Source: an uncultured SAR86 cluster bacterium (lineage in GTDB: Bacteria > Pseudomonadota > Gammaproteobacteria > Magnimaribacterales > D2472). Taken from it: a DNA stretch of 64,000 bases. Below the pieces are notes generated by a model. That model saw only the letters and a program-made list of their open reading frames with translations, had not been told where the DNA came from and made no database searches. Made by a program: the position numbers and the translations under genes. The stretch is taken from positions 62,001-126,000 of the forward strand of contig CACECK010000003.1 in NCBI GenBank assembly GCA_902557965.1, read 5' to 3'. This document shows, one piece after another, positions 1 to 64,000 of the stretch; the first letter of the stretch is position 1; the number at the start of each line of letters is the position of its first letter.

Positions 1-1
1 T

Positions 2-292
2 CCTGAAGAGGAATCTTTATGGTCTGGAGAATGTTTTGTTTTTGATGAAAGAGTTGCGGTCAATCATCAGTTAGATGAAGGGTCATATAAAATGTGTCAT
101 GGATGCAGAATGCCAATAACAGCATCTGATATAAAATCATCGAAATATATTAGAGGAGTTGCGTGCCCTAAATGTTTTGATAAAACAACTAATAAACAAA
201 AACTAAGATACACGAGTAGACAAGAGCAAATGGATTTAGCTAAAAAACGAAATGAAAAACACATAGGACCTAAAGAAGAAGTTTTTAATTAA
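2..292 (+). CDS. trhO: tRNA uridine(34) hydroxylase TrhO (YceA, rhodanese-family), C-terminal part
   Basis: The reading frame is open from base 2, so the gene starts outside the window and only the C-terminal ~96 residues are seen. The ORF-track start at 92 is an internal Met. The fragment reads [14 protein letters not shown], then CHGCRMP and GVACPKC, matching the Cys-rich tail that follows the rhodanese domain in the TrhO/YceA (UPF0176) family. Family members hydroxylate uridine-34 in certain tRNAs. The catalytic rhodanese Cys is not in the window. A GST-like gene follows 10 nt downstream. Confidence 0.85.
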
Positions 293-302
293 ATAAAATT
301 TT

Positions 303-944
303 ATGAACTTACCAATATTATATTCATTTAAAAGATGCCCATATGCAATGAGAGCAAGAATGGCAATAAAGCTTGCTGATATCAAATGTGAAATTAGAGA
401 GGTAAAGCTTAATAATAAACCAGAGGCTATGCTCAAGGCGTCTCCAAAAGGCACGGTTCCAGTGTTAATTCTAGAAGACGTTGTTATTGATGAAAGTATG
501 CAGGTTATTGATTGGGCAATAAATAAAAAAAATATATTTGAAGGCAATCTAACCGAGTCTGATGTAATCCTAACAAATGAAATAATTGATAAATTTGATA
601 ATAAATTTAAATATCATTTAGATAGGTATAAATACGCAACAAGGTACGAAAATCAAGATCCTTTATTGCATAGGAGTGAATGTAAAAAGATATTATTGCA
701 AGTTAATGATTTAATATCAGATAAAGATTATTTTTTTGGCAAAGAACTTAATAAAATTGATATTTCAATTCTTCCATTCTTAAGACAGTTTAGAATTGCA
801 GATATAAAATGGTTTGATGAGGATATGAATATTCCAAAAATGCAGAAATACGTTCATAAATTTCTTGAATCTAAATTGTTAGAAGATGTGATGATAAATA
901 TTGAAGAATGGAAAGAAGGATCGGATATAAAAATTTTTCCTTAA
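303..944 (+). CDS. glutathione S-transferase-like protein
   Basis: 213 aa. The N-terminal ~80 residues form a thioredoxin-like GST domain: YSFKRCPYAMRARMAIKLAD near the start, then KGTVPVLILED carrying the cis-Pro and an ESM segment typical of the glutathione site. The rest looks like an all-helical C-terminal domain. The CPYA motif suggests a thiol-type (glutaredoxin-2 or omega-like) member rather than a conjugating enzyme, but the substrate is unknown. There is no clear Shine-Dalgarno. Its stop abuts the stop of convergent gdhA with no spacer. Confidence 0.8.
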   Translation: MNLPILYSFKRCPYAMRARMAIKLADIKCEIREVKLNNKPEAMLKASPKGTVPVLILEDVVIDESMQVIDWAINKKNIFEGNLTESDVILTNEIIDKFDNKFKYHLDRYKYATRYENQDPLLHRSECKKILLQVNDLISDKDYFFGKELNKIDISILPFLRQFRIADIKWFDEDMNIPKMQKYVHKFLESKLLEDVMINIEEWKEGSDIKIFP

Positions 945-2345
945 TTACAAACCAATAAAATCATAAGAAAGTGCAATCTTTTCAATTGCAGCCTTGTATG
1001 CAGCTGTTCTGAAGTCTGGAATTTTCTCATTTTCAAGAAATTCTTTTTTTACACTTTGAAATCCATCTATCATCATGTCATCTAGACCAGACCTGATTAA
1101 ATCTATCTCTTCAATACCATCTGCAAATTTTTCTTTGTATTGTTTTGGCATGCTTTTGCCTGTCATTGCTTCTATTGCCTCAACAAGATTATTAAGTTGA
1201 ATTTGATTTCTTCTTTTTTCAAGCCTTCCAAATCTAATATGTCTTAAATTCTTTACCCATTCAAAATAACTCACTGCAACACCGCCACCATTAGCTAAAA
1301 TGTCTGGTATTACAAATATTTTTTTCTTATTTAAAATTTGATTAGCTTTGTAACTTATTGGGCCATTTGCAGCCTCAACAATTAAATTTGCAGAAATCTC
1401 ATCTGCATTTTTTTCAGTTATAACGTTTTCTCGAGCTGCAGGAATCAATACGTCACAATTTCTTTTTAATAATAGAGATGAATCCTTTATATATGTTGCT
1501 TTTGGATAATCTTGAAAACTATTATTTTTTATAAAATATTTCTTAGCATGTTCAACATTAATTCCATCTTCATTAAAGATACCCCCATTATGTTCAGCTA
1601 TACCAATTAAGTTTAGACCATCATCTTCTGTTAGAAATTTAGCTAGGTTATAACCAACATTTCCAAAACCTTGCAAAATAAAAGATTTATTAGCAAGATC
1701 ATTATCAAGCTTAGTTAATTTGAGCAATTCAGGATTTTTAAAGAATTCTCTTACGATATATTGAACACCTCTTCCAGTTGCTTCTTCTCTTCCTACAAGA
1801 CCATTTTTACTTGTAGGTTTACCCGTAACACATGCCGCACCATTAATATCAGAGGGATGAATTTTTCTATATTCATCTGCTATCCACGCCATTTCTCTTG
1901 AAGAGGTCCCTATATCAGGAGCAGGAACATTCATTGAAGGACTTATTAAATCCCTTTTAATGAGTTCCTGAGCAAATCTTCTAGTTATTTTTTCTAACTC
2001 ATTTTCATCCCATTCAGCTGGATTAATTCTTAAACCACCTTTTGAACCGCCATACGGTACATTGATAATTGCACATTTGTATGACATTAATGCTGCCAAA
2101 GCCTCAACTTCTTCGGCATGAGTATCTATATCAAACCTTATTCCACCTTTAGTTGGTTCCATGTGTTCGGAATGAACAGAACGCCAACCTTCAAAGGTAA
2201 AAATCTTACCTTTAAGTCTTACACCAAACCTGACAACGTATGTAGAGTTACAAGTAATTATTTTGTTGGCAAGCCCATCAGATAAATCAGAATGTTTAAG
2301 AGCTTTGTTAACATATTTCGTAGTGTCTGAAAGAAAGTTATTCAT
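945..2345 (-). CDS. gdhA: Glu/Leu/Phe/Val dehydrogenase family, probable glutamate dehydrogenase
   Basis: 466 aa. Interconverts glutamate and 2-oxoglutarate plus ammonia with NAD(P). The dimerisation/catalytic half carries EPTKGGIRF and PYGGSKGGLRINP, whose Lys is the catalytic-type lysine of the family. It is followed by the Rossmann half (FILQGFGNVGYNLAKFL) and the late family motif ANGGGVAVSYFEW. Upstream on the minus strand an AAGGA Shine-Dalgarno lies about 10 nt before the ATG. Substrate specificity (Glu versus Leu/Phe) cannot be settled by eye. Length and motifs fit GdhA best. Confidence 0.9.
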   Translation of the reverse strand: MNNFLSDTTKYVNKALKHSDLSDGLANKIITCNSTYVVRFGVRLKGKIFTFEGWRSVHSEHMEPTKGGIRFDIDTHAEEVEALAALMSYKCAIINVPYGGSKGGLRINPAEWDENELEKITRRFAQELIKRDLISPSMNVPAPDIGTSSREMAWIADEYRKIHPSDINGAACVTGKPTSKNGLVGREEATGRGVQYIVREFFKNPELLKLTKLDNDLANKSFILQGFGNVGYNLAKFLTEDDGLNLIGIAEHNGGIFNEDGINVEHAKKYFIKNNSFQDYPKATYIKDSSLLLKRNCDVLIPAARENVITEKNADEISANLIVEAANGPISYKANQILNKKKIFVIPDILANGGGVAVSYFEWVKNLRHIRFGRLEKRRNQIQLNNLVEAIEAMTGKSMPKQYKEKFADGIEEIDLIRSGLDDMMIDGFQSVKKEFLENEKIPDFRTAAYKAAIEKIALSYDFIGL

Positions 2346-2393
2346 ATATTTAAAATCCTTACTAATAATGACACAGTAGCAATAATAAAAAAA

Positions 2394-2421
2394 TAGATAA
2401 TAATTATTTTTAAACTATAAT
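2394..2421 (+). promoter_or_regulatory. putative promoter of tRNA-His / tig
   Basis: TAGATA (2394-2399), a 16-bp spacer and a perfect TATAAT (2416-2421) lie 12 nt before the tRNA 5' end. The short stretch after the -10 is G/C-containing (AGCGAG), as in growth-rate-controlled tRNA promoters. Called by eye; the -35 is only a 4/6 match. Confidence 0.55.
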
Positions 2422-2433
2422 AGCGAGTCTTGT

Positions 2434-2511
2434 GGCGGGCGTAGCTCAGTTGGTTAGAGCGCTGGATTGTGGCTCCGGAGGCCGTGGGTTCGAACCCCAT
2501 CGCTCGCCCCA
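2434..2511 (+). tRNA. tRNA-His (GTG)
   Basis: A cloverleaf can be drawn. The acceptor 5' strand GGCGGGCG includes the extra G(-1) and pairs over 8 bp with CGCTCGCC, with C73 opposite G(-1), the identity hallmark of tRNA-His. The anticodon loop TTGTGGC (2467-2473) gives GTG at 2469-2471, and the T arm contains GGTTCGAACC. The CCA end is encoded (2509-2511). The tig ORF in the track starts inside this tRNA, which is an artefact. Confidence 0.97.
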
Positions 2512-2529
2512 ATTAACATGGAAAAAATT

Positions 2530-3825
2530 ATGAAAGTTAGTATTAAAAAATTAAAAGATTTGGAAAGAAAAGTAACAATAGCTGTTCCAGTCGATGAGTA
2601 CCAATCTAAATTCAATACAAAAATTAAAAATATCAAAACTAAAGCAAAAATAGATGGCTTTAGAAAAGGAAATGTACCTAATGATGTTTTAGAACAAAGA
2701 TATGGAGCCTCAATCCATGGCGATGTCGTTAATGAATTAATACAAGATTCCTATCCAAAAGCTATAACAGAGAACAAAATAAGGCCTGCCTCATCTCCTC
2801 AAGTCACAATTGATAGTGAAGATCCAAAGAAACCATTAACTTATTCAGCAGTAATCGAAGTTTTTCCAGATATCAAACCAAAATTTTCTCGATGGACTAA
2901 TTATGAAGAATTTAATATTGAAATTGATGAGTCTGATATAGATCTAGCAATAGCCGATATCAAAAAAAGATATGGTGAGTGGAATGATGTAGATCGAAAA
3001 TCTAAATTAGATGACCAAGTAATTATTGATTTTCTTGGAAAGATTAATGGCGAAGAGTTTGAGGGTAATTCAGCTAATGATTTTAACCTAATCCTTGGAA
3101 GTAAATCTATGATTCCAGGTTTTGAGGATCAGATTATAGGAAAAAAACCATCTGAATTTCTAATTAAATGTGTTTTTCCTGAAGACTATTTTAAAAAGGA
3201 TCTTGCAAACGTTGAAGCAGAATTTGAAATCAAGTTAAAAAAAGTTCAAGAAATATCTGAAGCTAAGATAGACAAAGATTTATTTGAGAAACTCCAAATG
3301 GAAATTAAAGAAGAGTCTGAGTTTAGAAATGAAATAACAAGCAGAATGGAAAATGAAGTAAAGATCCAAGAAAGTGAATTAACTAAAGAATCCATGTATG
3401 AAGCTATGCTTAAAATAAATAAATTTAGCGCACCAAAGTCAACTATTAACGAACAGGCTGATTTAATGCGAAAAGATGCTTTAATGAGAATAGGTCACAC
3501 AGAAGAAAATGCTGGAGACGATTTATTTCCAATTGATGCATTTATGGAAAAAGCTGAGAAAAGGGTTAGATTGGACCTACTTTTTGCTGAGTTAATCAAA
3601 CATTTTGAAATTACTGTTGTCAAAGAAGACATCGATGCATTTATTGAGAAAGAATCATTACGTTATAAAGACTCAGAGCAATATAAGAAATGGATTGCAG
3701 GTCAACCTCAACAACTTGAGCAATTTAAAATGATTGTTTTAGAGGAGCAATTGGTTGAAAAATTAAAAAATGCACTTAAATCAAAGAAGAAAGTGATAAA
3801 ATTTTCAGAACTAGCAAATAAATAG
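2530..3825 (+). CDS. tig: trigger factor, ribosome-associated chaperone / prolyl isomerase
   Basis: 431 aa from the ATG at 2530 (MKVSIKKLKDLERKVTI). The ORF-track start at 2467 is a TTG inside tRNA-His, and the ATG at 2518 lacks a ribosome site, whereas a GGA lies ahead of 2530. The N-terminal ribosome-docking domain has the signature GFRKGNVP. The FKBP-type isomerase domain follows (VIIDFLGKINGEEFEG, then MIPGFEDQIIG), and the C-terminal part is a long charged helical chaperone domain. It binds nascent chains at the ribosome exit. It lies 18 nt after the tRNA-His CCA end and 9 nt before clpP. Confidence 0.95.
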   Translation: MKVSIKKLKDLERKVTIAVPVDEYQSKFNTKIKNIKTKAKIDGFRKGNVPNDVLEQRYGASIHGDVVNELIQDSYPKAITENKIRPASSPQVTIDSEDPKKPLTYSAVIEVFPDIKPKFSRWTNYEEFNIEIDESDIDLAIADIKKRYGEWNDVDRKSKLDDQVIIDFLGKINGEEFEGNSANDFNLILGSKSMIPGFEDQIIGKKPSEFLIKCVFPEDYFKKDLANVEAEFEIKLKKVQEISEAKIDKDLFEKLQMEIKEESEFRNEITSRMENEVKIQESELTKESMYEAMLKINKFSAPKSTINEQADLMRKDALMRIGHTEENAGDDLFPIDAFMEKAEKRVRLDLLFAELIKHFEITVVKEDIDAFIEKESLRYKDSEQYKKWIAGQPQQLEQFKMIVLEEQLVEKLKNALKSKKKVIKFSELANK

Positions 3826-3834
3826 GTACGTATA

Positions 3835-4437
3835 ATGTCAGATTTTCAACAAGCTCTTATCCCAATGGTTATTGAACAAACACCAAGAGGTGAAAGATCT
3901 TTTGATATATATTCAAGGTTACTTAAAGAAAGAGTTATATTTTTATCTGGACCAATTGATGACTATATTTCTAATTTAGTAGTTGCTCAATTATTATTTC
4001 TAGAATCAGAAAATCCTGAAAAAGATATTTCTATTTATATTAATTCACCTGGCGGAAGTATTTCTGCAGGGCTAGCTATCTATGACACCATGCAATTTAT
4101 AAAACCATCCATTTCAACAATGTGTATTGGTCAGGCGGCAAGCATGGGAGCTTTGCTTTTAGCTGGAGGCGATCCAAAAAAAAGATTTGCTCTTCCAAAC
4201 TCAAGAATTATGATTCATCAACCTTTGGGTGGTTTCCAAGGCCAGGCATCAGATTTTGAAATACATGCAAAAGAAATCTTACATATGAAAAAAATTGTAA
4301 ATGAGATTCTTGCTAAGCATACGGGACAAACAATCAAAAAAATTGAAAAAGATACAGATAGGGACAATTTTTTAGATGCCAAATCTGCAAAATCCTACGG
4401 TATCATTGATAGTATTTTAGAAGAAAGGAATTCTTAA
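3835..4437 (+). CDS. clpP: ATP-dependent Clp protease, proteolytic subunit
   Basis: 200 aa serine peptidase forming the tetradecameric chamber of ClpXP. The triad is recognisable as Ser103 ([12 protein letters not shown]), His128 (IMIHQPLGG) and Asp177 (DTDRDNF). Their spacing of 25 and 49 residues equals that of the E. coli enzyme. The N-terminal [20 protein letters not shown] is the usual propeptide/mature junction region. It lies in the standard tig-clpP-clpX-lon order, with clpX starting 1 nt after its stop. Confidence 0.97.
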
Positions 4438-4438
4438 A

Positions 4439-5695
4439 ATGACAGAAGAAACCTCTACAGATAAATTGCACTGTTCATTTTGTGGGAAATCTCAAGATGA
4501 GGTAAAAAAGCTTATTGCTGGACCAAGTGTCTATATTTGTAATGAGTGTGTTGATTTATGTAACGACATAATAGAGGAAGAAATTAAAAATGATGAAGAA
4601 TCTCCATATGATGAGGTCCTTTCTCCATTAGAGATTTTTAATAAGTTGGATGAGTATGTAATAGGCCAGGAAAAAGCTAAGAAAGTTTTGTCAGTAGCTG
4701 TTTACAATCACTATAAAAGACTTAGGAAACCAAATTCAAAATCTGATATTGAGCTTCAAAAAAGTAATGTTCTTTTATTGGGGCCAACTGGAAGTGGAAA
4801 AACGCTCCTTGCTCAAACATTAGCAAAGATTTTAAATGTACCATTTACAATTGCAGACGCTACTACATTAACGGAAGCAGGGTATGTTGGAGAAGATGTT
4901 GAGAATATAATCCAAAAACTCCTTCAAAAGGCTGATTATGATCCTGAAAAGGCTGAGCTTGGAATAGTATACATTGATGAAATAGACAAAATTGCTAGAA
5001 AATCTGATAATCCATCGATTACAAGAGATGTATCTGGAGAGGGTGTTCAACAAGCACTTTTAAAACTTATAGAAGGAACAATAGCTTCTATTCCGCCTCA
5101 AGGTGGAAGAAAGCATCCACAACAAGAATTTATTCAAATTGATACCGCTAATATCTTATTTATTTGTGGAGGCGCATTTTCTGGATTAGATAAAGTAATT
5201 GATCAAAGAACTAATAAAACTGGTATTGGTTTCAGCGCTGAAGTAGATAATAAATCTAACGTCACATCATTAAATAAGAATATTGATGATCTAGAACCAG
5301 AAGATCTTGTGAAGTATGGTTTAATCCCTGAATTTGTTGGAAGATTGCCAGTTATTTCAAATCTTCATGAACTTGATGAAAGCGCTTTAGTTAGAATACT
5401 CAAAGAGCCAAAGAATGCCTTAGTCAATCAATACAAACATTTATTTGAAATTGATGATGTCGAATTAACTTTTAGAGATGAAGCCTTAAAAGAAATTGCT
5501 AAGCAAGCTATTAACAGGAAAACCGGTGCAAGAGGCTTAAGATCGATCATGGAAGAGCTTTTGATGGAAACTATGTTTGAACTTCCAAATGAAGATCTAG
5601 ATAAAGTAATCATTGATGAAAAGACTGTAGCGTCTAAAAATGAGCCTATAAAACTCCTCAAAACAAAAAACAAAAAAACATCATCAGGCAATTGA
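4439..5695 (+). CDS. clpX: ATP-dependent Clp protease ATP-binding subunit ClpX
   Basis: 418 aa AAA+ unfoldase. The N-terminal zinc-binding domain has four Cys at 12, 15, 34 and 37. Walker A is GPTGSGKT (115-122) and Walker B is [10 protein letters not shown]. The RKH pore loop ([10 protein letters not shown]) and the IGF tripeptide loop that docks to ClpP (KTGIGFSAE) are both present, so it should partner the ClpP encoded just upstream. A good Shine-Dalgarno (AAAGGA) inside the clpP 3' end sets the start. The C-terminal sensor-2 region ([13 protein letters not shown]) is intact. Confidence 0.97.
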
Positions 5696-5719
5696 TATTT
5701 ATTTTAATATCCCTATATT
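5692..5719 (+). promoter_or_regulatory. putative lon promoter driving a leaderless mRNA
   Basis: TTGATA (5692-5697), a 16-bp spacer and TATATT (5714-5719) end exactly 6 nt before the lon ATG, so transcription would begin at or next to the start codon. The -35 overlaps the clpX stop codon. There is no Shine-Dalgarno before lon. This is the best-formed example of the leaderless arrangement seen across the window. Confidence 0.55.
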
Positions 5720-5725
5720 AAAATA

Positions 5726-8122
5726 ATGAGCAATCTTAAATCTGACTTACCTTTAATTCCATTAAGAGACGTTGTTGTATTTCCAGGAATTGTTACAACA
5801 TTATTTGTTGGTAGAACTAAATCTGTTGAAGCTCTAAATGTAGCAATGGCATCAAATAAAAAACTTGTACTAGTCAGCCAGAAAGATGCAGCAAAAGAAG
5901 ACCCAGATATTTCTGATTTATATCAATTTGCATCAGTGAGCAATTTACTTCAGTTAATTAAACTTCCAGATGGAACCATGAAAGTTTTAGTTGAGGGTCA
6001 CAAAAGATGTTCAATTGAAAAAATTATAGAAAAAGACTCATACACTGTAGCAAGAGTAATCGAACAAGAAGATTCAATTTTAAAAGATAATGAATCAGCT
6101 AACTTAGTTAGATTAATCAAAGCAAAATTTGAGGATTACATAAGTATTACAAAAAGAATTCCACCAGAGATCGTTTCAACTGTGGATTCATTAGATGATT
6201 TATCCAGATTAATAGACACAATTACGGGTCATCTGCCAATTGATACATCAAAAAAACAAGATATTTTAGAAAGTTTTGATCTAAAAGACAGAGCCGAAAA
6301 AGTACTAACTTTTATTGAATCACAACTTGATGTGGTTGATGTTGAGAAAAAAATAAGAGACAGAGTAAAAAAACAAATGGAAAAGTCTCAAAGAGAATAT
6401 TATTTAAATGAACAAATTAAAGCAGCTCAAAAAGAACTTGGTGAAATTGGTGAAGAAGGAGATGAATTAGAAAATTTAGAGAAAAAAATCCATGAAGTTG
6501 GAATGACCAAAGAAGCATTAAAGAAGGCTAAAAGTGAGTTAGCAAAATTTAAACATATGGCGCCTTCATCTGCAGAGGCTTCAGTAGTAAGAACATATCT
6601 TGATTGCTTGGTGGACGTTCCATGGAAAAAGAAATCAAAGATAAAAACAGATATCAAAGCTTCTATGGATATTCTAGAAGAAGATCATTACGGACTTGAA
6701 GAAGTTAAAGAAAGAATAGTTGAGTACTTGGCAGTTCAAAAAAGAGTTAAATCTATGAAAGCTCCAGTTTTGTGTCTAGTAGGTCCCCCCGGAGTCGGCA
6801 AAACATCTTTGGGTGAGTCTATTGCAAGAGCAACTAATAGAAAATTTGTAAGAATGTCTCTTGGTGGTGTGAGAGATGAATCAGAGATTAGGGGACATAG
6901 GAGAACGTATATTGGATCAATGCCTGGAAAAATAATACAGAAATTAAGTAAAGTTGGTGTAAAAAATCCATTATTTCTTTTAGATGAAATTGATAAAATT
7001 GGAATGGATCATAGAGGAGATCCGGCTTCTGCATTATTAGAAGTTCTTGATCCAGAGCAAAACAATACATTCAGCGATCATTATCTTGAGGTCGATTACG
7101 ACTTATCTGAGGTTATGTTTGTATGTACAGCAAATAGTTTAAATATTCCTACTCCTTTATTAGATAGGATGGAAATTATTAGGATTCCAGGATATATAGA
7201 GGATGAAAAAATTAATATCGCAAATAAATATCTACTACCAAAACAGATGTCTAGAAATGGCTTAAAGGAAAAAGAAATTAAATTTGGAAAAGATGTAATG
7301 CTTTCTTTAATAAGATACTACACAAGAGAGGCTGGGGTTAGAGGCCTAGAAAGACAAATAGCAAAGATATTAAGAAAAGTTGTAAAAGATAGATTAATAA
7401 ATGATAAACCTGACTCTAAAGCAACTAGCGTTACAGCAAAGAATATTGAAAAATATTCTGGTGTGCGAAAGTTCAAATATGGAATTGCTGAAAAAGATAA
7501 TGCTGTTGGTCAAGTAACAGGCCTTGCATGGACTGAGGTGGGTGGTGAACTTTTAACAATAGAAGCCTCTCATATAGATGGTAAAGGTAGAGTAATAAAG
7601 ACTGGCTCATTGGGTGATGTTATGCAGGAATCAATTCAGGCTGCATTAACCGTTGTTAGATCTAGGGCAGAATCGCTTGGAATTAAACCAAATTTCTATG
7701 AAAAATATGATGTTCATATTCATGTTCCTGAGGGAGCAACGCCTAAAGATGGGCCAAGCGCGGGGGGTGCAATGGCAATCTCGTTGATATCAATTTTTAC
7801 AGGTATTCCTGTTAAAGCTGATACTGCAATGACTGGTGAAATTACTCTTAGAGGGCAAATTCTTAAAATTGGTGGATTGAAAGAAAAACTTTTAGCTGCA
7901 AAAAGAGGCGGAATTAAAAATGTAATCATCCCCAAGGAAAACGAACCAGACTTACAAGAAATACCTGATCAAATAACAAAATCATTGAACATTATTCCAG
8001 TTGAGTGGATTGATGATGTAATTTCAGCTGCACTTATAGAAGAACCAACCCCAGCATCAAAAAAAATCAAGGCACAGAAATCTAAAAATTCTACTAAATC
8101 TGACAATAAGGCAACTCACTAA
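5726..8122 (+). CDS. lon: ATP-dependent endopeptidase La (Lon)
   Basis: 798 aa, with the three Lon parts. The N-terminal substrate-recognition domain begins LPLIPLRDVVVFPG. The AAA+ domain has Walker A GPPGVGKTS and Walker B LFLLDEIDKIG. The C-terminal protease domain has the Ser-Lys dyad at Ser678 (PKDGPSAGGAMA) and Lys721 (IGGLKEKLLAAKRGG). It degrades misfolded and regulatory proteins in the cytoplasm. A Lys/Ser-rich tail of about 25 residues follows the conserved part. It lies 30 nt after clpX with its own likely promoter. Confidence 0.97.
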   Translation: MSNLKSDLPLIPLRDVVVFPGIVTTLFVGRTKSVEALNVAMASNKKLVLVSQKDAAKEDPDISDLYQFASVSNLLQLIKLPDGTMKVLVEGHKRCSIEKIIEKDSYTVARVIEQEDSILKDNESANLVRLIKAKFEDYISITKRIPPEIVSTVDSLDDLSRLIDTITGHLPIDTSKKQDILESFDLKDRAEKVLTFIESQLDVVDVEKKIRDRVKKQMEKSQREYYLNEQIKAAQKELGEIGEEGDELENLEKKIHEVGMTKEALKKAKSELAKFKHMAPSSAEASVVRTYLDCLVDVPWKKKSKIKTDIKASMDILEEDHYGLEEVKERIVEYLAVQKRVKSMKAPVLCLVGPPGVGKTSLGESIARATNRKFVRMSLGGVRDESEIRGHRRTYIGSMPGKIIQKLSKVGVKNPLFLLDEIDKIGMDHRGDPASALLEVLDPEQNNTFSDHYLEVDYDLSEVMFVCTANSLNIPTPLLDRMEIIRIPGYIEDEKINIANKYLLPKQMSRNGLKEKEIKFGKDVMLSLIRYYTREAGVRGLERQIAKILRKVVKDRLINDKPDSKATSVTAKNIEKYSGVRKFKYGIAEKDNAVGQVTGLAWTEVGGELLTIEASHIDGKGRVIKTGSLGDVMQESIQAALTVVRSRAESLGIKPNFYEKYDVHIHVPEGATPKDGPSAGGAMAISLISIFTGIPVKADTAMTGEITLRGQILKIGGLKEKLLAAKRGGIKNVIIPKENEPDLQEIPDQITKSLNIIPVEWIDDVISAALIEEPTPASKKIKAQKSKNSTKSDNKATH

Positions 8123-8137
8123 AAACCCTTTATTTGC

Positions 8138-8202
8138 TTGACTTTTACGCATAAAAAGCATTTCATATAAGGGTATTTATTAAATAAATTATCATAGAGG
8201 AG
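8138..8202 (+). promoter_or_regulatory. putative hupB promoter region and strong Shine-Dalgarno
   Basis: The 88-nt lon-hupB gap has -35-like hexamers TTGACT (8138) and TTTACG (8144) and a -10-like TATAAG (8166-8171). TTTACG gives a 16-bp spacer, and TTGACT would be too far away. A clear AGGAG (8198-8202) lies 8 nt before the hupB ATG. An imperfect inverted repeat (ACCCTT at 8125-8130, AAGGGT at 8169-8174) flanks the promoter. The exact promoter is uncertain; the ribosome site is firm. Confidence 0.4.
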
Positions 8203-8210
8203 TAATTAGT

Positions 8211-8489
8211 ATGAATAAATCAGATTTAGTTGATGCAGTTGCAGGAAGCGCTGACATGTCAAAAGCTGAAGCAGGCCGAGCTGTTGATGCGGTACTAGAT
8301 GGAATTACAGGTGCTTTAGGAAATGGTGACTCAGTTGCTTTAGTTGGTTTTGGAACATTCTCAGTAAGACATAGAGCTGCTAGAGAAGGTAGGAACCCTC
8401 AAACTGGTGCTGCTATGCATATTCCAGCTTCAAAAGTTCCAGGTTTTAAAGCTGGTAAGGGCCTTAAAGACACTGTTAAAAACAGTTAA
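8211..8489 (+). CDS. hupB: HU-family DNA-binding nucleoid protein
   Basis: 92 aa, full length for HU. The start [11 protein letters not shown] and the signature [21 protein letters not shown], whose beta arms carry the DNA-intercalating Pro, are clear. The HU-typical tail [14 protein letters not shown] is also present. It compacts and bends DNA without strong sequence preference. The position between lon and ppiD is the standard one for hupB in gammaproteobacteria. It has a strong Shine-Dalgarno and its own terminator, consistent with high expression as a single-gene unit. Confidence 0.95.
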
Positions 8490-8504
8490 GAACTTATAAC
8501 TTTT

Positions 8505-8532
8505 AAAAGGGTGCTTACGCACCCTTTTTTTT
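8505..8532 (+). terminator. Rho-independent terminator after hupB
   Basis: Stem AAAAGGGTGC, loop TTAC and arm GCACCCTTTT run on into an unbroken T tract. It lies 15 nt after the hupB stop. The ppiD -10 hexamer begins only about 5 nt after the T tract. Confidence 0.92.
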
Positions 8533-8536
8533 ACTC

Positions 8537-8542
8537 TATAAT
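8537..8542 (+). promoter_or_regulatory. putative -10 element of ppiD
   Basis: A perfect TATAAT ends 9 nt before the ppiD ATG, which predicts a leader of only a few bases. No Shine-Dalgarno is visible. Any -35 would lie in the hupB terminator loop (CTTACG, weak). Confidence 0.4.
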
Positions 8543-8551
8543 ATCGCCACT

Positions 8552-10429
8552 ATGATGGAATCACTTCGAAATTTTCTTACAGGTCCAAGATTAATCTTTG
8601 TTGTAATGGTTTGCGCCATTCCTTTTGTATTTCTTGGAACATCCTCTTTATCAACAGTTTTTACTGGATCTTTTGGTTCTATAAATGGTGAAGATGTATC
8701 TGAAACAGATATACAAATAGCTGCAAATAGTGCGGTCCAAAGATATAAAAGTATTTATGGTGACGATTTTGATTTTGATACATTGGACGAATCAATTAGA
8801 TCTGAATCTATTAAACAAGAATTAATAGTTCAAAAGGTACTTCAATCTGGAGCTAGAGATTTAGGATTTATAAATGAAGTTTCAAATAAAGAGGCGCAAA
8901 AGGGTATTATTAGAAGTCCTCAATTTCAAATTGATGGGGTTTTTGATGAAGATGTGTATTCTGCTCAAGTAAATTCAAATGGTTTTACCAAAGAAGGCTA
9001 CTTGGATACAATGACAGAATTGTTTGCTTCAGAGATTTATAGAGATTCACTTACACGATTTAACTTTGTAACTGAAAGTGAAATATTTGATCTCACAGCC
9101 TTACTAGAGCAAACAACCGATATTACCTTCACAAAAATTAATTTTGACGATTTAAAGAACAACATTGTAAATACTCTCGATGAACTACTTAACTACTATG
9201 AGGAGAATCAGGTTCTATTTTATACAGATGAAAAAAGAGGTTTTAAATATTTTCTATTGAAACAAGAGGATTATAGAGATTCTGTTCAAATTCCTGAAAA
9301 TTATCTTGAGGCTGCATATAGTCAATATCTGGAAAGATATGAAAATATCTCTGAAATCAGATTTGCTCATATTATGGTAGATAAAAATAACTATGATGAT
9401 TCTCAGCAAGCTTTTTCAGTTATTAAATCAGTAGAGGACAAACTCAAAGATGGTGAAGACTTTGCTCTTCTAGCATCCGAATATAGTGAAGATCTAATTA
9501 CAAAAGATATTGGTGGTGATCTCGATTATTTTGAAAAAGATATTTTTCCAATCCAGTTTGATGAGGCAATAGAGACTTTAAGTCTCAATGAATACAGCGA
9601 TATTATTGAACTAGAAGACACTTATCATATTTTAAAAATTACTGAATATAATACTCAAGAACCATTACCAGAGTCTCAAATCAAAGACGAATTATTGAAT
9701 GAATTAATTGAAAGTGAATCATTTGCCTTAATGAATGACGATTTTAGTGAGTTTGAAAGTATGTTGCTTGATAACAGTTCAATTGAAGATATTGCAATAG
9801 AAGCTTCAAAAGAAGCAACCTCATCTGATATTTATTCAGAAGATGACTATGACTTTGAAATAATAGATTCTTTTATTAAAGACTATCTTTTTGCCAGCAA
9901 TACACAGATAAATGAGACAGTAGCTTTTGAGCTTGGCAATCAAGTTATATTTATGTCTTTAGATAGAATTGAAGAACCATTTTTAATGAATTTTGATCAA
10001 GTGGCAGATGATGTTGCTGACTTGCTCTCTGAATCTAAAGCAATAGAAAAAATCTCTCTATTGCAGAATGAGTATACATCCAACGACGATCTGAATGATA
10101 AGGAATCATTTGTAGAAACTTATAGTTATATAACAACCGAATCATATGTTGATGTAAAAAGATACTCATCTCTATTACCAAGAGAAGTATTACAAAAAAT
10201 ATTTAATGAATCATCAGGAACAACATTAAACATTGATGCAAATAATGGAGATAAATACGTAGTTAGCATAAATAGTTTTAGCAAGCCTACTGAAGAAGAA
10301 ATCCAAGAAATTATTGCTGAATATTCTGCATTTGGAGAAGAAAGGTTCTCATCAAAAATGCAACAAATTATTAATGATGATGTTTTCCAATCTGCAAAAG
10401 TTAATTTAAATGATCTCATTCAATTCTAA
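8552..10429 (+). CDS. ppiD: periplasmic folding chaperone / prolyl isomerase PpiD
   Basis: 625 aa. It begins MMESLRNFLTGPRLIFVVMV, with one membrane anchor at about residues 13-32, after which the protein is periplasmic. An N-terminal SurA-like chaperone region is followed by a parvulin domain around residues 255-365 (IRFAHIMVDKNNYD, GEDFALLASEYSED, GGDLDYFEKD). A second degenerate isomerase-like segment and a C-terminal helical part follow. PpiD helps newly exported outer-membrane proteins at the Sec translocon, a relevant job in a genome with large TBDRs. The sequence is very acidic. Position after hupB is canonical. Confidence 0.9.
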   Translation: MMESLRNFLTGPRLIFVVMVCAIPFVFLGTSSLSTVFTGSFGSINGEDVSETDIQIAANSAVQRYKSIYGDDFDFDTLDESIRSESIKQELIVQKVLQSGARDLGFINEVSNKEAQKGIIRSPQFQIDGVFDEDVYSAQVNSNGFTKEGYLDTMTELFASEIYRDSLTRFNFVTESEIFDLTALLEQTTDITFTKINFDDLKNNIVNTLDELLNYYEENQVLFYTDEKRGFKYFLLKQEDYRDSVQIPENYLEAAYSQYLERYENISEIRFAHIMVDKNNYDDSQQAFSVIKSVEDKLKDGEDFALLASEYSEDLITKDIGGDLDYFEKDIFPIQFDEAIETLSLNEYSDIIELEDTYHILKITEYNTQEPLPESQIKDELLNELIESESFALMNDDFSEFESMLLDNSSIEDIAIEASKEATSSDIYSEDDYDFEIIDSFIKDYLFASNTQINETVAFELGNQVIFMSLDRIEEPFLMNFDQVADDVADLLSESKAIEKISLLQNEYTSNDDLNDKESFVETYSYITTESYVDVKRYSSLLPREVLQKIFNESSGTTLNIDANNGDKYVVSINSFSKPTEEEIQEIIAEYSAFGEERFSSKMQQIINDDVFQSAKVNLNDLIQF

Positions 10430-10440
10430 GGATATTTATT

Positions 10441-12048
10441 ATGTATAAGAAATTTATTTACCTACCAGCACTTCTTCTTTTTTTTGGCTGCTCTGAAAAT
10501 ATCTCTCCTGTTGATTCAGGTCTTACTGATCAGATCTTTCATTTTGGAAATGGCTCAGAACCCCAAGGAATAGATCCACATATCGTTACAGGTGTTCCTG
10601 AGCATCATATTTTAATATCACTATGTGAAGGCCTAACAACTGCAAATCCAAATGGCGGTGCTAATCTGTCTGGAGCTGCTGAGTCATGGAGTATCAGTGA
10701 TGATGGAAAAGAATATATTTTTAATCTTAATAAAAATGGTAAATGGTCCAATGGAGACCCTGTAACTGCTGAAGATTTTGTCTGGTCTTGGAAACGGATC
10801 CTCACAGCAAGTCTTGGATCTCAGTACCCTGATATGCTTTATTATCTAGAAGGTGCCTCAGATTATCATAATGGTATAACTGATGATTTTGATACAGTTG
10901 GTGTAAAAGCTATCGATGAATACACCCTTAAAGTTAATTTAATCTCTCCAACTCCTTTCTTTTTGGGATTATTAAGTCACTATAGTACATGGCCTGTTCA
11001 TAAAGATACTGTTTTAAAATTTGGAGATATTGATGATAGAAATGGAGAATGGACTAGACCAGGAAACTTTGTTTGTAATGGTCCTTTTAAATTGAAATCA
11101 TGGGAACTTAATAACAGGATTGTTGTTGAAAAAAACCCTAACTATTGGGATGCATCGACAGTGAGTTTGAATGAGATGCATTTTTATCCAGTTTCTAATG
11201 TAATGACTGAAGACAGAATGTTTAGAGCAGGACAGCTTCATTTAACTTCAACTTTACCTTCACAAAAATGTCCAATATACATAGAAGAAAAAAATCCAGA
11301 TTTAAGAATTGATCCGTATATGGGCACATATTTCTACAGACTTAATACTGAAAATGAGGTTCTAAAAGATGTTCGTGTTAGAAAGGCGCTTGCCTTTTCA
11401 GTTAATAGAAAACTACTTGTTGAAAAAGTTACTAAATGTGGACAAATACCTGCATATTCATTTACTCCTCCAGGATCTAATGGCTATGAACCTGACACTG
11501 AAATTCCATTTGACCCCCAACAAGCAAAAGAGTTGCTTGTCTCAGCTGGGTTTGATGAAACGAATCCATTTCCAAAATTAGAGATTCTTTTTAATACCAA
11601 TGAAGATCATAGAAAAATTGCTTTAGCTATCCAACAGATGTGGCAACAAAACCTTGGTATAGAAGTAGAGTTAGTTAACCAAGATTGGAAGGTTTATTTA
11701 AGTAGAGAAATGGTTGGCGACTTTCAAGTATCTCGAGCTGGCTGGATTGGTGATTATGAAGACCCAAATACATTTCTTGACTTGATGAGACCAAATAGAG
11801 GTAATAACAAAACTGGATGGGAAAACAAACAATATGATTCAATCGTTTCGCAAGCAAATTCTACCAATAATCAATCAGAAAGATATGAATTACTAAAGCA
11901 AGCTGAAAGAATTCTTATTGATGAAATGCCAATAATACCTCTTTATACATATGTTAGAAGTTATCAATTATCACCAGATGTCAAAGGATTTAGTCCTCAT
12001 ATACTTGACCATCATCATCCAAAATATATATATCTAGAAAGAGATTAA
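10441..12048 (+). CDS. oppA: peptide ABC transporter, substrate-binding lipoprotein (OppA-like)
   Basis: 535 aa family-5 solute-binding protein. A signal sequence ends in FFGC with Cys17 as the likely lipidated residue. The domain starts FHFGNGSEPQGIDPHIVTG and includes YIFNLNKNGKWSNGDPVTAEDFVWSWKR, characteristic of OppA/MppA. The C-terminal part keeps the family features (RMFRAGQLHLTS, VRVRKALAFSVNR). It binds oligopeptides or murein peptides in the periplasm and feeds OppBC downstream. An AAGGA ribosome site lies before the ATG. The gene starts 11 nt after ppiD. Confidence 0.92.
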   Translation: MYKKFIYLPALLLFFGCSENISPVDSGLTDQIFHFGNGSEPQGIDPHIVTGVPEHHILISLCEGLTTANPNGGANLSGAAESWSISDDGKEYIFNLNKNGKWSNGDPVTAEDFVWSWKRILTASLGSQYPDMLYYLEGASDYHNGITDDFDTVGVKAIDEYTLKVNLISPTPFFLGLLSHYSTWPVHKDTVLKFGDIDDRNGEWTRPGNFVCNGPFKLKSWELNNRIVVEKNPNYWDASTVSLNEMHFYPVSNVMTEDRMFRAGQLHLTSTLPSQKCPIYIEEKNPDLRIDPYMGTYFYRLNTENEVLKDVRVRKALAFSVNRKLLVEKVTKCGQIPAYSFTPPGSNGYEPDTEIPFDPQQAKELLVSAGFDETNPFPKLEILFNTNEDHRKIALAIQQMWQQNLGIEVELVNQDWKVYLSREMVGDFQVSRAGWIGDYEDPNTFLDLMRPNRGNNKTGWENKQYDSIVSQANSTNNQSERYELLKQAERILIDEMPIIPLYTYVRSYQLSPDVKGFSPHILDHHHPKYIYLERD

Positions 12049-12053
12049 TATAG

Positions 12054-12977
12054 ATGTTATCTATTTTCTTTAGAAGAATATTTTTAGCAATACCTGTTTT
12101 GTTTGCAGTTGCTAGTATAACTTTTTTTCTTATAAAGCTTGCGCCTGGCGGGCCATTTGATGCCGATAAAGCTGTATCACCTCAAGTCCTTAAAAATTTA
12201 AATGAGGCATATAATTTGGATGCTTCTAACTGGGAACAGTATGTTGACTATATGTCTAATCTTCTAAGAGGCGATCTTGGCCCATCATTTAGATTCCCAG
12301 GACGATCCGTTACTGAGATGATCACAACTGGTTTGCCTGTCACTTTTGAATTAGCTTTTTATGCAATCTTAATTGCTTTATTGATGGGAGTCTTTTCAGG
12401 AGTTTTAGCTGCTTTAAAGAGAAATACATTTTTAGACTTTATTCCAATGGCAATTGCTATGATTGGAATTTGTGTTCCTACTTTTTTGATGGGGCCTTTA
12501 CTAGTTCTGGTTTTTGGAATAAATCTAGAGGTACTTCCTGTATCTGGTTGGGGTCAATTACCAGGAGATAAGATACTACCATCTTTAACCCTTGGTTTTG
12601 CTTATGCTGCATATATAGCAAGACTTAGTAGAGGAGGGATGCTTGAGGTCCTTAACCAAGATTTTATTAGAACAGCTAGAGCTAAAGGACTTACTGAAAG
12701 AATGGTTGTCATAAAACACGCTATGCAAGGTGGATTAATACCTGTTGTATCTTTTCTTGGACCAGCTATTGCAGGATTGCTTGCTGGCTCTTTTGTAGTT
12801 GAAACAATTTTTCAAATACCAGGTCTTGGAAGATTTTATGTGGAGGCAGCCTTTAATAGAGACTATACAATGATTTTGGGAACTACTATTTTCTTTTCTG
12901 CAATGATAGTTTTCTTCAACCTTCTTTCTGATCTAGCTGCGCTCTGGCTAAATCCAAGATCAAGGGATTCTTCATGA
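12054..12977 (+). CDS. oppB: peptide ABC transporter permease OppB
   Basis: 307 aa inner-membrane permease of the binding-protein-dependent family, with about six membrane segments. It begins MLSIFFRRIFLAIPVLFAVASITFFLI with the usual OppB N-terminal helix. The EAA-loop region that contacts the ATPase is recognisable at DFIRTARAKGLTERMVVIKHA. It starts 5 nt after oppA and overlaps oppC by ATGA, so translation is likely coupled. Confidence 0.93.
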   Translation: MLSIFFRRIFLAIPVLFAVASITFFLIKLAPGGPFDADKAVSPQVLKNLNEAYNLDASNWEQYVDYMSNLLRGDLGPSFRFPGRSVTEMITTGLPVTFELAFYAILIALLMGVFSGVLAALKRNTFLDFIPMAIAMIGICVPTFLMGPLLVLVFGINLEVLPVSGWGQLPGDKILPSLTLGFAYAAYIARLSRGGMLEVLNQDFIRTARAKGLTERMVVIKHAMQGGLIPVVSFLGPAIAGLLAGSFVVETIFQIPGLGRFYVEAAFNRDYTMILGTTIFFSAMIVFFNLLSDLAALWLNPRSRDSS

Positions 12978-13825
12978 ATAATAATTCCTTGTGGTCTGAT
13001 GCTCTTTATCGACTTTCAAGAAATAGAGCAGCAATGTTTGGTGGTTTTATTCTTATTTTGCTAATTTTTTGTGCTGCCTTAGCTCCCTGGATTGCTCCAT
13101 ACTCATACTCATATCAAGACCTAAATTTAGGAGCAAGTCCACCATCTGGAGAACATTTACTTGGCACAGATATATTGGGAAGAGATTTACTTAGTAGAAT
13201 TTTGTATGGAGCAAGAATTTCATTATTGGTTGGTTTTGTTGCTACTGGTGTTGCACTGGTTATTGGTGTTTCGTGGGGAATAATAGCTGGTTACATGGGT
13301 GGCAGAGTTGATTCAATTATGATGAGAATTGTTGACGTGCTTTATGGACTACCTTTTATTATTTTTATTATTCTATTAATGGTTATTTTTGGAAGAAATT
13401 TATGGTTATTGTTTGGTGCCATTGGAGCAGTAGAATGGTTAACAATGGCGAGGATTGTTCGCGGACAAGTTATTGGGTTAAAAAATCAGGAATTTGTTTT
13501 GGCAGCTCAAGCGATGGGTGTAAGTAATTTTTCAATGTTTAGAAGACATCTATTGCCTAACATACTTGGCCCAATTGCAGTTTATGCAACTTTAACAATT
13601 CCTCAGGTTATGTTGCTTGAGGGATTTTTAAGTTTTCTTGGCCTTGGAATTCAGCCTCCCATGAGTAGCTGGGGTACCCTTATTAAAGATGGAGTCGAGT
13701 CCATGGAGGAATATAGTTGGTTATTAATTTATCCAGGTATAACATTTACCATAACTTTATTTGCCTTAAATTTCTTTGGAGATGGTCTTAGAGACGCTCT
13801 CGATCCAAAGACCTCTGATAATTAA
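12974..13825 (+). CDS. oppC: peptide ABC transporter permease OppC
   Basis: 283 aa permease partner of OppB. The N-terminal cytosolic stretch SDALYRLSRNRAAMFGG precedes the first helix. The motif HLLGTDILGRDLLSRILYGARISL is diagnostic of the OppC/DppC family, and the EAA loop is EFVLAAQAMGVSNFSMFRRHLLP. It overlaps oppB by 4 nt. The oppD and oppF ATPase genes that usually follow are absent; the next gene, mltD, is convergent and shares the stop tetranucleotide TTAA. Confidence 0.93.
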   Translation: MNNNSLWSDALYRLSRNRAAMFGGFILILLIFCAALAPWIAPYSYSYQDLNLGASPPSGEHLLGTDILGRDLLSRILYGARISLLVGFVATGVALVIGVSWGIIAGYMGGRVDSIMMRIVDVLYGLPFIIFIILLMVIFGRNLWLLFGAIGAVEWLTMARIVRGQVIGLKNQEFVLAAQAMGVSNFSMFRRHLLPNILGPIAVYATLTIPQVMLLEGFLSFLGLGIQPPMSSWGTLIKDGVESMEEYSWLLIYPGITFTITLFALNFFGDGLRDALDPKTSDN

Positions 13826-15312
13826 AAAGCTCTTATTGCTATTTTTATAATTTGACCGGGTCTAAGAGTGTCTTCCTTAAATTTATTTATATCTTTAATA
13901 CTTTTTATTGATACATCAAATAACTCTGAAATTTTATATAAGTTATCACCTTGTTTAACAGAATAAAGAATCGTCCTCTTTTTTGATTCAATATTCCTGT
14001 GGATATTTTTATTTCCAATAGATAACTGCTGCCCAAGTTGAAGGTACGAATCAACTCTAATAGAATTCATACGAGCTAAATCTTTTACTTCAAGATTATA
14101 CTTATAAGCGATACTCCATAAAGTGTCTCCCTCAGAAACAATATGCAACTCATATGGAATAAAATTATTCGACTCAGTTTTGCTTAGGGGGATTAATAAA
14201 GTTGTATTTATGGATAAAAGATCACTATTTAAGAAATTTATTTCTTTAATAATTCTTACTTCGGTGTCATATTTTGAAGCCAATGACCATAAATTATCAC
14301 CTCGTTGCACTAAATGTGAAATCCAATTTACTTGATTGGTCTTTATAAATGGGTTGTCTGAAGTTTGAAAGTAGTCATATTTTTCAATAGGAACATAAAA
14401 TATACTTTTATCACTGGGAGCAGATGCCCATTTTGTATAACCTGCATTTAGTTTGTACAAAAGTTCGGGTTTGATATTTAAAAATTCACTTAGCGTTAAA
14501 ACTTCAACTTGGCCAGGAATTTCTATTTTTGCCACAACAGGTTCATATGGAATTAATGGCAGCTCAATCTCATAGTTATTTGAGTTTAGGATTAACTCAT
14601 TTAATGCAATAAATTTGGGAACATAATCTCTTGTTTGAGTTGGAAGATCTAGTGACCAAAAATCAGTATCTAAACCTCTTCTTTGATTTTTTTTGATTTG
14701 CCTATCAAGAAAAGATGGTCCAGCATTGTAGGCTGCAAGTGTTAAATATATATCATTATCAAATCTTTCATAAAGATACTTAAGATATTGAATTGCAGCT
14801 TCCGTAGATTTAAATGGATCATGCCTATCTTCGTTCCACCACGATTTCTCTAATTCATAATATCTTCCCGTTCGTGGCATAAATTGCCACATACCAACTG
14901 CACCTGAGGGTGAAATTGAGAAGGGATCGTAATTACTTTCAATATAAGGAAGAAAAGCAAATTCCAATGGCATATCGGCTTTTTCAAGCTCTTCTACAAC
15001 AAAGAATAAAAAATAGTAGGAGTCATTTAAATATTCTTTGAAATTATCTAAGTCCTGAAGATGTCTGTTCATGTAGAACAGAGTTTGCTCATCCAGATTA
15101 TCGCTTGAATAAGAGGACTTCATTAAAATATAGTCCCAAATATCACTGTAGTAAGACAATAGCTTGTCTTCCTTGTCTAAATATATTTGCTTTATATCTT
15201 GATCATTATTTTCAATCTGTATAATTGTGTTGGAATTATTTTCAGGTATTTGTTGACAGCCTGAAATAATAAAACTTAAAAGAATAACTATATTTAAAAA
15301 CTGTCTTTCCAT
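13822..15312 (-). CDS. mltD: membrane-bound lytic murein transglycosylase D with LysM repeats
   Basis: 496 aa lipoprotein (lipobox IISGC, Cys19). The SLT-family catalytic domain lies around residues 110-230. FLPYIESNYDPFSISPSGAVG carries the catalytic Glu, with MWQFMPRTGRYY and LTLAAYNAGP following. Three C-terminal LysM units (GDNLWSLASKY, GDTLWSIAYKY, GDNLYKISELF) bind peptidoglycan. It cleaves glycan strands to 1,6-anhydromuropeptides. It is transcribed after gloB, whose 3' end overlaps the mltD start by 19 nt; gloB-mltD next to rnhA-dnaQ is conserved gammaproteobacterial synteny. Confidence 0.93.
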   Translation of the reverse strand: MERQFLNIVILLSFIISGCQQIPENNSNTIIQIENNDQDIKQIYLDKEDKLLSYYSDIWDYILMKSSYSSDNLDEQTLFYMNRHLQDLDNFKEYLNDSYYFLFFVVEELEKADMPLEFAFLPYIESNYDPFSISPSGAVGMWQFMPRTGRYYELEKSWWNEDRHDPFKSTEAAIQYLKYLYERFDNDIYLTLAAYNAGPSFLDRQIKKNQRRGLDTDFWSLDLPTQTRDYVPKFIALNELILNSNNYEIELPLIPYEPVVAKIEIPGQVEVLTLSEFLNIKPELLYKLNAGYTKWASAPSDKSIFYVPIEKYDYFQTSDNPFIKTNQVNWISHLVQRGDNLWSLASKYDTEVRIIKEINFLNSDLLSINTTLLIPLSKTESNNFIPYELHIVSEGDTLWSIAYKYNLEVKDLARMNSIRVDSYLQLGQQLSIGNKNIHRNIESKKRTILYSVKQGDNLYKISELFDVSIKSIKDINKFKEDTLRPGQIIKIAIRAF

Positions 15313-16058
15313 TTTCGCAATGCTGTAAATATTTCGATTTCAGAGTTTGTTTCACCAAATTTATCATTAATCCTATCTATAATAAATTCATTATCACATC
15401 TTAAGAATGGATTTATTTTATATTCTTTTTCAAGGCTGGAAGGAAGTGATGGTTCGCCTGAAATTAGTTTTTCTTTTATTTCTTGAAGATATTCTTTTAT
15501 ATATTCATTTGTTGGCTCTACTTCGCAAGCAAATTCAAGATTTGATGTTGTATATTCATGACCACAAAATATTTTTGTATTTGAGGGCAATTTTTTTATT
15601 TTTTGTAACGCAAGAAACATTTGTTCAAATGAACCTTCAAATACTCTACCGCATCCTCCAGAAAATAATGTATCTCCGCAAAATATAAAAGGTATAGTCT
15701 CGTCTTCGCATATAAAAGCAATATGATCAAGAGTATGCGCTGGAACTTCAATAACCTTAAACTTCAAACCTATAATATTAAATTCATCCCCTTCGCGAAC
15801 TCTTTTATTGATTAAACTAATGTTATTTTTTGGTCCATACACCTCTACTTTTTTATGTTTTAAGATTTCATCAAGACCATTTGTATGATCGTAATGGTGA
15901 TGGGTTATTAAAATACCTTTTAAATCTATGTCATTAGATTCACACAAGTTTAATACTTGATCTGCTTCTCCTGGATCGACAACTATTGACCCTTCATTAG
16001 TTGAAACTAACCAAATATAATTATCGCTAAATGCTTTAATTGGTTTTATGCTTAACAT
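15294..16058 (-). CDS. gloB: hydroxyacylglutathione hydrolase (glyoxalase II)
   Basis: 254 aa metallo-beta-lactamase-fold enzyme that hydrolyses S-lactoylglutathione in the second step of methylglyoxal detoxification. The metal motif is ITHHHYDHTNGL (HxHxDH). Further ligands lie in VPAHTLDHI, FCGDTLFSGGCGR and FCGHEYT. The C-terminal HAGH-type extension with the substrate-binding basic residues is present. It lies divergent to rnhA with only 21 nt between the start codons, so the two promoters must overlap. Glutathione use also fits the GST-like gene and GGT in the window. Confidence 0.93.
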   Translation of the reverse strand: MLSIKPIKAFSDNYIWLVSTNEGSIVVDPGEADQVLNLCESNDIDLKGILITHHHYDHTNGLDEILKHKKVEVYGPKNNISLINKRVREGDEFNIIGLKFKVIEVPAHTLDHIAFICEDETIPFIFCGDTLFSGGCGRVFEGSFEQMFLALQKIKKLPSNTKIFCGHEYTTSNLEFACEVEPTNEYIKEYLQEIKEKLISGEPSLPSSLEKEYKINPFLRCDNEFIIDRINDKFGETNSEIEIFTALRKWKDSF

Positions 16059-16079
16059 ATATAAATCTAGTTTAATCTA

Positions 16080-16511
16080 ATGAAAACAGTAAATATATAT
16101 ACAGATGGAGCTTGTAGAGGTAATCCGGGTGATGGAGGGTGGGGCGTATTAATTGAATTTGAAAATATCTCAAAAGAGTATTTTGGCGGAGAAACAAATA
16201 CGACTAATAATCAAATGGAACTTAGGGCAGCAATAGAGGGCTTAAAAGCTTTAAAAGAACCATGTAATGTCAATCTAACAACCGATTCAAAATATGTTAT
16301 GGATGGAATCACGTCATGGATAGACAACTGGAAGAAGAACAATTGGAAAAATGCAGCAAAAAAAGATGTTAAAAACAAAGAGTTGTGGATCGAATTAGAT
16401 AAATATAGATCGCATCATAATGTAAAATGGCATTGGGTGAAGGGTCACTCAGGCCATGAAAAAAATGAAATTGCTGACTTATTGGCAAATAGAGGCATTG
16501 ATAATATTTAA
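16080..16511 (+). CDS. rnhA: ribonuclease HI
   Basis: 143 aa. Cleaves the RNA strand of RNA-DNA hybrids in the cytoplasm. The four acidic catalytic residues are visible: Asp9 ([12 protein letters not shown]), Glu47 (NQMELRAA), Asp69 (LTTDSKYV) and Asp133 (NEIADLLA). The basic handle ([20 protein letters not shown]) typical of the bacterial type I enzyme is present. It sits 4 nt before dnaQ, the usual pairing. Confidence 0.96.
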
Positions 16512-16515
16512 AGCT

Positions 16516-17232
16516 ATGTCAAATAAATATATTATTTTAGATACTGAAACTACCGGTCTTGAGGTCAAGCAGGGCCATAGAGTTATTGAGATTGGCGCTG
16601 TGCTTTTAAATGATAGAAAAAAATCTGAAGAGCATTTTCATGCATACATCAATCCATCAAGATTAATCGATGAAGAGGCTTCAAAGGTTCATGGAATTAC
16701 AAACGCAGATCTTGAGGACAAACCATCATTTGATGAAATCGCTGAGGAGTTTCTTGAATTTATAGAAGGATCAACTTTAGTCATTCATAACGCTCCATTT
16801 GATGTTGGTTTTTTAAACCATGAGTTAAAACTTGCATCAACTTCGTATCCTATGTTGGAAGATATTTGTGAAATTGAAGACTCACTGTTGATAGCTAGAG
16901 ATCAATATCCTGGACAGCGAAATTCGTTAGATGCTTTGGCTATTAGATTTGATGTATCTGGATACGACAGAACTTTTCACGGCGCTCTTCTTGATGCAAA
17001 TATTTTAGCTGATGTATACATGGGGCTAACAGGTGGTCAAAGTAAATTTGAATTCTCATCTAACACGGTCACTAATGGTTCAAATGGTAAAGAAAAAGAC
17101 CAGATTAGTGAAAAAGAATTTTCTAATCTCGTAACGATAAAATCATCAAATAATGATTTAAAAGCTCATGAAGAAAGACTGATTGATATTGAAAAATCAA
17201 ACAATGTCGAAACTATTTGGAGAAAATTTTAA
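16516..17232 (+). CDS. dnaQ: DNA polymerase III epsilon subunit, 3'-5' proofreading exonuclease
   Basis: 238 aa from the ATG at 16516 (MSNKYIILDTETTGLE). The longer ORF at 16456 only runs back through rnhA. DEDDh exonuclease motifs are intact: ExoI DTETTG (Asp9, Glu11), ExoII in VIHNAPFDVGFLNHEL, and ExoIII with HGALLDANILADVY. A divergent linker and short C-terminal segment follow, as expected for the region that binds the alpha subunit. It removes misincorporated bases during replication. Its stop overlaps the gltX start (TAATG). Confidence 0.95.
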   Translation: MSNKYIILDTETTGLEVKQGHRVIEIGAVLLNDRKKSEEHFHAYINPSRLIDEEASKVHGITNADLEDKPSFDEIAEEFLEFIEGSTLVIHNAPFDVGFLNHELKLASTSYPMLEDICEIEDSLLIARDQYPGQRNSLDALAIRFDVSGYDRTFHGALLDANILADVYMGLTGGQSKFEFSSNTVTNGSNGKEKDQISEKEFSNLVTIKSSNNDLKAHEERLIDIEKSNNVETIWRKF

Positions 17233-18626
17233 TGACTAAAGTAATTACTAGATTTGCTCCAAGTCCTACTGGAACTCTTCATATTGGAGGGGTTCGAACT
17301 GCATTATTTAATTATGTATATGCAAAACAAAACGATGGTTTATTTCTAGTAAGGATTGAAGATACTGACAAAGATAGATCAACAAAAGAATTTGAGAAAA
17401 ATATTTTAGATAGCTTATCTTCAATTGGTTTATCTCCAGATAAAGAACCCATAAATCAATCTGAAAGAAACGATATATACGTTGCAGCTGCTGAAAAAAT
17501 TATTGCCTCTGGTAAAGGTTATTGGTGTGATTGTTCTAAGGAAACACTAGATGAAATGCGAAAAGATCAAGAAGCAGCTGGAAAGAAACCAATGTACGAT
17601 GGCAGAAGTAGAAATCTAGGTTTGGAAAGATCTGAAAATACTGTGTTAAGGCTTGCAACACCTGAAGATGGTGAAATTGTAGTAAAGGACCTTATTCGTG
17701 GTGAGGTCATGTTTCAGAATTCTGAGTTAGATGACCTTATTCTGCTTAGAAGTGATGGAACGCCTACGTATCATTTATGTAATGTGGTAGATGATTATGA
17801 ACAAAATGTATCAACTGTAATTAGAGGAGAAGACCATCTCAGCAATACTCCAAGACAAATCCATATACAAAATGCACTTGGCTATCCATCGCTTGAGTAT
17901 GCACACTTACCTTTGGTTCTTGGTCCAGACAAAAAAAGACTTTCAAAAAGACATGCTGCAACAAGTCTTGAGGAATATAAAGCTGAAGGATATTTAGATT
18001 CAGCAATACTAAATACATTAGGAAGATTGGGCTGGTCAAAAGGTGATCAAGAAGTTTTTTATATGAAAGATTTAATTAAAAATTTTAATATTCATGAAGT
18101 TCAAAAAGCTGGGGCAATTTTTGATATAACAAAATTAGATTGGTTAAATTCTCAACATCTATCAAATTTAAACTTAGAAGATTTTAAAAACCACTTGATA
18201 CCATTTCTTGAAGAAATATCTATTGATATAAATGATCATTTCAATACAGATGCTTTAATTAATGCAATGAAAAGCTCATCAAATACATTACAAGGAATTG
18301 CTACAGAACTAAGACCATATTTTTTAGATGTTGAAAATTATGACCAAAAGGCTATTAGCAAATTTATTGATGATAAAGGAATGCAAATTCTCAATGACTT
18401 GTTAGATATTCTAAGTAAATTGACTCAATGGGACGAAAATAATCTTGATCACGCACTTAAATCATATCAAACAGAAAATAATTACTCCGTACCTCAAGTA
18501 AATCAACCAATAAGAATTGCTCTAACTGGTTCAACCAAATCTCCCTCGCTTGGTTTGACTCTCTATTTGGTAGGACAAAAAAATTCATTAGATAGACTAA
18601 CAAAATTAATAAATTCTTTATCTTAA
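17232..18626 (+). CDS. gltX: glutamyl-tRNA synthetase
   Basis: 464 aa from the ATG at 17232 (MTKVITRFAPSPTGTLHIGG). The track's TTG start adds five spurious residues. Class I signatures are LHIGG at 16-20 (HIGH type) and KKRLSKRH (KMSKS type). The anticodon-binding helical domain fills the C-terminal third. In the zinc-binding insertion the first pair of ligands is kept (WCDC), but the distal C-x-H pair of the E. coli enzyme is replaced (YDGRSRN), so zinc is probably not bound. It overlaps dnaQ by 1 nt and is the last gene of rnhA-dnaQ-gltX. Confidence 0.95.
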   Translation: MTKVITRFAPSPTGTLHIGGVRTALFNYVYAKQNDGLFLVRIEDTDKDRSTKEFEKNILDSLSSIGLSPDKEPINQSERNDIYVAAAEKIIASGKGYWCDCSKETLDEMRKDQEAAGKKPMYDGRSRNLGLERSENTVLRLATPEDGEIVVKDLIRGEVMFQNSELDDLILLRSDGTPTYHLCNVVDDYEQNVSTVIRGEDHLSNTPRQIHIQNALGYPSLEYAHLPLVLGPDKKRLSKRHAATSLEEYKAEGYLDSAILNTLGRLGWSKGDQEVFYMKDLIKNFNIHEVQKAGAIFDITKLDWLNSQHLSNLNLEDFKNHLIPFLEEISIDINDHFNTDALINAMKSSSNTLQGIATELRPYFLDVENYDQKAISKFIDDKGMQILNDLLDILSKLTQWDENNLDHALKSYQTENNYSVPQVNQPIRIALTGSTKSPSLGLTLYLVGQKNSLDRLTKLINSLS

Positions 18627-18664
18627 TAAGGCTTTATTCAACATATTTTTTCACTTCATAATGT

Positions 18665-18694
18665 TGGACATATTTGCTTTTCTGAGCATATAAT
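18665..18694 (+). promoter_or_regulatory. putative promoter of TonB-dependent receptor 1
   Basis: TGGACA (18665-18670), an 18-bp spacer and a perfect TATAAT (18689-18694). The predicted leader is about 25 nt and contains a strong AAGGGGA ribosome site (18714-18720) 6 nt before the ATG. This is the strongest-looking promoter in the window. Confidence 0.6.
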
Positions 18695-18726
18695 TATCTA
18701 AATAGTTTATTTTAAGGGGATATATA

Positions 18727-21700
18727 ATGACTAAATTTAAATTTTTAGCTTACTCACTATTAGTTCTTCCTTTTGTGATTTTTGCACAAGAAGAAGAAAC
18801 TGATTCTTCCAATTCTGAAGTTGAAGAGGTTGTAGTAGTTGGCTCACAAATTAAAGGTGCCTCAATTACAGATGCACTTCCTGTAACGGTTCTAACTGCT
18901 GATGATATTGAAGCTTTAGGCGTTGGTGACGGTGATGAATTAATTGAACAAGTAGTTGAGCAGGGCTTGAACTTCTTCAATGAACAAGAACAAGCTTCTG
19001 GTGGCGTTAACGCCAGTAGGGGTGACTCAGGTGCTTATAACCTCAGAAATATGGGTGTTGGTAACACATTGACTTTGTTAAATGGCAGAAGAATGGTTAA
19101 TAACGCTGGATATCAAACTGAGTTTATTGGTGGAGACTTTGTACCTACAGTTACTGTTAATACCAATTTAATACCAACAAATGGTCTAGATAGATTAGAA
19201 ATTTTAAGAGATGGTGCTTCAGCTATTTATGGTGCTGATGCTGTTGCCGGTGTTGTTAATAACGTTTTAAAAACTGATTATGAGGGTTCTAGTCTTTCAG
19301 TCAGAGTAACAGGTTATGAGCATTTTGATGCTACAAATACTGACGTTAGTTACAAATTTGGTACTACTCTCAATGATGGAGCCACAAATATTTCATTATT
19401 TGCAAGATATAGAGATAGAGGTGCAATTAGCGCAAGTGAAGACGAGCGGTGGTATAGTCAAGATTATCGTAGATATCTTCCAGAGGGATCTCCTTTTAAT
19501 GTATCTGCAATGAATAACACTAGCACTTACGGTTGGTTTCAGCTTGATTTAAGTGGTAGAGGTGTTGGTGAAGCATGGCATGCTTCTAATGATGGAGAGA
19601 CAGAATTAGCTGATGCAACTGATCCAAGAGGCGGTGCAGCTTTATGTGCTCTTCCTGGTGCAGTTCTTACAGGTTTTGGAACATGTATGTTTGATACTAA
19701 TGCCGGTGACAATAGGTCTAACCAGAGAGGTATGGGTGATTATCGAGGCGAAATGAAAAGACAGCAGTTCTTTGTTTTCCTTAACCATGAATTTGATAAC
19801 GGCATCGAATTGTTTAATGAAATTGGAGTTTACAAATCAGATTCAAATAGAGATATTTCAGCTGGTAGTTGGAGATCTGGAATGTTTTCGATTCCTTCTA
19901 CTTACTATTGGTTTTCACAACTTCCTGAATCAATAGGTTTCCCTACTAATAGATCTGTTGGTATTGACGGTTGGAGACCTTTTAACTTAAACAGACAAAT
20001 TAGTGTTGATAAAAAAAGCACAAGATTTGTTCTTGGTCTAAGAGGAACAACCAAGAATGGTTGGGATTGGGAAACTGCTATTGTTAATGCTGGTGCAAGT
20101 AGTGTAGACGCTGCTGGTAACAGAATTACTTATGAGGCTATGTATGAACAATTTTACGGGTCTGTTTCTACTACATCAGCAGCTTTTAATATCTTTGATA
20201 CTAATTGGGACACAAACAATGGTGACAACGTTCTAACAACAATTTATAGAAAAGATAAATCAACTCTTGATATGTTTGACTTTAAAGTTAGCAATAATGA
20301 GTTAATTGATTTACCCGCTGGTCCAGTTGGTATTTTGATTGGTATGGAAAGAAGAAGAGAGTCATATACAGATGACAGAGATCCATATCTAGATGGAACA
20401 ATTACAAACCAAGATTGTTGTGGTGTTACAAGCCCAACAAGATCTCATCCCTTTACTTCAGGTGTTTTAGGATCTAGTCCAACAGTTGATGTTACAGGCG
20501 ATAAAAAAGTTGATTCAGTCTTTGTTGAGATGGTTATTCCAGTAACTGAGCAATTAGATGCTCAAATTGCTGTTAGGAAAGAGGATTTCTCAGATACAGA
20601 ATCAACTTCTGTTGGAAGAGTTGCATTAGGTTATGTTGTTAATGATTATTTAAAGATGAGAGCGTCTGTCTCAACAGCATTTAGATCACCTAACATTCTT
20701 CAAATCAATCAGCCTTATGTTACAAGAACAGGAACAAGAACTGATGCTGTTCAAGAGTATAGAATATATAAAAATAATGGTGATAGCAGGCCTTCATCAG
20801 GTTCTGGATTTGCTAATGATTATACTATTTCAAATACTCTTCACTATAGACTAGGTAATGATCAATTATTACCAGAAGAGTCAGATAATGCTACTTTTGG
20901 TGTTGTTATTACTCCTAACGATTCTTTGACAATAACTGTTGATAGATGGAGTATAGAAAAAGATAACACAATTGGTTTGTTTGGAAGAAACAACTCTAGT
21001 GTTTATGATCTTCTCTTAAGAATTCAACAAGGAATTGGTGGGGCAACTACAGTCTCTGATATGTTAGCTTTTTGTGAAGGTAAAAACGTACTTAACAGTC
21101 AATTTGGTAAATACGCACTTGATGGATCATATGTTTTAAGGGATTCAAATCCTTCATCTTCATATGACGATGATTTCTTTAATGCTGGAATATGCCCTGC
21201 TGGTCAACAAGACACAGTTTATGAGCCATATCAAAACTTAGCATTAAGAACTGTCGAGGGAACAGATATTGCAATATATTATGATTTTGAAACTTCAATT
21301 GGTGATTTTAATATAACTTTACAATCTTCAATTACTGACAAGTTTGAACAAGAGCCAAGTTCTCAGTTTAGTGCAATTTCAGCTGCAGTTGCAGATGGAA
21401 CTTTACCTGCATATACAGTCTTAGAAGGTTATGGCGATCTTAAAAATAATGAAAATATTGGAACAGATCAAAAAGATACCCTGAAAGTTAACTACAGACG
21501 TGGTGACTGGGGTGCATCTCTTACAGCATTAAGAGTAGGAGAGCTTCTTGATAACGGAGTTAAAGGTGACAATGGTGAGATATATTTAATCCCATCAATG
21601 ACCACAGCTAACCTAAGTGTTTATAAGAAGTTTACTCTTAAAGGAAACGATGCAAGATTAAGGCTTATGGTTAGAAATATTGCAGATGAGAGAGCTCCAT

Positions 21701-21786
21701 TGGCTGATGGATGGTTTGGCTTCTATTCTGATATTCATAGAGACGATGGAAGACATTACTATCTTGATCTAAGAATGGATTTCTAA
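18727..21786 (+). CDS. TonB-dependent outer-membrane receptor 1
   Basis: 1019 aa. The signal peptide is MTKFKFLAYSLLVLPFVIFA. A short acidic stretch leads to a TonB-box-like EEVVVVGSQIKG, and the plug domain includes RNMGVGNTLTLLNGRRMVN, RLEILRDGASAIYGADAVAGVVN. The rest is a 22-strand-type beta-barrel ending in YYLDLRMDF, with the terminal aromatic expected for BamA recognition. It imports an unknown ligand using TonB energy. Large unusual loops and no siderophore-specific motif suggest organic nutrients rather than iron. It has its own promoter and terminator, and a DASS transporter and GGT follow. Confidence 0.93.
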   Translation: MTKFKFLAYSLLVLPFVIFAQEEETDSSNSEVEEVVVVGSQIKGASITDALPVTVLTADDIEALGVGDGDELIEQVVEQGLNFFNEQEQASGGVNASRGDSGAYNLRNMGVGNTLTLLNGRRMVNNAGYQTEFIGGDFVPTVTVNTNLIPTNGLDRLEILRDGASAIYGADAVAGVVNNVLKTDYEGSSLSVRVTGYEHFDATNTDVSYKFGTTLNDGATNISLFARYRDRGAISASEDERWYSQDYRRYLPEGSPFNVSAMNNTSTYGWFQLDLSGRGVGEAWHASNDGETELADATDPRGGAALCALPGAVLTGFGTCMFDTNAGDNRSNQRGMGDYRGEMKRQQFFVFLNHEFDNGIELFNEIGVYKSDSNRDISAGSWRSGMFSIPSTYYWFSQLPESIGFPTNRSVGIDGWRPFNLNRQISVDKKSTRFVLGLRGTTKNGWDWETAIVNAGASSVDAAGNRITYEAMYEQFYGSVSTTSAAFNIFDTNWDTNNGDNVLTTIYRKDKSTLDMFDFKVSNNELIDLPAGPVGILIGMERRRESYTDDRDPYLDGTITNQDCCGVTSPTRSHPFTSGVLGSSPTVDVTGDKKVDSVFVEMVIPVTEQLDAQIAVRKEDFSDTESTSVGRVALGYVVNDYLKMRASVSTAFRSPNILQINQPYVTRTGTRTDAVQEYRIYKNNGDSRPSSGSGFANDYTISNTLHYRLGNDQLLPEESDNATFGVVITPNDSLTITVDRWSIEKDNTIGLFGRNNSSVYDLLLRIQQGIGGATTVSDMLAFCEGKNVLNSQFGKYALDGSYVLRDSNPSSSYDDDFFNAGICPAGQQDTVYEPYQNLALRTVEGTDIAIYYDFETSIGDFNITLQSSITDKFEQEPSSQFSAISAAVADGTLPAYTVLEGYGDLKNNENIGTDQKDTLKVNYRRGDWGASLTALRVGELLDNGVKGDNGEIYLIPSMTTANLSVYKKFTLKGNDARLRLMVRNIADERAPLADGWFGFYSDIHRDDGRHYYLDLRMDF

Positions 21787-21800
21787 AACATTTAATTCTT

Positions 21801-21830
21801 AAAAGGGAGTTGTATAACTCCCTTTTTTTT
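21801..21830 (+). terminator. Rho-independent terminator after TBDR 1
   Basis: Stem AAAAGGGAGTT, loop GTAT and arm AACTCCCTTTT with eight consecutive T. It lies 14 nt after the receptor stop codon. The -10 of the next gene begins 4 nt after its T tract. Confidence 0.93.
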
Positions 21831-21834
21831 AATC

Positions 21835-21840
21835 TATAAT
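21835..21840 (+). promoter_or_regulatory. putative -10 element of the DASS transporter gene (leaderless)
   Basis: A perfect TATAAT ends 6 nt before the ATG at 21847, predicting transcription from the start codon. No Shine-Dalgarno exists. Any -35 would fall inside the TBDR 1 terminator loop. Confidence 0.45.
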
Positions 21841-21846
21841 TAATTC

Positions 21847-23283
21847 ATGGCAGCTTATAAGAAAAAAGGATTTTCTATAGGAATATTTATATTTCTTGTT
21901 ATGCAATTTTCTTCTGCACCAGCCGGGCTAAGCGATGTGGGTTGGGATGTTGCTGCTGTAGCTGTATTAATGGCAATCTGGTGGGCTACTGAAACAGTCC
22001 CAGTTGCCATAACGGCATTGTTACCTTTAGCATTATTTCCTTTATTAGGAGTAACTTCTTTTGATAATGCAGCGCTACCTTATGCTAATAAAAATATATA
22101 TCTATTCTTAGGTGGATTTATGCTGGCATTAGGAATTGAAAGCTCTGGTTTGCACAAAAGAATTGCGTTAAAAATGATAATTTCAGTAGGTTCCAGTGGA
22201 AGAAAGCTTGTAGGAGGTTTTATGCTTGTAGCAGCCCTAATAAGTATGTGGGTAATGAATACTTCTACTACCTTAATGTTGCTGCCAATTGGATTGGCTG
22301 TTTGTGGTGTAATGTCAGAAACAATTCCAGGATTATCGGATAAAGATAAATCAAATTTTAATACTGCATTACTTCTTGGTATTGCTTATGCTGCAACAAT
22401 TGGTGGAATGTCTACTTTAATTGGAACGGCTCCAAATATTGTTTTTAGTGCTTTTATGCAGGATACATACGGAGTTGAAATATCAATGTTTGATTGGATG
22501 AAGTTAGGTGTCCCACTTGCAAGTATTATGTTGTTTGGTGCATGGATTTTATTAACCAAATATGTATTTCCAATAAACTTTACTGCTTCAGCCGAAGCAA
22601 GAGATGAACTCAATACTATGCTCACAAAAATGGGAACTTTCTCAAAAGATGAAAAAAGAATTTCAGTAATTTTTGGGATTGCAGTTTTTGCTTGGGTTTT
22701 TAGAACATTACTTAATAACATTGATTTCTTATCTGGGCTTACTGATGCAGGAATAGCAATTATTGCTGCAATATTAATTTTTATGACTCCGTCTGCATCT
22801 AAAAAAGGTGATTTGCTTCAATGGGAAAGGTCAAAAGATTTACCCTGGGGCCTTTTAATATTATTTGGAGGGGGTTTATCGCTAGCAGCTCAGATAAGCT
22901 CAAGCGGACTTGGTATATGGATTGGTAATAGCTTATTAATATTAAGTTCAGTTCCACCAATTTTATTAATCTTGGCTGTAGCAACTTTAATTATTTTCCT
23001 TACTGAAATAACTAGCAATGTCACAACAACAACTACTTTTTTACCAGTCTTTGGAGCTTTAGCTATAGCCATAGGAGTTCTGCCAGTTTCTTTAACCGTA
23101 CCAGTTTGCCTTGCTGCAAGTTGTGCTTTTATGCTTCCAGTTGCAACTCCGCCAAATGCAATTGTTTATGGGTCTAATAAGTTTACTATCGCAACAATGA
23201 TGAGGGCTGGCTTTGCGCTTAACATTATTGGTATTTTTGTTGTAACTATATTTGCATATTATTTTGCACCTCTTATTTTTTAA
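21847..23283 (+). CDS. DASS/SLC13-family sodium-coupled anion (dicarboxylate-type) transporter
   Basis: 478 aa, strongly hydrophobic, with about 11 membrane segments. Family signatures are WWATETVPVAITALLPLALFP near the N terminus and two SNT-like substrate/sodium loops: WVMNTSTTLMLLP in the first half and EITSNVTTTTTFLPV in the second. The late PVATPPNAIVYGS motif is characteristic of SLC13 members. It imports divalent anions such as succinate, malate, citrate or acidic amino acids with Na+; the exact substrate cannot be read from sequence. The GGT start codon follows 4 nt after its stop, so the two are probably an operon. Confidence 0.88.
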   Translation: MAAYKKKGFSIGIFIFLVMQFSSAPAGLSDVGWDVAAVAVLMAIWWATETVPVAITALLPLALFPLLGVTSFDNAALPYANKNIYLFLGGFMLALGIESSGLHKRIALKMIISVGSSGRKLVGGFMLVAALISMWVMNTSTTLMLLPIGLAVCGVMSETIPGLSDKDKSNFNTALLLGIAYAATIGGMSTLIGTAPNIVFSAFMQDTYGVEISMFDWMKLGVPLASIMLFGAWILLTKYVFPINFTASAEARDELNTMLTKMGTFSKDEKRISVIFGIAVFAWVFRTLLNNIDFLSGLTDAGIAIIAAILIFMTPSASKKGDLLQWERSKDLPWGLLILFGGGLSLAAQISSSGLGIWIGNSLLILSSVPPILLILAVATLIIFLTEITSNVTTTTTFLPVFGALAIAIGVLPVSLTVPVCLAASCAFMLPVATPPNAIVYGSNKFTIATMMRAGFALNIIGIFVVTIFAYYFAPLIF

Positions 23284-23287
23284 AGTT

Positions 23288-25000
23288 TTGAAAAAATTTA
23301 TAACAACTCTTCTATTTATTTCATACTTAAATGGAACAGATTACATTGATTACTTGCATCCTTTTCATCCTACAACCTCATCAAATGGGATGGTAGTAAG
23401 CCAGAATGCTCTATCTTCAGATATTGGAGTACAAATTTTAGATATGGGTGGTAATGCGGTTGATGCTGCAGTTGCAGTTGGATTTTCGTTAGCGACTACA
23501 TTACCAAGAGCTGGAAATCTTGGAGGCGGTGGGTTTATGTTAATTTATTTAAAAGATAAAAATGAAATCTTTTATATAGATTACAGAAGTAAATCACCAA
23601 GAAACTCTTCGATAGAAAAACTTCTTGGAACAAAAAGAATACCAGATAGAAGTTCAAAACGATGGGAAAGGGTGGATTACACTTATTTAGCCTCAGGTGT
23701 TCCTGGAACTGTTTATGGTTTATTAGAGGCTCATAAAAATTTTGGAGTATTAACTCTTGAACAAATCATGAAACCAGTTATTGAACAGGCTGAAAAAGGT
23801 ATTGTTGTTTCAAGTGATTTGAATTATGTCATTGAGGTTACTCCTCAATTAAGAAGTGATAGTGAATCATTTTCAATATTTTTTGATAACGGTGAACCTT
23901 TGAAAGAATTCTCTATTATGAAAAGGCCCGATTTAGCAAATACATTTAAAGAAATATCTAACAATGGTACTAAAGGTTTTTATGAGGGTATCATTGCTGA
24001 CAAAATTATAGAGGCAATGGAAAAAAATAATGGGTTAATAACCCATGATGACCTCAAGAATTACAAATCATTTTTTAGAATGCCTATTGCAATAAACTAT
24101 AAAGGTCATAAAGTTTATACTGCCGGACCTCCATCTGGAGGAGGAATTACTTTGCTTACAGCTTTAGGTATATTAAATAATATTGATATTAAAAAATATA
24201 AAAGTGATTCCACAAAGGCATATCATTATCTCGCAGAGTCCCTAAGGAGGGGTCATAACAATAGATCTCATTTTGTTGGAGATCCTGAGTATTTCAATGT
24301 TCCAGTTTCTGAATTACTTTCTTTAGAAAGAATCAAGGAGCTTATTAATTCAATTGATTCAAACAAAGCAAGCAAAATTCAGGAAGTGATTCCATTTAAA
24401 CCAAGAAAAGAGAGCAAAGATACCACTCATTATTCTATTATCGATAAATATGGAAATGCAGTTTCAAATACTTACACATTAGGCCTTTCATTTGGTTCTG
24501 GAGTTACTATTCCCGGAACTGGTATTTTAATGAACAGCCAAATGAATAATTTTGCATATAGATATGGAAATAAAGGTGATATAAGCAGAGGAGCAAGTCC
24601 TGGAAACAGATTTGAGCCAGGCAAAAAACCAATGAGTACTATGGCTCCAACAATCATCTTTGATGAAAATAACGAATTATTCTTAATTACTGGATCACCT
24701 GGCGGTTCTGATATTCCTGCAGCAATTTTAAGAGTTATTACTGGTGTAATTGATTTTGATTTAGATATAGGAGAGGCAACAATGTTGCCAAGAATTCATA
24801 AGGATTGGCCTTATGTTGGACTGGAGCATGAGAGAGCAGTTAGTAGAGATATTGTTAGGCGCCTCAAAAGCATGGGACATAAAACTGAATATGAAAATAC
24901 TATTGGCAGTACACAAAGCATACATGTTATCAATGGAACAAACTATGGTTTTGCTGACCTAAGAAGGCCAAATGCTGGTGTTTCAGTTCAGACTAATTAA
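23288..25000 (+). CDS. ggt: gamma-glutamyltranspeptidase (exported)
   Basis: 570 aa if read from the TTG at 23288, which gives the signal peptide MKKFITTLLFISYLNG just after the transporter stop. The track's TTG at 23252 runs back into that gene. The small-subunit boundary KDTTHYSIIDKYGNAVSNTY supplies the Thr nucleophile for autocleavage, and TGSPGGSDIPAAI forms the oxyanion region. The large subunit shows GGNAVDAAVAVGFSL and GNLGGGGFMLIY. It hydrolyses or transfers gamma-glutamyl bonds (glutathione, poly-gamma-glutamyl compounds) in the periplasm. It overlaps the convergent M20 gene by 8 nt. Confidence 0.92.
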   Translation: MKKFITTLLFISYLNGTDYIDYLHPFHPTTSSNGMVVSQNALSSDIGVQILDMGGNAVDAAVAVGFSLATTLPRAGNLGGGGFMLIYLKDKNEIFYIDYRSKSPRNSSIEKLLGTKRIPDRSSKRWERVDYTYLASGVPGTVYGLLEAHKNFGVLTLEQIMKPVIEQAEKGIVVSSDLNYVIEVTPQLRSDSESFSIFFDNGEPLKEFSIMKRPDLANTFKEISNNGTKGFYEGIIADKIIEAMEKNNGLITHDDLKNYKSFFRMPIAINYKGHKVYTAGPPSGGGITLLTALGILNNIDIKKYKSDSTKAYHYLAESLRRGHNNRSHFVGDPEYFNVPVSELLSLERIKELINSIDSNKASKIQEVIPFKPRKESKDTTHYSIIDKYGNAVSNTYTLGLSFGSGVTIPGTGILMNSQMNNFAYRYGNKGDISRGASPGNRFEPGKKPMSTMAPTIIFDENNELFLITGSPGGSDIPAAILRVITGVIDFDLDIGEATMLPRIHKDWPYVGLEHERAVSRDIVRRLKSMGHKTEYENTIGSTQSIHVINGTNYGFADLRRPNAGVSVQTN

Positions 25001-26438
25001 TTTTTCTGTAATCAAGTGGAGGTAATCTATCTCCAAGTAAAGGCTTATAATCAAACTCTTCTCCAGTTCTATTAATTAATTCTTGTTTAGCCTCAATAAT
25101 CTTGTCAGGATTTTCAAAAATTTCTTTAATTGAATTTGCCATTGTTTGAGCTGCTAATTCAGCTCCTTTAAGACCAATTGAAGTCCCGCCTGTAGAAACC
25201 GCTTGCCATGAATGTGCAGCAGTACCGGGAACCCATGTTGCTGTTCTTAATCCAGCGGTAGGAACAACCCAGCTAACATCTCCAACATCTGTTGAACCAT
25301 ATGAATGGGTTGTTTTAAATGGGAGAACATTTTCTTGAGAACCAATTTCTGAACTTGGTTTTATTAGAGTTTGATATATTTCTTTAGCGTACTTATTTTC
25401 AGATTCAGTATATTTTATACCACCTAAGTTACTTAAATTGTTATGAACTATTTTCTGGATTGTGTCATTTGGAAGTAATGAGTAATTACCATGCATAACT
25501 TCATAGGTCATACTCGTCTCCGTACCAATTGCAGCGCCTTCTGCAATTTTTACAACTCTTTCAAATAATTCATCGACAACTTGCATTTCTGGATGACGAA
25601 TATAGTAATAAACTTCAGCGTCATCTGGGACAACATTTGGTGCCAGACCACCTTTGGTTATAACATAGTGAATTCTTGATTCTTGAGGTATATGCTCTCT
25701 CATCATATTAACCATATGGTTCATACCTTCAACTCCATCTAGTGCAGACCTTCCTAGTTCAGGAGCTCCAGCAGCATGGGCAGAAATACCTTTAAATTTA
25801 AATTTACCAGATTTATTCGAATTAGATGTTCTTGAATTAGCTGAATTTTCATCATCTGGATGCCAATGAAGAACAACATCAACATCCTCAAATAAACCAG
25901 CTCTGACCATATAAACTTTTCCAGATCCTCCTTCTTCAGCTGGAGTTCCATAAAACCTAATAGTTCCCTTAATTTTATTTTGTTCAATCCATTCTTTTAT
26001 TGTTACAGCAGCCCATGCTGAAGCTGCTCCAAATAAATGATGTCCACATGCATGTCCAGCTCCAGTATTATTATCTGCAACCTCTTTGAAGGGAGAATTA
26101 GTCTGAGCTAAACCAGGCAAAGCATCAAACTCTCCTAAAATACCAATGACAGGACCGCCGTTATTATATTCAGCAATAAAACTTGTAGGAATTCCTGCGA
26201 CTCCTTTTTGAATAGCGAACCCGTTTGCCTCAAGCTCATCTGAAAGTAATTTTGAACTCTGATTTTCTAAATACCCAAGTTCTGCAAGATCCCAAATCTC
26301 TAAAGCTATTTTTTGGAATGAAGTTTTATTTGCATTTACTATTTCATCTAACTCTGAAGCAAAAGAATTATTTGAAAAAGCAAAAATTACTAAACAACCA
26401 ACTGTAAGTTTGCAAAATTGATATATTTTCCTACCCAT
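24993..26438 (-). CDS. exported M20-family amidohydrolase, AbgB-like
   Basis: 481 aa. The N-terminal hydrophobic segment (CKLTVGCLVIFAFSNNSFA) looks like a signal peptide. M20 metal ligands are visible in GHACGHHLFGAAS, PAEEGGSGKVYM and LHWHPDDE. The dimerisation-domain motif KFKGISAHAAGAPELGRSALDG and GLAPNVVPDDAEVYYYIR place it near AbgB, the p-aminobenzoyl-glutamate hydrolase subunit. Other M20 aminoacylase activity is possible. GGAG lies 8 nt before the ATG and supports this start, despite a 49-nt overlap with the upstream gene. It converges on ggt. Confidence 0.88.
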   Translation of the reverse strand: MGRKIYQFCKLTVGCLVIFAFSNNSFASELDEIVNANKTSFQKIALEIWDLAELGYLENQSSKLLSDELEANGFAIQKGVAGIPTSFIAEYNNGGPVIGILGEFDALPGLAQTNSPFKEVADNNTGAGHACGHHLFGAASAWAAVTIKEWIEQNKIKGTIRFYGTPAEEGGSGKVYMVRAGLFEDVDVVLHWHPDDENSANSRTSNSNKSGKFKFKGISAHAAGAPELGRSALDGVEGMNHMVNMMREHIPQESRIHYVITKGGLAPNVVPDDAEVYYYIRHPEMQVVDELFERVVKIAEGAAIGTETSMTYEVMHGNYSLLPNDTIQKIVHNNLSNLGGIKYTESENKYAKEIYQTLIKPSSEIGSQENVLPFKTTHSYGSTDVGDVSWVVPTAGLRTATWVPGTAAHSWQAVSTGGTSIGLKGAELAAQTMANSIKEIFENPDKIIEAKQELINRTGEEFDYKPLLGDRLPPLDYRKIN

Positions 26439-27841
26439 TCATTATTCTCCATTGAGTGAATTACTTGTTCATTATAACTTGTGACGATATTTCTTTTTTG
26501 CATATCATTTTCAATATACATTACCGCTTTTTTAGTCAGATTATCATCTTTTATTACTGTATAACCAATAATCTTCCCGGTTCCATCTTTTTTTTCTGAT
26601 ATTTCTACAGGGTTATCATATTTTATTGCTTTTTCAGTAACGTCCATAAACTTGAAAGGAATATTTTTTTGAGATGACCATAAAGCAAATGACTGTTTTG
26701 TCATCATGCCAGAAACTCCTGTAATAATTCCAACATCAGATTGATTAGATCTGATCTTTCTTATAATTTGAACGGTGGAATTTAAAACATAACTATTTAA
26801 AGGACCGCCTGCAAATGACATTCCTCCAGTAACAGTTGCCTCTGAAATATTTTTTATTTTTAAAACCTCAGCAAACATCTGAACCGCAATTGGAAAACAA
26901 CTATATAAATCATAAATGCTTGGCGTAATACTATTTTCATTACAAACATCTAATATGAATTCAGCAGCTAATTTCATTCCAAATGGTTTTGTTAGATTTT
27001 CTCTTTGCAGGGTAGGGATCATATTATTATTCTCAGATGAGGCTAAAAGATAAACCCTTTTTTCATTATCAATTTCAAGCAAATCTGCAATTTTTTCTGA
27101 GCATAAAAGAATTGCTGCTGATTGATTAACATTCCAGCTTGCACAATGTTTTTTGTTATATGGAAAAGCTATTTGAGGATTCAAATCATTAGAATCAACT
27201 ATTTCATTTATTGAATAGCGTTTTTCATCCCAACCAAGATCGTTATGAAAGGCTATATTTGAAAAATTAGAATAAATCTTAGCAATATCATGATGGTGGC
27301 TTGAAAAATTATTCATTTTTTTAGCTCTAAATGCACTTTCAAGAATTGAGTAATAACCAACAGCCATAGATCCTAATGATTTTTCTTCTATATTTAGTGT
27401 TAATTGATTATCTGATTTTATGTAATGATCTGGATTTTCAGTAAGTTGAGTTTCATTAAAATCCTTATTCTCAATTTTGGCTCTTGTTTTCTTATATCTA
27501 GCTTCTCCACCAATAATTAGACTTCCATTTATTTGACCTGATATTATTTTTTGACATGCAGAATTGATGAGGCTCTGTTGAAGAATTCCTATCTTAGAAA
27601 CAAATGTTTTTACATCTGAAATATTATTTTGTTTAGCGATCCATTTCCCCGGATCTCTATATCTCCAATATCCCTTTGGTATTTTGATTTCATCAATGTA
27701 CTTTTTTATTTCATTGTTGCCAGAATCTTGAATTGCAAGCTTTGCAGCTTTATCCATCAATATTAACGCTTCATCAAGATTGTCAAATTTATCTTTCTGT
27801 TGGATATCTCCAATGCCAATAACGACTGGATTATTTTCCAT
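26390..27841 (-). CDS. thiolase-like protein (TLP1 / acetyl-CoA acetyltransferase family)
   Basis: 483 aa. It begins PVVIGIGDIQQ. The mid part SLIIGGEARYKKTRAKI and late GGMSFAGGPLNSYVLNS are typical of SCP-2 thiolase-like proteins. A C-terminal segment of about 90 residues (GKIIGYTVIKD to WVGKYINF) resembles the added beta domain of type-1 thiolase-like proteins. At the position of the usual nucleophilic Cys I see ILQQSL; the only nearby Cys (INSACQKI) appears about ten residues too late. It may therefore not be a true thiolase. It lies downstream of a methyltransferase and fabI on the same strand. Confidence 0.75.
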   Translation of the reverse strand: MENNPVVIGIGDIQQKDKFDNLDEALILMDKAAKLAIQDSGNNEIKKYIDEIKIPKGYWRYRDPGKWIAKQNNISDVKTFVSKIGILQQSLINSACQKIISGQINGSLIIGGEARYKKTRAKIENKDFNETQLTENPDHYIKSDNQLTLNIEEKSLGSMAVGYYSILESAFRAKKMNNFSSHHHDIAKIYSNFSNIAFHNDLGWDEKRYSINEIVDSNDLNPQIAFPYNKKHCASWNVNQSAAILLCSEKIADLLEIDNEKRVYLLASSENNNMIPTLQRENLTKPFGMKLAAEFILDVCNENSITPSIYDLYSCFPIAVQMFAEVLKIKNISEATVTGGMSFAGGPLNSYVLNSTVQIIRKIRSNQSDVGIITGVSGMMTKQSFALWSSQKNIPFKFMDVTEKAIKYDNPVEISEKKDGTGKIIGYTVIKDDNLTKKAVMYIENDMQKRNIVTSYNEQVIHSMENNEWVGKYINFANLQLVV

Positions 27842-27847
27842 TAAATA

Positions 27848-28468
27848 TTACTGAGCTGAGCCCCAATAATTATAGGCAACGACTTTCGGAGTGCTAGGAA
27901 GGTACATTTGTTCTAATTTATTAATTTTTAATCCAGCAGATTGAATGATCTCAGGAATATTTCTATTTATATTACATCCACCAAACAATTTTCCCCAAAG
28001 TGGATTAATCCTATTCTGCCATTTCATAATATTTTTATCAGGAGCAATACCATGTTCACAGAATAGCAAGGTTCCATCGTCTTTTAATACTCTTTTCATT
28101 TCTTTAAGAGCAGAATCAAAATCTGGAATAGTGCAAAGGGTATAGGTTACTAATACAGTATCTATAGATTTTGATGGAAGTTGTATTTCTTCAGCCCCGT
28201 TGATTAAAAATTCAACGTCTAAATCTGTTTTTTTGGCAGTTACATCTGCTATTTCATTTAATTCTTCTGATGGATCAAGTCCTATTACCTTACTTACAGA
28301 TTTATTATCGTAATATGGAATATTTAAACCAGAACCAATTCCAACCTCTAGAACATTACCTTTTGCTAAGGGTACAATCTTATTTCTTTGGTAAGTTACT
28401 GGTTTTGTCGAGCAACAACAGTCAAGAAGTTTAGGAAGAACATGCTTTTCATAAATATTACCTATCAT
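27848..28468 (-). CDS. class I SAM-dependent methyltransferase
   Basis: 206 aa. The Rossmann SAM-binding motif I is [15 protein letters not shown], followed by the acidic motif II ([14 protein letters not shown]), ingredients for adenine contact ([18 protein letters not shown]) and [20 protein letters not shown]. The overall pattern resembles METTL7-like or phospholipid N-methyltransferase-type enzymes, but the acceptor is unknown. A CCC triplet near residue 18 is unusual. It overlaps fabI by 4 nt (ATGA), so it is likely translated from the fabI transcript. Confidence 0.85.
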
Positions 28469-29253
28469 TCATCTAACTCATGTAAAGGCATTGCAGAGAT
28501 ATTGAAGCCAGCATCTACGTAGGTAATTTCTCCTGTAATTCCACTAGCATAATCAGAACATAGGAAGGTTGCAGCATTTCCAACTTCTTCAGTTGTAACT
28601 GTTCTGCCTAAAGGCGCTCTATTTGAATGCTGAATCAACATCTTTCTAAAGTTTTTTACTCCTGATGCAGCCAGAGTTTTTATTGGTCCAGCAGATATTG
28701 CATTAACTCTAATATTATCTCTGCCCATCGATGCAGCTAAAAATCTTGTATTTGCCTCCAAGCTAGCTTTGGCTAAACCCATGACGTTGTAATTAGGCAT
28801 TGTTTGTAATGATCCTAGATACGTAAGGGTCAATAGAGCAGAATTATCATTTAAATAGGGTTTTGCAGCTTTTGCTAACGCAGTAAAGCTATATGAACTA
28901 ATATCATGAGCAATCTTGAAGCCTTCTCTATTTGTTACATCAACAAAGTTACCTTCAAGCTGATCTGCTGGAGCAAAACCTATTGAATGAACTAAGCCAT
29001 CAAATGTTTTCCACTTGCTGGTAAGTGATTTAAAGGCTTTTTCTATTGAATTATCATCTGAAACATCACACTCTATAAGTAGATCAGAACCGCATTCATC
29101 GGCAATTGGTTTAAGATTTTTTAATAATCTCTCATTTTGATAGGCAAAAGCCAGTTCAGCGCCTTGTTTATGCATAGATTTAGCAATTCCGGCAGCAATA
29201 GAGTATTTATTAGCTAGCCCAAATATAACTATTTTTTTATTTTTTAATAACAT
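28465..29253 (-). CDS. fabI: enoyl-[acyl-carrier-protein] reductase (FabI)
   Basis: 262 aa from the ATG at 29253 ([22 protein letters not shown]). The track's TTG start adds an implausible 31-residue leader, and an AGGGA site precedes the chosen ATG. FabI-type nucleotide binding ([16 protein letters not shown]) and the catalytic Tyr-x6-Lys (YNVMGLAK) are present, as is the late [20 protein letters not shown] motif. It performs the last reduction of each fatty-acid elongation cycle with NADH. It heads the fabI-methyltransferase-thiolase-like-M20 strand. Confidence 0.95.
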
Positions 29254-29369
29254 CTTAATTATTTCCCTATTTGTATTTATTGTAAAAGAAAAATATCTAA
29301 TAGAGTAGTTAAAAATCTTAGTATGTTCAGCAACTTCATCTAACAAATTTTCTTAATATAAATAAATCG

Positions 29370-29473
29370 TATAATTCTATATAAATAATTAAAAAAGTTG
29401 TTGCTTTATGCTAAAAACGCTGGAACAATACTGTTACTAGCGTGAATGTGCGCAAACTAGTTCGTGCATTCAT
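29370..29473 (+). promoter_or_regulatory. leader region of TonB-dependent receptor 2 with hairpin
   Basis: A TATAAT (29370-29375) without a convincing -35 lies about 130 nt upstream of the receptor. Within the presumed leader, TGAATGTGCG (29443-29452) can pair with CGTGCATTCA (29463-29472) around a 10-nt loop, using two G-U pairs in RNA. A strong GGGGA ribosome site follows before the ATG at 29504. It may be an operator or an RNA leader structure; no known riboswitch is recognised. Confidence 0.35.
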
Positions 29474-29503
29474 TTAATAAAACTAAAACTACAGGGGAAA
29501 TGT

Positions 29504-32194
29504 ATGTTTAAGAAAGAAAATTACCTCATGTTGGTTCTAGTGATCGGTTTTGGTTTATTTAATACCAATTTGATTGCTCAAGACGATGCAGAGGAAGATG
29601 TAGAAGAGGTTGTAGTTACTGGATCTCGTATTGCTACTTCAGAATTCACTGGTGCTCAACCAGTTGTTGTAATTGACCAAGAGGATATTGCAAGAACTGC
29701 TGAACTAAGTGTTGCTGAAGTATTAAGAGAGTTACCAATTAACGTAACAGGTTCTTTCTACGAGCGATCAGGTTCTAGTGCTGGTTCGCAAGCTCAATTA
29801 AGTTTAAGAGGGCTTGGAGCAGGTAGAACATTGGTTCTTATTGATGGTAGAAGAATTCCATCATCTCCTAAATTAGGTGGTGAATCAGCTAATATCAACA
29901 CTATTCCAACAGCGGCTGTTGAAAGAATAGAGATACTTGCTGACGGTGCTTCTGCTGTTTATGGTTCAGATGCTATTGGTGGTGTTGTGAACGTTATCAC
30001 TAAGAAAGGTTTCGATGGAATGGTTATTTCCGGAACTATTGGTGATCCTGATTTACCAGGTGGCGAAGAGGAGAAATTCTCAATCGTTGGTGGTATCACA
30101 GGTGACGATTCATCACTTACATGGACATATGAACATTCACAAAGAGATATTATTTATTTAACAGATAGAGATTACACAGGTGGTAGAGCTCCTACTAACG
30201 ATTTCTTTAATACTGGTTTTAGTATCTCATCATATGCTTGGAACTACATTCTTAATGAAGATGATCCAGCAAATGGACTTGTTAAAGGTCAGTGGTTACC
30301 AGCTGCTGAGTGTCAAGGTGATTCAAGATTCGTTGGTAATGGTAAAGCTTATATCTTAGGAGATTCTCCTACAGGTGGGTTAGACCATAACTATCTTTGT
30401 TCATTTGACTACACTGCTATCATGGCAGAAAACGCTGGTAAGAAAAATGACTTCTTAACAGTTAACTATGACAAACAAATTAATGACGATATGAGTGCAT
30501 ACGCTCAGGTTGTTGTATCTAGACAAGAAACTTTTGGTAGATACGCTCCTCCAGCTGCATTCATTAATCCATATCCTGCTGGTCTAGCTAATGCTAGAAT
30601 TCCGGCTCAAGCTGACGGAACACCTGAAAGAGTTGTTACTATCAATGTTCCTACTCAGTTAAGAAAAAGATTTATCGAGATTGGGCCTAGAGCATCATCC
30701 GATACAGACTGGACAGGTAACGTAGTTGTTGGCTTTAGTGGAACAGTTATGGATGACTATACATGGGATCTTTCTATGCAATGGCATCTAGCTGACTACT
30801 TGTCAAATGACTGTTGTTATCTACAAAAACCAGAATATAGTTCAGCTGCTCAAGGATTTAAAGATGATGGTTACTTTACTGTTAACGGTACTAAGTACTA
30901 TTCATTATTTGATCCAGAAGTTGTAGCTTACTATTCTTCTTCTCCATCTGTTAAAGCAGGATCACAATTCAGAAGTCTAGAATATACTTTTGGCGGACCT
31001 TTAAACCTAGTTCCTAATACTGATTTCATAATCGGTGTTCAAGATGCTGAGTATGTGTATGAAAATACATATGACAAACAGGCTGAAGTAGGAAACGTTG
31101 GTGGTTCATCAGGTAATTCAGACGGTACTTCAAGAGAATATACTGCTTATTTCTATGAATCAAAAACAGGTATTCTTGATGGAAAAGGTGAGATAGACGT
31201 TGCAGTTAGATACGATGACTATAGCGACTTTGGTACAAACACTTCATATACTGTTAAAGGTTTATATGAAGTTATGGATAATGTAACTCTAAGAGCTTCA
31301 ACTGGTACTGGATTCAGAGCTCCAGGACTTGGTGACTTAGTAGCAAATACATCATTTAGTGCTGCGTATCATAACGACTACATCAAATGTGCTGCTCAGG
31401 GTGTTTCTAGAGAAGATTGTCCTGAAGAACAAGTTAACACATATATTTCAGCGAATACTAATCTAGGACCTGAAGAATCAGAATCTACTAACGTAGGTGT
31501 GATTTGGCAGGGTGATAATCATTCTGTTGCGGTTGACTGGTTTAGTACTGAGATAACAGGCGTTATTTCAACAATTACTGTACAGGACGTTATTGATGCA
31601 ACAATCTTAGGATTAGGAAATCAATTAACAAGCCAGGGAGCATATTGTGAAAGACTTAACGGTCAAGCAGATGCGAACTTACAGCAATGTTTCATCAATC
31701 CAATTAATGGTAACGAAACATCTGTAGCTGGTTTAGATATTAAATACAGTGGATTATTTGAAACTGGCGTTGGTGACTTTGACATGAACGTTAACATGGT
31801 AGTAATGGATGAGTCTGAATCAGAAGCATTCTTTAACGGACCAGTCGTTAACTATGTTGGTCTTGGTGTTCCAGAAATGAGATACACTATTGATGTTGGT
31901 CATACACTTCAAGCAGTGCCTAACTTATACATGAGTTTACAGTATGAGTTCATTGATGAAATATCAGATACTACAGACGCTAACTATAAAGCTACTTCAA
32001 TGGTAGACAGCTGGGATCAAGTTAACTTGAGAGCAGTTTATACAGTACCAGGTATGGAAAATCTTTCTGTATCAGTTGCTGTGAGGAACTTAACTAAAGA
32101 AGATCCTCCATTGACACAAAGTGGTGAGTACAACAGATTTTTACATCCTAACTTAGGTATGCAAACATTTGTTGGATTTACATTAGAACTGTAA
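29504..32194 (+). CDS. TonB-dependent outer-membrane receptor 2
   Basis: 896 aa. The signal peptide region MFKKENYLMLVLVIGFGLFNTNLIAQ is followed by the TonB-box-like VEEVVVTGSRIAT. The plug shows LRGLGAGRTLVLIDGRRIP and ERIEILADGASAVYGSDAIGGVVNVI. The barrel ends in QTFVGFTLEL. The receptor is of the same general class as the other two (GSRI box, long loops, scattered Cys pairs such as NDCCYL) and is probably for organic substrates; the ligand is unknown. It is a single-gene unit with its own leader and terminator. A stand-alone TonB-C domain protein lies just downstream. Confidence 0.93.
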   Translation: MFKKENYLMLVLVIGFGLFNTNLIAQDDAEEDVEEVVVTGSRIATSEFTGAQPVVVIDQEDIARTAELSVAEVLRELPINVTGSFYERSGSSAGSQAQLSLRGLGAGRTLVLIDGRRIPSSPKLGGESANINTIPTAAVERIEILADGASAVYGSDAIGGVVNVITKKGFDGMVISGTIGDPDLPGGEEEKFSIVGGITGDDSSLTWTYEHSQRDIIYLTDRDYTGGRAPTNDFFNTGFSISSYAWNYILNEDDPANGLVKGQWLPAAECQGDSRFVGNGKAYILGDSPTGGLDHNYLCSFDYTAIMAENAGKKNDFLTVNYDKQINDDMSAYAQVVVSRQETFGRYAPPAAFINPYPAGLANARIPAQADGTPERVVTINVPTQLRKRFIEIGPRASSDTDWTGNVVVGFSGTVMDDYTWDLSMQWHLADYLSNDCCYLQKPEYSSAAQGFKDDGYFTVNGTKYYSLFDPEVVAYYSSSPSVKAGSQFRSLEYTFGGPLNLVPNTDFIIGVQDAEYVYENTYDKQAEVGNVGGSSGNSDGTSREYTAYFYESKTGILDGKGEIDVAVRYDDYSDFGTNTSYTVKGLYEVMDNVTLRASTGTGFRAPGLGDLVANTSFSAAYHNDYIKCAAQGVSREDCPEEQVNTYISANTNLGPEESESTNVGVIWQGDNHSVAVDWFSTEITGVISTITVQDVIDATILGLGNQLTSQGAYCERLNGQADANLQQCFINPINGNETSVAGLDIKYSGLFETGVGDFDMNVNMVVMDESESEAFFNGPVVNYVGLGVPEMRYTIDVGHTLQAVPNLYMSLQYEFIDEISDTTDANYKATSMVDSWDQVNLRAVYTVPGMENLSVSVAVRNLTKEDPPLTQSGEYNRFLHPNLGMQTFVGFTLEL

Positions 32195-32212
32195 TAAGGT
32201 AATTTTCCAAAG

Positions 32213-32240
32213 AAAGAGGGCTTTTAGCCCTCTTTTTTTT
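32213..32240 (+). terminator. Rho-independent terminator after TBDR 2
   Basis: Stem AAAGAGGGC, loop TTTTA and arm GCCCTCTTT continuing into T residues. It lies 19 nt after the receptor stop codon. Confidence 0.92.
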
Positions 32241-32242
32241 GT

Positions 32243-32248
32243 TAAAAT
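32243..32248 (+). promoter_or_regulatory. putative -10 element of the TonB-C domain gene (leaderless)
   Basis: TAAAAT ends 6 nt before the ATG at 32255, and no Shine-Dalgarno is visible. It directly abuts the T tract of the receptor terminator. Confidence 0.4.
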
Positions 32249-32254
32249 AATAGA

Positions 32255-32686
32255 ATGATTTATAACACAAAAATATCAACTATTCTTTGTATTCTATTTG
32301 TATCTTTCCTATCAGCCGATAACACAAATGAATGCTTATCAAAAAAAACACAAATCATGTTACCAGAATATCCCAATACTAATTATCAAGGTTATGCAGT
32401 AGTTAGTTTTGATGTTAATGAAATGGGTGAATTAATAAATATTGAAGCGATTGAATCAAAGTGTGCGATATCAAGAAATGAAGATGGGAGTATTAAATTT
32501 AAAAAATGTCCATTCTTTAAAACAAACTCGGTGCAGGCTGCAAAATTTATGAAATTTAAAGAACCTATCAATCCTAATGGAAGCTCATGCGTGCTAAAGA
32601 ACCAAACCCATAGATTTACTTATTCTTTATATAAAAGAGATGTAAAAGATTTAGACTTTTTATTAAGGAATGAATATTACAACTAA
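32255..32686 (+). CDS. small exported protein with a TonB C-terminal-like domain
   Basis: 143 aa. A signal peptide (TKISTILCILFVSFLSA) is followed by a fold pattern matching the TonB C-terminal domain: LPEYPNTNYQGYAVVSFDVNEMGELINIE, then AAKFMKFKEPINPNG and a final beta strand HRFTYSLYK. It lacks the long Pro-rich spanning region of true TonB, so it cannot reach across the periplasm by itself. It may instead be a periplasmic accessory to the receptor upstream. Four Cys could form disulfides. Family assignment rests on pattern only. Confidence 0.65.
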   Translation: MIYNTKISTILCILFVSFLSADNTNECLSKKTQIMLPEYPNTNYQGYAVVSFDVNEMGELINIEAIESKCAISRNEDGSIKFKKCPFFKTNSVQAAKFMKFKEPINPNGSSCVLKNQTHRFTYSLYKRDVKDLDFLLRNEYYN

Positions 32687-32805
32687 TGAATAAGAACTTA
32701 AAACTATTAAGAGTGAAATTAGTTAGAATTACCTTCGCCTATTTCAGCAAATTTTTTATAAAATTGATGAATATATACGCAAAGTCACAAGTTAAAAAAT
32801 CTTAG
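32686..32805 (+). CDS. very small basic ORF coupled to the TonB-C domain gene
   Basis: 39 codons, too short for the ORF track. The ATG overlaps the preceding stop as TAATG, an arrangement that allows translational coupling. The peptide begins MNKNLKLLRVKLVRITFAYF and has ten Lys/Arg and no Asp or Glu, with regularly spaced hydrophobics, so it could be an amphipathic membrane-active helix. I recognise no family. It may be chance in AT-rich DNA; coupling and the one-sided charge are the only support. Confidence 0.3.
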   Translation: MNKNLKLLRVKLVRITFAYFSKFFIKLMNIYAKSQVKKS

Positions 32806-32820
32806 AATCTTTATTAATCC

Positions 32821-33789
32821 ATGAAAAAATATCTTTATTATCTTTTCTTGCTAATGCCATTATTTCTATTTGCTGAATATAAAAATAGTGATGGTAATGC
32901 TTTAAATAAATCATTTAAGGAGCTTCTTGAATGGTCAAGAAACTCAGAGGATCCTATTATTTCATTAATTGATATATCCAGTGAATGGCAAGAAATTGAT
33001 TTAGCTACTGACGATAACTATGTTATCTGGATTGGCCATTCAACATTTTTAATTAAAAAAAATGGCTACACAATTCTTACAGATCCAATTTTTTCTGAAA
33101 GAGCATCCCCTTTTAAGAGGATAGGCCCTAAAAGATTAATTCCACCAGCATTAGCCCTAGAAGACATTCCAAAAATTGATATCGTTACAGTTAGTCATAA
33201 TCATTATGATCATTTAGATATTGATTCCTTGCAAAAGATATCCACTTATCATCCTGATGCAGTTTTTTTAGTTCCAGCAGGCGATCTGAAATTATTAAAT
33301 AGAAAAACAATAAAAAATGCATTCGAATTTGAATGGTGGGAATCTTTTAACGCTAATAATATAAAGTTTACTTTTACGCCTGTTCAGCACTGGTCAAAGA
33401 GAGGCTTGTTTGATAGAAATAAAAGTTTATGGGGAGGTTGGTATATTCAATATTTAGATTACGCTTTATATCATGCTGGTGACACTGGTTATTCCGGAGA
33501 CTTCAAAGACACAAAAAATAAACTTGGCTCACCGAAATACGCATTTATTCCAATAGGTGCATACGATCCTGAATGGTTTATGGCAGCAAGTCATGTCAAT
33601 CCAGAAGAAGCACTTCAAATTATGATTGACTTAGGGGCTGAACATGCATTTGGGATGCATTGGGGAACCTTTGTACTAACTGATGAAGACACGCTAGAAC
33701 CTCCTCAGAGACTAAAAAAAGCAATCAATGACAAAGGAAATATTAATTTTCAATCTCTACAACCTGGTAAGGTTATTAATCTTAAATAA
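32821..33789 (+). CDS. exported metallo-beta-lactamase-fold hydrolase, NAPE-PLD-like
   Basis: 322 aa with signal peptide MKKYLYYLFLLMPLFLFA. Metal motif SHNHYDHLD (HxHxDH) is preceded by VIWIGHSTFLIKKNGYTILTDPIFSERASP, the pattern of N-acylphosphatidylethanolamine phospholipase D relatives. Further ligands lie in PVQHWSKRG, HAGDTGYSGDF and FGMHWGTF. Likely a periplasmic phosphodiesterase acting on phospholipid-like substrates, but the true substrate is uncertain because UlaG-like lactonases share the fold. Its stop overlaps the start of the next gene (TAATG). Confidence 0.85.
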   Translation: MKKYLYYLFLLMPLFLFAEYKNSDGNALNKSFKELLEWSRNSEDPIISLIDISSEWQEIDLATDDNYVIWIGHSTFLIKKNGYTILTDPIFSERASPFKRIGPKRLIPPALALEDIPKIDIVTVSHNHYDHLDIDSLQKISTYHPDAVFLVPAGDLKLLNRKTIKNAFEFEWWESFNANNIKFTFTPVQHWSKRGLFDRNKSLWGGWYIQYLDYALYHAGDTGYSGDFKDTKNKLGSPKYAFIPIGAYDPEWFMAASHVNPEEALQIMIDLGAEHAFGMHWGTFVLTDEDTLEPPQRLKKAINDKGNINFQSLQPGKVINLK

Positions 33790-35069
33790 TGTCACATTCT
33801 AGATTAATTATTAATTTTCTTATTTTACTTTTAAGCATTGACGTAAAATCAAATGAATTATTTATTACTGGTGAGTCATTTCATTCATCAGTTTCCTCTT
33901 TTATTAAAAATATTGATCCCAATATCAAGGTCTCAATTTCTACTAGAGAAATTAGTGGAAATAGAGATGCTTACGTAATAAAAGGTTTAAGAATTTACGA
34001 TTCTGGCTATGGTAGTAAAGAAATTTTAAAAATAGAAGAAATACAATGCTCGGGATATAAAGTAAATGACTATGAATTTAATACATCACTTAATAAGTTT
34101 TTTAAGATTCCCAATTTTGAAGATATAAATAAATCTTTAAAGTCACCAACTAACTGTAGCATTAAGGGATTAGATTTCTCTTTTTTAAAATCATTTCTTA
34201 AAACGTATCAAAATCCTTCATACACAGAAAATTCATCAAAAAACTTAATTGACAATGATTCATTAGAATTTTCAAAGCTAATGATAAGGTTATTTACTGA
34301 TATTGACATAAATTTTTCTACTCTTTTTAATAATGAGGGCTATAACGCTGATTTTGATATTGTTTTAGGTAACTCGATCTTTTTAAAATCAAGATTTATT
34401 TATATAGCAGAAATTAGTCAAATCCATAGCTTTTTAGATACTTTTTTTAAAAATGTTGTTTTTAATTATTGGGGTTATCAAAGTTATGAGCAGTTATATT
34501 CTGATATTGAAGTAGATACTTCTGAAATATATTTAGATTTTCTGGCGGATTTTGAATCAAATCCGAGCTCATATTATGGTTCAATTTCTTTTCCTACACC
34601 TGAAATTTTATTAAAAAATTTTTTAATTAGTTTCTCATGGTCAGAGGAAGAATTTGAAAATATAAATAACTCCTCATCACAAATAGAAAAACTGAGACTT
34701 GCATTAAAAGTTCTTTCAATAAAAAAATTATCGAAGAATCAATTTTTTATGCTTCTTGAAGATTTTTTTGCAGAGCTTTCAGATGAAGAATCAAAAAAAA
34801 TTATTATGACAAATACTTATGATATTTACTCATCTTTTATATATGCCATCAAAGAATTCTCAAAGAAACCACACAGCCTTAAAATAACTTTAGACTCTTC
34901 TAGTGGAATAAATATTGTTCCAGACTTAGAGATCTTGCTTAAAGAAAATAATGAAGGTGAGAGTATTGCTTTAGAGACGTATCAATTATTAAGCTCTATG
35001 AAGGTAGTTGAGAGTATTTTAAACTCAGAAGATACAAAGCTTAAGTTTGAAGCAAATTCAATAAATTGA
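33789..35069 (+). CDS. exported protein of unknown function
   Basis: 426 aa. It has a signal peptide (LIINFLILLLSIDVKSNE). I recognise no family. The N-terminal ~110 residues look beta-rich (STREISGNRDAYVIKGLRIYD, with two Cys). The middle and end alternate amphipathic helices rich in Ser, Asn, Phe and Asp/Glu. No membrane segment is seen beyond the signal. Translation is probably coupled to the NAPE-PLD-like gene by the one-base TAATG overlap, so the pair may act together in the periplasm or outer membrane. No terminator follows; tRNA-Ala lies 101 nt downstream. Confidence 0.7.
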   Translation: MSHSRLIINFLILLLSIDVKSNELFITGESFHSSVSSFIKNIDPNIKVSISTREISGNRDAYVIKGLRIYDSGYGSKEILKIEEIQCSGYKVNDYEFNTSLNKFFKIPNFEDINKSLKSPTNCSIKGLDFSFLKSFLKTYQNPSYTENSSKNLIDNDSLEFSKLMIRLFTDIDINFSTLFNNEGYNADFDIVLGNSIFLKSRFIYIAEISQIHSFLDTFFKNVVFNYWGYQSYEQLYSDIEVDTSEIYLDFLADFESNPSSYYGSISFPTPEILLKNFLISFSWSEEEFENINNSSSQIEKLRLALKVLSIKKLSKNQFFMLLEDFFAELSDEESKKIIMTNTYDIYSSFIYAIKEFSKKPHSLKITLDSSSGINIVPDLEILLKENNEGESIALETYQLLSSMKVVESILNSEDTKLKFEANSIN

Positions 35070-35128
35070 GAGATTAGTAAAATTTGTAGATTCAGTATAT
35101 AAAGAGTATTAATCAAAAGATGATAAGG

Positions 35129-35157
35129 TTGGGATACGAATTAGATATCTACTTAAT
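35129..35157 (+). promoter_or_regulatory. possible tRNA-Ala promoter
   Basis: TTGGGA (35129-35134), a 17-bp spacer and CTTAAT (35152-35157) precede the tRNA by 13 nt. Both hexamers are only 4/6 matches, so this is tentative. Confidence 0.3.
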
Positions 35158-35170
35158 CTTTATTATTTAT

Positions 35171-35246
<76 letters not shown>

Positions 35247-35250
35247 ATAT

Positions 35251-35361
35251 TTAATTTACTATTCCGTAGTAACTAAAAACTGACCACAAAGAAAAATAAA
35301 TTAAAGCACTAATAGAGAGCCCAATTATTATTGCTAATATTTTAATGATAGATTTTTTCAT
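35251..35361 (-). CDS. possible 36-aa single-span membrane peptide
   Basis: This ORF in the 35.07-35.44 kb stretch is too short for the track. Read on the minus strand it begins MKKSIIKILAIIIGLSISAL and ends YYGIVN: a basic N terminus, about 22 hydrophobic residues and an aromatic tail, the layout of a small inner-membrane protein or bare signal anchor. No Shine-Dalgarno is visible. Apart from tRNA-Ala and this ORF I see nothing else in the gap. It may be a chance ORF. Confidence 0.35.
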   Translation of the reverse strand: MKKSIIKILAIIIGLSISALIYFSLWSVFSYYGIVN

Positions 35362-35440
35362 AATTAGGATATGCTTTAACCATTAGCATAGCATGTAAGC
35401 AAATTAAGTATGATGCGATCTTTTAGATCTAATCTACAAA

Positions 35441-35719
35441 TTAATTATCTGATAATAATCCAGATACAGAATCTTCATCAGGTTTAACACTTCTAACTGA
35501 GGCATATACATAGCATTTTTTACTTGAACTATTGTAAGTATAAGCTTTCATACTTTTTCTTGATGATGCATAAGTCATGCACTTTTCTGCAGATGCATAT
35601 TTTGCAGTACTTTTAACTGTTATGATTTTTCCATTCACTGAGTAACCTTCCTTTACATCAACATCTGAAAATACAGTAAGTGAACCAATAAAGCACATAA
35701 CAAATAATATTCTTTTCAT
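35441..35719 (-). CDS. small exported protein, possible PAN/Apple-like domain
   Basis: 92 aa from the ATG at 35719 (MKRILFVMCFIGSLTVFSDV, a signal peptide). An AGGGA ribosome site upstream supports this start over the TTG/ATG 15 codons earlier. The mature part has the pattern ASAEKCMTYASSRK and YTYNSSSKKCYVYASV, reminiscent of PAN-like modules in which a Cys pair brackets a helix. This is a weak resemblance. The mature form is about 74 residues and probably periplasmic. It is a single-gene unit between tRNA-Ala and the flavin monooxygenase. Confidence 0.6.
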   Translation of the reverse strand: MKRILFVMCFIGSLTVFSDVDVKEGYSVNGKIITVKSTAKYASAEKCMTYASSRKSMKAYTYNSSSKKCYVYASVRSVKPDEDSVSGLLSDN

Positions 35720-35829
35720 AATTTTTCCCTGTTTAAAATTAGTTTTATATCTATAATTATGCAATTAACATGCCAAATATATTATGCAGTATCTTTAATG
35801 AAAATTTCTTTATATTTAGAAGCTGAATA

Positions 35830-37275
35830 TTATTTTTTTGAATTATAAAAATTAAGATTATTATCATTAATTGAAAATAATCTCACTGCAAATATATCTT
35901 TTAGATAGTTTTGATAATTTTTCCATGGTGCTTTATTACCTTGCTTAGGCATTTGATTAAGTCCTCTTTGAAAATAACCAGAAGTAAAATCAATTAATTG
36001 ATCATCACCATGAGCAGTTTCATCTTCTATTGGCTCGCAACATGCAACACCTTTTTTATCCATAAGGTTGATAAGTCTGCAAACATACTCACACGTAAGG
36101 TCTGCTCTTAAGGTCCATGATGCATTAACGTAACCAAATGAAATAGCAAAGTTTGGAACCCCACTTAGCATCATTCCTTTATATGTAAGTCTTTCATTTG
36201 GATTTACCTTACTGTTATCAATTGTCACATTGATATCATTTAAAGAATTAAGCTCAATACCTGTTGCAGTAATAATAATATCTGCATCAACTTTTTTTCC
36301 TGAATCAAGCAGAATACCGTCTGATCGAAATTCTTTAATTGTATCGGTAACGACTGACACTTTTTTAGCATTTATAGCATTAAACAAATCGCTATCTGGC
36401 ACTAAGCATATTCTTTGGTCCCATGGCTTATAAGATGGCGTGAAGTGATTATTGACATCTTCAGAGCCAATTTCATTTTTAGCTAAATCTAAAATTTTAT
36501 TTTTGGTTCTTTCAGGATATTTCCTTGCCATAAAGAAAGTAAAACTTTGATATAGAATATTTTTCCATCTTATTAAGAAATACGTAGCTTTAATAGGAAG
36601 TATTTTTCTTAAAAACTTATTTATAGAATCTTCACTTGGACCTGACACAACATACGTCGGAGATCTTTGAACCATTACAACATGTTCTGCCTTTTCAGCT
36701 ATTGCAGGAACAATTGTTACCGCAGTGGCACCACTTCCAATTACTGCAATTTTTTTATTTTTATAATCAAGTGACTCATCCCAGAACTGAGGATGAATAA
36801 CTTTGCCTTTAAAATTTTCTTGATTTTTAAAGTAGGGCATATGAGGCTTTGCATAACTATAATACCCACCACATAGGTATAAAAAACTGCATGTCATTTC
36901 TAGCATTTCATTGTTAGCCTGTATCATCAATTCCCATAATGATTTTTCTGAATTCCAATTTGCAGAAGCAACCCTATGATTTAATAATATATTTTCTCTT
37001 AATTTATATTCATCAATTGTTTCATGAAGATATTCCATAATTGATGGACCATCTGCAATAGATTTATCATGTATCCAAGGTTTGAATCTAAAGCCAAGAG
37101 TATGCATATCTGAATCAGACCTAATACCTGGATATTTAAAAAGATCCCATGTACCACCGATACTTTCTCTACCTTCAAGTATTGAGAATGATTTTTTTGG
37201 GCAAGATTTCTTCAAATGATATCCAGCAGATATACCAGAAATACCAGCACCAATAACAAGAACATCTTTATGCAT
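35830..37275 (-). CDS. FAD-dependent monooxygenase, Baeyer-Villiger type
   Basis: 481 aa. The N-terminal FAD-binding Rossmann motif is VLVIGAGISGISAGYHL, with the GGTWDLFKYPGIRSDSDMHTL segment typical of BVMOs. The BVMO fingerprint FxGxxxHxxxW is seen as FKGKVIHPQFW, and the second nucleotide-binding site as IAVIGSGATAVTI. It would insert oxygen into ketones using NADPH and O2 in the cytoplasm; related enzymes oxidise aromatic or alicyclic ketones, so the substrate is open. Divergent from the SGNH hydrolase gene with 50 nt between starts. Confidence 0.88.
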   Translation of the reverse strand: MHKDVLVIGAGISGISAGYHLKKSCPKKSFSILEGRESIGGTWDLFKYPGIRSDSDMHTLGFRFKPWIHDKSIADGPSIMEYLHETIDEYKLRENILLNHRVASANWNSEKSLWELMIQANNEMLEMTCSFLYLCGGYYSYAKPHMPYFKNQENFKGKVIHPQFWDESLDYKNKKIAVIGSGATAVTIVPAIAEKAEHVVMVQRSPTYVVSGPSEDSINKFLRKILPIKATYFLIRWKNILYQSFTFFMARKYPERTKNKILDLAKNEIGSEDVNNHFTPSYKPWDQRICLVPDSDLFNAINAKKVSVVTDTIKEFRSDGILLDSGKKVDADIIITATGIELNSLNDINVTIDNSKVNPNERLTYKGMMLSGVPNFAISFGYVNASWTLRADLTCEYVCRLINLMDKKGVACCEPIEDETAHGDDQLIDFTSGYFQRGLNQMPKQGNKAPWKNYQNYLKDIFAVRLFSINDNNLNFYNSKK

Positions 37276-37313
37276 GATTTAAATATTTATAACCTATATT
37301 GTTTTCGCTGAGT

Positions 37314-37319
37314 TAAAAT
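37314..37319 (+). promoter_or_regulatory. putative -10 element of the SGNH hydrolase gene (leaderless)
   Basis: TAAAAT ends 6 nt before the ATG at 37326. There is no Shine-Dalgarno and no clear -35. Confidence 0.35.
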
Positions 37320-37325
37320 TTCCTA

Positions 37326-38105
37326 ATGAAACATATTCTACTATTAATACTTATCTATTCTAATAGTATATTTGCTTTAGATGTTGAAATTACTGGCCTA
37401 AAAAATAAAATTCCAGAGAGACTACTATATATAGGTAATAGCTATTTATATTATAACGATAGTCTTCACAATCACGTAAGACGAATGCTTGATGAGGTAT
37501 ACGCTACTGAGATCGATACATCAAATTATAAGTCAGTTACTATAAGTGGTTCCCGGTCATGGCACCATAATATAGATCACTCACTTGATCATAAAAACCT
37601 TGGTGTTGATGAGCCATTTCAGCTTGTTATATTTCAAGGTGGTAGTGGGGAAACCAATACAGAAAAAGAGAGAAATATCTTTGCTCAAGAAATAGAAAAA
37701 ATCGTAAAAAAAATCAAAGACTCTGGTGCTGAGGCAGCTTTATATATGATTCATGCATACGTAGAGCCACATGAAGATACAAACCCACAGATGATCAATA
37801 ACATAAAACAAATGTATATAGATGCTGGAAATAAAAACGATGCGCTCGTTATTCCAGTTGGGATAGCGTTTGAAAAAGCTTACAAAGCTCAAAAAAATAT
37901 TCAACTTCATAAGCATTATGATGGTACTCATCCGAATATCTTAGGCACATACCTTGCTTCATGTGTAGTATTTGCAAGTATTACTCATCTCTCTCCGTTA
38001 AATATTCAATATTCTTATTACGACAAGATTAGTAAAGAAGATAAAGAATTTTTACAGAATATAGCTAAAGAAACCGTAGAGGATTTCTACAATATAGATT
38101 TATAA
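37326..38105 (+). CDS. exported SGNH/GDSL-like hydrolase
   Basis: 259 aa with signal peptide MKHILLLILIYSNSIFA. Block I reads RLLYIGNSYLYYNDSL, in which Ser of GNS would be the nucleophile. LVIFQGGSGE could be block II/III, and the late DGTHPNILG carries the Asp/His of block V. This suggests an esterase or acyl hydrolase in the periplasm. The substrate is unknown. The stop codon overlaps the convergent alternative oxidase gene by 6 nt (TTATAA). Confidence 0.75.
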   Translation: MKHILLLILIYSNSIFALDVEITGLKNKIPERLLYIGNSYLYYNDSLHNHVRRMLDEVYATEIDTSNYKSVTISGSRSWHHNIDHSLDHKNLGVDEPFQLVIFQGGSGETNTEKERNIFAQEIEKIVKKIKDSGAEAALYMIHAYVEPHEDTNPQMINNIKQMYIDAGNKNDALVIPVGIAFEKAYKAQKNIQLHKHYDGTHPNILGTYLASCVVFASITHLSPLNIQYSYYDKISKEDKEFLQNIAKETVEDFYNIDL

Positions 38106-38705
38106 TTTATCAGCGTAATTATGATTGATTTCGCTGTGATGTTCTTCATCAGCTCTAACACATCTTATAAGATCACTTAATTTAGAATCTGATCCAAGTT
38201 TATAATAATTTATAGCTAACTTTGGAGCTGGGATATTTTTAACCTTTCCATCTTCAACTAATTTAAGATACTCTGTGTAACTTTTTACTGCCTCATCTTC
38301 AAAATATCCAATCATTCTATGAGCTGTTCTAGTAAAAAAAATGTACATGAATAAATAGAAGAGACCAAAAACAATTTGTGCAGAAAGAACAATAAGTCTT
38401 TCAAAAAAATTAGGCTTAGCGATTTCAATAAAAAACATTAAGTGCATTCTTTCGTTTTCAGCTTCAGCTAACATTTCTCTTATTTGTTCGCCGTATCCTG
38501 CTTTCATAGCTCTAAGGCTTTTGAAATGCATCCATACACCAGCAACCATACCTGGTACACCGGCAACAGTTTCCAGGACAACTGCTCTGTGACCATATCT
38601 TTTTGCAAAAAAAGTATCAGCAGTAAATTTAAAAAACATTGTCATAGAAAGAGCAAAAGCATCGGATATGTTTTCTTTATTAACTTTATCTAAAATTTGC
38701 ATCAT
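38100..38705 (-). CDS. aox: alternative oxidase (cyanide-insensitive ubiquinol oxidase)
   Basis: 201 aa diiron membrane protein. The carboxylate/His ligands are all visible: the LET motif (AVVLETVAGVPGMVAG), NERMHLMFF, FEDEAVKSY and RADEEHHSEINH. Two hydrophobic helices (around LETVAGVPGMVAGVWMHF and IVLSAQIVFGLFYLFMYIFF) form the monotopic dimer surface. It oxidises ubiquinol with O2 without pumping protons. It is known from plants, fungi and some marine bacteria. It is compact and lacks the N-terminal extension of eukaryotic AOX. No electron-transport genes are adjacent. The upstream region is extremely AT-rich with no clear ribosome site. Confidence 0.92.
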   Translation of the reverse strand: MMQILDKVNKENISDAFALSMTMFFKFTADTFFAKRYGHRAVVLETVAGVPGMVAGVWMHFKSLRAMKAGYGEQIREMLAEAENERMHLMFFIEIAKPNFFERLIVLSAQIVFGLFYLFMYIFFTRTAHRMIGYFEDEAVKSYTEYLKLVEDGKVKNIPAPKLAINYYKLGSDSKLSDLIRCVRADEEHHSEINHNYADKL

Positions 38706-38790
38706 TAATATATAAATAATTTATATGTTATATTATATATATTATTAATAATATGTAAACTCATACATAGATAATTAAATAAGGTGCTAT

Positions 38791-38796
38791 TAAAAT
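38791..38796 (+). promoter_or_regulatory. putative -10 element of the PhzF gene (near-leaderless)
   Basis: TAAAAT ends 7 nt before the ATG at 38804. No Shine-Dalgarno at a usable distance. The region is very AT-rich, so chance matches are likely. Confidence 0.3.
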
Positions 38797-38803
38797 AATT
38801 AAT

Positions 38804-39586
38804 ATGAAATTAGATGTTTTTTTTGTAGATGCTTTTTCCAGTGAATTGTTTTCCGGTAATCCGGCTGCAGTAATATTTTCTGACTTAAATGATGATGTTT
38901 TAATGCAAAAAATTGCAGCAGAAAATAATTTATCTGAAACAGCGTTTATTAATATAGAAAGTGATGTAAATCACATTAGATGGTTTTCTCCAACAACTGA
39001 AGTTAATTTATGTGGCCATGCAACATTAGCTTCAGCATTTATCTATTTTAATTATATAGATACTTCTAAAACTGAGATCTCATTTCAATCTGCAAGTGGC
39101 GTTCTAAAAGTTACAAATGCATTAGACAAATACGAACTTGACTTTCCTAAAGATAATTTCAAACAAGTAGATCAAATACAGGCTGTGTTTGCTGCAACTG
39201 GATTAAAGCCAATAGAAACATATATTGGTGATATAAACATGCTTGCTATCTATGAAAATGAGGAACAGATAAAAGCTATTGAACCTGACTTTGAAAATCT
39301 TGCCAAGTTAGAAGGTCAAGGATTAATAATATCTTCTCCGAGCGATGACTTTGATTTTGTTTCCAGATATTTTTGTCCTAAATATGGGATCAATGAAGAT
39401 CCTGTTACAGGATCAGCTCATACAACTTTGATTCCATATTGGTCTAACAAATTAAATAAAACAATACTGCATGCCAAACAAGTTTCTTCAAGAGGAGGAG
39501 AGCTTTTTTGTAAAAATAAAGAACAAAGAGTCCTTATTGCTGGTGATGCAAAACTTTATATGAAGGGAGAATTAAAGATTAATTAA
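38804..39586 (+). CDS. PhzF-family isomerase/epimerase-like protein
   Basis: 260 aa with the two-domain PhzF fold pattern: DVFFVDAFSSELFSGNPAAVIF, then ENNLSETAFI with the conserved Glu, GHATLASAFIYF, and DPVTGSAHTTLIPYW near the C terminus. Family members isomerise small metabolites (DHHA in phenazine synthesis); most, like this one outside a phenazine cluster, have unknown substrates. It shares the stop tetranucleotide TTAA with the convergent oxidoreductase. Confidence 0.88.
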   Translation: MKLDVFFVDAFSSELFSGNPAAVIFSDLNDDVLMQKIAAENNLSETAFINIESDVNHIRWFSPTTEVNLCGHATLASAFIYFNYIDTSKTEISFQSASGVLKVTNALDKYELDFPKDNFKQVDQIQAVFAATGLKPIETYIGDINMLAIYENEEQIKAIEPDFENLAKLEGQGLIISSPSDDFDFVSRYFCPKYGINEDPVTGSAHTTLIPYWSNKLNKTILHAKQVSSRGGELFCKNKEQRVLIAGDAKLYMKGELKIN

Positions 39587-40596
39587 ATCTTAATAATTTG
39601 TTTTCCAAAATTTTTACCAGTTAAAACATCTCTAAGTGCCTGAGGTGCATTTTCAAACCCCTCAGTGATGGTTTCTTTGTATTTTATTTTATTGCTTTCA
39701 ACATATCCGGAAAGTATTTCTGTAGCTTTATCCCATTCATGCATCCATTCTGTTACTACAAAGAATCTGTGTTCTGGTTTTTTATCTAATTGGCCAAGTA
39801 TTTTGAATGGTGTCTCAGCTTCGAGCATATCTGATTCATTATATTGTGAAATAAAACCACAAATTGGAACCCTTGCTCCTTCATTTAATATTGAAGATAC
39901 CGTTCTTGTTACAGCACCTCCAACATTTTCAAAGTAGATATCTATTCCATTCCCACAAGAAGTATTAAGGTCAGATTTAAAGGCCTCATTTTTATAATCT
40001 ATACAATCATGGAAACCTAACTCTTCTTTTACAAAAGCACATTTATCCGGTCCTCCTGCTATACCAACAACATGACAATCTTTCATTAAGGCCAGTTGGC
40101 CAACAACTGAGCCAACTGCTCCAGAGGCAGCAGAAACAACCACCGTATCTCCTTGATTTGGTTTACCAACCTTATTAAATCCAAAGAATGCTGTTCTACC
40201 AGGCATACCAACCGCACCTAAATATGAGGATAAAGGTATCTTCGAGGACGGAACTTTATAAATAGACGGATCAGTATCTTTTGCTTTAATTATTGTCTGC
40301 CAACCATGGTGAATACAAACATTATCACCAACTTTATAAATGTTGGACTCGCTTTCTACTACAGTACCAACAGTTTCTCCTGTCATAGGCTCACCAATTT
40401 TTGCAGGAGCTGCATACGAAACTCCTTCATTCATTCGGCCTCTCATATAAGGGTCTACAGACAAGAATTTTACTTGAATAATTATTTCACCTTTTTTTAT
40501 TGTCTCCAGGGTATTGCTTTCAAGTTTCCAACAATCATCTTGAGGCATTCCTTGAGGTCGTTTATAAAGTAAAAACTTTTTATTTACATATTCCAT
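39583..40596 (-). CDS. NADP-dependent medium-chain oxidoreductase (PTGR / CurA-like, zinc-free)
   Basis: 337 aa. It begins MEYVNKKFLLYKRPQGMPQ, a typical start for the leukotriene B4 12-hydroxydehydrogenase/curcumin reductase group. Motifs are VDPYMRGRMNEG, TVVVSAASGAVGSVVGQLA (nucleotide binding) and DIYFENVGG. No catalytic zinc ligands are seen. It probably reduces alpha,beta-unsaturated ketones or aldehydes with NADPH. Its start lies 5 nt after the tdk stop on the same strand, suggesting co-transcription. Confidence 0.88.
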   Translation of the reverse strand: MEYVNKKFLLYKRPQGMPQDDCWKLESNTLETIKKGEIIIQVKFLSVDPYMRGRMNEGVSYAAPAKIGEPMTGETVGTVVESESNIYKVGDNVCIHHGWQTIIKAKDTDPSIYKVPSSKIPLSSYLGAVGMPGRTAFFGFNKVGKPNQGDTVVVSAASGAVGSVVGQLALMKDCHVVGIAGGPDKCAFVKEELGFHDCIDYKNEAFKSDLNTSCGNGIDIYFENVGGAVTRTVSSILNEGARVPICGFISQYNESDMLEAETPFKILGQLDKKPEHRFFVVTEWMHEWDKATEILSGYVESNKIKYKETITEGFENAPQALRDVLTGKNFGKQIIKI

Positions 40597-40601
40597 AATT
40601 T

Positions 40602-41183
40602 TTATATTAAATTCGTTAAATCTCTAAAATGTTTTCGACACACAGTTTTGTAAATATCATTGCCGCCTACTAAAATTTTTTCGCCTTCTAAAATTACTTC
40701 TCCATCATCACCAATTCTAACAACCATGGTTGCTTTTTTATCACATTCGCTACAAATTGTTTTTAGCTCATTTAGATTATCAGCGATAGCAAGCAATTCG
40801 GAACTACCTGTAAACAATTTTCCTTGAAAATCAGTTCTTATCCCATAACACATGACAGGAACATTTAACTCGTCAGCAATTTTACCTAATTGGTGTATCT
40901 GATCTCTTTCAAGAAATTGCACTTCGTCCACAAATAAACAATTAATAGAATGATCATTAAGATCTTTCATATATTCAAAAAAATTAAACTGTTCGTCTAC
41001 CGAAATGGCTTCAGCCTCTAAACCTATTCTTGAAACAATTTTATTATTTGATTTTTTAGCAATTGCTGCAGGTATAAACAATATTGTTTTCAAATCACTT
41101 TCTAAATAATTATGATTTGATTGAAGGAGGGCAGTCGATTTTCCTGCATTCATTGTTGAGTAAAAAAAATGAAGTTTTGCCAT
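40602..41183 (-). CDS. tdk: thymidine kinase
   Basis: 193 aa from the ATG at 41183 (MAKLHFFYSTMNAGKSTALL). The track's start three codons upstream (41192) lies inside the presumed -10. The P-loop is STMNAGKST, the Walker-B-like segment is LFVDEVQFLERDQI, and the zinc site is TICSECDKKA plus VCRKHF. It phosphorylates thymidine for DNA synthesis by salvage. It belongs to the type II (bacterial/human TK1) family. It is divergent from the Smr-like gene with overlapping promoters. Confidence 0.95.
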   Translation of the reverse strand: MAKLHFFYSTMNAGKSTALLQSNHNYLESDLKTILFIPAAIAKKSNNKIVSRIGLEAEAISVDEQFNFFEYMKDLNDHSINCLFVDEVQFLERDQIHQLGKIADELNVPVMCYGIRTDFQGKLFTGSSELLAIADNLNELKTICSECDKKATMVVRIGDDGEVILEGEKILVGGNDIYKTVCRKHFRDLTNLI

Positions 41184-41190
41184 ATAATTC

Positions 41191-41196
41191 ATTATA
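41191..41196 (-). promoter_or_regulatory. putative -10 element of tdk (near-leaderless)
   Basis: On the minus strand TATAAT ends 7 nt before the tdk ATG at 41183. The opposing -10 of the plus-strand Smr-like gene is only 10 bp away. Confidence 0.4.
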
Positions 41197-41205
41197 TATG
41201 GACTT

Positions 41206-41211
41206 TAGAAT
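41206..41211 (+). promoter_or_regulatory. putative -10 element of the Smr-like gene (leaderless)
   Basis: TAGAAT ends 6 nt before the ATG at 41218, with no Shine-Dalgarno. Confidence 0.35.
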
Positions 41212-41217
41212 TTCTGA

Positions 41218-41451
41218 ATGAATGTTTTTTTAGAAAATGGTATTACCTGTTTGGATTTACATGGTGAAAGGCATCATGATGTTCCAGATATAAGCATTGA
41301 TTTTGTATACAGGCATCAAGCTCTGCTCCCTCTATTAATAATATGTGGCAATAGTCAGCGAATGATTTCCTTAGTTGAAGATAAACTAAAATCAAATTCA
41401 ATAGGGTTCTCGTCTCCAAGATTTGGTATCATACGAGTTGAAAAAATATAG
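41218..41451 (+). CDS. small protein with Smr-like (LDLHG) domain
   Basis: 77 aa. [17 protein letters not shown] carries the LDLHG box that opens Smr domains, which act as nucleases in MutS2 and some RNA-cleaving proteins. The second Smr motif (TGxG-type glycine loop) is replaced by [17 protein letters not shown]. It is thus a minimal or altered version, and nuclease activity is uncertain. Located between divergent tdk and downstream gcdH, whose ATG follows 4 nt after its stop. Confidence 0.6.
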
Positions 41452-41455
41452 CGAT

Positions 41456-42613
41456 ATGGAATTACAAGATATTTTACATTTTGATGATCAGCTTACTGAA
41501 GAGGAATTAATAATACATCGTTCTGCAAAAGAATATTGTAAAAAAGAACTCTTGCCTAGAATTGTAGATGCAAATCGGAATGAAACGTTTGACAAAGGCA
41601 TATACAAAGAAATGGGTAGTCTTGGTTTTTTAGGAGCTCCAATTAAAGGATATGGCTGTGCTGGAACTAATTATGTTTCCTATGGCTTGATCGCAAGAGA
41701 AATAGAAAGGGTGGATTCTAGCTATCGATCTGCTTTTAGCGTTCAAACTTCATTGGCCATGCATGCTATATATGAATTCGGCTCTGATGAACAAAAAGAT
41801 TTTTATTTACCAGATATGGCTAAAGGCGAAAAGCTTGGCTGTTTTGGTTTAACTGAAGCTGATGCTGGATCTGATCCAGGATCTATGAAGACTAAGGCAA
41901 TTGAAAAAGATGATGGCTATGTTTTAAATGGATCAAAAAATTGGATTACAAATTCACCTATTGCAGATGTATTAATTATTTGGGCTAAAGATGAACAAGA
42001 AATTCTAAGAGGTTTTATTGTAGATCGAGACTCAAAGGGATTATCTACACCTAAAATTGATGGTAAGTTTGCATTAAGAGCATCAACTACAGGCCAAATA
42101 TTCTTAGAAGATGTTTTTGTACCAAAAGATAAGATGCTGCCAAAAGTTCAAAGTTTCCGAGGACCATTTTCATGCTTAAATATGGCAAGATATGGAATTG
42201 CTTGGGGAGCCATGGGTGCAGCTGAATTTTGTTGGGAAGCAAGTTTAAATTATTCTTTAGATAGAATTCAATTTGGTAAACCTCTTGCAGCAAAACAGTT
42301 GGTACAAAAGAAATTGGCTGATATGCAAACTGAAATCACACTTGGTTTGCAATCAGTACTTCGTCTTGGAAGATTGATTGATGATAAAAAGATGAAACCT
42401 GAGATGATATCTCTTCTTAAAAGAAATAATTGTCAAAAGGCTTTAGATATTGCCAGGGTTGCAAGAGATATACATGGAGGTAATGGAATATCTGATGAAT
42501 ATCATGTTATTCGTCATTGCATGAATCTCGAAGCAGTTAATACCTATGAAGGAACTTCAGACATTCATGGTTTGATACTAGGTAAATCCCAGACAAACCA
42601 TGAATCGTTTTAA
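41456..42613 (+). CDS. gcdH: acyl-CoA dehydrogenase, probable glutaryl-CoA dehydrogenase
   Basis: 385 aa from the ATG at 41456 ([17 protein letters not shown]); the track start adds residues from the preceding gene. FAD-enzyme motifs are [17 protein letters not shown] and [19 protein letters not shown], and the catalytic Glu lies in [15 protein letters not shown], the form found in glutaryl-CoA dehydrogenases. It would convert glutaryl-CoA to crotonyl-CoA in lysine/tryptophan degradation. Possible alternative: another short-chain acyl-CoA dehydrogenase. It abuts the convergent S9 peptidase gene with a 1-nt gap. Confidence 0.9.
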
Positions 42614-42614
42614 T

Positions 42615-44681
42615 TTAATTTTCTAAATATTTTTCCAAGAACTCTTCTTGAATATCAAAATACTCTAAAGTTGCTAGTTCACCTCTGCATTTTACACAGT
42701 GGCCTTCATAAGCTTGGAACATAGACATATAAGTTTTACCTTCACGTTCAAGTTTATTTATAAGTTCTCTAGCATGTTCCGGAGGTACAGTTCTGTCATT
42801 AGTTCCCTGAAGGACTAATACAGGAGCTTTAATATTTTTAACATATAGACTAGGAGAGGTCTCGTCAGCATATTTTTTACCTTCTGCGTCTGATAGATTA
42901 CCCCATTCAAGTTTAGCTTCATCTTCCCAGCTATTAAAAACACTTGATTTAGTTGAAAAGTTTTCCAACAACATTTTTTGATTAACAACACCAACTGAGT
43001 TAATACCACATCTGTATAGGTCTGGTGTGAATGTTAGTCCTGCCATAGTTGCATAACCGCCATAACTTGCGCCTGCAATACAAACTCTATCTTTGTCTGC
43101 ATAACCATTTTCGACGGCCCATAAGACACCATCAGAAATATCATCTTGCATAGTTTTGCCCCACTGAGTATTGCCAAGCACATAATGATTAGTTCCTAAC
43201 CCTGTTGAGCCTCTAAAATCCATTTTTAAAACGTTGTAGCCTTTGTTGGCAAAAAATTGTGTCCACCAATCAAATCCAATTCTTTGTTTTGTGTTAGGAC
43301 CACCATGTGGTAGAACTATCATATAATTCTTATCAGTTTTTTTCTTTGTTAGTGTTAAATACGCTGGTATAACAAGACCATCCCTTGCTGTATATTTAAC
43401 AGGAATAGTTTCAGCCATTATTTTTCTGTCAATCCAAGGTGCATATGTATATAGCGGTATCAACTGTGACGCTTGTCTGTTGTAAAAATAATAATCGCCT
43501 GGATTAGAAGGACTTGATACTCTAATTACCATTTTATTCCTTTCTTTATCTCTTGTGACAACACTAACCCATTCGTTTGGAAATACCGCGTCTAATCCAT
43601 TGTAGATCTCTGCTATTTCATCATCAAAATAAATTTTTACTGGCTCTTGTGCTTCGTATGTAACATACAAAAGCTTTCTAGTGTCATAATCAACTCCAGC
43701 TCCACCTGATGCATTTCTACATGTACCAGTAAATCCTCCAACATCATAATTAGGATCTTGGTAAAGCTTGTCACTAAATTCTCTTGTTTCTGGATCGTAC
43801 AGATATAAAGCATTTGTATCGTTATATTCCTCTAATTCACCATTTGGTGAAAACTTTGAACCAGTTACTAGCCATCCTTTGTCAGTAGCAGCAAGAGGTG
43901 TGAAGGAGGGCTGCTGACATGTAAATCTTATGTGTTCAGACCATTCCTTTGAATCTTTATCATATGTATAAATAACTCTATCTAGACTTTCATCAACTAA
44001 AGTAGCAATAGGGTATCCTTCTTGATCTCTATATGTTCCATATACTCTGTCGCCTTTAGCATTTTTTGGAATAAAACCAATAGCCATAAGATTCTTTTTA
44101 CCTGTAAAAATATTCATCTTATAAAAATCACTTCTAAAAGCTCGTCTTTCATTTGACGAAACGATCACATGTTTTGGATCACTATCTAACCTATCTACAA
44201 CACTCATGCCAGTCCAACTTCCTTGACCACCTTTCATTTCCTGTTGACCAATGATTTTTCTTTTTGAACCATCTACATTTACTGCAATAGTAACTAATGC
44301 ATTCATGTTTCTGCCTTTTGCATTAGTCAAACCAGGTCGATATATAAATCTTTCATCTGACATCCATTGAAATCCATAAATACTTTTTTCGCCAATACCA
44401 TCACTAAAGACTCTTGACTGCATTGTCTCTAGATCTATGAAAGTTAGTGACTGGTAGGTCATTTCTTCTTCAACACCTTTAATTTTATCTTGTTCAATAT
44501 CACAAACATCTTCTCTTGGAGATCTTTGTATAGCTAAATATTTACCATTTGGTGAAATAGAAAAGGATGGAGTATCACCCCAGCATGACCAAACCTCATT
44601 GGGCAGCTCATACCACTCTTCAGAAGCTATATTGTTGATAGAAAATATTAATAGAAAAGAAATTATTAATTTTTTTGACAT
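42615..44681 (-). CDS. exported S9-family (prolyl oligopeptidase-type) peptidase
   Basis: 688 aa with signal peptide MSKKLIISFLLIFSINNIAS. The N-terminal ~400 residues form a beta-propeller-like region, followed by the alpha/beta-hydrolase domain. The nucleophile elbow is CIAGASYGGYATMAG, the acid lies in QGTNDRTVPPEHA and the His in AYEGHCVKC. HGGPNTKQRIGFDWWTQFFA is the oxyanion-side motif. It should trim short peptides in the periplasm. An AAAGG ribosome site lies 7 nt before the ATG. Divergent from TBDR 3, which may import its substrates. Confidence 0.9.
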   Translation of the reverse strand: MSKKLIISFLLIFSINNIASEEWYELPNEVWSCWGDTPSFSISPNGKYLAIQRSPREDVCDIEQDKIKGVEEEMTYQSLTFIDLETMQSRVFSDGIGEKSIYGFQWMSDERFIYRPGLTNAKGRNMNALVTIAVNVDGSKRKIIGQQEMKGGQGSWTGMSVVDRLDSDPKHVIVSSNERRAFRSDFYKMNIFTGKKNLMAIGFIPKNAKGDRVYGTYRDQEGYPIATLVDESLDRVIYTYDKDSKEWSEHIRFTCQQPSFTPLAATDKGWLVTGSKFSPNGELEEYNDTNALYLYDPETREFSDKLYQDPNYDVGGFTGTCRNASGGAGVDYDTRKLLYVTYEAQEPVKIYFDDEIAEIYNGLDAVFPNEWVSVVTRDKERNKMVIRVSSPSNPGDYYFYNRQASQLIPLYTYAPWIDRKIMAETIPVKYTARDGLVIPAYLTLTKKKTDKNYMIVLPHGGPNTKQRIGFDWWTQFFANKGYNVLKMDFRGSTGLGTNHYVLGNTQWGKTMQDDISDGVLWAVENGYADKDRVCIAGASYGGYATMAGLTFTPDLYRCGINSVGVVNQKMLLENFSTKSSVFNSWEDEAKLEWGNLSDAEGKKYADETSPSLYVKNIKAPVLVLQGTNDRTVPPEHARELINKLEREGKTYMSMFQAYEGHCVKCRGELATLEYFDIQEEFLEKYLEN

Positions 44682-44968
44682 GTTTTAACCTTTTGTTTGT
44701 GTATTTATGAATAAGTTATTTGTTTACATTTACTATGTAACCTATACATGATAGTTATTTAAATTAAATTAATCAAAGATATTTGTATAATAATTTTAGA
44801 TATTTTGCCAAATTAGTGCTTTTATTTAAACATAATATCCATACTTATAAATATTAAATATTTTAACTATAAACTTGATTTATATGAGCTTTTGGTTACT
44901 ATTTACACAGGATATTTAACATATTGTGCATATATCATTGAAATTGCGCATTTTTACGGGGAAAACTT
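44682..44968 (+). promoter_or_regulatory. divergent intergenic region with TBDR 3 promoter and direct repeats
   Basis: 287 nt between the S9 peptidase and TBDR 3. TTGATT (44875-44880), a 16-bp spacer and TACTAT (44897-44902) form a plausible plus-strand promoter. In the leader, ATTGTGCA (44923-44930) and ATTGCGCA (44943-44950) are near-identical direct repeats 20 bp apart, which is two helical turns; TGTGCA/TGCGCA could also pair as a weak RNA hairpin. A GGGGA ribosome site precedes the ATG. I see no ORF or RNA gene in the remaining AT-rich stretch. Confidence 0.4.
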
Positions 44969-47900
44969 ATGAATAATAAGCTATTTTTAACTTTATTTTT
45001 TGCATTCACTATGTCGTTGAATGTATTTGCTGACAATCCTGGAGATGAGGTTGTTGAAGAGCCAGTTGCTGTTGAAGAAACAGTTGAAACTGAAACATCA
45101 AGTGATGACTCTTCTGATGACGTTCCAGCGCCAGTTACAACTTCTGATGATGATGAAGTAGTAACTCTGCAAAAGGTTGTTGTTACTGGTTCAAGAATTA
45201 AAAGAACTGATATTGCAGGAGCACTTCCTACAATTGTAATAACAAAAGAAGACATTGATGCATCAGGTTTTAGAAGTGTTACAGAAGCACTTCAGTCCCT
45301 ACCACAAGCTAATGCTTATCGGCAGGATGAACAAAACGTAAATACGTTTACTCCAAATGCCAACGAAATTGATTTAAGAAGAATTGGTCCAGGTAGAGTT
45401 CTTTATCTTATTAACGGAAGAAGAACAGCTGATTATCCACTCCCTTACAACAATGCTTCAAACTTTGTTAACACAGGCACCGTTCCCCGTGGCCTAGTTG
45501 ACAGAATTGAGATTGTTTCTCAGGGTTCATCTGCTATTTATGGTTCTGATGCTGTTACTGGCGTTATTAATATCATTACAACAACAGGTAAAGATTTCTC
45601 AGAACTTGAGGCTAATGTTTCAGTAACTGAGCACGGCAACGATATGATAAGCAGTTTAACTTTTTCAACTGGTGGATTTACTGAAAATTCAAGTTGGACA
45701 ATAGGTATTGACGCAACTCAAGTTGATCCAATGTACCTTAGTGATAGAGAGGGTTTTGATGATTGGACTGATGGCCCAGATTATTCAACTACATACATGA
45801 ACCCACGTTGGGGTGCTGCCGTTCAGATGGCAGGATTTGGAGCTGATACCGCTTCATACAGACCAGCAGATTTTGGCGGACCAGCATGTAACTCACAAGA
45901 GTTATCAGGTGGTGTATTTAGAGATTTCAGTAGAGATTTACCAGATATCTATGGTGTTACTAACTACCCTGGATCATATCAAGGATATGTATGTATGTAT
46001 GGTAGAGGTGCAAACGGTGGTGATACTCAAACAATAGTTAACGAAAGAGAAGATACTACAGTAATGGGCACATTTACCCATAACTTTGATAATGGTGTTC
46101 AAATGGATGCAAGAGTTTTCTATTTTGAAGATATTGCCTATCTAAGAAGCAACGTTTCAAGATATGTATCAATGGGTGATTACCTTGATCCTGCAAGAAT
46201 TCGAGCTACTGTTCAACCAAATGATTTAGTTCCAGTTCAAAATGGTCAACAAATTACATACTCATTAAGATACTTCACTCCAGCTATGGGTGAAGCATTT
46301 GAATCTAAAAGTGATTACAGCGAAGACGTAACAGACTTATTTGTAGGCTTTAGTGGTGTTTTTGATAACGGTTTCGAATGGCAAGCTGGTGTAAACGCAA
46401 CAGAATATAATGCGCTAATTACAAGAAAAACATTAACGTCAGGCATTAAAGATTATATGGCAGGTGTTGGAACAACCTGTGAAGATTCAGTAAGAGAAGA
46501 CAAACTTTGTTACGGATCATATTGGGCAAATGCCTATGGTCCTGCCTATGCTGTTTTTGATGCAGATCCTGCATACGGCTATAACGGTGGACCATGTGGA
46601 GTTGATGTTTTTTATGGAAGAAATAACTGTTGGTTCCCTGATCGTCTCTTCGGAGCTATATCTGCTGAACAATTCAATGGTTGGTTAGCTGATGACAGCA
46701 CTAATTCATATTCTGAACAAATGCTCGCTGACTTTACTATGAGCGGTGAGATTGGCGAAATCAATGGCGCTCCAATCGGTTTTGCTCTTCAATTAGAGTA
46801 TCAGACACAAGAATACAAAATTACTCCATCAGCAGGAAGATTGGATGATGAGCAGTTTGGTGGTGATAATGCTATTGACTTTATCCAAGGCTCTACTAGA
46901 TACGGTGGCGGAGATAGAGAAAGATATTCAGTCGGTGTTGAGTTTAGTTTACCTCTTGCTGATAACGTCGAGATGGGTTTAGCTACAAGATATGACAAAT
47001 ATGATGATGATTCATCTAATGTTGGTGGCGCAATATCATCAATGCTTAACATAGCATACAGACCAACTGAAGATATTCTTTTGAGAGCTTCAGCATCACA
47101 ATCATTCAGAGCTCCTGACATGCATAGAGTTTTTGCTGGTTCTTCTTCAGCATTCTATGGAGGAATTGTTGATGGTCCTTTATGTTTTGCCCAGACATCC
47201 GGTGGTAATGTACCAGGAGCTGGTCAGGCTGAAGGCGCATATAATTTCTGTGATGCTTCATACTCTGCAACTAGAAGAGGTTTTAGTGGCGGTAACAAAG
47301 GGCTATATGAAGAACAAGGCACTAACTATAGCTTTGGAATAGTTACAGAGCTTGCTGAAAATGTTTCTTTCCAATGGGATGCATATCAAATGGTTCTTGA
47401 AGAAGCTGTAAGATCAGGAAGCTATCAGGAACTAGTTCATCAACAAGGTGTATGTTTATACGGTGATGATTACTTAACATTCCTTGGTGGTAATTTACCT
47501 CCAGCAGATTGTGCTCAGGTTAGTGAGTTACTAGTTCGTGGACCAACAACAGATCCACTCACTGGAATAGATGCACCTCTAGGCCCGATTGTTTCAGGTA
47601 CTATGTATCCTTACAACCAAACAAAACTTGAGTTTATTGGTCATGATACATATTTAACATGGACAAAAGAAACAGAGAATGCTGGTGACTTTAGAGTTTC
47701 ATTAGCTTCTTCAACAATTGTTAGAGTTAATAGACAAGAATATGCTAGCTCAGATGAGATAGATCTTCTTGAAGCATTTATCTACGAACCTAGATCACAA
47801 CAAAATTTAACAGTGAGCTGGTCTAGAGAAGATCATGCATTATCTTTATTTGCAGATAGACTAGGTCATATGAACATGTATCAAGGCAAAGTAAGTGATC

Positions 47901-48088
47901 CGCACATCACTTATAATATGTCATACAGTTATGACTATAGTCCTGATATTGATCTTTATTTAAGTGTTAGAAACTTAACTGACGTTATGCCACAAAAAGA
48001 TGGTGGGTTTGGATATCCATACTACTATCAAGGTGTATTTAGTGTATTCGGAAGATATGCTAGTGCAGGCTTTAATTACAGGTTCTAA
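44969..48088 (+). CDS. TonB-dependent outer-membrane receptor 3
   Basis: 1039 aa, the largest receptor here. The signal peptide (LFLTLFFAFTMSLNVFA) is followed by an unusually long acidic, low-complexity linker of about 45 residues (VETETSSDDSSDDVPAPV). The TonB box LQKVVVTGSRIKR and plug motifs (DLRRIGPGRVLYLINGRRT, RIEIVSQGSSAIYGSDAVTGVINII) come next. The barrel ends RYASAGFNYRF. Several Cys pairs sit in loops. The ligand is unknown. It directly precedes the TonB energy operon but is separated from it by a terminator. Confidence 0.93.
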   Translation: MNNKLFLTLFFAFTMSLNVFADNPGDEVVEEPVAVEETVETETSSDDSSDDVPAPVTTSDDDEVVTLQKVVVTGSRIKRTDIAGALPTIVITKEDIDASGFRSVTEALQSLPQANAYRQDEQNVNTFTPNANEIDLRRIGPGRVLYLINGRRTADYPLPYNNASNFVNTGTVPRGLVDRIEIVSQGSSAIYGSDAVTGVINIITTTGKDFSELEANVSVTEHGNDMISSLTFSTGGFTENSSWTIGIDATQVDPMYLSDREGFDDWTDGPDYSTTYMNPRWGAAVQMAGFGADTASYRPADFGGPACNSQELSGGVFRDFSRDLPDIYGVTNYPGSYQGYVCMYGRGANGGDTQTIVNEREDTTVMGTFTHNFDNGVQMDARVFYFEDIAYLRSNVSRYVSMGDYLDPARIRATVQPNDLVPVQNGQQITYSLRYFTPAMGEAFESKSDYSEDVTDLFVGFSGVFDNGFEWQAGVNATEYNALITRKTLTSGIKDYMAGVGTTCEDSVREDKLCYGSYWANAYGPAYAVFDADPAYGYNGGPCGVDVFYGRNNCWFPDRLFGAISAEQFNGWLADDSTNSYSEQMLADFTMSGEIGEINGAPIGFALQLEYQTQEYKITPSAGRLDDEQFGGDNAIDFIQGSTRYGGGDRERYSVGVEFSLPLADNVEMGLATRYDKYDDDSSNVGGAISSMLNIAYRPTEDILLRASASQSFRAPDMHRVFAGSSSAFYGGIVDGPLCFAQTSGGNVPGAGQAEGAYNFCDASYSATRRGFSGGNKGLYEEQGTNYSFGIVTELAENVSFQWDAYQMVLEEAVRSGSYQELVHQQGVCLYGDDYLTFLGGNLPPADCAQVSELLVRGPTTDPLTGIDAPLGPIVSGTMYPYNQTKLEFIGHDTYLTWTKETENAGDFRVSLASSTIVRVNRQEYASSDEIDLLEAFIYEPRSQQNLTVSWSREDHALSLFADRLGHMNMYQGKVSDPHITYNMSYSYDYSPDIDLYLSVRNLTDVMPQKDGGFGYPYYYQGVFSVFGRYASAGFNYRF

Positions 48089-48105
48089 TTCTTAGTAAAT
48101 TCTTT

Positions 48106-48134
48106 AAACACCCGCTTCATGCGGGTGTTTTTTT
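48106..48134 (+). terminator. Rho-independent terminator after TBDR 3
   Basis: Perfect 10-bp stem AAACACCCGC / GCGGGTGTTT around loop TTCAT, followed by T residues. 17 nt after the receptor stop. Confidence 0.94.
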
Positions 48135-48186
48135 GAGGTTTAAAACGTTAGATATATCCCTATATAGTTTATATCTATAAATAATA

Positions 48187-48192
48187 TATAAT
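48187..48192 (+). promoter_or_regulatory. putative -10 element of the TonB operon (leaderless DUF3450 gene)
   Basis: A perfect TATAAT ends 6 nt before the ATG at 48199. No Shine-Dalgarno and no good -35 are visible in the AT-rich upstream stretch. Confidence 0.45.
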
Positions 48193-48198
48193 TGCACA

Positions 48199-48963
48199 AT
48201 GAAAAATCCATACTTTCTTTTAATAACTATATTTGCTTTTTCATCATCGATTTATTCACAAGAAATCGTTGATCAAACATTGAACACGCAAGTTGATGCT
48301 AATGTTCCTGGAGTTGTAGCACAAAAGGAAATTGATAACTTAGATGAGCAAGCTAAAAAACTTTATTATGAATTTAAAGATACTGTTAGTGAATACGAAG
48401 GCCTTCGAAGATACGACGATCAATTAGAAAAGATTGTATTTTCTCAAGAGGATGAAATAAAAGATATTCTTAAACAAATAGATTCATTAGATAATGTTAA
48501 TAAAGAAATTCTACCTTTTTTAAAAGAAACTGTTGATTCACTAAGAAAATTCATCGAGTTGGATATGCCTTTTTTAAAAGAAAGCAGAATTGCAAGAATA
48601 GATGATTTGGATTCAATTATTCTTCAATCAAATGTTACAACTGCCGAAAAGTTTAGAAAAGTTTTTGAAGCCTATCAGCTAGAAGCTGGCTTTGGTAATA
48701 CGATTGAAACCTATCCTGGGTTTATTGATTTGGATAATCAAACTATATCAGTAGATTATTTTAGAATTGGAAGATTGGGTTGGTATTATAGAAGTGCAAA
48801 TGGAAGAGAAACAGGTTACTGGGATAAGTTTTCAGAAAACTGGGTCAATACAGGCGGAAGACTAAATGATGAAATTAAATTAGCCTTAGATATTGCCAAT
48901 AGACAAACACCACCTAACTTTATAACTTTGCCTGTTCAGCCAGTAGATAGAGGAGAGGGTTAA
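48199..48963 (+). CDS. DUF3450-family periplasmic protein of the TtpC-type TonB system
   Basis: 254 aa with signal peptide (YFLLITIFAFSSSIYSQ). A long coiled-coil (EIDNLDEQAKKLYYEFKD to VDSLRKFIELDMPFL) is followed by the compact DUF3450 tail (RIGRLGWYYRSANGRETGYWD). The family is found as the first gene of operons with TtpC, ExbB2, ExbD2, TonB2 and a TPR protein, exactly the order here. It is thought to couple the inner-membrane motor to the cell envelope, but its precise role is not established. TtpC starts 1 nt after the stop. Confidence 0.88.
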   Translation: MKNPYFLLITIFAFSSSIYSQEIVDQTLNTQVDANVPGVVAQKEIDNLDEQAKKLYYEFKDTVSEYEGLRRYDDQLEKIVFSQEDEIKDILKQIDSLDNVNKEILPFLKETVDSLRKFIELDMPFLKESRIARIDDLDSIILQSNVTTAEKFRKVFEAYQLEAGFGNTIETYPGFIDLDNQTISVDYFRIGRLGWYYRSANGRETGYWDKFSENWVNTGGRLNDEIKLALDIANRQTPPNFITLPVQPVDRGEG

Positions 48964-48964
48964 A

Positions 48965-50293
48965 ATGTATATCAGACTAATAACACTTTTACTATTTCTA
49001 CCTATATTCGTAATTGCACAGGACGAGTCTCAAGAAGAAGTACCAATACCAATAGAAGAACAAAGAAATAACAAAATTAAAGCTCTTTTAAATGTTGTTA
49101 AGGAAAATAAATCTATATATGTTCAGAAAGACCAAGTTAGAGTGCAGAACTTTATAGATCTTGTTGATGAGAGAGAATCAATGCTTGCAAAAGCAAAGAG
49201 AGATCTTGCTAATGAAAAAATTCGTAATGAAAACTTAGAGAAAAGATTTGAAGCCAATGAGAAGGAACTGGCTGAACTCGAGGAGTCATTACAAATAAAA
49301 ATTGGAGTTTTAGGTGAGCTATTTGGTGTAACACGTCAGTTTGCTGGTGAGCTTCTTGCCTCTACTGAAAAAGCTGTAACTTTTTCAGAATATCCTGAAA
49401 GAGTTGGTGTTTTAAGAGATATTGGTGAAACACAAGTACATGATTTAAATCAACTGCAAAACTTATGGATAAGTTATTTAGATGAAATTGTTTCATCCGG
49501 TGAAGTTAAAACTGTTGAAGCAAATATAATTGATAGAGATGGTGAATCTATTACTGGTGAAATTGTTAGATATGGACATTTCACAACAACTTATAAAAAT
49601 AAATTCGTTACACCAGTTCCTGAATTAAGTGGTTTTGAACTACTTCAAAGACAACCTGAAAGAGATGTATTAAAAAATCTTAGAAAACATCAAAGAAGCG
49701 ATGACTATAGGATTACTTCAATAGATCCTACTAGAGGATTTTTGCTATCACTGTATTTAGATAAACCTGGCTGGATTGATAGAATTGCTCAAGGTAAATC
49801 AATTGGTTTCATAATAATACTCATAGGTATAAGTGGGTTTGTTTTCTCTATTTACAAAATATATCAATTAAGAGAACAAGAGAAAGAAATTATTGCTGAT
49901 AATGCAAAAGTTAAACTTGATATGGAAAATAGTATTAAAGATACTGCGAGCTATGAATCTAAAGAAAATATATTAGATGAATTTATTATTAATTACACTG
50001 GCAAATTAGAATGGGGTGCTAATTGGGTAAAATTCTTTGCTGCTGTTGCACCTTTGTTGGGTTTGTTGGGAACTGTTATCGGAATGATAGAAACATTCCA
50101 AGCTATTACCTTATTTGGTACAGGTGATCCTAAGCAAATGGCAGGTGGTATATCTCAAGCTCTTGTAACAACAATGCTAGGTTTGATTGTTGCAGCTCCT
50201 TTATTAGGCCTATATACATATATTTCACAAAAGGTTTCTAATTTATCTCAAGTCCTTGAAGAAAAAGCATCTTATCTTCTTGCTCAGGAATAA
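48965..50293 (+). CDS. ttpC: TtpC-like MotA/TolQ/ExbB proton-channel family protein
   Basis: 442 aa. The signal peptide (YIRLITLLLFLPIFVIA) leads to a large periplasmic coiled-coil part (ERESMLAKAKRDLANEKIRNE) that ordinary ExbB lacks. A membrane segment follows near residue 280 (SIGFIIILIGISGFVFSIY), and a C-terminal ExbB-type channel domain contains FFAAVAPLLGLLGTVIGMIETF and GGISQALVTTMLGLIVAAPLL. In Vibrio-type TonB2 systems TtpC is an essential extra motor component. A strong GGAGAGGG site sits at the end of the DUF3450 gene. Confidence 0.9.
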   Translation: MYIRLITLLLFLPIFVIAQDESQEEVPIPIEEQRNNKIKALLNVVKENKSIYVQKDQVRVQNFIDLVDERESMLAKAKRDLANEKIRNENLEKRFEANEKELAELEESLQIKIGVLGELFGVTRQFAGELLASTEKAVTFSEYPERVGVLRDIGETQVHDLNQLQNLWISYLDEIVSSGEVKTVEANIIDRDGESITGEIVRYGHFTTTYKNKFVTPVPELSGFELLQRQPERDVLKNLRKHQRSDDYRITSIDPTRGFLLSLYLDKPGWIDRIAQGKSIGFIIILIGISGFVFSIYKIYQLREQEKEIIADNAKVKLDMENSIKDTASYESKENILDEFIINYTGKLEWGANWVKFFAAVAPLLGLLGTVIGMIETFQAITLFGTGDPKQMAGGISQALVTTMLGLIVAAPLLGLYTYISQKVSNLSQVLEEKASYLLAQE

Positions 50294-50295
50294 TT

Positions 50296-50805
50296 ATGCT
50301 AGATGAATTATTTATTAGAGGAGGGCCTGTTTTATATATATTATTTGGCCTGACTTTTTTAATCTTTACATTATTGATTGATAAGTACGTATTTATTTTT
50401 ATTCAAAGTAAAAAATGGGTAAACAACAAATTTAATCAGTTTGTTAAATTGAACCCACCTAGTGCTACAAAATATAAGTTTGTTGAATCAACCCTTATTT
50501 CAAATGTTAAAAGAAAAACTGCCTCGAATATTAAAGTTTTAGATGGTCTCATTGGAATGTGTCCCATGATAGGGCTACTAGGAACGGTTTATGGGATGAT
50601 CGAAGTATTTGAAGTATTGTCTTTTATGGGAACTGGAAACCCTAGAGCAATGTCTTCCGGTGTTGCTAAAGCAACAATTCCAACAATGGCTGGCATGGTA
50701 ATTTCTTTATTTGGTCTTTATTTTAGACAGGACCTTAATCAAAGAATGGATAAAATTGTTTTAAATCTTCGAGACTCTTTGAAAAGCGAAGGATATCAAT
50801 TATGA
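50296..50805 (+). CDS. exbB: ExbB-like proton-channel subunit
   Basis: 169 aa. It has an N-terminal membrane helix (GGPVLYILFGLTFLIFTLLI) and two further ones in the conserved core (MCPMIGLLGTVYGMIEVFEVL, AKATIPTMAGMVISLFGLYF). This is the short ExbB2 form paired with TtpC. With ExbD it forms the proton-driven motor that energises TonB. CAGGA precedes the ATG, and the stop overlaps the exbD start (ATGA). Confidence 0.9.
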   Translation: MLDELFIRGGPVLYILFGLTFLIFTLLIDKYVFIFIQSKKWVNNKFNQFVKLNPPSATKYKFVESTLISNVKRKTASNIKVLDGLIGMCPMIGLLGTVYGMIEVFEVLSFMGTGNPRAMSSGVAKATIPTMAGMVISLFGLYFRQDLNQRMDKIVLNLRDSLKSEGYQL

Positions 50806-51206
50806 GACGTAAAAGAAAAAACATTTCTGATGAAAATCCATTAGATTTAACTCCAATGATGGACATTGTTTTTATCATGTTAATTTTCTTTATTGTCACC
50901 ACTTCTTTTGTAAAAGAAACTGGTGTAGATATAAGTCGACCTAATGCTGAAACTGCTGAAAGGGATGAAAAAGGAAATATTCTTGTAGCAATAACTGAAA
51001 ATAACGAAATTTGGATTGATAAAAGAAGAGTTGATCTCAAAGCAGTAAGGGCAAACATAGAAAGATTAAAAATAGAATATCCAGAAGGATCTGTAATAAT
51101 CCAAGCTGATATGTTATCTAAATCCGGTCTCTTGGTTGAAACTATGGATCAAATCAGACTTGCTGGAATTCAAAATATTTCAATTGCAGCAAAAAATGAT
51201 AACTAA
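50802..51206 (+). CDS. exbD: ExbD-like biopolymer transport protein
   Basis: 134 aa with one N-terminal membrane segment. NPLDLTPMMDIVFIMLIFFIVTTSF contains the conserved membrane Asp that carries protons, followed by a periplasmic domain ending DQIRLAGIQNISIAAKND. The RRKRKN cluster before the helix is cytosolic. It is translationally coupled to exbB upstream, and the tonB start lies within its last codons. Confidence 0.93.
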   Translation: MRRKRKNISDENPLDLTPMMDIVFIMLIFFIVTTSFVKETGVDISRPNAETAERDEKGNILVAITENNEIWIDKRRVDLKAVRANIERLKIEYPEGSVIIQADMLSKSGLLVETMDQIRLAGIQNISIAAKNDN

Positions 51207-51867
51207 TCTAAACAACATAAAAAATAAATTTTATACATTAGTATCTTCTGATAATAATAGAGTTTTCATTATTATTACTGCAATCGTAGTAACCTTTGTA
51301 ATTTTTTTAATTATTCAATCTTTAATAAGCAGATCAGCTAATATTGATAAGAAAGATAAGAATCCAAACCTTGTTGAATTTATAAGGATTAAAGAAGATA
51401 ACAATCTTCAAGAACGGACCAGGCAAATTCCAGACAAGCCACCACAACCCAAAAGGCCGCCACAACCTGAAATTGAACTAGATGATAAAACACCACCACC
51501 GGTTCAGCAATTTGACTTAGATTTACCAGATTTTGCATTGCCTACTGACTTTAGTGGGGCATTTCTAGGTAATATTGATGATATGGGTAGAGGCACTAGT
51601 CAGTTAATCCCACTCGTAAAAATAGCACCACGGTGTCCAAGTGAGGCTGCTATGGCAGGCATCAATGGATCAGTTGTTTTGGAATTACTTGTTAACGAAT
51701 CTGGAAGAGTAGATACAATTAAAATAAGACAAGCCAGACCATCTAAAATATTCAATAAAGAAGCCTTAAAGGCTGTTAGAAGGTGGCAATTTAAACCAAA
51801 ATCTGTTGACGGAGTTGCTGTACCCCAATTAGGATTACTAACAGTGGAGTTTGTTTGTAATGTTTAA
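51196..51867 (+). CDS. tonB: energy transducer TonB
   Basis: 223 aa from the ATG at 51196, which overlaps exbD by 11 nt. The TTG start in the track lies deep in exbD. One membrane anchor (VFIIITAIVVTFVIFLIIQ) sits unusually far in, after ~25 cytosolic residues. A short Pro-rich spanner (PDKPPQPKRPPQPEIE, TPPPVQQ) and the TonB C-terminal domain follow (APRCPSEAAMAGINGSVVLE, EALKAVRRWQFKP). It transmits proton-motive force to the TBDRs. The spacer is short, as in TonB2-type proteins. This is the only full TonB gene in the window. Confidence 0.92.
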   Translation: MITNLNNIKNKFYTLVSSDNNRVFIIITAIVVTFVIFLIIQSLISRSANIDKKDKNPNLVEFIRIKEDNNLQERTRQIPDKPPQPKRPPQPEIELDDKTPPPVQQFDLDLPDFALPTDFSGAFLGNIDDMGRGTSQLIPLVKIAPRCPSEAAMAGINGSVVLELLVNESGRVDTIKIRQARPSKIFNKEALKAVRRWQFKPKSVDGVAVPQLGLLTVEFVCNV

Positions 51868-53080
51868 ATATATATTTTTGTTATTAATATTAAGTTTTTA
51901 TCAGCCAGTATTTTCTACTGAAGATACGATAAGCCAAGCTGTGGCAAGATATTTAACAAGAATCCATAAATATATGGAAGCCGAAGATTGGATTAATGCA
52001 GAAAGAGAATTAGAACAAACAGCTAGAAGGTATTTCAAGAATGAAGATAGTTATGAAAGAGCTTTAATTAATCAATTGTATGGACAGTTTTATGCAATGC
52101 AAAGAGATTATAAAAATGCTATTCCTTGGTTTGAAAAAGCTATTGCGAAAGGGAGACTTCCGTTTGCAGCTGACTTACAAGTTACTTACAGTCTGGCGCA
52201 GTGCTATTTTCAAACGGGTAGATACACAGATGTCATTAATACTTTAGAAAACTATAGAACCAAGGCATCAAAAAGAGGCCAAAATATGGCACCTGTCCAA
52301 CTCATGGTTCTAGGCATAGCCTATTTTCAGGAACAAGAAATGCTTAAAGCTTATCTTAATATTGCTGAAGCAAATGCTACTTCAACAAAATTAAATGAAG
52401 AGTGGCTCCAATATGAATTTGCCCTTGCAGTCAAACTTGAAAAATATGACGATGCTATTAGCGTGGGCCAGTTTTTAATATTTGTAAATCCAGAAAAAAA
52501 ATCTTATTGGAAACAGTTAAGCGGTGTTTATTATGGAAGCGAATCTGAGGAGCTTTCATTAGCTGGTCTAGAGTTGGCATACGAAAATGATGTGCTTGAT
52601 AAAGAAAAAGATTACATAGATTTAGCAAGGTATTTTATGTATAAAGAGCTCCCCATTAAAGCGGTGGATGTGCTCAACGATGGCATCAAAATCCAAAAAG
52701 TTAAAAAAACCAGAAAAAATTACGAATTTCTTGCAGATTCATATTTTTTATCAAAAGATAGAGTGAAAGGTATAGATGCTTTAATAAAAGCAGAGAAAAT
52801 AGATTCAGATGCAAACTTATCTTACAAAATTGGTAGATTTGCTTTTGAAAATGAAGATTGGTCAAAATCAATTAATTATTTTAAACAAGCTAAAAATCAA
52901 GGATATGAAAAATATCCTGGTAGATTGGAATTGCTTTTAGGTATTTCTTATTTTGAAATCTCTAATTACAAAGAAGCACTTGTATATTTAAATGAATCAA
53001 AGGAAATAGATACATCCACTTCAGCTGCAGAAGGTTGGATAAGTTATATTAATGATATTCTTGGAACTCAAAGTTCTTAA
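51860..53080 (+). CDS. exported TPR-repeat protein of the TonB operon
   Basis: 406 aa from the ATG at 51860 (MFKYIFLLLILSFYQPVFST, signal peptide), overlapping tonB by 8 nt. Repeated TPR-like helical pairs run through the protein: YKNAIPWFEKAIAKGRLPFA, LAQCYFQTGRYTDVINTLEN, LPIKAVDVLNDGIKIQK and WSKSINYFKQAKNQGYEKYP. TPR proteins close TtpC-type TonB operons and are thought to link the complex to other envelope proteins. The ABC exporter begins 18 nt later and may be co-transcribed. Confidence 0.88.
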   Translation: MFKYIFLLLILSFYQPVFSTEDTISQAVARYLTRIHKYMEAEDWINAERELEQTARRYFKNEDSYERALINQLYGQFYAMQRDYKNAIPWFEKAIAKGRLPFAADLQVTYSLAQCYFQTGRYTDVINTLENYRTKASKRGQNMAPVQLMVLGIAYFQEQEMLKAYLNIAEANATSTKLNEEWLQYEFALAVKLEKYDDAISVGQFLIFVNPEKKSYWKQLSGVYYGSESEELSLAGLELAYENDVLDKEKDYIDLARYFMYKELPIKAVDVLNDGIKIQKVKKTRKNYEFLADSYFLSKDRVKGIDALIKAEKIDSDANLSYKIGRFAFENEDWSKSINYFKQAKNQGYEKYPGRLELLLGISYFEISNYKEALVYLNESKEIDTSTSAAEGWISYINDILGTQSS

Positions 53081-53098
53081 TACTGTCCAATATAAACA

Positions 53099-53776
53099 AT
53101 GATAATTAACGTTAAAAATATAAAAAAATCTTATAACGTTGGCACTCAGGAAGTGCACGCTCTTCGCGGCATTGATTTATCTGTTGAGAAAGGTGAATTC
53201 ATGGCAATTATGGGGCCATCTGGATCTGGTAAAACAACTTTAATGAATATTATTGGTTGTCTTGATACACCAACAAGTGGGACGTATGAATTAAATGGAA
53301 AATCTGTAAGTAGTCTTGAGGATGATGAGCTTGCCAGCATTAGAAATAAGGAAATTGGATTTGTTTTTCAATCCTTTAATTTATTAGCCAAGAACAGCAC
53401 ATTAGATAATGTGCTACTTCCACTTAAATATGCTGGCGAGAATAAAAATGATGCTGTGATTAAAGCTAAAAAAGTTATTGGGAGAGTTGGACTAACAGAA
53501 AGATTAGATCATACGCCTGCAGAGTTATCTGGCGGTCAACAACAAAGAGTCGCAATAGCTAGAGCTTTAGTAAATAATCCTAGTATTATCTTTGCAGACG
53601 AACCTACTGGTAATCTAGATTCTAAAACAGGTGAGGAAGTAATGAATTTATTTAAGGAACTTAATTCATATGGACAAACAATCATCTTAATTACACATGA
53701 AGATAGTGTTGCTCAACAATCAAATAGGGTTATTACAATTATGGATGGTCTGATAAAATCAGATAACAGGAATTAA
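53099..53776 (+). CDS. ABC exporter ATPase (MacB/LolD-type)
   Basis: 225 aa. Walker A is GPSGSGKTT, the Q-loop lies in GFVFQSFNLL, the signature motif is LSGGQQQRVAIARALV, Walker B is IIFADEPTGNLDS and the H-loop lies in ILITHED. The sequence HALRGIDLSVEKGEF is typical of the MacB/LolD/YknY branch. In classical MacB this domain is fused to the permease; here it is a separate chain, with adaptor and permease encoded just downstream. No Shine-Dalgarno is visible. Confidence 0.92.
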   Translation: MIINVKNIKKSYNVGTQEVHALRGIDLSVEKGEFMAIMGPSGSGKTTLMNIIGCLDTPTSGTYELNGKSVSSLEDDELASIRNKEIGFVFQSFNLLAKNSTLDNVLLPLKYAGENKNDAVIKAKKVIGRVGLTERLDHTPAELSGGQQQRVAIARALVNNPSIIFADEPTGNLDSKTGEEVMNLFKELNSYGQTIILITHEDSVAQQSNRVITIMDGLIKSDNRN

Positions 53777-53778
53777 AA

Positions 53779-54969
53779 ATGTACAATAAATACTTATTAA
53801 TTGTTTCTATGTTTATCATTGCCGCATGTGGCGGTAGTGGCGATCAAAAAAAAGAAACACAATTTTATAAGAAGCAACAAACCTTACCACAAACACTTGA
53901 GGTATCAATTGAGGCTTCTGGTGTAATTGAGGCTATATCTGCTGTTGAAATTAAATCTAAAGCTTCTGGTGAGGTTTTATTTCTTGGTGCTGAGGTTGGT
54001 GACTTTGTAGCACGAGGTTCGATGTTAGCTCAAATTGATCAAAGAACAGCAAATAATATAGTTGATCAAACTAAATCAGATCTTGAAGCTTCAAAAGTAA
54101 GACTTACAAATGCTGAATCTCAGTATGAAAGAGGAAAACAGCTTCATAAAAATGCAAGTATTTCTGATAAAGATTTTGAGGATATTAAAGAAAATTATGC
54201 TCAAGCAAAATCAACACTTGTTAGAAACGAAGTATCTTATGAGAATGCAAAAATATCACTAGATGATACTATTGTTAAATCACCAACTGACGGAACAATA
54301 ATATCCAGACCAGTAGAGGTTGGTCAGGTAATTTCGTCTCCAACTTCAGCTTTTGGTGAAGGCTCTATATTAATGACCATGGCAGATTTATCTAAAGTTA
54401 GGGTTAGAGCTTTGGTTGATGAAATTGATGTAGGTAAAGTATCTATTGGTCAATCCGTATCTATTAAAGTTGCAGCCTATAGAGATAAAGAATTTATTGG
54501 AACAGTCTCAAAAATTGAGCCCAAAGCATATGTTCAACAAAATGTTACAACCTTTCCAGTCTTAATTGATATCGATAACGATGAAAATTTACTGTTAATA
54601 GGTATGAATACTGATGTGGTCATAGAAGTACTAAATAAAGACGTAGCCATGAGTATTCCAACTATGTCCCTTAGAACAAGAAAAGATATATATACAGCAG
54701 CTTCAATAATAGATATTGAAAAAGAAGAAATAGATCAATTCTTAGTTGAAAAGGTTAAAGGCGAGAATTTTAACAAATTTATTGTAATAACAGATTCTAA
54801 AAAAGGTCCAGACCTCTCATGGGTGAAAGTAGGTGTTTCTGACCTAGTAAACGTTGAGATTGTTGAAGGCCTTAATAAAGAAGACGTGGTCTATATACTT
54901 CCTAGTAAAAGCTTATTTGATTATCAAGAACGTTTTAAACAAAGAGTAAGTGGATCATTTAGTTTTTAA
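53779..54969 (+). CDS. periplasmic adaptor (MacA/HlyD-type) lipoprotein
   Basis: 396 aa. The signal ends at lipobox IIAAC (Cys17). The lipoyl-like half IEAISAVEIKSKASGEVLFLGAEVGDFV is followed by a coiled-coil hairpin (KSDLEASKVRLTNAESQYERGKQLHKN), the second lipoyl half (DDTIVKSPTDGTIISRPVEVGQV) and beta-barrel domains. It bridges the inner-membrane permease to an outer-membrane TolC-type channel, which is not encoded here. AGGA precedes the ATG, 2 nt after the ATPase stop. Confidence 0.9.
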   Translation: MYNKYLLIVSMFIIAACGGSGDQKKETQFYKKQQTLPQTLEVSIEASGVIEAISAVEIKSKASGEVLFLGAEVGDFVARGSMLAQIDQRTANNIVDQTKSDLEASKVRLTNAESQYERGKQLHKNASISDKDFEDIKENYAQAKSTLVRNEVSYENAKISLDDTIVKSPTDGTIISRPVEVGQVISSPTSAFGEGSILMTMADLSKVRVRALVDEIDVGKVSIGQSVSIKVAAYRDKEFIGTVSKIEPKAYVQQNVTTFPVLIDIDNDENLLLIGMNTDVVIEVLNKDVAMSIPTMSLRTRKDIYTAASIIDIEKEEIDQFLVEKVKGENFNKFIVITDSKKGPDLSWVKVGVSDLVNVEIVEGLNKEDVVYILPSKSLFDYQERFKQRVSGSFSF

Positions 54970-54970
54970 A

Positions 54971-56179
54971 ATGTTAATAGAAGAGTCATTAAAATCCGCA
55001 GTATCTTCCATCAGAACAAATCGGGTTAGATCATTTTTAACAACACTGGCAATCATAATTGGAACAGCAGCAGTAATTGCGGTTATTGGTATTGGTTCAA
55101 GTGCTAGTAAGGCCTTAGAGGAAGATATAGATGAGCTAGGGCCAAGAACACTCTCTATATTTCCAAGTCAAAGAAAAAGAGGAGGAGTATCATCTGGTTT
55201 TAATCCATTGGTAATAAAAGATGCTGAGGCTCTAGCAGACAATAATGATCATAACTGGATGATAGCGCCAGCAATGTCTGGTAGTAGACAAATAAAATAT
55301 GAGAACAATAATATTAGTGGCGAAATAAATGGTTATTTGCCTATTAACTTTAAAGTGAGAGGTTTTGACCTAGCACATGGCAGACTTTTCACCGAAAAAG
55401 AAAACTTAGGAAGAAAAAAAGTAGTTGTTCTTGGTTCTAAGGTCCCTGGCGAATTAAAGAAATCTGTTAAGCAAATTTTAAATCAAGATATTTTAGTTGC
55501 CGGGACTTCATACAAAGTTATAGGCATTTTAGCTGAAGAAGGTTCTACAGGTTGGCAAAATCCTGATGATGATCTGTATGTTCCGTTATTAACTGCATCA
55601 CAAAGAATTTTTGGAACTGATAGACTGGGCTGGATTAATGTTGGTATTTCTAATGATACGAATGTTGATTACGTGATGATGACCATTGAAGAGATTTTAA
55701 GACAAAAACATGACATTGGACCCGGCGGAGAAAATGATTTTAGAATTAATGACTGGAGCCAGTTTTCAGATCTTAGAAGGCAAGCTACTGGTATCTTTAC
55801 TGCTTTAATAGCTGGGATTGCTGGCATAAGCTTAATAGTTGGCGGGATTGGTGTTATGAACATTATGTTAGTTTCAGTTACTGAACGTACAAGAGAAATT
55901 GGCTTAAGAAAAGCTCTAGGTGCAACACATAGGTCTATTATGATGCAATTTATTGTTGAGGCTGTTTTGTTATGCATTCTGGGTGGATTGGTAGGAGTAT
56001 TCATAGGAACTTCATTGTTATATCTTTTCGCATCTTTTAATGATTGGCCTTTTGCTATGCCAATAAGTGCTATATTTGGATCTATTACTTTCTCTGCTTT
56101 AGTTGGTTTATTTTTTGGTATTTGGCCAGCAAGAAGAGCGGCCCAATTAGATCCAGCTGTATCTCTAAGATATGAGTAA
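54971..56179 (+). CDS. ABC exporter permease (MacB-type FtsX domain)
   Basis: 402 aa from the ATG at 54971, 1 nt after the adaptor stop. MacB topology: first helix at SFLTTLAIIIGTAAVIAVIGIG, a large periplasmic domain (residues ~50-270), then three helices. These contain GIAGISLIVGGIGVMNIMLVSVTERTREIGLRKALGA, the FtsX/MacB signature, and a final FGIWPARRAAQLDPAVSLRYE. It likely exports a lipid, peptide or glycolipid together with the two preceding gene products. It overlaps the downstream glycosyltransferase by 8 nt, hinting at a link to surface glycans. Confidence 0.92.
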   Translation: MLIEESLKSAVSSIRTNRVRSFLTTLAIIIGTAAVIAVIGIGSSASKALEEDIDELGPRTLSIFPSQRKRGGVSSGFNPLVIKDAEALADNNDHNWMIAPAMSGSRQIKYENNNISGEINGYLPINFKVRGFDLAHGRLFTEKENLGRKKVVVLGSKVPGELKKSVKQILNQDILVAGTSYKVIGILAEEGSTGWQNPDDDLYVPLLTASQRIFGTDRLGWINVGISNDTNVDYVMMTIEEILRQKHDIGPGGENDFRINDWSQFSDLRRQATGIFTALIAGIAGISLIVGGIGVMNIMLVSVTERTREIGLRKALGATHRSIMMQFIVEAVLLCILGGLVGVFIGTSLLYLFASFNDWPFAMPISAIFGSITFSALVGLFFGIWPARRAAQLDPAVSLRYE

Positions 56180-57272
56180 ACTTAAAGTAGTTCAATTATT
56201 ACCTGAATTAAATATTGGCGGAGTAGAAAGAGGTACGAAAGATTTTTCCAAAGCATTAATTGCAAACGGCCATGAATCAATAGTCATATCTAATGGTGGA
56301 ATTTTCGAAGAAGACATTATTAAAAATGGCGGAAAACATCACAAAGTTCCCATACACAAAAAGAGTATTTTTTCCTTAAAATATTCGCAAGTTTTAAGGG
56401 AAATATACTTATCTGAAAAACCTGACATAGTTCATGTTAGATCTAGAATACCTGCATGGATAAACTATTTCGCTTTTAAAAAATTAGATAATAAGCCTCT
56501 ATTAATTTCAACATTTCATGGTTTATACAGTACTCCAATTTATAGCAGAATAATGTCTAAAGTTGATCATATGATTGCTATTTCAGATACGGTCAAAGAT
56601 TACATTAAAAACACATATAACGTATCTGAAGATAATATCACTACCATTCCCAGAGGTTGTGACATGAGTGTTTTTAATAAAGAGGCTATTAATCCCAATT
56701 GGATAGCTAAATGGTATGAGGAATTCCCTCAATTAAAGAGTAAAATAATACTTACGCTGCCAACAAGAATCTCAAGCTGGAAGGGTGTTGATAGCTTTTT
56801 AGAATTAATAAACGCACTTAATAATGATAAATATCATGCATTAGTAGTAGGACCTGTAGCTAAATCTAAGCAACAATATTTTAATAAATTAAAGAGTAAG
56901 ACAAAGGAACTTGGCATAGAAAATAATATTACATTTACTGGTTCAAGAAATGATATTGTTAATATTTATAGACTTTCTGATGTGGTTTTTAATTTATCAA
57001 TAAAGCCAGAACCTTTTGGTAGGACAACTATCGAGGCAATTAGCTGTGGAGCAAAAGTGGTTGGTTGGAATCATGGAGGGACCAAAGAAATTTTAGATGA
57101 GTTATATCCAGATGGTTTAGTGGAGCTAAATAATATTGATGCTTTAAGAGATACAACTGAAAAGGTCTCTAACCCCAATTATCAAAATCCAAAAGATAAT
57201 ATTTTTACTTCTGAAAAGATGGTTCAACAAACCATTGATTTATATCATCAATTACTAAGTACGCCTTCATAG
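56172..57272 (+). CDS. glycosyltransferase family 4
   Basis: 366 aa GT-B enzyme. The N-terminal donor-clamp loop is LLPELNIGGVERGTKDFSKAL. The C-terminal nucleotide-sugar domain shows PTRISSWKGVDSFLELI and the ExFGR-type motif SIKPEPFGRTTIEAISCGAKVVG, the GT4 signature with its two Glu. It transfers a sugar to a lipid-linked or lipopolysaccharide acceptor at the cytosolic face; specificity is unknown. It overlaps the exporter permease by 8 nt and the convergent glycosyltransferase by 25 nt. Confidence 0.9.
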   Translation: MSKLKVVQLLPELNIGGVERGTKDFSKALIANGHESIVISNGGIFEEDIIKNGGKHHKVPIHKKSIFSLKYSQVLREIYLSEKPDIVHVRSRIPAWINYFAFKKLDNKPLLISTFHGLYSTPIYSRIMSKVDHMIAISDTVKDYIKNTYNVSEDNITTIPRGCDMSVFNKEAINPNWIAKWYEEFPQLKSKIILTLPTRISSWKGVDSFLELINALNNDKYHALVVGPVAKSKQQYFNKLKSKTKELGIENNITFTGSRNDIVNIYRLSDVVFNLSIKPEPFGRTTIEAISCGAKVVGWNHGGTKEILDELYPDGLVELNNIDALRDTTEKVSNPNYQNPKDNIFTSEKMVQQTIDLYHQLLSTPS

Positions 57273-58216
57273 GCAGAAGTAATTGCTTTAACACGCTCAT
57301 CTATTGAAAATTCATTTTGAACAAACTCAAAGATAGCACTTTGATCTATTAGATCTATTGAATCAACGTATAATTCAATTAATTCTTGAAGAGAAGCTAA
57401 GTCATCTTTATTTGCTAATAGTTCTTTTGGGAGTATATCTGGCATATGTCCAACGTCAGTAGATATTACGGGAATACCAAGATATAGTGCTTCAAGGGCT
57501 ACTCTAGGACCACCTTCGTCGCGTGATGAAACAATTAAGACAGATGCATTTTCATAGTATGAAATGAGTTCTTCTCTTTTAACCTCATCTAAAATCTCAA
57601 TTTTATTAGCTAAATTATTTTTTTTAACCAAATATAATAAATTCTGTTTCTCCTTGCCTGAGCCGATAATTACAAGTTTAGTCTTAATATTTGTCCACGA
57701 TTCTATCAATAAATCAAAACCCTTTACTTTCTCTAATCTTCCTACAGCCAGAGCATATTTATTGTTTTGTTTTGTTGATTTTTTTAGCTTGGGATTCCAC
57801 CAATTTGATATAACTAATGTTTTATTTTTAATATCTTCAATAGCTTTATTAGATACACCAATGACTAGATCGCATTTTTCATATACTTTTTTATTTTTCT
57901 TAATTCCATGAACTGTTGCAATATGTTTGAAGTTATTTTTTATAGAATTAATAATCGATGTTGTTTTACTTCCATGAGTATGAATCACATCAGGGTTAAT
58001 TCGTTTCAATTTTTTTTTGAGTTTATATTTACCAATAATAGAATTTCTTCCAAAATCCTTAATGGGAATAACATTAATCACTTCATTAAAATACTTAGCA
58101 ATAGACTCAGTACATATTAAGACTTCATTATTTTTGCTGTAGGTCAAAAGCTCATCAACGTGTTGCTCAATGCCAGCAAAGCTGTCACTCATAACCAAAT
58201 GAACAATCTTAGCCAT
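57248..58216 (-). CDS. glycosyltransferase family 4
   Basis: 322 aa, short for the family. N-terminal half: VHLVMSDSFAGIEQHVDELL and VIHTHGSKTTSIINS. C-terminal half: YALAVGRLEKVKGFDLLIESW, SRDEGGPRVALEALYLGIPVISTD with the GT4 catalytic-site Glu pair replaced partly by DEGG...E as in many cell-surface transferases. Acceptor unknown. It overlaps the upstream ELM1-family gene by 8 nt, so both form one minus-strand unit facing the plus-strand glycosyltransferase. Confidence 0.88.
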   Translation of the reverse strand: MAKIVHLVMSDSFAGIEQHVDELLTYSKNNEVLICTESIAKYFNEVINVIPIKDFGRNSIIGKYKLKKKLKRINPDVIHTHGSKTTSIINSIKNNFKHIATVHGIKKNKKVYEKCDLVIGVSNKAIEDIKNKTLVISNWWNPKLKKSTKQNNKYALAVGRLEKVKGFDLLIESWTNIKTKLVIIGSGKEKQNLLYLVKKNNLANKIEILDEVKREELISYYENASVLIVSSRDEGGPRVALEALYLGIPVISTDVGHMPDILPKELLANKDDLASLQELIELYVDSIDLIDQSAIFEFVQNEFSIDERVKAITSAYEGVLSN

Positions 58217-59255
58217 TGTGTAAAATCTTATCTAATTTAAATGCCAATTTTTCTACCTCAGAAAACAAAACCTGATTTGGTTGTTTAATTATTTTCATTG
58301 ATTTTATAATTTTTTTACTTTGCCCCTGCATTAAATCACTTATATCGATGTATCCAACATTTTTGTTAATAAGCAGATCATGTATTTGTTTTACGACCTT
58401 ATCTTTTTTTTGATAATCCATATTAAAAAGTAGTGTTTCTCCTCTTGAAGATAAAGATTCATAAACCATATTCACACTATCTTGAGTAACGAATTTAAGT
58501 GAGGCTTTTTCAATTATTTCATCATAGGAAGTATCCATAGAATCTGTTTTTACAAAGATACAGTTTGTATATTCAATATTTCTAATTAGATCATTTAGTT
58601 TGGCTGAAGTTCTTCTTGAATTAAATATGTACCACATTTTATCCGGATAAAGTGAAATCACATATCTTATTTGCTCATAGATTTCTTGATCATTAAATAA
58701 GAAATGAGAATTTTTACCCCCTACACCTATAAAACCAATTTTTTCATCCGGCAAGCTATCGTATACCTTGCTAAGAGATCCCTCAAAGTACAACACATTT
58801 GTGTCAATGGCTTTAAATTTATTCTTATCGTGAAGTGGAGCACATATCACATCAAATGATGTTTTCCTAAATGTAGGTGAAAGTACAGAAACTGCTTTTA
58901 CCATGTGGTCTGGCTTAAAGTAATTAAAAAATTTTTTTAGATATAAGATTCTCGAGTGTGTGGCATGGCCGGCACCAATAATCATATCTATATCGTATTT
59001 ATTAAGAATTTCCTTTCTTGATTTTGAATTTCGATTATCATGTTTTGTTATATCAATCATATCCAAAGCTTCACGAATAACATTTAAAGTCAAAAAATTA
59101 ATAAACAAGTGAGGCCAGTTAAAAAACTTTCCTAATCCACCAAGATAATCTTCATTAATTATTGAAATATTGTTTGTCTTTGATAATTCATCTAATAGCG
59201 TTTTGACTTGCTTTTCATGTCCAGTCTTGCCATCTTTAATCCAAAGTATATTCAT
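58209..59255 (-). CDS. ELM1/GtrOC1-family putative glycosyltransferase
   Basis: 348 aa. It begins MNILWIKDGKTGHEKQVKTLL, the hallmark of the family formerly DUF1022, named from plant mitochondrial fission protein ELM1. Other family features are MIIGAGHATHSRILYL, SFDVICAPLHDKN, NVLYFEGSLSKV, FIGVGGKNSHF and a late QDSVNMVYESLSSRG. In bacteria such proteins sit in LPS/capsule gene clusters and are predicted GT-B enzymes. Paired here with a GT4 gene by an 8-nt overlap. Confidence 0.82.
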   Translation of the reverse strand: MNILWIKDGKTGHEKQVKTLLDELSKTNNISIINEDYLGGLGKFFNWPHLFINFLTLNVIREALDMIDITKHDNRNSKSRKEILNKYDIDMIIGAGHATHSRILYLKKFFNYFKPDHMVKAVSVLSPTFRKTSFDVICAPLHDKNKFKAIDTNVLYFEGSLSKVYDSLPDEKIGFIGVGGKNSHFLFNDQEIYEQIRYVISLYPDKMWYIFNSRRTSAKLNDLIRNIEYTNCIFVKTDSMDTSYDEIIEKASLKFVTQDSVNMVYESLSSRGETLLFNMDYQKKDKVVKQIHDLLINKNVGYIDISDLMQGQSKKIIKSMKIIKQPNQVLFSEVEKLAFKLDKILHNG

Positions 59256-59323
59256 TTATAGGTAATAACAATATAAAGAATAAATTATACATGGGATAAT
59301 GAAAGCATATTTACATTCATTAT

Positions 59324-59515
59324 ATGAACAAACAAGATCTAATTAAATCTTTAGCAACTACCCTAATTTCTCAATACGGAGATGATGCTGAAACTGTTGC
59401 TATGTTAAGAGCTGCTGAAAATGCAGCAGACCTTAACAACGAAGAGTGGATGAAGTGGGAAAAAGTGATTATGGAAATTCATATTATGAATAAATCACCA
59501 AATCTTGATGGGTAA
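59324..59515 (+). CDS. small hypothetical protein
   Basis: 63 aa. It starts MNKQDLIKSLATTLISQYGD and is predicted all-helical, with no signal or membrane segment. I recognise no family. Asp/Glu-rich in the second half with WMKWEKVIMEIH. A -10-like TACATT ends 6 nt before the ATG. Located 39 nt before the HPP gene on the same strand. The balanced amino-acid composition suggests a real cytosolic protein. Confidence 0.6.
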   Translation: MNKQDLIKSLATTLISQYGDDAETVAMLRAAENAADLNNEEWMKWEKVIMEIHIMNKSPNLDG

Positions 59516-59554
59516 AATTTATATTTCTTTAAGAAATGAGTTAATCTAAAACGT

Positions 59555-60013
59555 ATGAATTTTAACTTTTTATCACAAAAATATAAGAATATTTTTATTT
59601 CAGCATTTGGAGCATTCCTATGTATGTTCTTAATAGCATATTTTAATTCCACTGATTCAACAAATGTATGGTTAATACCTCCATTTGGTGCAAGTTTGGT
59701 TTTAGTAATGGCTGTGCATGAAAGTCCATTAGCAAGCCCTCGAAATGTTTTCTTTGGGCATGTGCTTTCAGCATCATCAGGTGTATTAATGTTCTATTTC
59801 TTAGGCAATACGGCTCTTTCAATAGCCCTTGGTTTGGGTTTTGCAATTTCTTTGATGATGCTAACTAAAACTGTTCACCCACCAGCTGGAGCGAATCCAG
59901 TAATAGCAGTCCTTGGGGCAAAAACATTTGAATTCGTTATAATGCCAGTTGCTATAGGAGCATCATTTATAGTTATATTTGCTTTGTTATATAACAAAAT
60001 ATGGAAAAGATAA
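59555..60013 (+). CDS. HPP-family integral membrane protein
   Basis: 152 aa with about four membrane helices. The family-naming motif is present as LTKTVHPPAGANPVIAVLGA, and WLIPPFGASLVLVMAVHESPLASPRNVFFGHV is also conserved. HPP proteins have been linked to nitrite transport in chloroplasts and cyanobacteria, but in most bacteria the substrate is unknown. This short form lacks the CBS domains seen in some members. Its end overlaps the bolA-like gene by 13 nt. Confidence 0.88.
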   Translation: MNFNFLSQKYKNIFISAFGAFLCMFLIAYFNSTDSTNVWLIPPFGASLVLVMAVHESPLASPRNVFFGHVLSASSGVLMFYFLGNTALSIALGLGFAISLMMLTKTVHPPAGANPVIAVLGAKTFEFVIMPVAIGASFIVIFALLYNKIWKR

Positions 60014-60306
60014 TAGAGAGTCAAATAATAGACATAATTAATGATAAGTTAAGTCCATCCGTCTTAAATTTAATTAATGAGAGCTTTATGCATAATGTAC
60101 CAACTGGATCAGAAAGCCACTTTAAATTAATTGTCGTATCAGATGTATTCAAAGATTTAACAAACGTTAAGAGACATCAGCTAATTTACCGCACATTAAA
60201 TAAAATAATGGACGAAATACATGCGCTCTCAATCTATGCTTTTGATGAAAATGAATATAATGCAAATCCAATTGTAATCGACTCACCAAATTGCGCTAAT
60301 AAATAA
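60001..60306 (+). CDS. bolA: BolA-family protein
   Basis: 101 aa. The family core is MHNVPTGSESHFKLIVVSDVF followed by KRHQLIYRTLNKIMDEIHALSIYAFDENEY, with the His of HAL. BolA proteins partner monothiol glutaredoxins in iron-sulfur trafficking and may bind DNA. The absence of an early Cys in the variable loop suggests the BolA/BolA1 rather than BolA2 type. It overlaps the HPP gene and sits 1 nt before the RND transporter, so the three are probably co-transcribed. Confidence 0.9.
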   Translation: MEKIIESQIIDIINDKLSPSVLNLINESFMHNVPTGSESHFKLIVVSDVFKDLTNVKRHQLIYRTLNKIMDEIHALSIYAFDENEYNANPIVIDSPNCANK

Positions 60307-60307
60307 C

Positions 60308-62725
60308 ATGAGAGTTGATATTAAGAAAATAGCATCTTTACTAATTAGCAAATACTTAATTGTTATTTGTGGAATTTTTTTAATTACAATATTAGCTGCA
60401 TTTGGATTAAGTAATTTTAAACTCGACGCTTCGTCAGATGCGCTAGTCTTAGAAAGTGACGAATCTTTAAAAACTTATAGAGAAGCAGAAGATGAATTTG
60501 GAGACTCAAGTTTTTTAATAGTTACCTACGAACCAAATATAGAACTATTTTCTGATTACTCATTAAATAGAATTGCAAATCTTGAAAATGATCTTAAAAA
60601 TATTGATGGAGTTGACTCTATTCTATCTATCTTGGATGCTCCAATATTTTTCCAACCTAGAGTAGGGCTAACCGAAGTAGCAGATAACTTAAAAGATTTA
60701 ACTGACGATAATATTAATCTTGCGCTAGCAAAAGATGAAATTATTAATAATCCCATTTATAAGGAGTTAATTATAAGCAACGATGGGACTGTAACTGCTA
60801 TGCAGATTGTATTGAGAGGAAATGATGAATATGATCAGCTTATCTCAAAGCGATATTCCATAATTGATAGATTATCATCCAAGGAAGTTCTAACGGTTAA
60901 AGAAAAATCTAAATTACAAAGCGAGCTTAATACGATTAATAATCGAATTAGTTTACTAAATAATCAGGAATCTGAATTTAATAAAAATCTTATATCTGAA
61001 ATCAGAGGTACTTTAGATAAATACAAAGATGATGCAACTATTTATCTAGGAGGACCATCAATGATCGCTACTGATATGATGGATTATATCGAATCGGATT
61101 TAATTATATTTGGATCTGCAGTTGCATTAATTTTTGCGTTGATGCTGTATCTATTTTTTGGTTCATTATGGCTAGTCATACTGCCATTATTAAATGCATT
61201 TATGGCTACATTTATAACAGCTGGATTTTTAGGTTACATGGATTGGAAAATAAGCGTTGTTTCATCAAATTTTATAGCTTTACTTCTTATTCTTACTATT
61301 TCATTAACAGTCCATCTTCTAGTCAAAATTAATGAAATAAAAAAAGATACTGATTTTAAAAATGCAATAATTCAGGGCTATGATCAGATGTTTGCTCCAT
61401 GTTTCTTTGCTGCATTAACTACTGCTGTTGCATTTTTATCTTTAACATTTGGAGAACTAAAACCTGTTATTGAGTTTGGTAAAATGATGGCATTTGGTAT
61501 CTCGATCGCTTTCTTTCTAACTTTCACTTTTTTACCATGTATTCTTCTCTTAACTAATATCACATCCACTAAAGATTATTTATCACTTTATAAAATAAAT
61601 AGTTTTTTGCTAAATTTTTCTGTTAGAAATAAATCATTTATAACATCATTTTTTCTTATCTCTTTTGCAGTTTTATGTTTTGGCATTTCAACATTACAAG
61701 TTGAGAACAGATTCATAGACTATTTTGATAAAGATACTGAAATATATAAAGGTATGTATGAAATTGACTCTAAACTAGGCGGAACAGCAACATTAGATAT
61801 TATTATTTCCAAACCAGAAGATGATTTTGAATCAATAGCTATTGAAGATGATCTTTTTGAAGATGACTTATTTGAAGATGAATCTAGTACAGCAGCTGGA
61901 TATTGGTGGAATATTTATTCTTTAAATGAATTAGAAAAAATTCATGATTATTTAGATTCTATCCCAGAAATTGGCAAGGTGTTGAGTGTTGCAAGTGGGG
62001 TTAAATTAGCAAGAGAAATCAATAATGGTGAAGATCTTAATGATCTTGAGCTTGCGCTTCTAAGATCTGTATTGCCAGAAGATATAAGAGAAACTTTGCT
62101 TTATTCATATATAAATAAAGACGATTCAGTTGTAAGAATATCAACTAGAGTGAACGAATCAGCCTCTAGTCTAAATAGAAATACATTACTAAATAAAATT
62201 AATAACGATTTACAAAATAATTTTAATTTAAAGCCTTCTCAGTATGAGATAACAGGACTTGCTGTTTTATATAACAACATGCTCCAATCCTTATTCAAAT
62301 CTCAAATTGGATCTTTGATTATTGTTTTTGCTGTGATCTCTTTGATGCTTTTTTTAATATTTAAGTCATTCAAAGTTATGGTTATTGGATTAATTCCAAA
62401 TATTTTTGTTGCTTCATCTGTTATGGGCTTGCTGGGACTACTAAGCATACCTTTAGACATAATGACAATCACAGTTGCTGCAATAAGTGTTGGAATGGCT
62501 GTTGATAATACTATTCACTATATCTACAGATATAAAAAAGAGTTAAAAATTACAGGTTCTGAAAAAATTGCTCTTAAAAATGCTCACTTAACAACCGGTA
62601 GAGCTATATTCTATACAGCTACAACTATTGCAGCAGGTTTTTCAATTCTATCGCTATCAAATTTCTTCCCAACAATACTTTTTTGGACTTTTTACTGCAT
62701 TAGCAATGGTGTTAGCGTTTCTTAG
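60308..62725 (+). CDS. RND-superfamily transporter (MMPL/patched-like), C-terminus frameshifted
   Basis: 805 aa as read. Two RND halves are visible: N-terminal helix (YLIVICGIFLITILAAFGL), periplasmic domain, a five-helix SSD-like block (around FGSAVALIFALMLYLFFG), then the repeat with SLIIVFAVISLMLFLIFKSFKVM and AISVGMAVDNTIHYIYRYKKEL. An acidic DLFED repeat lies in the second periplasmic domain. The frame breaks at a run of six T (62679-62684), replacing the last helix with WTFYCISNGVSVS. Omitting one T restores ILFGLFTALAMVLAFLSSLT and a stop at 62777, about 822 aa. Probably an exporter of lipids or hydrophobic compounds. Confidence 0.85.
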   Translation: MRVDIKKIASLLISKYLIVICGIFLITILAAFGLSNFKLDASSDALVLESDESLKTYREAEDEFGDSSFLIVTYEPNIELFSDYSLNRIANLENDLKNIDGVDSILSILDAPIFFQPRVGLTEVADNLKDLTDDNINLALAKDEIINNPIYKELIISNDGTVTAMQIVLRGNDEYDQLISKRYSIIDRLSSKEVLTVKEKSKLQSELNTINNRISLLNNQESEFNKNLISEIRGTLDKYKDDATIYLGGPSMIATDMMDYIESDLIIFGSAVALIFALMLYLFFGSLWLVILPLLNAFMATFITAGFLGYMDWKISVVSSNFIALLLILTISLTVHLLVKINEIKKDTDFKNAIIQGYDQMFAPCFFAALTTAVAFLSLTFGELKPVIEFGKMMAFGISIAFFLTFTFLPCILLLTNITSTKDYLSLYKINSFLLNFSVRNKSFITSFFLISFAVLCFGISTLQVENRFIDYFDKDTEIYKGMYEIDSKLGGTATLDIIISKPEDDFESIAIEDDLFEDDLFEDESSTAAGYWWNIYSLNELEKIHDYLDSIPEIGKVLSVASGVKLAREINNGEDLNDLELALLRSVLPEDIRETLLYSYINKDDSVVRISTRVNESASSLNRNTLLNKINNDLQNNFNLKPSQYEITGLAVLYNNMLQSLFKSQIGSLIIVFAVISLMLFLIFKSFKVMVIGLIPNIFVASSVMGLLGLLSIPLDIMTITVAAISVGMAVDNTIHYIYRYKKELKITGSEKIALKNAHLTTGRAIFYTATTIAAGFSILSLSNFFPTILFWTFYCISNGVSVS

Positions 62726-62777
62726 CTCATTAACGCTTTTACCTAATCTATTAGTCAAATACAAAGTTTTTCAATAA
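62679..62777 (+). other. frameshifted 3' end of the RND transporter gene
   Basis: In the frame reached by skipping one base in TTTTTT (62679-62684), the reading continues LFGLFTALAMVLAFLSSLTL and LPNLLVKYKVFQ to TAA at 62775-62777. This supplies the final membrane helix and tail expected for an RND protein. A single-base homopolymer error, a true mutation or slippage would all explain it. Confidence 0.85.
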
Positions 62778-62786
62778 TATATTCTT

Positions 62787-63887
62787 ATGGGACCACTAAA
62801 AGGTATAAAAATAGTTGAATTTTCTGGAATTGGTCCAGGTCCATTTTGTGGAATGCTATTAGCTGATTTAGGAGCTGATGTAATTAGGATCAGCCGAAAA
62901 GATGCACAGGGAATGGAAAATAAATTTGATATTCACAATAGATCGAAAAGGACGATTACCGCAGATCTGAAGAACAAAGAGTCTGTAGATGAAATTTTAA
63001 AACTTATTGGACAAGTTGATGTTGTTTTTGAAGGGTTTCGACCAGGAGTGATGGAAAAATTAGGTTTAGGGCCTGATGTTTGTCTTAAGATCAATCCCAA
63101 ACTTATTTATGGAAGAATGACCGGTTGGGGTCAAGAGGGTCCTATGTCTAAGATGGCTGGTCATGATATAAATTACATAAGCTTAACAGGTGCCTTAAAT
63201 GCAATAGGTAGAAAAGATTCTAATCCTTTACCACCATTAAATTTAATTGGTGATTATGGTGGGGGTGGTATGCATCTAGCTTTTGGAATTGTGTCCGGAC
63301 TAATACATTCATTAAGAACAGGTGAGGGTCAGATCGTTGATTCCACAATGGTTGACGGAGCATTATCATTAATGTCATTTTTTTATTCTTTAAAAGAAAT
63401 GGGCCACTGGGATGATCAACGTGAATCAAATCTACTTGATGGACACGCTCATTTTTATGATACCTACATGTGTGCAGACAATAAGTACATTGCAATTGGT
63501 TCAATAGAACCACAGTTTTATAAGGAATTACTAGATAAGCTTGAGATTGATGATCAGCGCTTTTTAGATCAATACAATAAAGACCTATGGCCAGAACTTA
63601 AAAATTTGATTGCATCAAAAGTAATATTAAAAACTAGGTCTGAATGGGAAGATATTTTTTCAGGTACCGATGCATGCGTAACACCAGTGCTTAATATGTC
63701 TGAAGCCAAACAAAATATCCACAACGTTAAAAGAAATGCCTTTACAGACGTAGATGGCTTCAATCAACCAAGTGCTTCACCTCGATATTCAGTTACAAAA
63801 CCAGAAATCAAACATAATGCTAAGCAGGTTGGTTCTGACTTTGATGAAGTTTGTAATGAGTTTGGTTTATCAAAAGCAGCGTTTTAA
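62787..63887 (+). CDS. CaiB/BaiF CoA-transferase family, alpha-methylacyl-CoA racemase-like
   Basis: 366 aa. It begins MGPLKGIKIVEFSGIGPGPFCGMLLADLGADVIRI, the family III CoA-transferase start. The racemase catalytic pair is present as His in KMAGHDINYISLTGAL and Asp in LIGDYGGGGMHLAFG, pointing to Amacr rather than a CoA-transferase. It would epimerise 2-methyl-branched acyl-CoAs before beta-oxidation. A -10-like TAATAT ends 6 nt before the ATG with TAGTCA upstream. It shares the stop tetranucleotide TTAA with the convergent tatD-like gene. Confidence 0.9.
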   Translation: MGPLKGIKIVEFSGIGPGPFCGMLLADLGADVIRISRKDAQGMENKFDIHNRSKRTITADLKNKESVDEILKLIGQVDVVFEGFRPGVMEKLGLGPDVCLKINPKLIYGRMTGWGQEGPMSKMAGHDINYISLTGALNAIGRKDSNPLPPLNLIGDYGGGGMHLAFGIVSGLIHSLRTGEGQIVDSTMVDGALSLMSFFYSLKEMGHWDDQRESNLLDGHAHFYDTYMCADNKYIAIGSIEPQFYKELLDKLEIDDQRFLDQYNKDLWPELKNLIASKVILKTRSEWEDIFSGTDACVTPVLNMSEAKQNIHNVKRNAFTDVDGFNQPSASPRYSVTKPEIKHNAKQVGSDFDEVCNEFGLSKAAF

Positions 63888-64000
63888 GCTTCAAAAAAAC
63901 TTAAGCTATTCTTATAAGTTTGTTCTCTTAATTTTTCCTCATCAACTTTCATTAAATTTGCAACTGCAGTAGCAATATGATTTAAATGATATGGCTCATT
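63884..64000 (-). CDS. TatD-family hydrolase, C-terminal end (partial)
   Basis: Only the last 38 codons lie in the window; the gene continues past 64000. The minus strand reads NEPYHLNHIATAVANLMKVD, then EEKLREQTYKNSLSFFEA and a stop. This matches the end of TatD-type metal-dependent DNases, where an NEP...(hydrophobic)...A helix is followed by a Thr/Asn-x-x-x-hydrophobic-Phe tail. It is not in the ORF track. The metal-binding part is outside the window, so the assignment is moderate. Confidence 0.65.
   Translation of the reverse strand, partial: NEPYHLNHIATAVANLMKVDEEKLREQTYKNSLSFFEA

Follow-up and report, generated by a model that had tools for sequence, protein, structure and literature searches.

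How is a chaperone gene expressed when it begins almost immediately behind a tRNA gene? In the window analysed here, i.e., a whole stretch of 64,000 nt of DNA from an uncultured SAR86 bacterium, the gene encoding trigger factor (tig), the chaperone that nascent chains encounter first, follows tRNA-His(GTG) on the same strand. A preliminary description of this DNA proposed that both genes probably share one transcript, and that cutting at the tRNA 3′ end would create the 5′ end of the tig mRNA, linking the expression of the chaperone to tRNA processing and growth-rate control. In such an arrangement, the synthesis of a ribosome-bound chaperone would be linked to that of a tRNA by a single predicted transcript, in bacteria that are abundant in ocean surface water and, in the form of tRNA-Leu(TAG)-tig, in most of the sampled families of the Gammaproteobacteria. 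The latter form makes the linkage directly testable in cultured members of the class that carry it.

The features of the locus are collected in Table 1; they come from an assembly of 1.05 Mb in 22 contigs that is 82% complete. The 18 nt counted previously between the encoded CCA and the tig start codon, as well as the TATAAT ahead of the tRNA, are found as described. The tRNA scores 65.6 bits against the Rfam tRNA model, and Rfam gave no further RNA element at 1900-3000. Besides the canonical tig start, an alternative in-frame ATG exists at 2518, 6 nt past the CCA, which among relatives is present only in the closest one (L009/L023). After tig come clpP, clpX, lon and hupB, in this order, lon being a candidate member of the same predicted transcript. 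The divergent glutamate-dehydrogenase-like gene is outside the tRNA-His-tig unit and constitutes its upstream border; it is also divergent from tRNA-His in genomes G011 and G015 and in a tig-less family described below. The sole other tRNA of the window, tRNA-Ala(GGC) at 35171-35246, has no same-strand coding sequence close downstream.

Table 1. Features of the tRNA-His-tig locus, in window coordinates.
Feature	Position	Strand	Evidence and remarks
Glutamate-dehydrogenase-like gene	945..2345	-	Divergent; separates tRNA-His from the old Pro-Arg tRNA pair
Promoter block	2386..2421	+	A-tract, TAGATA 2394-2399 (-35-like), AT-rich spacer, TATAAT 2416-2421 (-10); consensus scan, conservation
Discriminator with the expected start of transcription and a short 5′ leader for RNase P removal	2422..2433	+	Start site predicted
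tRNA-His(GTG)	2434..2511	+	ARAGORN 2435-2511 plus G-1 at 2434; encoded CCA 2509-2511
Spacer ATTAACATGGAAAAAATT, 18 nt	2512..2529	+	Putative processing zone, AU-rich, past CCA; Shine-Dalgarno-like GGA at 2520-2522, with 7 nt left to the ATG
tig, trigger factor, 431 aa	2530..3825	+	TIGR00115, 1.6e-101
clpP	3835..4437	+	TIGR00493, 2.2e-99; 9 nt past tig stop
clpX	4439..5695	+	TIGR00382, 2.8e-197; 1 nt past clpP stop
lon	5726..8122	+	NF008053, E=0

The arrangement TAGATA-16-TATAAT (2394-2421), with its spacer of 16 nt, matches the promoter consensus at 10 of 12 positions, a score within what chance gives in AT-rich DNA (9 sites observed versus 11.3 expected). From the glutamate-dehydrogenase-like gene to tig, the sites reaching at least 9/12 are this one and weaker ones near 2327-2369. 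The match score alone is thus insufficient, and the significance of the promoter stems from the block being conserved in the genus and single-copy in each genome. Indeed, in 15 loci of the genus the block from -48 to -13, AAAAAATAGATAATAATTTTnTTTAAACTATAATA, is nearly invariant: pairwise identity, taken per 10 nt, is 0.77-0.89, whereas it is about 0.31 immediately upstream and the first 60 nt of tig reach 0.78. At up to 0.89, the block is the most conserved non-tRNA DNA at the locus. It precedes tRNA-His even in species with a different upstream gene. Moreover, it occurs once per genome (at most 3 mismatches) in six genomes, and a repeated regulon motif was accordingly rejected. The conserved block, over 2386-2415, exceeds a minimal promoter, and AAAAAATAGATAATAATTTT is near-invariant; a UP element or an activator site within this interval is possible. 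As for growth-rate control of the tRNA-His-tig promoter, it is a guess, hinted at by the GC content of the last 12 nt before the tRNA, 55% genus-wide versus 7% in the preceding block. GC-rich discriminators as a general property of SAR86 tRNA promoters, which could have supported such control, show up as a weak trend in the SAR86 tRNA-promoter set (36% versus 31% GC at control TATAAT-like sites).

Between tRNA-His and tig, the spacer follows one layout in the genus: AU-rich sequence, mostly 4-8 nt long, leads to a Shine-Dalgarno-like motif, and the ATG comes 4-10 nt further on. Apart from the Shine-Dalgarno, the spacer sequence is not conserved in the 15 loci. The motif starts 0-9 nt past the CCA overall and 0-2 nt past it in the relatives of family f2. 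No terminator was found between tRNA-His and tig in a scan of 1800-4500. The RNA downstream of the CCA (spacer plus tig start) is predicted to be almost unstructured (69 nt, -1.2 kcal/mol). That the tig start is hidden in a fold was accordingly rejected, the tRNA plus start folding no more stably than shuffles.

The adjacency of both genes is conserved in the order. tRNA-His is next upstream of tig in 22 of the 22 SAR86-order genomes with a detected tig, with gaps of 13-19 nt in the 15 loci of the genus and of 10-18 nt in most relatives of families f2 and f3 (longer in L016 and L018). Completeness is 72-80% for the same-genus genomes with no tig match. Family f4 differs: in four of its genomes, 91-97% complete (G020, G023, G026, G029; L115-L117, L123-L125), tig has no match, and in the three with clpP found tRNA-His lies directly before clpP-clpX, which suggests that tig was lost from a locus otherwise retained. 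One f4 locus (L123) presents a TATAAT-like box inside the 110-nt gap before clpP. Altogether, the short genus gaps, the conserved promoter, the conserved adjacency and the lack of internal promoter or terminator matches in our scans lend good support, on genomic grounds, to the shared transcript that was first proposed, and we regard co-transcription of tRNA-His and tig as highly probable.

Beyond the order, a survey of 90 other gammaproteobacterial genomes from many families (L025-L114), biased to best-scoring tig genes, revealed a same-strand tRNA at most 460 nt before tig in 82, with a median gap of 80 nt; in 80 genomes it is Leu(TAG). Terminator-like and promoter-like sites occur in five and four of these gaps, respectively. 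Many of the genomes present the order Pro(TGG)-Arg(TCT)-His(GTG)-Lys(CTT)-Leu(TAG)-tig, Lys being sometimes absent, and within SAR86 the f3 genomes retain (Pro)-Arg-His-tig. In the genome of the window the Pro and Arg tRNAs are found some 5 kb upstream (L120); G015 has its Leu(TAG) elsewhere. Because of these class-wide clusters, the order kept in f3 and the displaced Pro, Arg and Leu(TAG) tRNAs, the SAR86 tRNA-His-tig pair reads as what erosion has left of an ancient tRNA-headed tig operon of the Gammaproteobacteria. The class-wide link appears to be undiscussed in the searchable literature: our search returned no paper on it, although subscription literature was mostly beyond its coverage, so that absence is unproven. 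In E. coli K-12, tig is preceded by bolA, at 343 nt, and by no tRNA; the missing arrangement in this best-studied model may be the cause of the silence.

Besides being ancient, the arrangement belongs to a genome where tight packing of tRNAs and coding sequences is general, two points that the preliminary description had not envisaged. In genome stretches of G000 and G015 (L126-L163), where starts were assigned by an ATG/ORF rule (ORFs of at least 80 aa) and not by gene calls, a coding sequence starts at most 30 nt downstream on the same strand for 12 of 33 tRNAs in G015 and about 10 of 26 in G000. With names assigned by eye, the tight pairs include tRNA-Thr-tuf and tRNA-Trp with secE-like, tRNA-Gln with prs-like and tRNA-Met with rimP-like ORFs. 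Since around one third of SAR86 tRNAs are so packed, the short tRNA-tig gap, taken alone, is a sign of streamlining, and it may have arisen in this way without being a specific device; a stronger argument for the unit than gap length comes from the conserved promoter and synteny. Several SAR86 tRNAs (Asp, Cys, Arg, Leu(TAA), Ser(TGA)) are followed after 6-14 nt by a coding sequence lacking a visible Shine-Dalgarno; a cut at the CCA of such pairs would yield nearly leaderless mRNAs.

The explanation that we favor, and that we hold as likely when taken as a whole, is that of an inherited remnant working as one tRNA-His-tig unit that is processed 3′ of the tRNA. tRNA-His(GTG) would be transcribed together with tig, and very likely with clpP-clpX, from the strong-looking promoter at 2386-2421. 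RNase P would cut the 5′ end of the tRNA, while an RNase E-type endonuclease would cut the AU-rich spacer just past the CCA, freeing the tRNA and leaving a tig mRNA whose leader, no longer than 18 nt, retains its Shine-Dalgarno. As comparison with the class shows, streamlined SAR86 has kept in this unit part of an older gammaproteobacterial order, Pro(TGG)-Arg(TCT)-His(GTG)-(Lys)-Leu(TAG)-tig-clpP-clpX. The anatomy of the unit and its conservation are likewise observed, whereas the transcript, the cut and any coupling to growth rate are inferred. In E. coli, RNase E cuts tRNA precursors aided by adjacent single-stranded regions (PMC3985628). The enzyme is encoded in four of the four near-complete SAR86 genomes tested, and had no match in the 82%-complete assembly of the window. 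The AU-rich single-stranded spacer, the downstream Shine-Dalgarno in most loci and RNase E in relatives make it plausible that tRNA 3′-end processing produces the tig 5′ end, as originally suggested; given co-transcription, we consider this source of the end probable. In f2 relatives, a cut a few nucleotides 3′ of the CCA could remove the Shine-Dalgarno, and its start at 0-2 nt implies there either a cut exactly at the CCA or translation from uncut RNA.

This last option leads to an alternative in which translation of tig starts on tRNA-tig RNA that is still uncut. An initiating ribosome would then contend with the tRNA 3′ nuclease over the same 10-20 nt, and each molecule would act first as tRNA or first as message. 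The ribosome footprint, with a Shine-Dalgarno 0-9 nt past the CCA (0-2 in f2), would indeed overlap the cutting zone, but the 4-8 nt that separate both in most genus members leave room for a cut that spares the motif, and we judge this option unlikely for the locus. Its extension to a control device in most of the Gammaproteobacteria, in which the rate of tRNA 3′ maturation would set the amount of translatable tig mRNA, with that competition as its SAR86 form, is a little less likely still. That tig is transcribed independently, from a promoter of its own inside or upstream of the tRNA, would find some support in the bolA-tig arrangement of E. coli K-12, which shows that other solutions are possible, and in class relatives with gaps above 150 nt and promoter-like sites. 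However, the consensus scan gave no match of at least 9/12 from the tRNA -10 to tig, in agreement with the early remark that the gap is too short for a promoter; the tRNA fold constrains the tRNA body, and the genus gap is just 13-19 nt. A tig promoter in the tRNA or the gap was consequently rejected, and independent transcription in general seems very improbable.

A different question is whether the junction regulates anything. The transcript could be shared and tig mRNA nevertheless be a passive by-product of streamlining and inherited gene order, with the usual enzymes maturing the tRNA and no meaningful tie between tRNA processing and the chaperone level. This possibility is compatible with the anatomy of the processed unit proposed above, from which it differs on regulation only. 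It agrees with the coding sequences found within 30 nt of about one third of SAR86 tRNAs, with a spacer in which nothing but the Shine-Dalgarno is conserved, and with a nearest tRNA that varies by clade, Leu(TAG) in most and His in SAR86. Conversely, most sampled families of the class have kept the tRNA-tig link and the SAR86 promoter is unusually conserved, both of which speak against a passive junction. On balance we lean slightly towards passivity, and a real regulatory coupling of tig to tRNA processing appears unlikely.

Operons headed by tRNAs are not new in themselves. In metY-rimP-nusA a single tRNA precedes a protein operon; SAR86 has a comparable pair, tRNA-Met(CAT) with a rimP-like ORF (assigned by eye) close behind, whereas tRNA-His-tig involves a different tRNA and different genes. 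In thrU-tyrU-glyT-thrT-tufB of E. coli and Salmonella, the tRNA genes head an operon that ends with the gene of an abundant, translation-linked protein, and a single promoter region lies before them (PMC6134099). The same traits are seen at tRNA-His-tig, where a same-strand tRNA lies directly upstream, a predicted promoter is found solely before the tRNA and no internal terminator is predicted; in both cases the gene of an abundant, translation-linked protein follows the tRNA. SAR86 itself retains tRNA-Thr(GGT)-tuf, with a gap of 28-30 nt. Unlike in the tufB operon, the passenger of tRNA-His is a ribosome-associated chaperone and not EF-Tu, and a single tRNA is left; furthermore, the tufB operon is backed by expression data, the SAR86 unit being predicted from sequence. 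Finally, argX-hisR-leuT-proM of E. coli yields one tRNA precursor that is cut by RNase E (PMC3985628), and its Arg, His, Leu and Pro tRNAs are of the kinds present in the Pro-Arg-His-Lys-Leu-tig cluster, although in E. coli they are unlinked to tig, which there follows bolA. tRNA-headed protein operons are thus already established, and what is new in the present case is a chaperone as the passenger gene.
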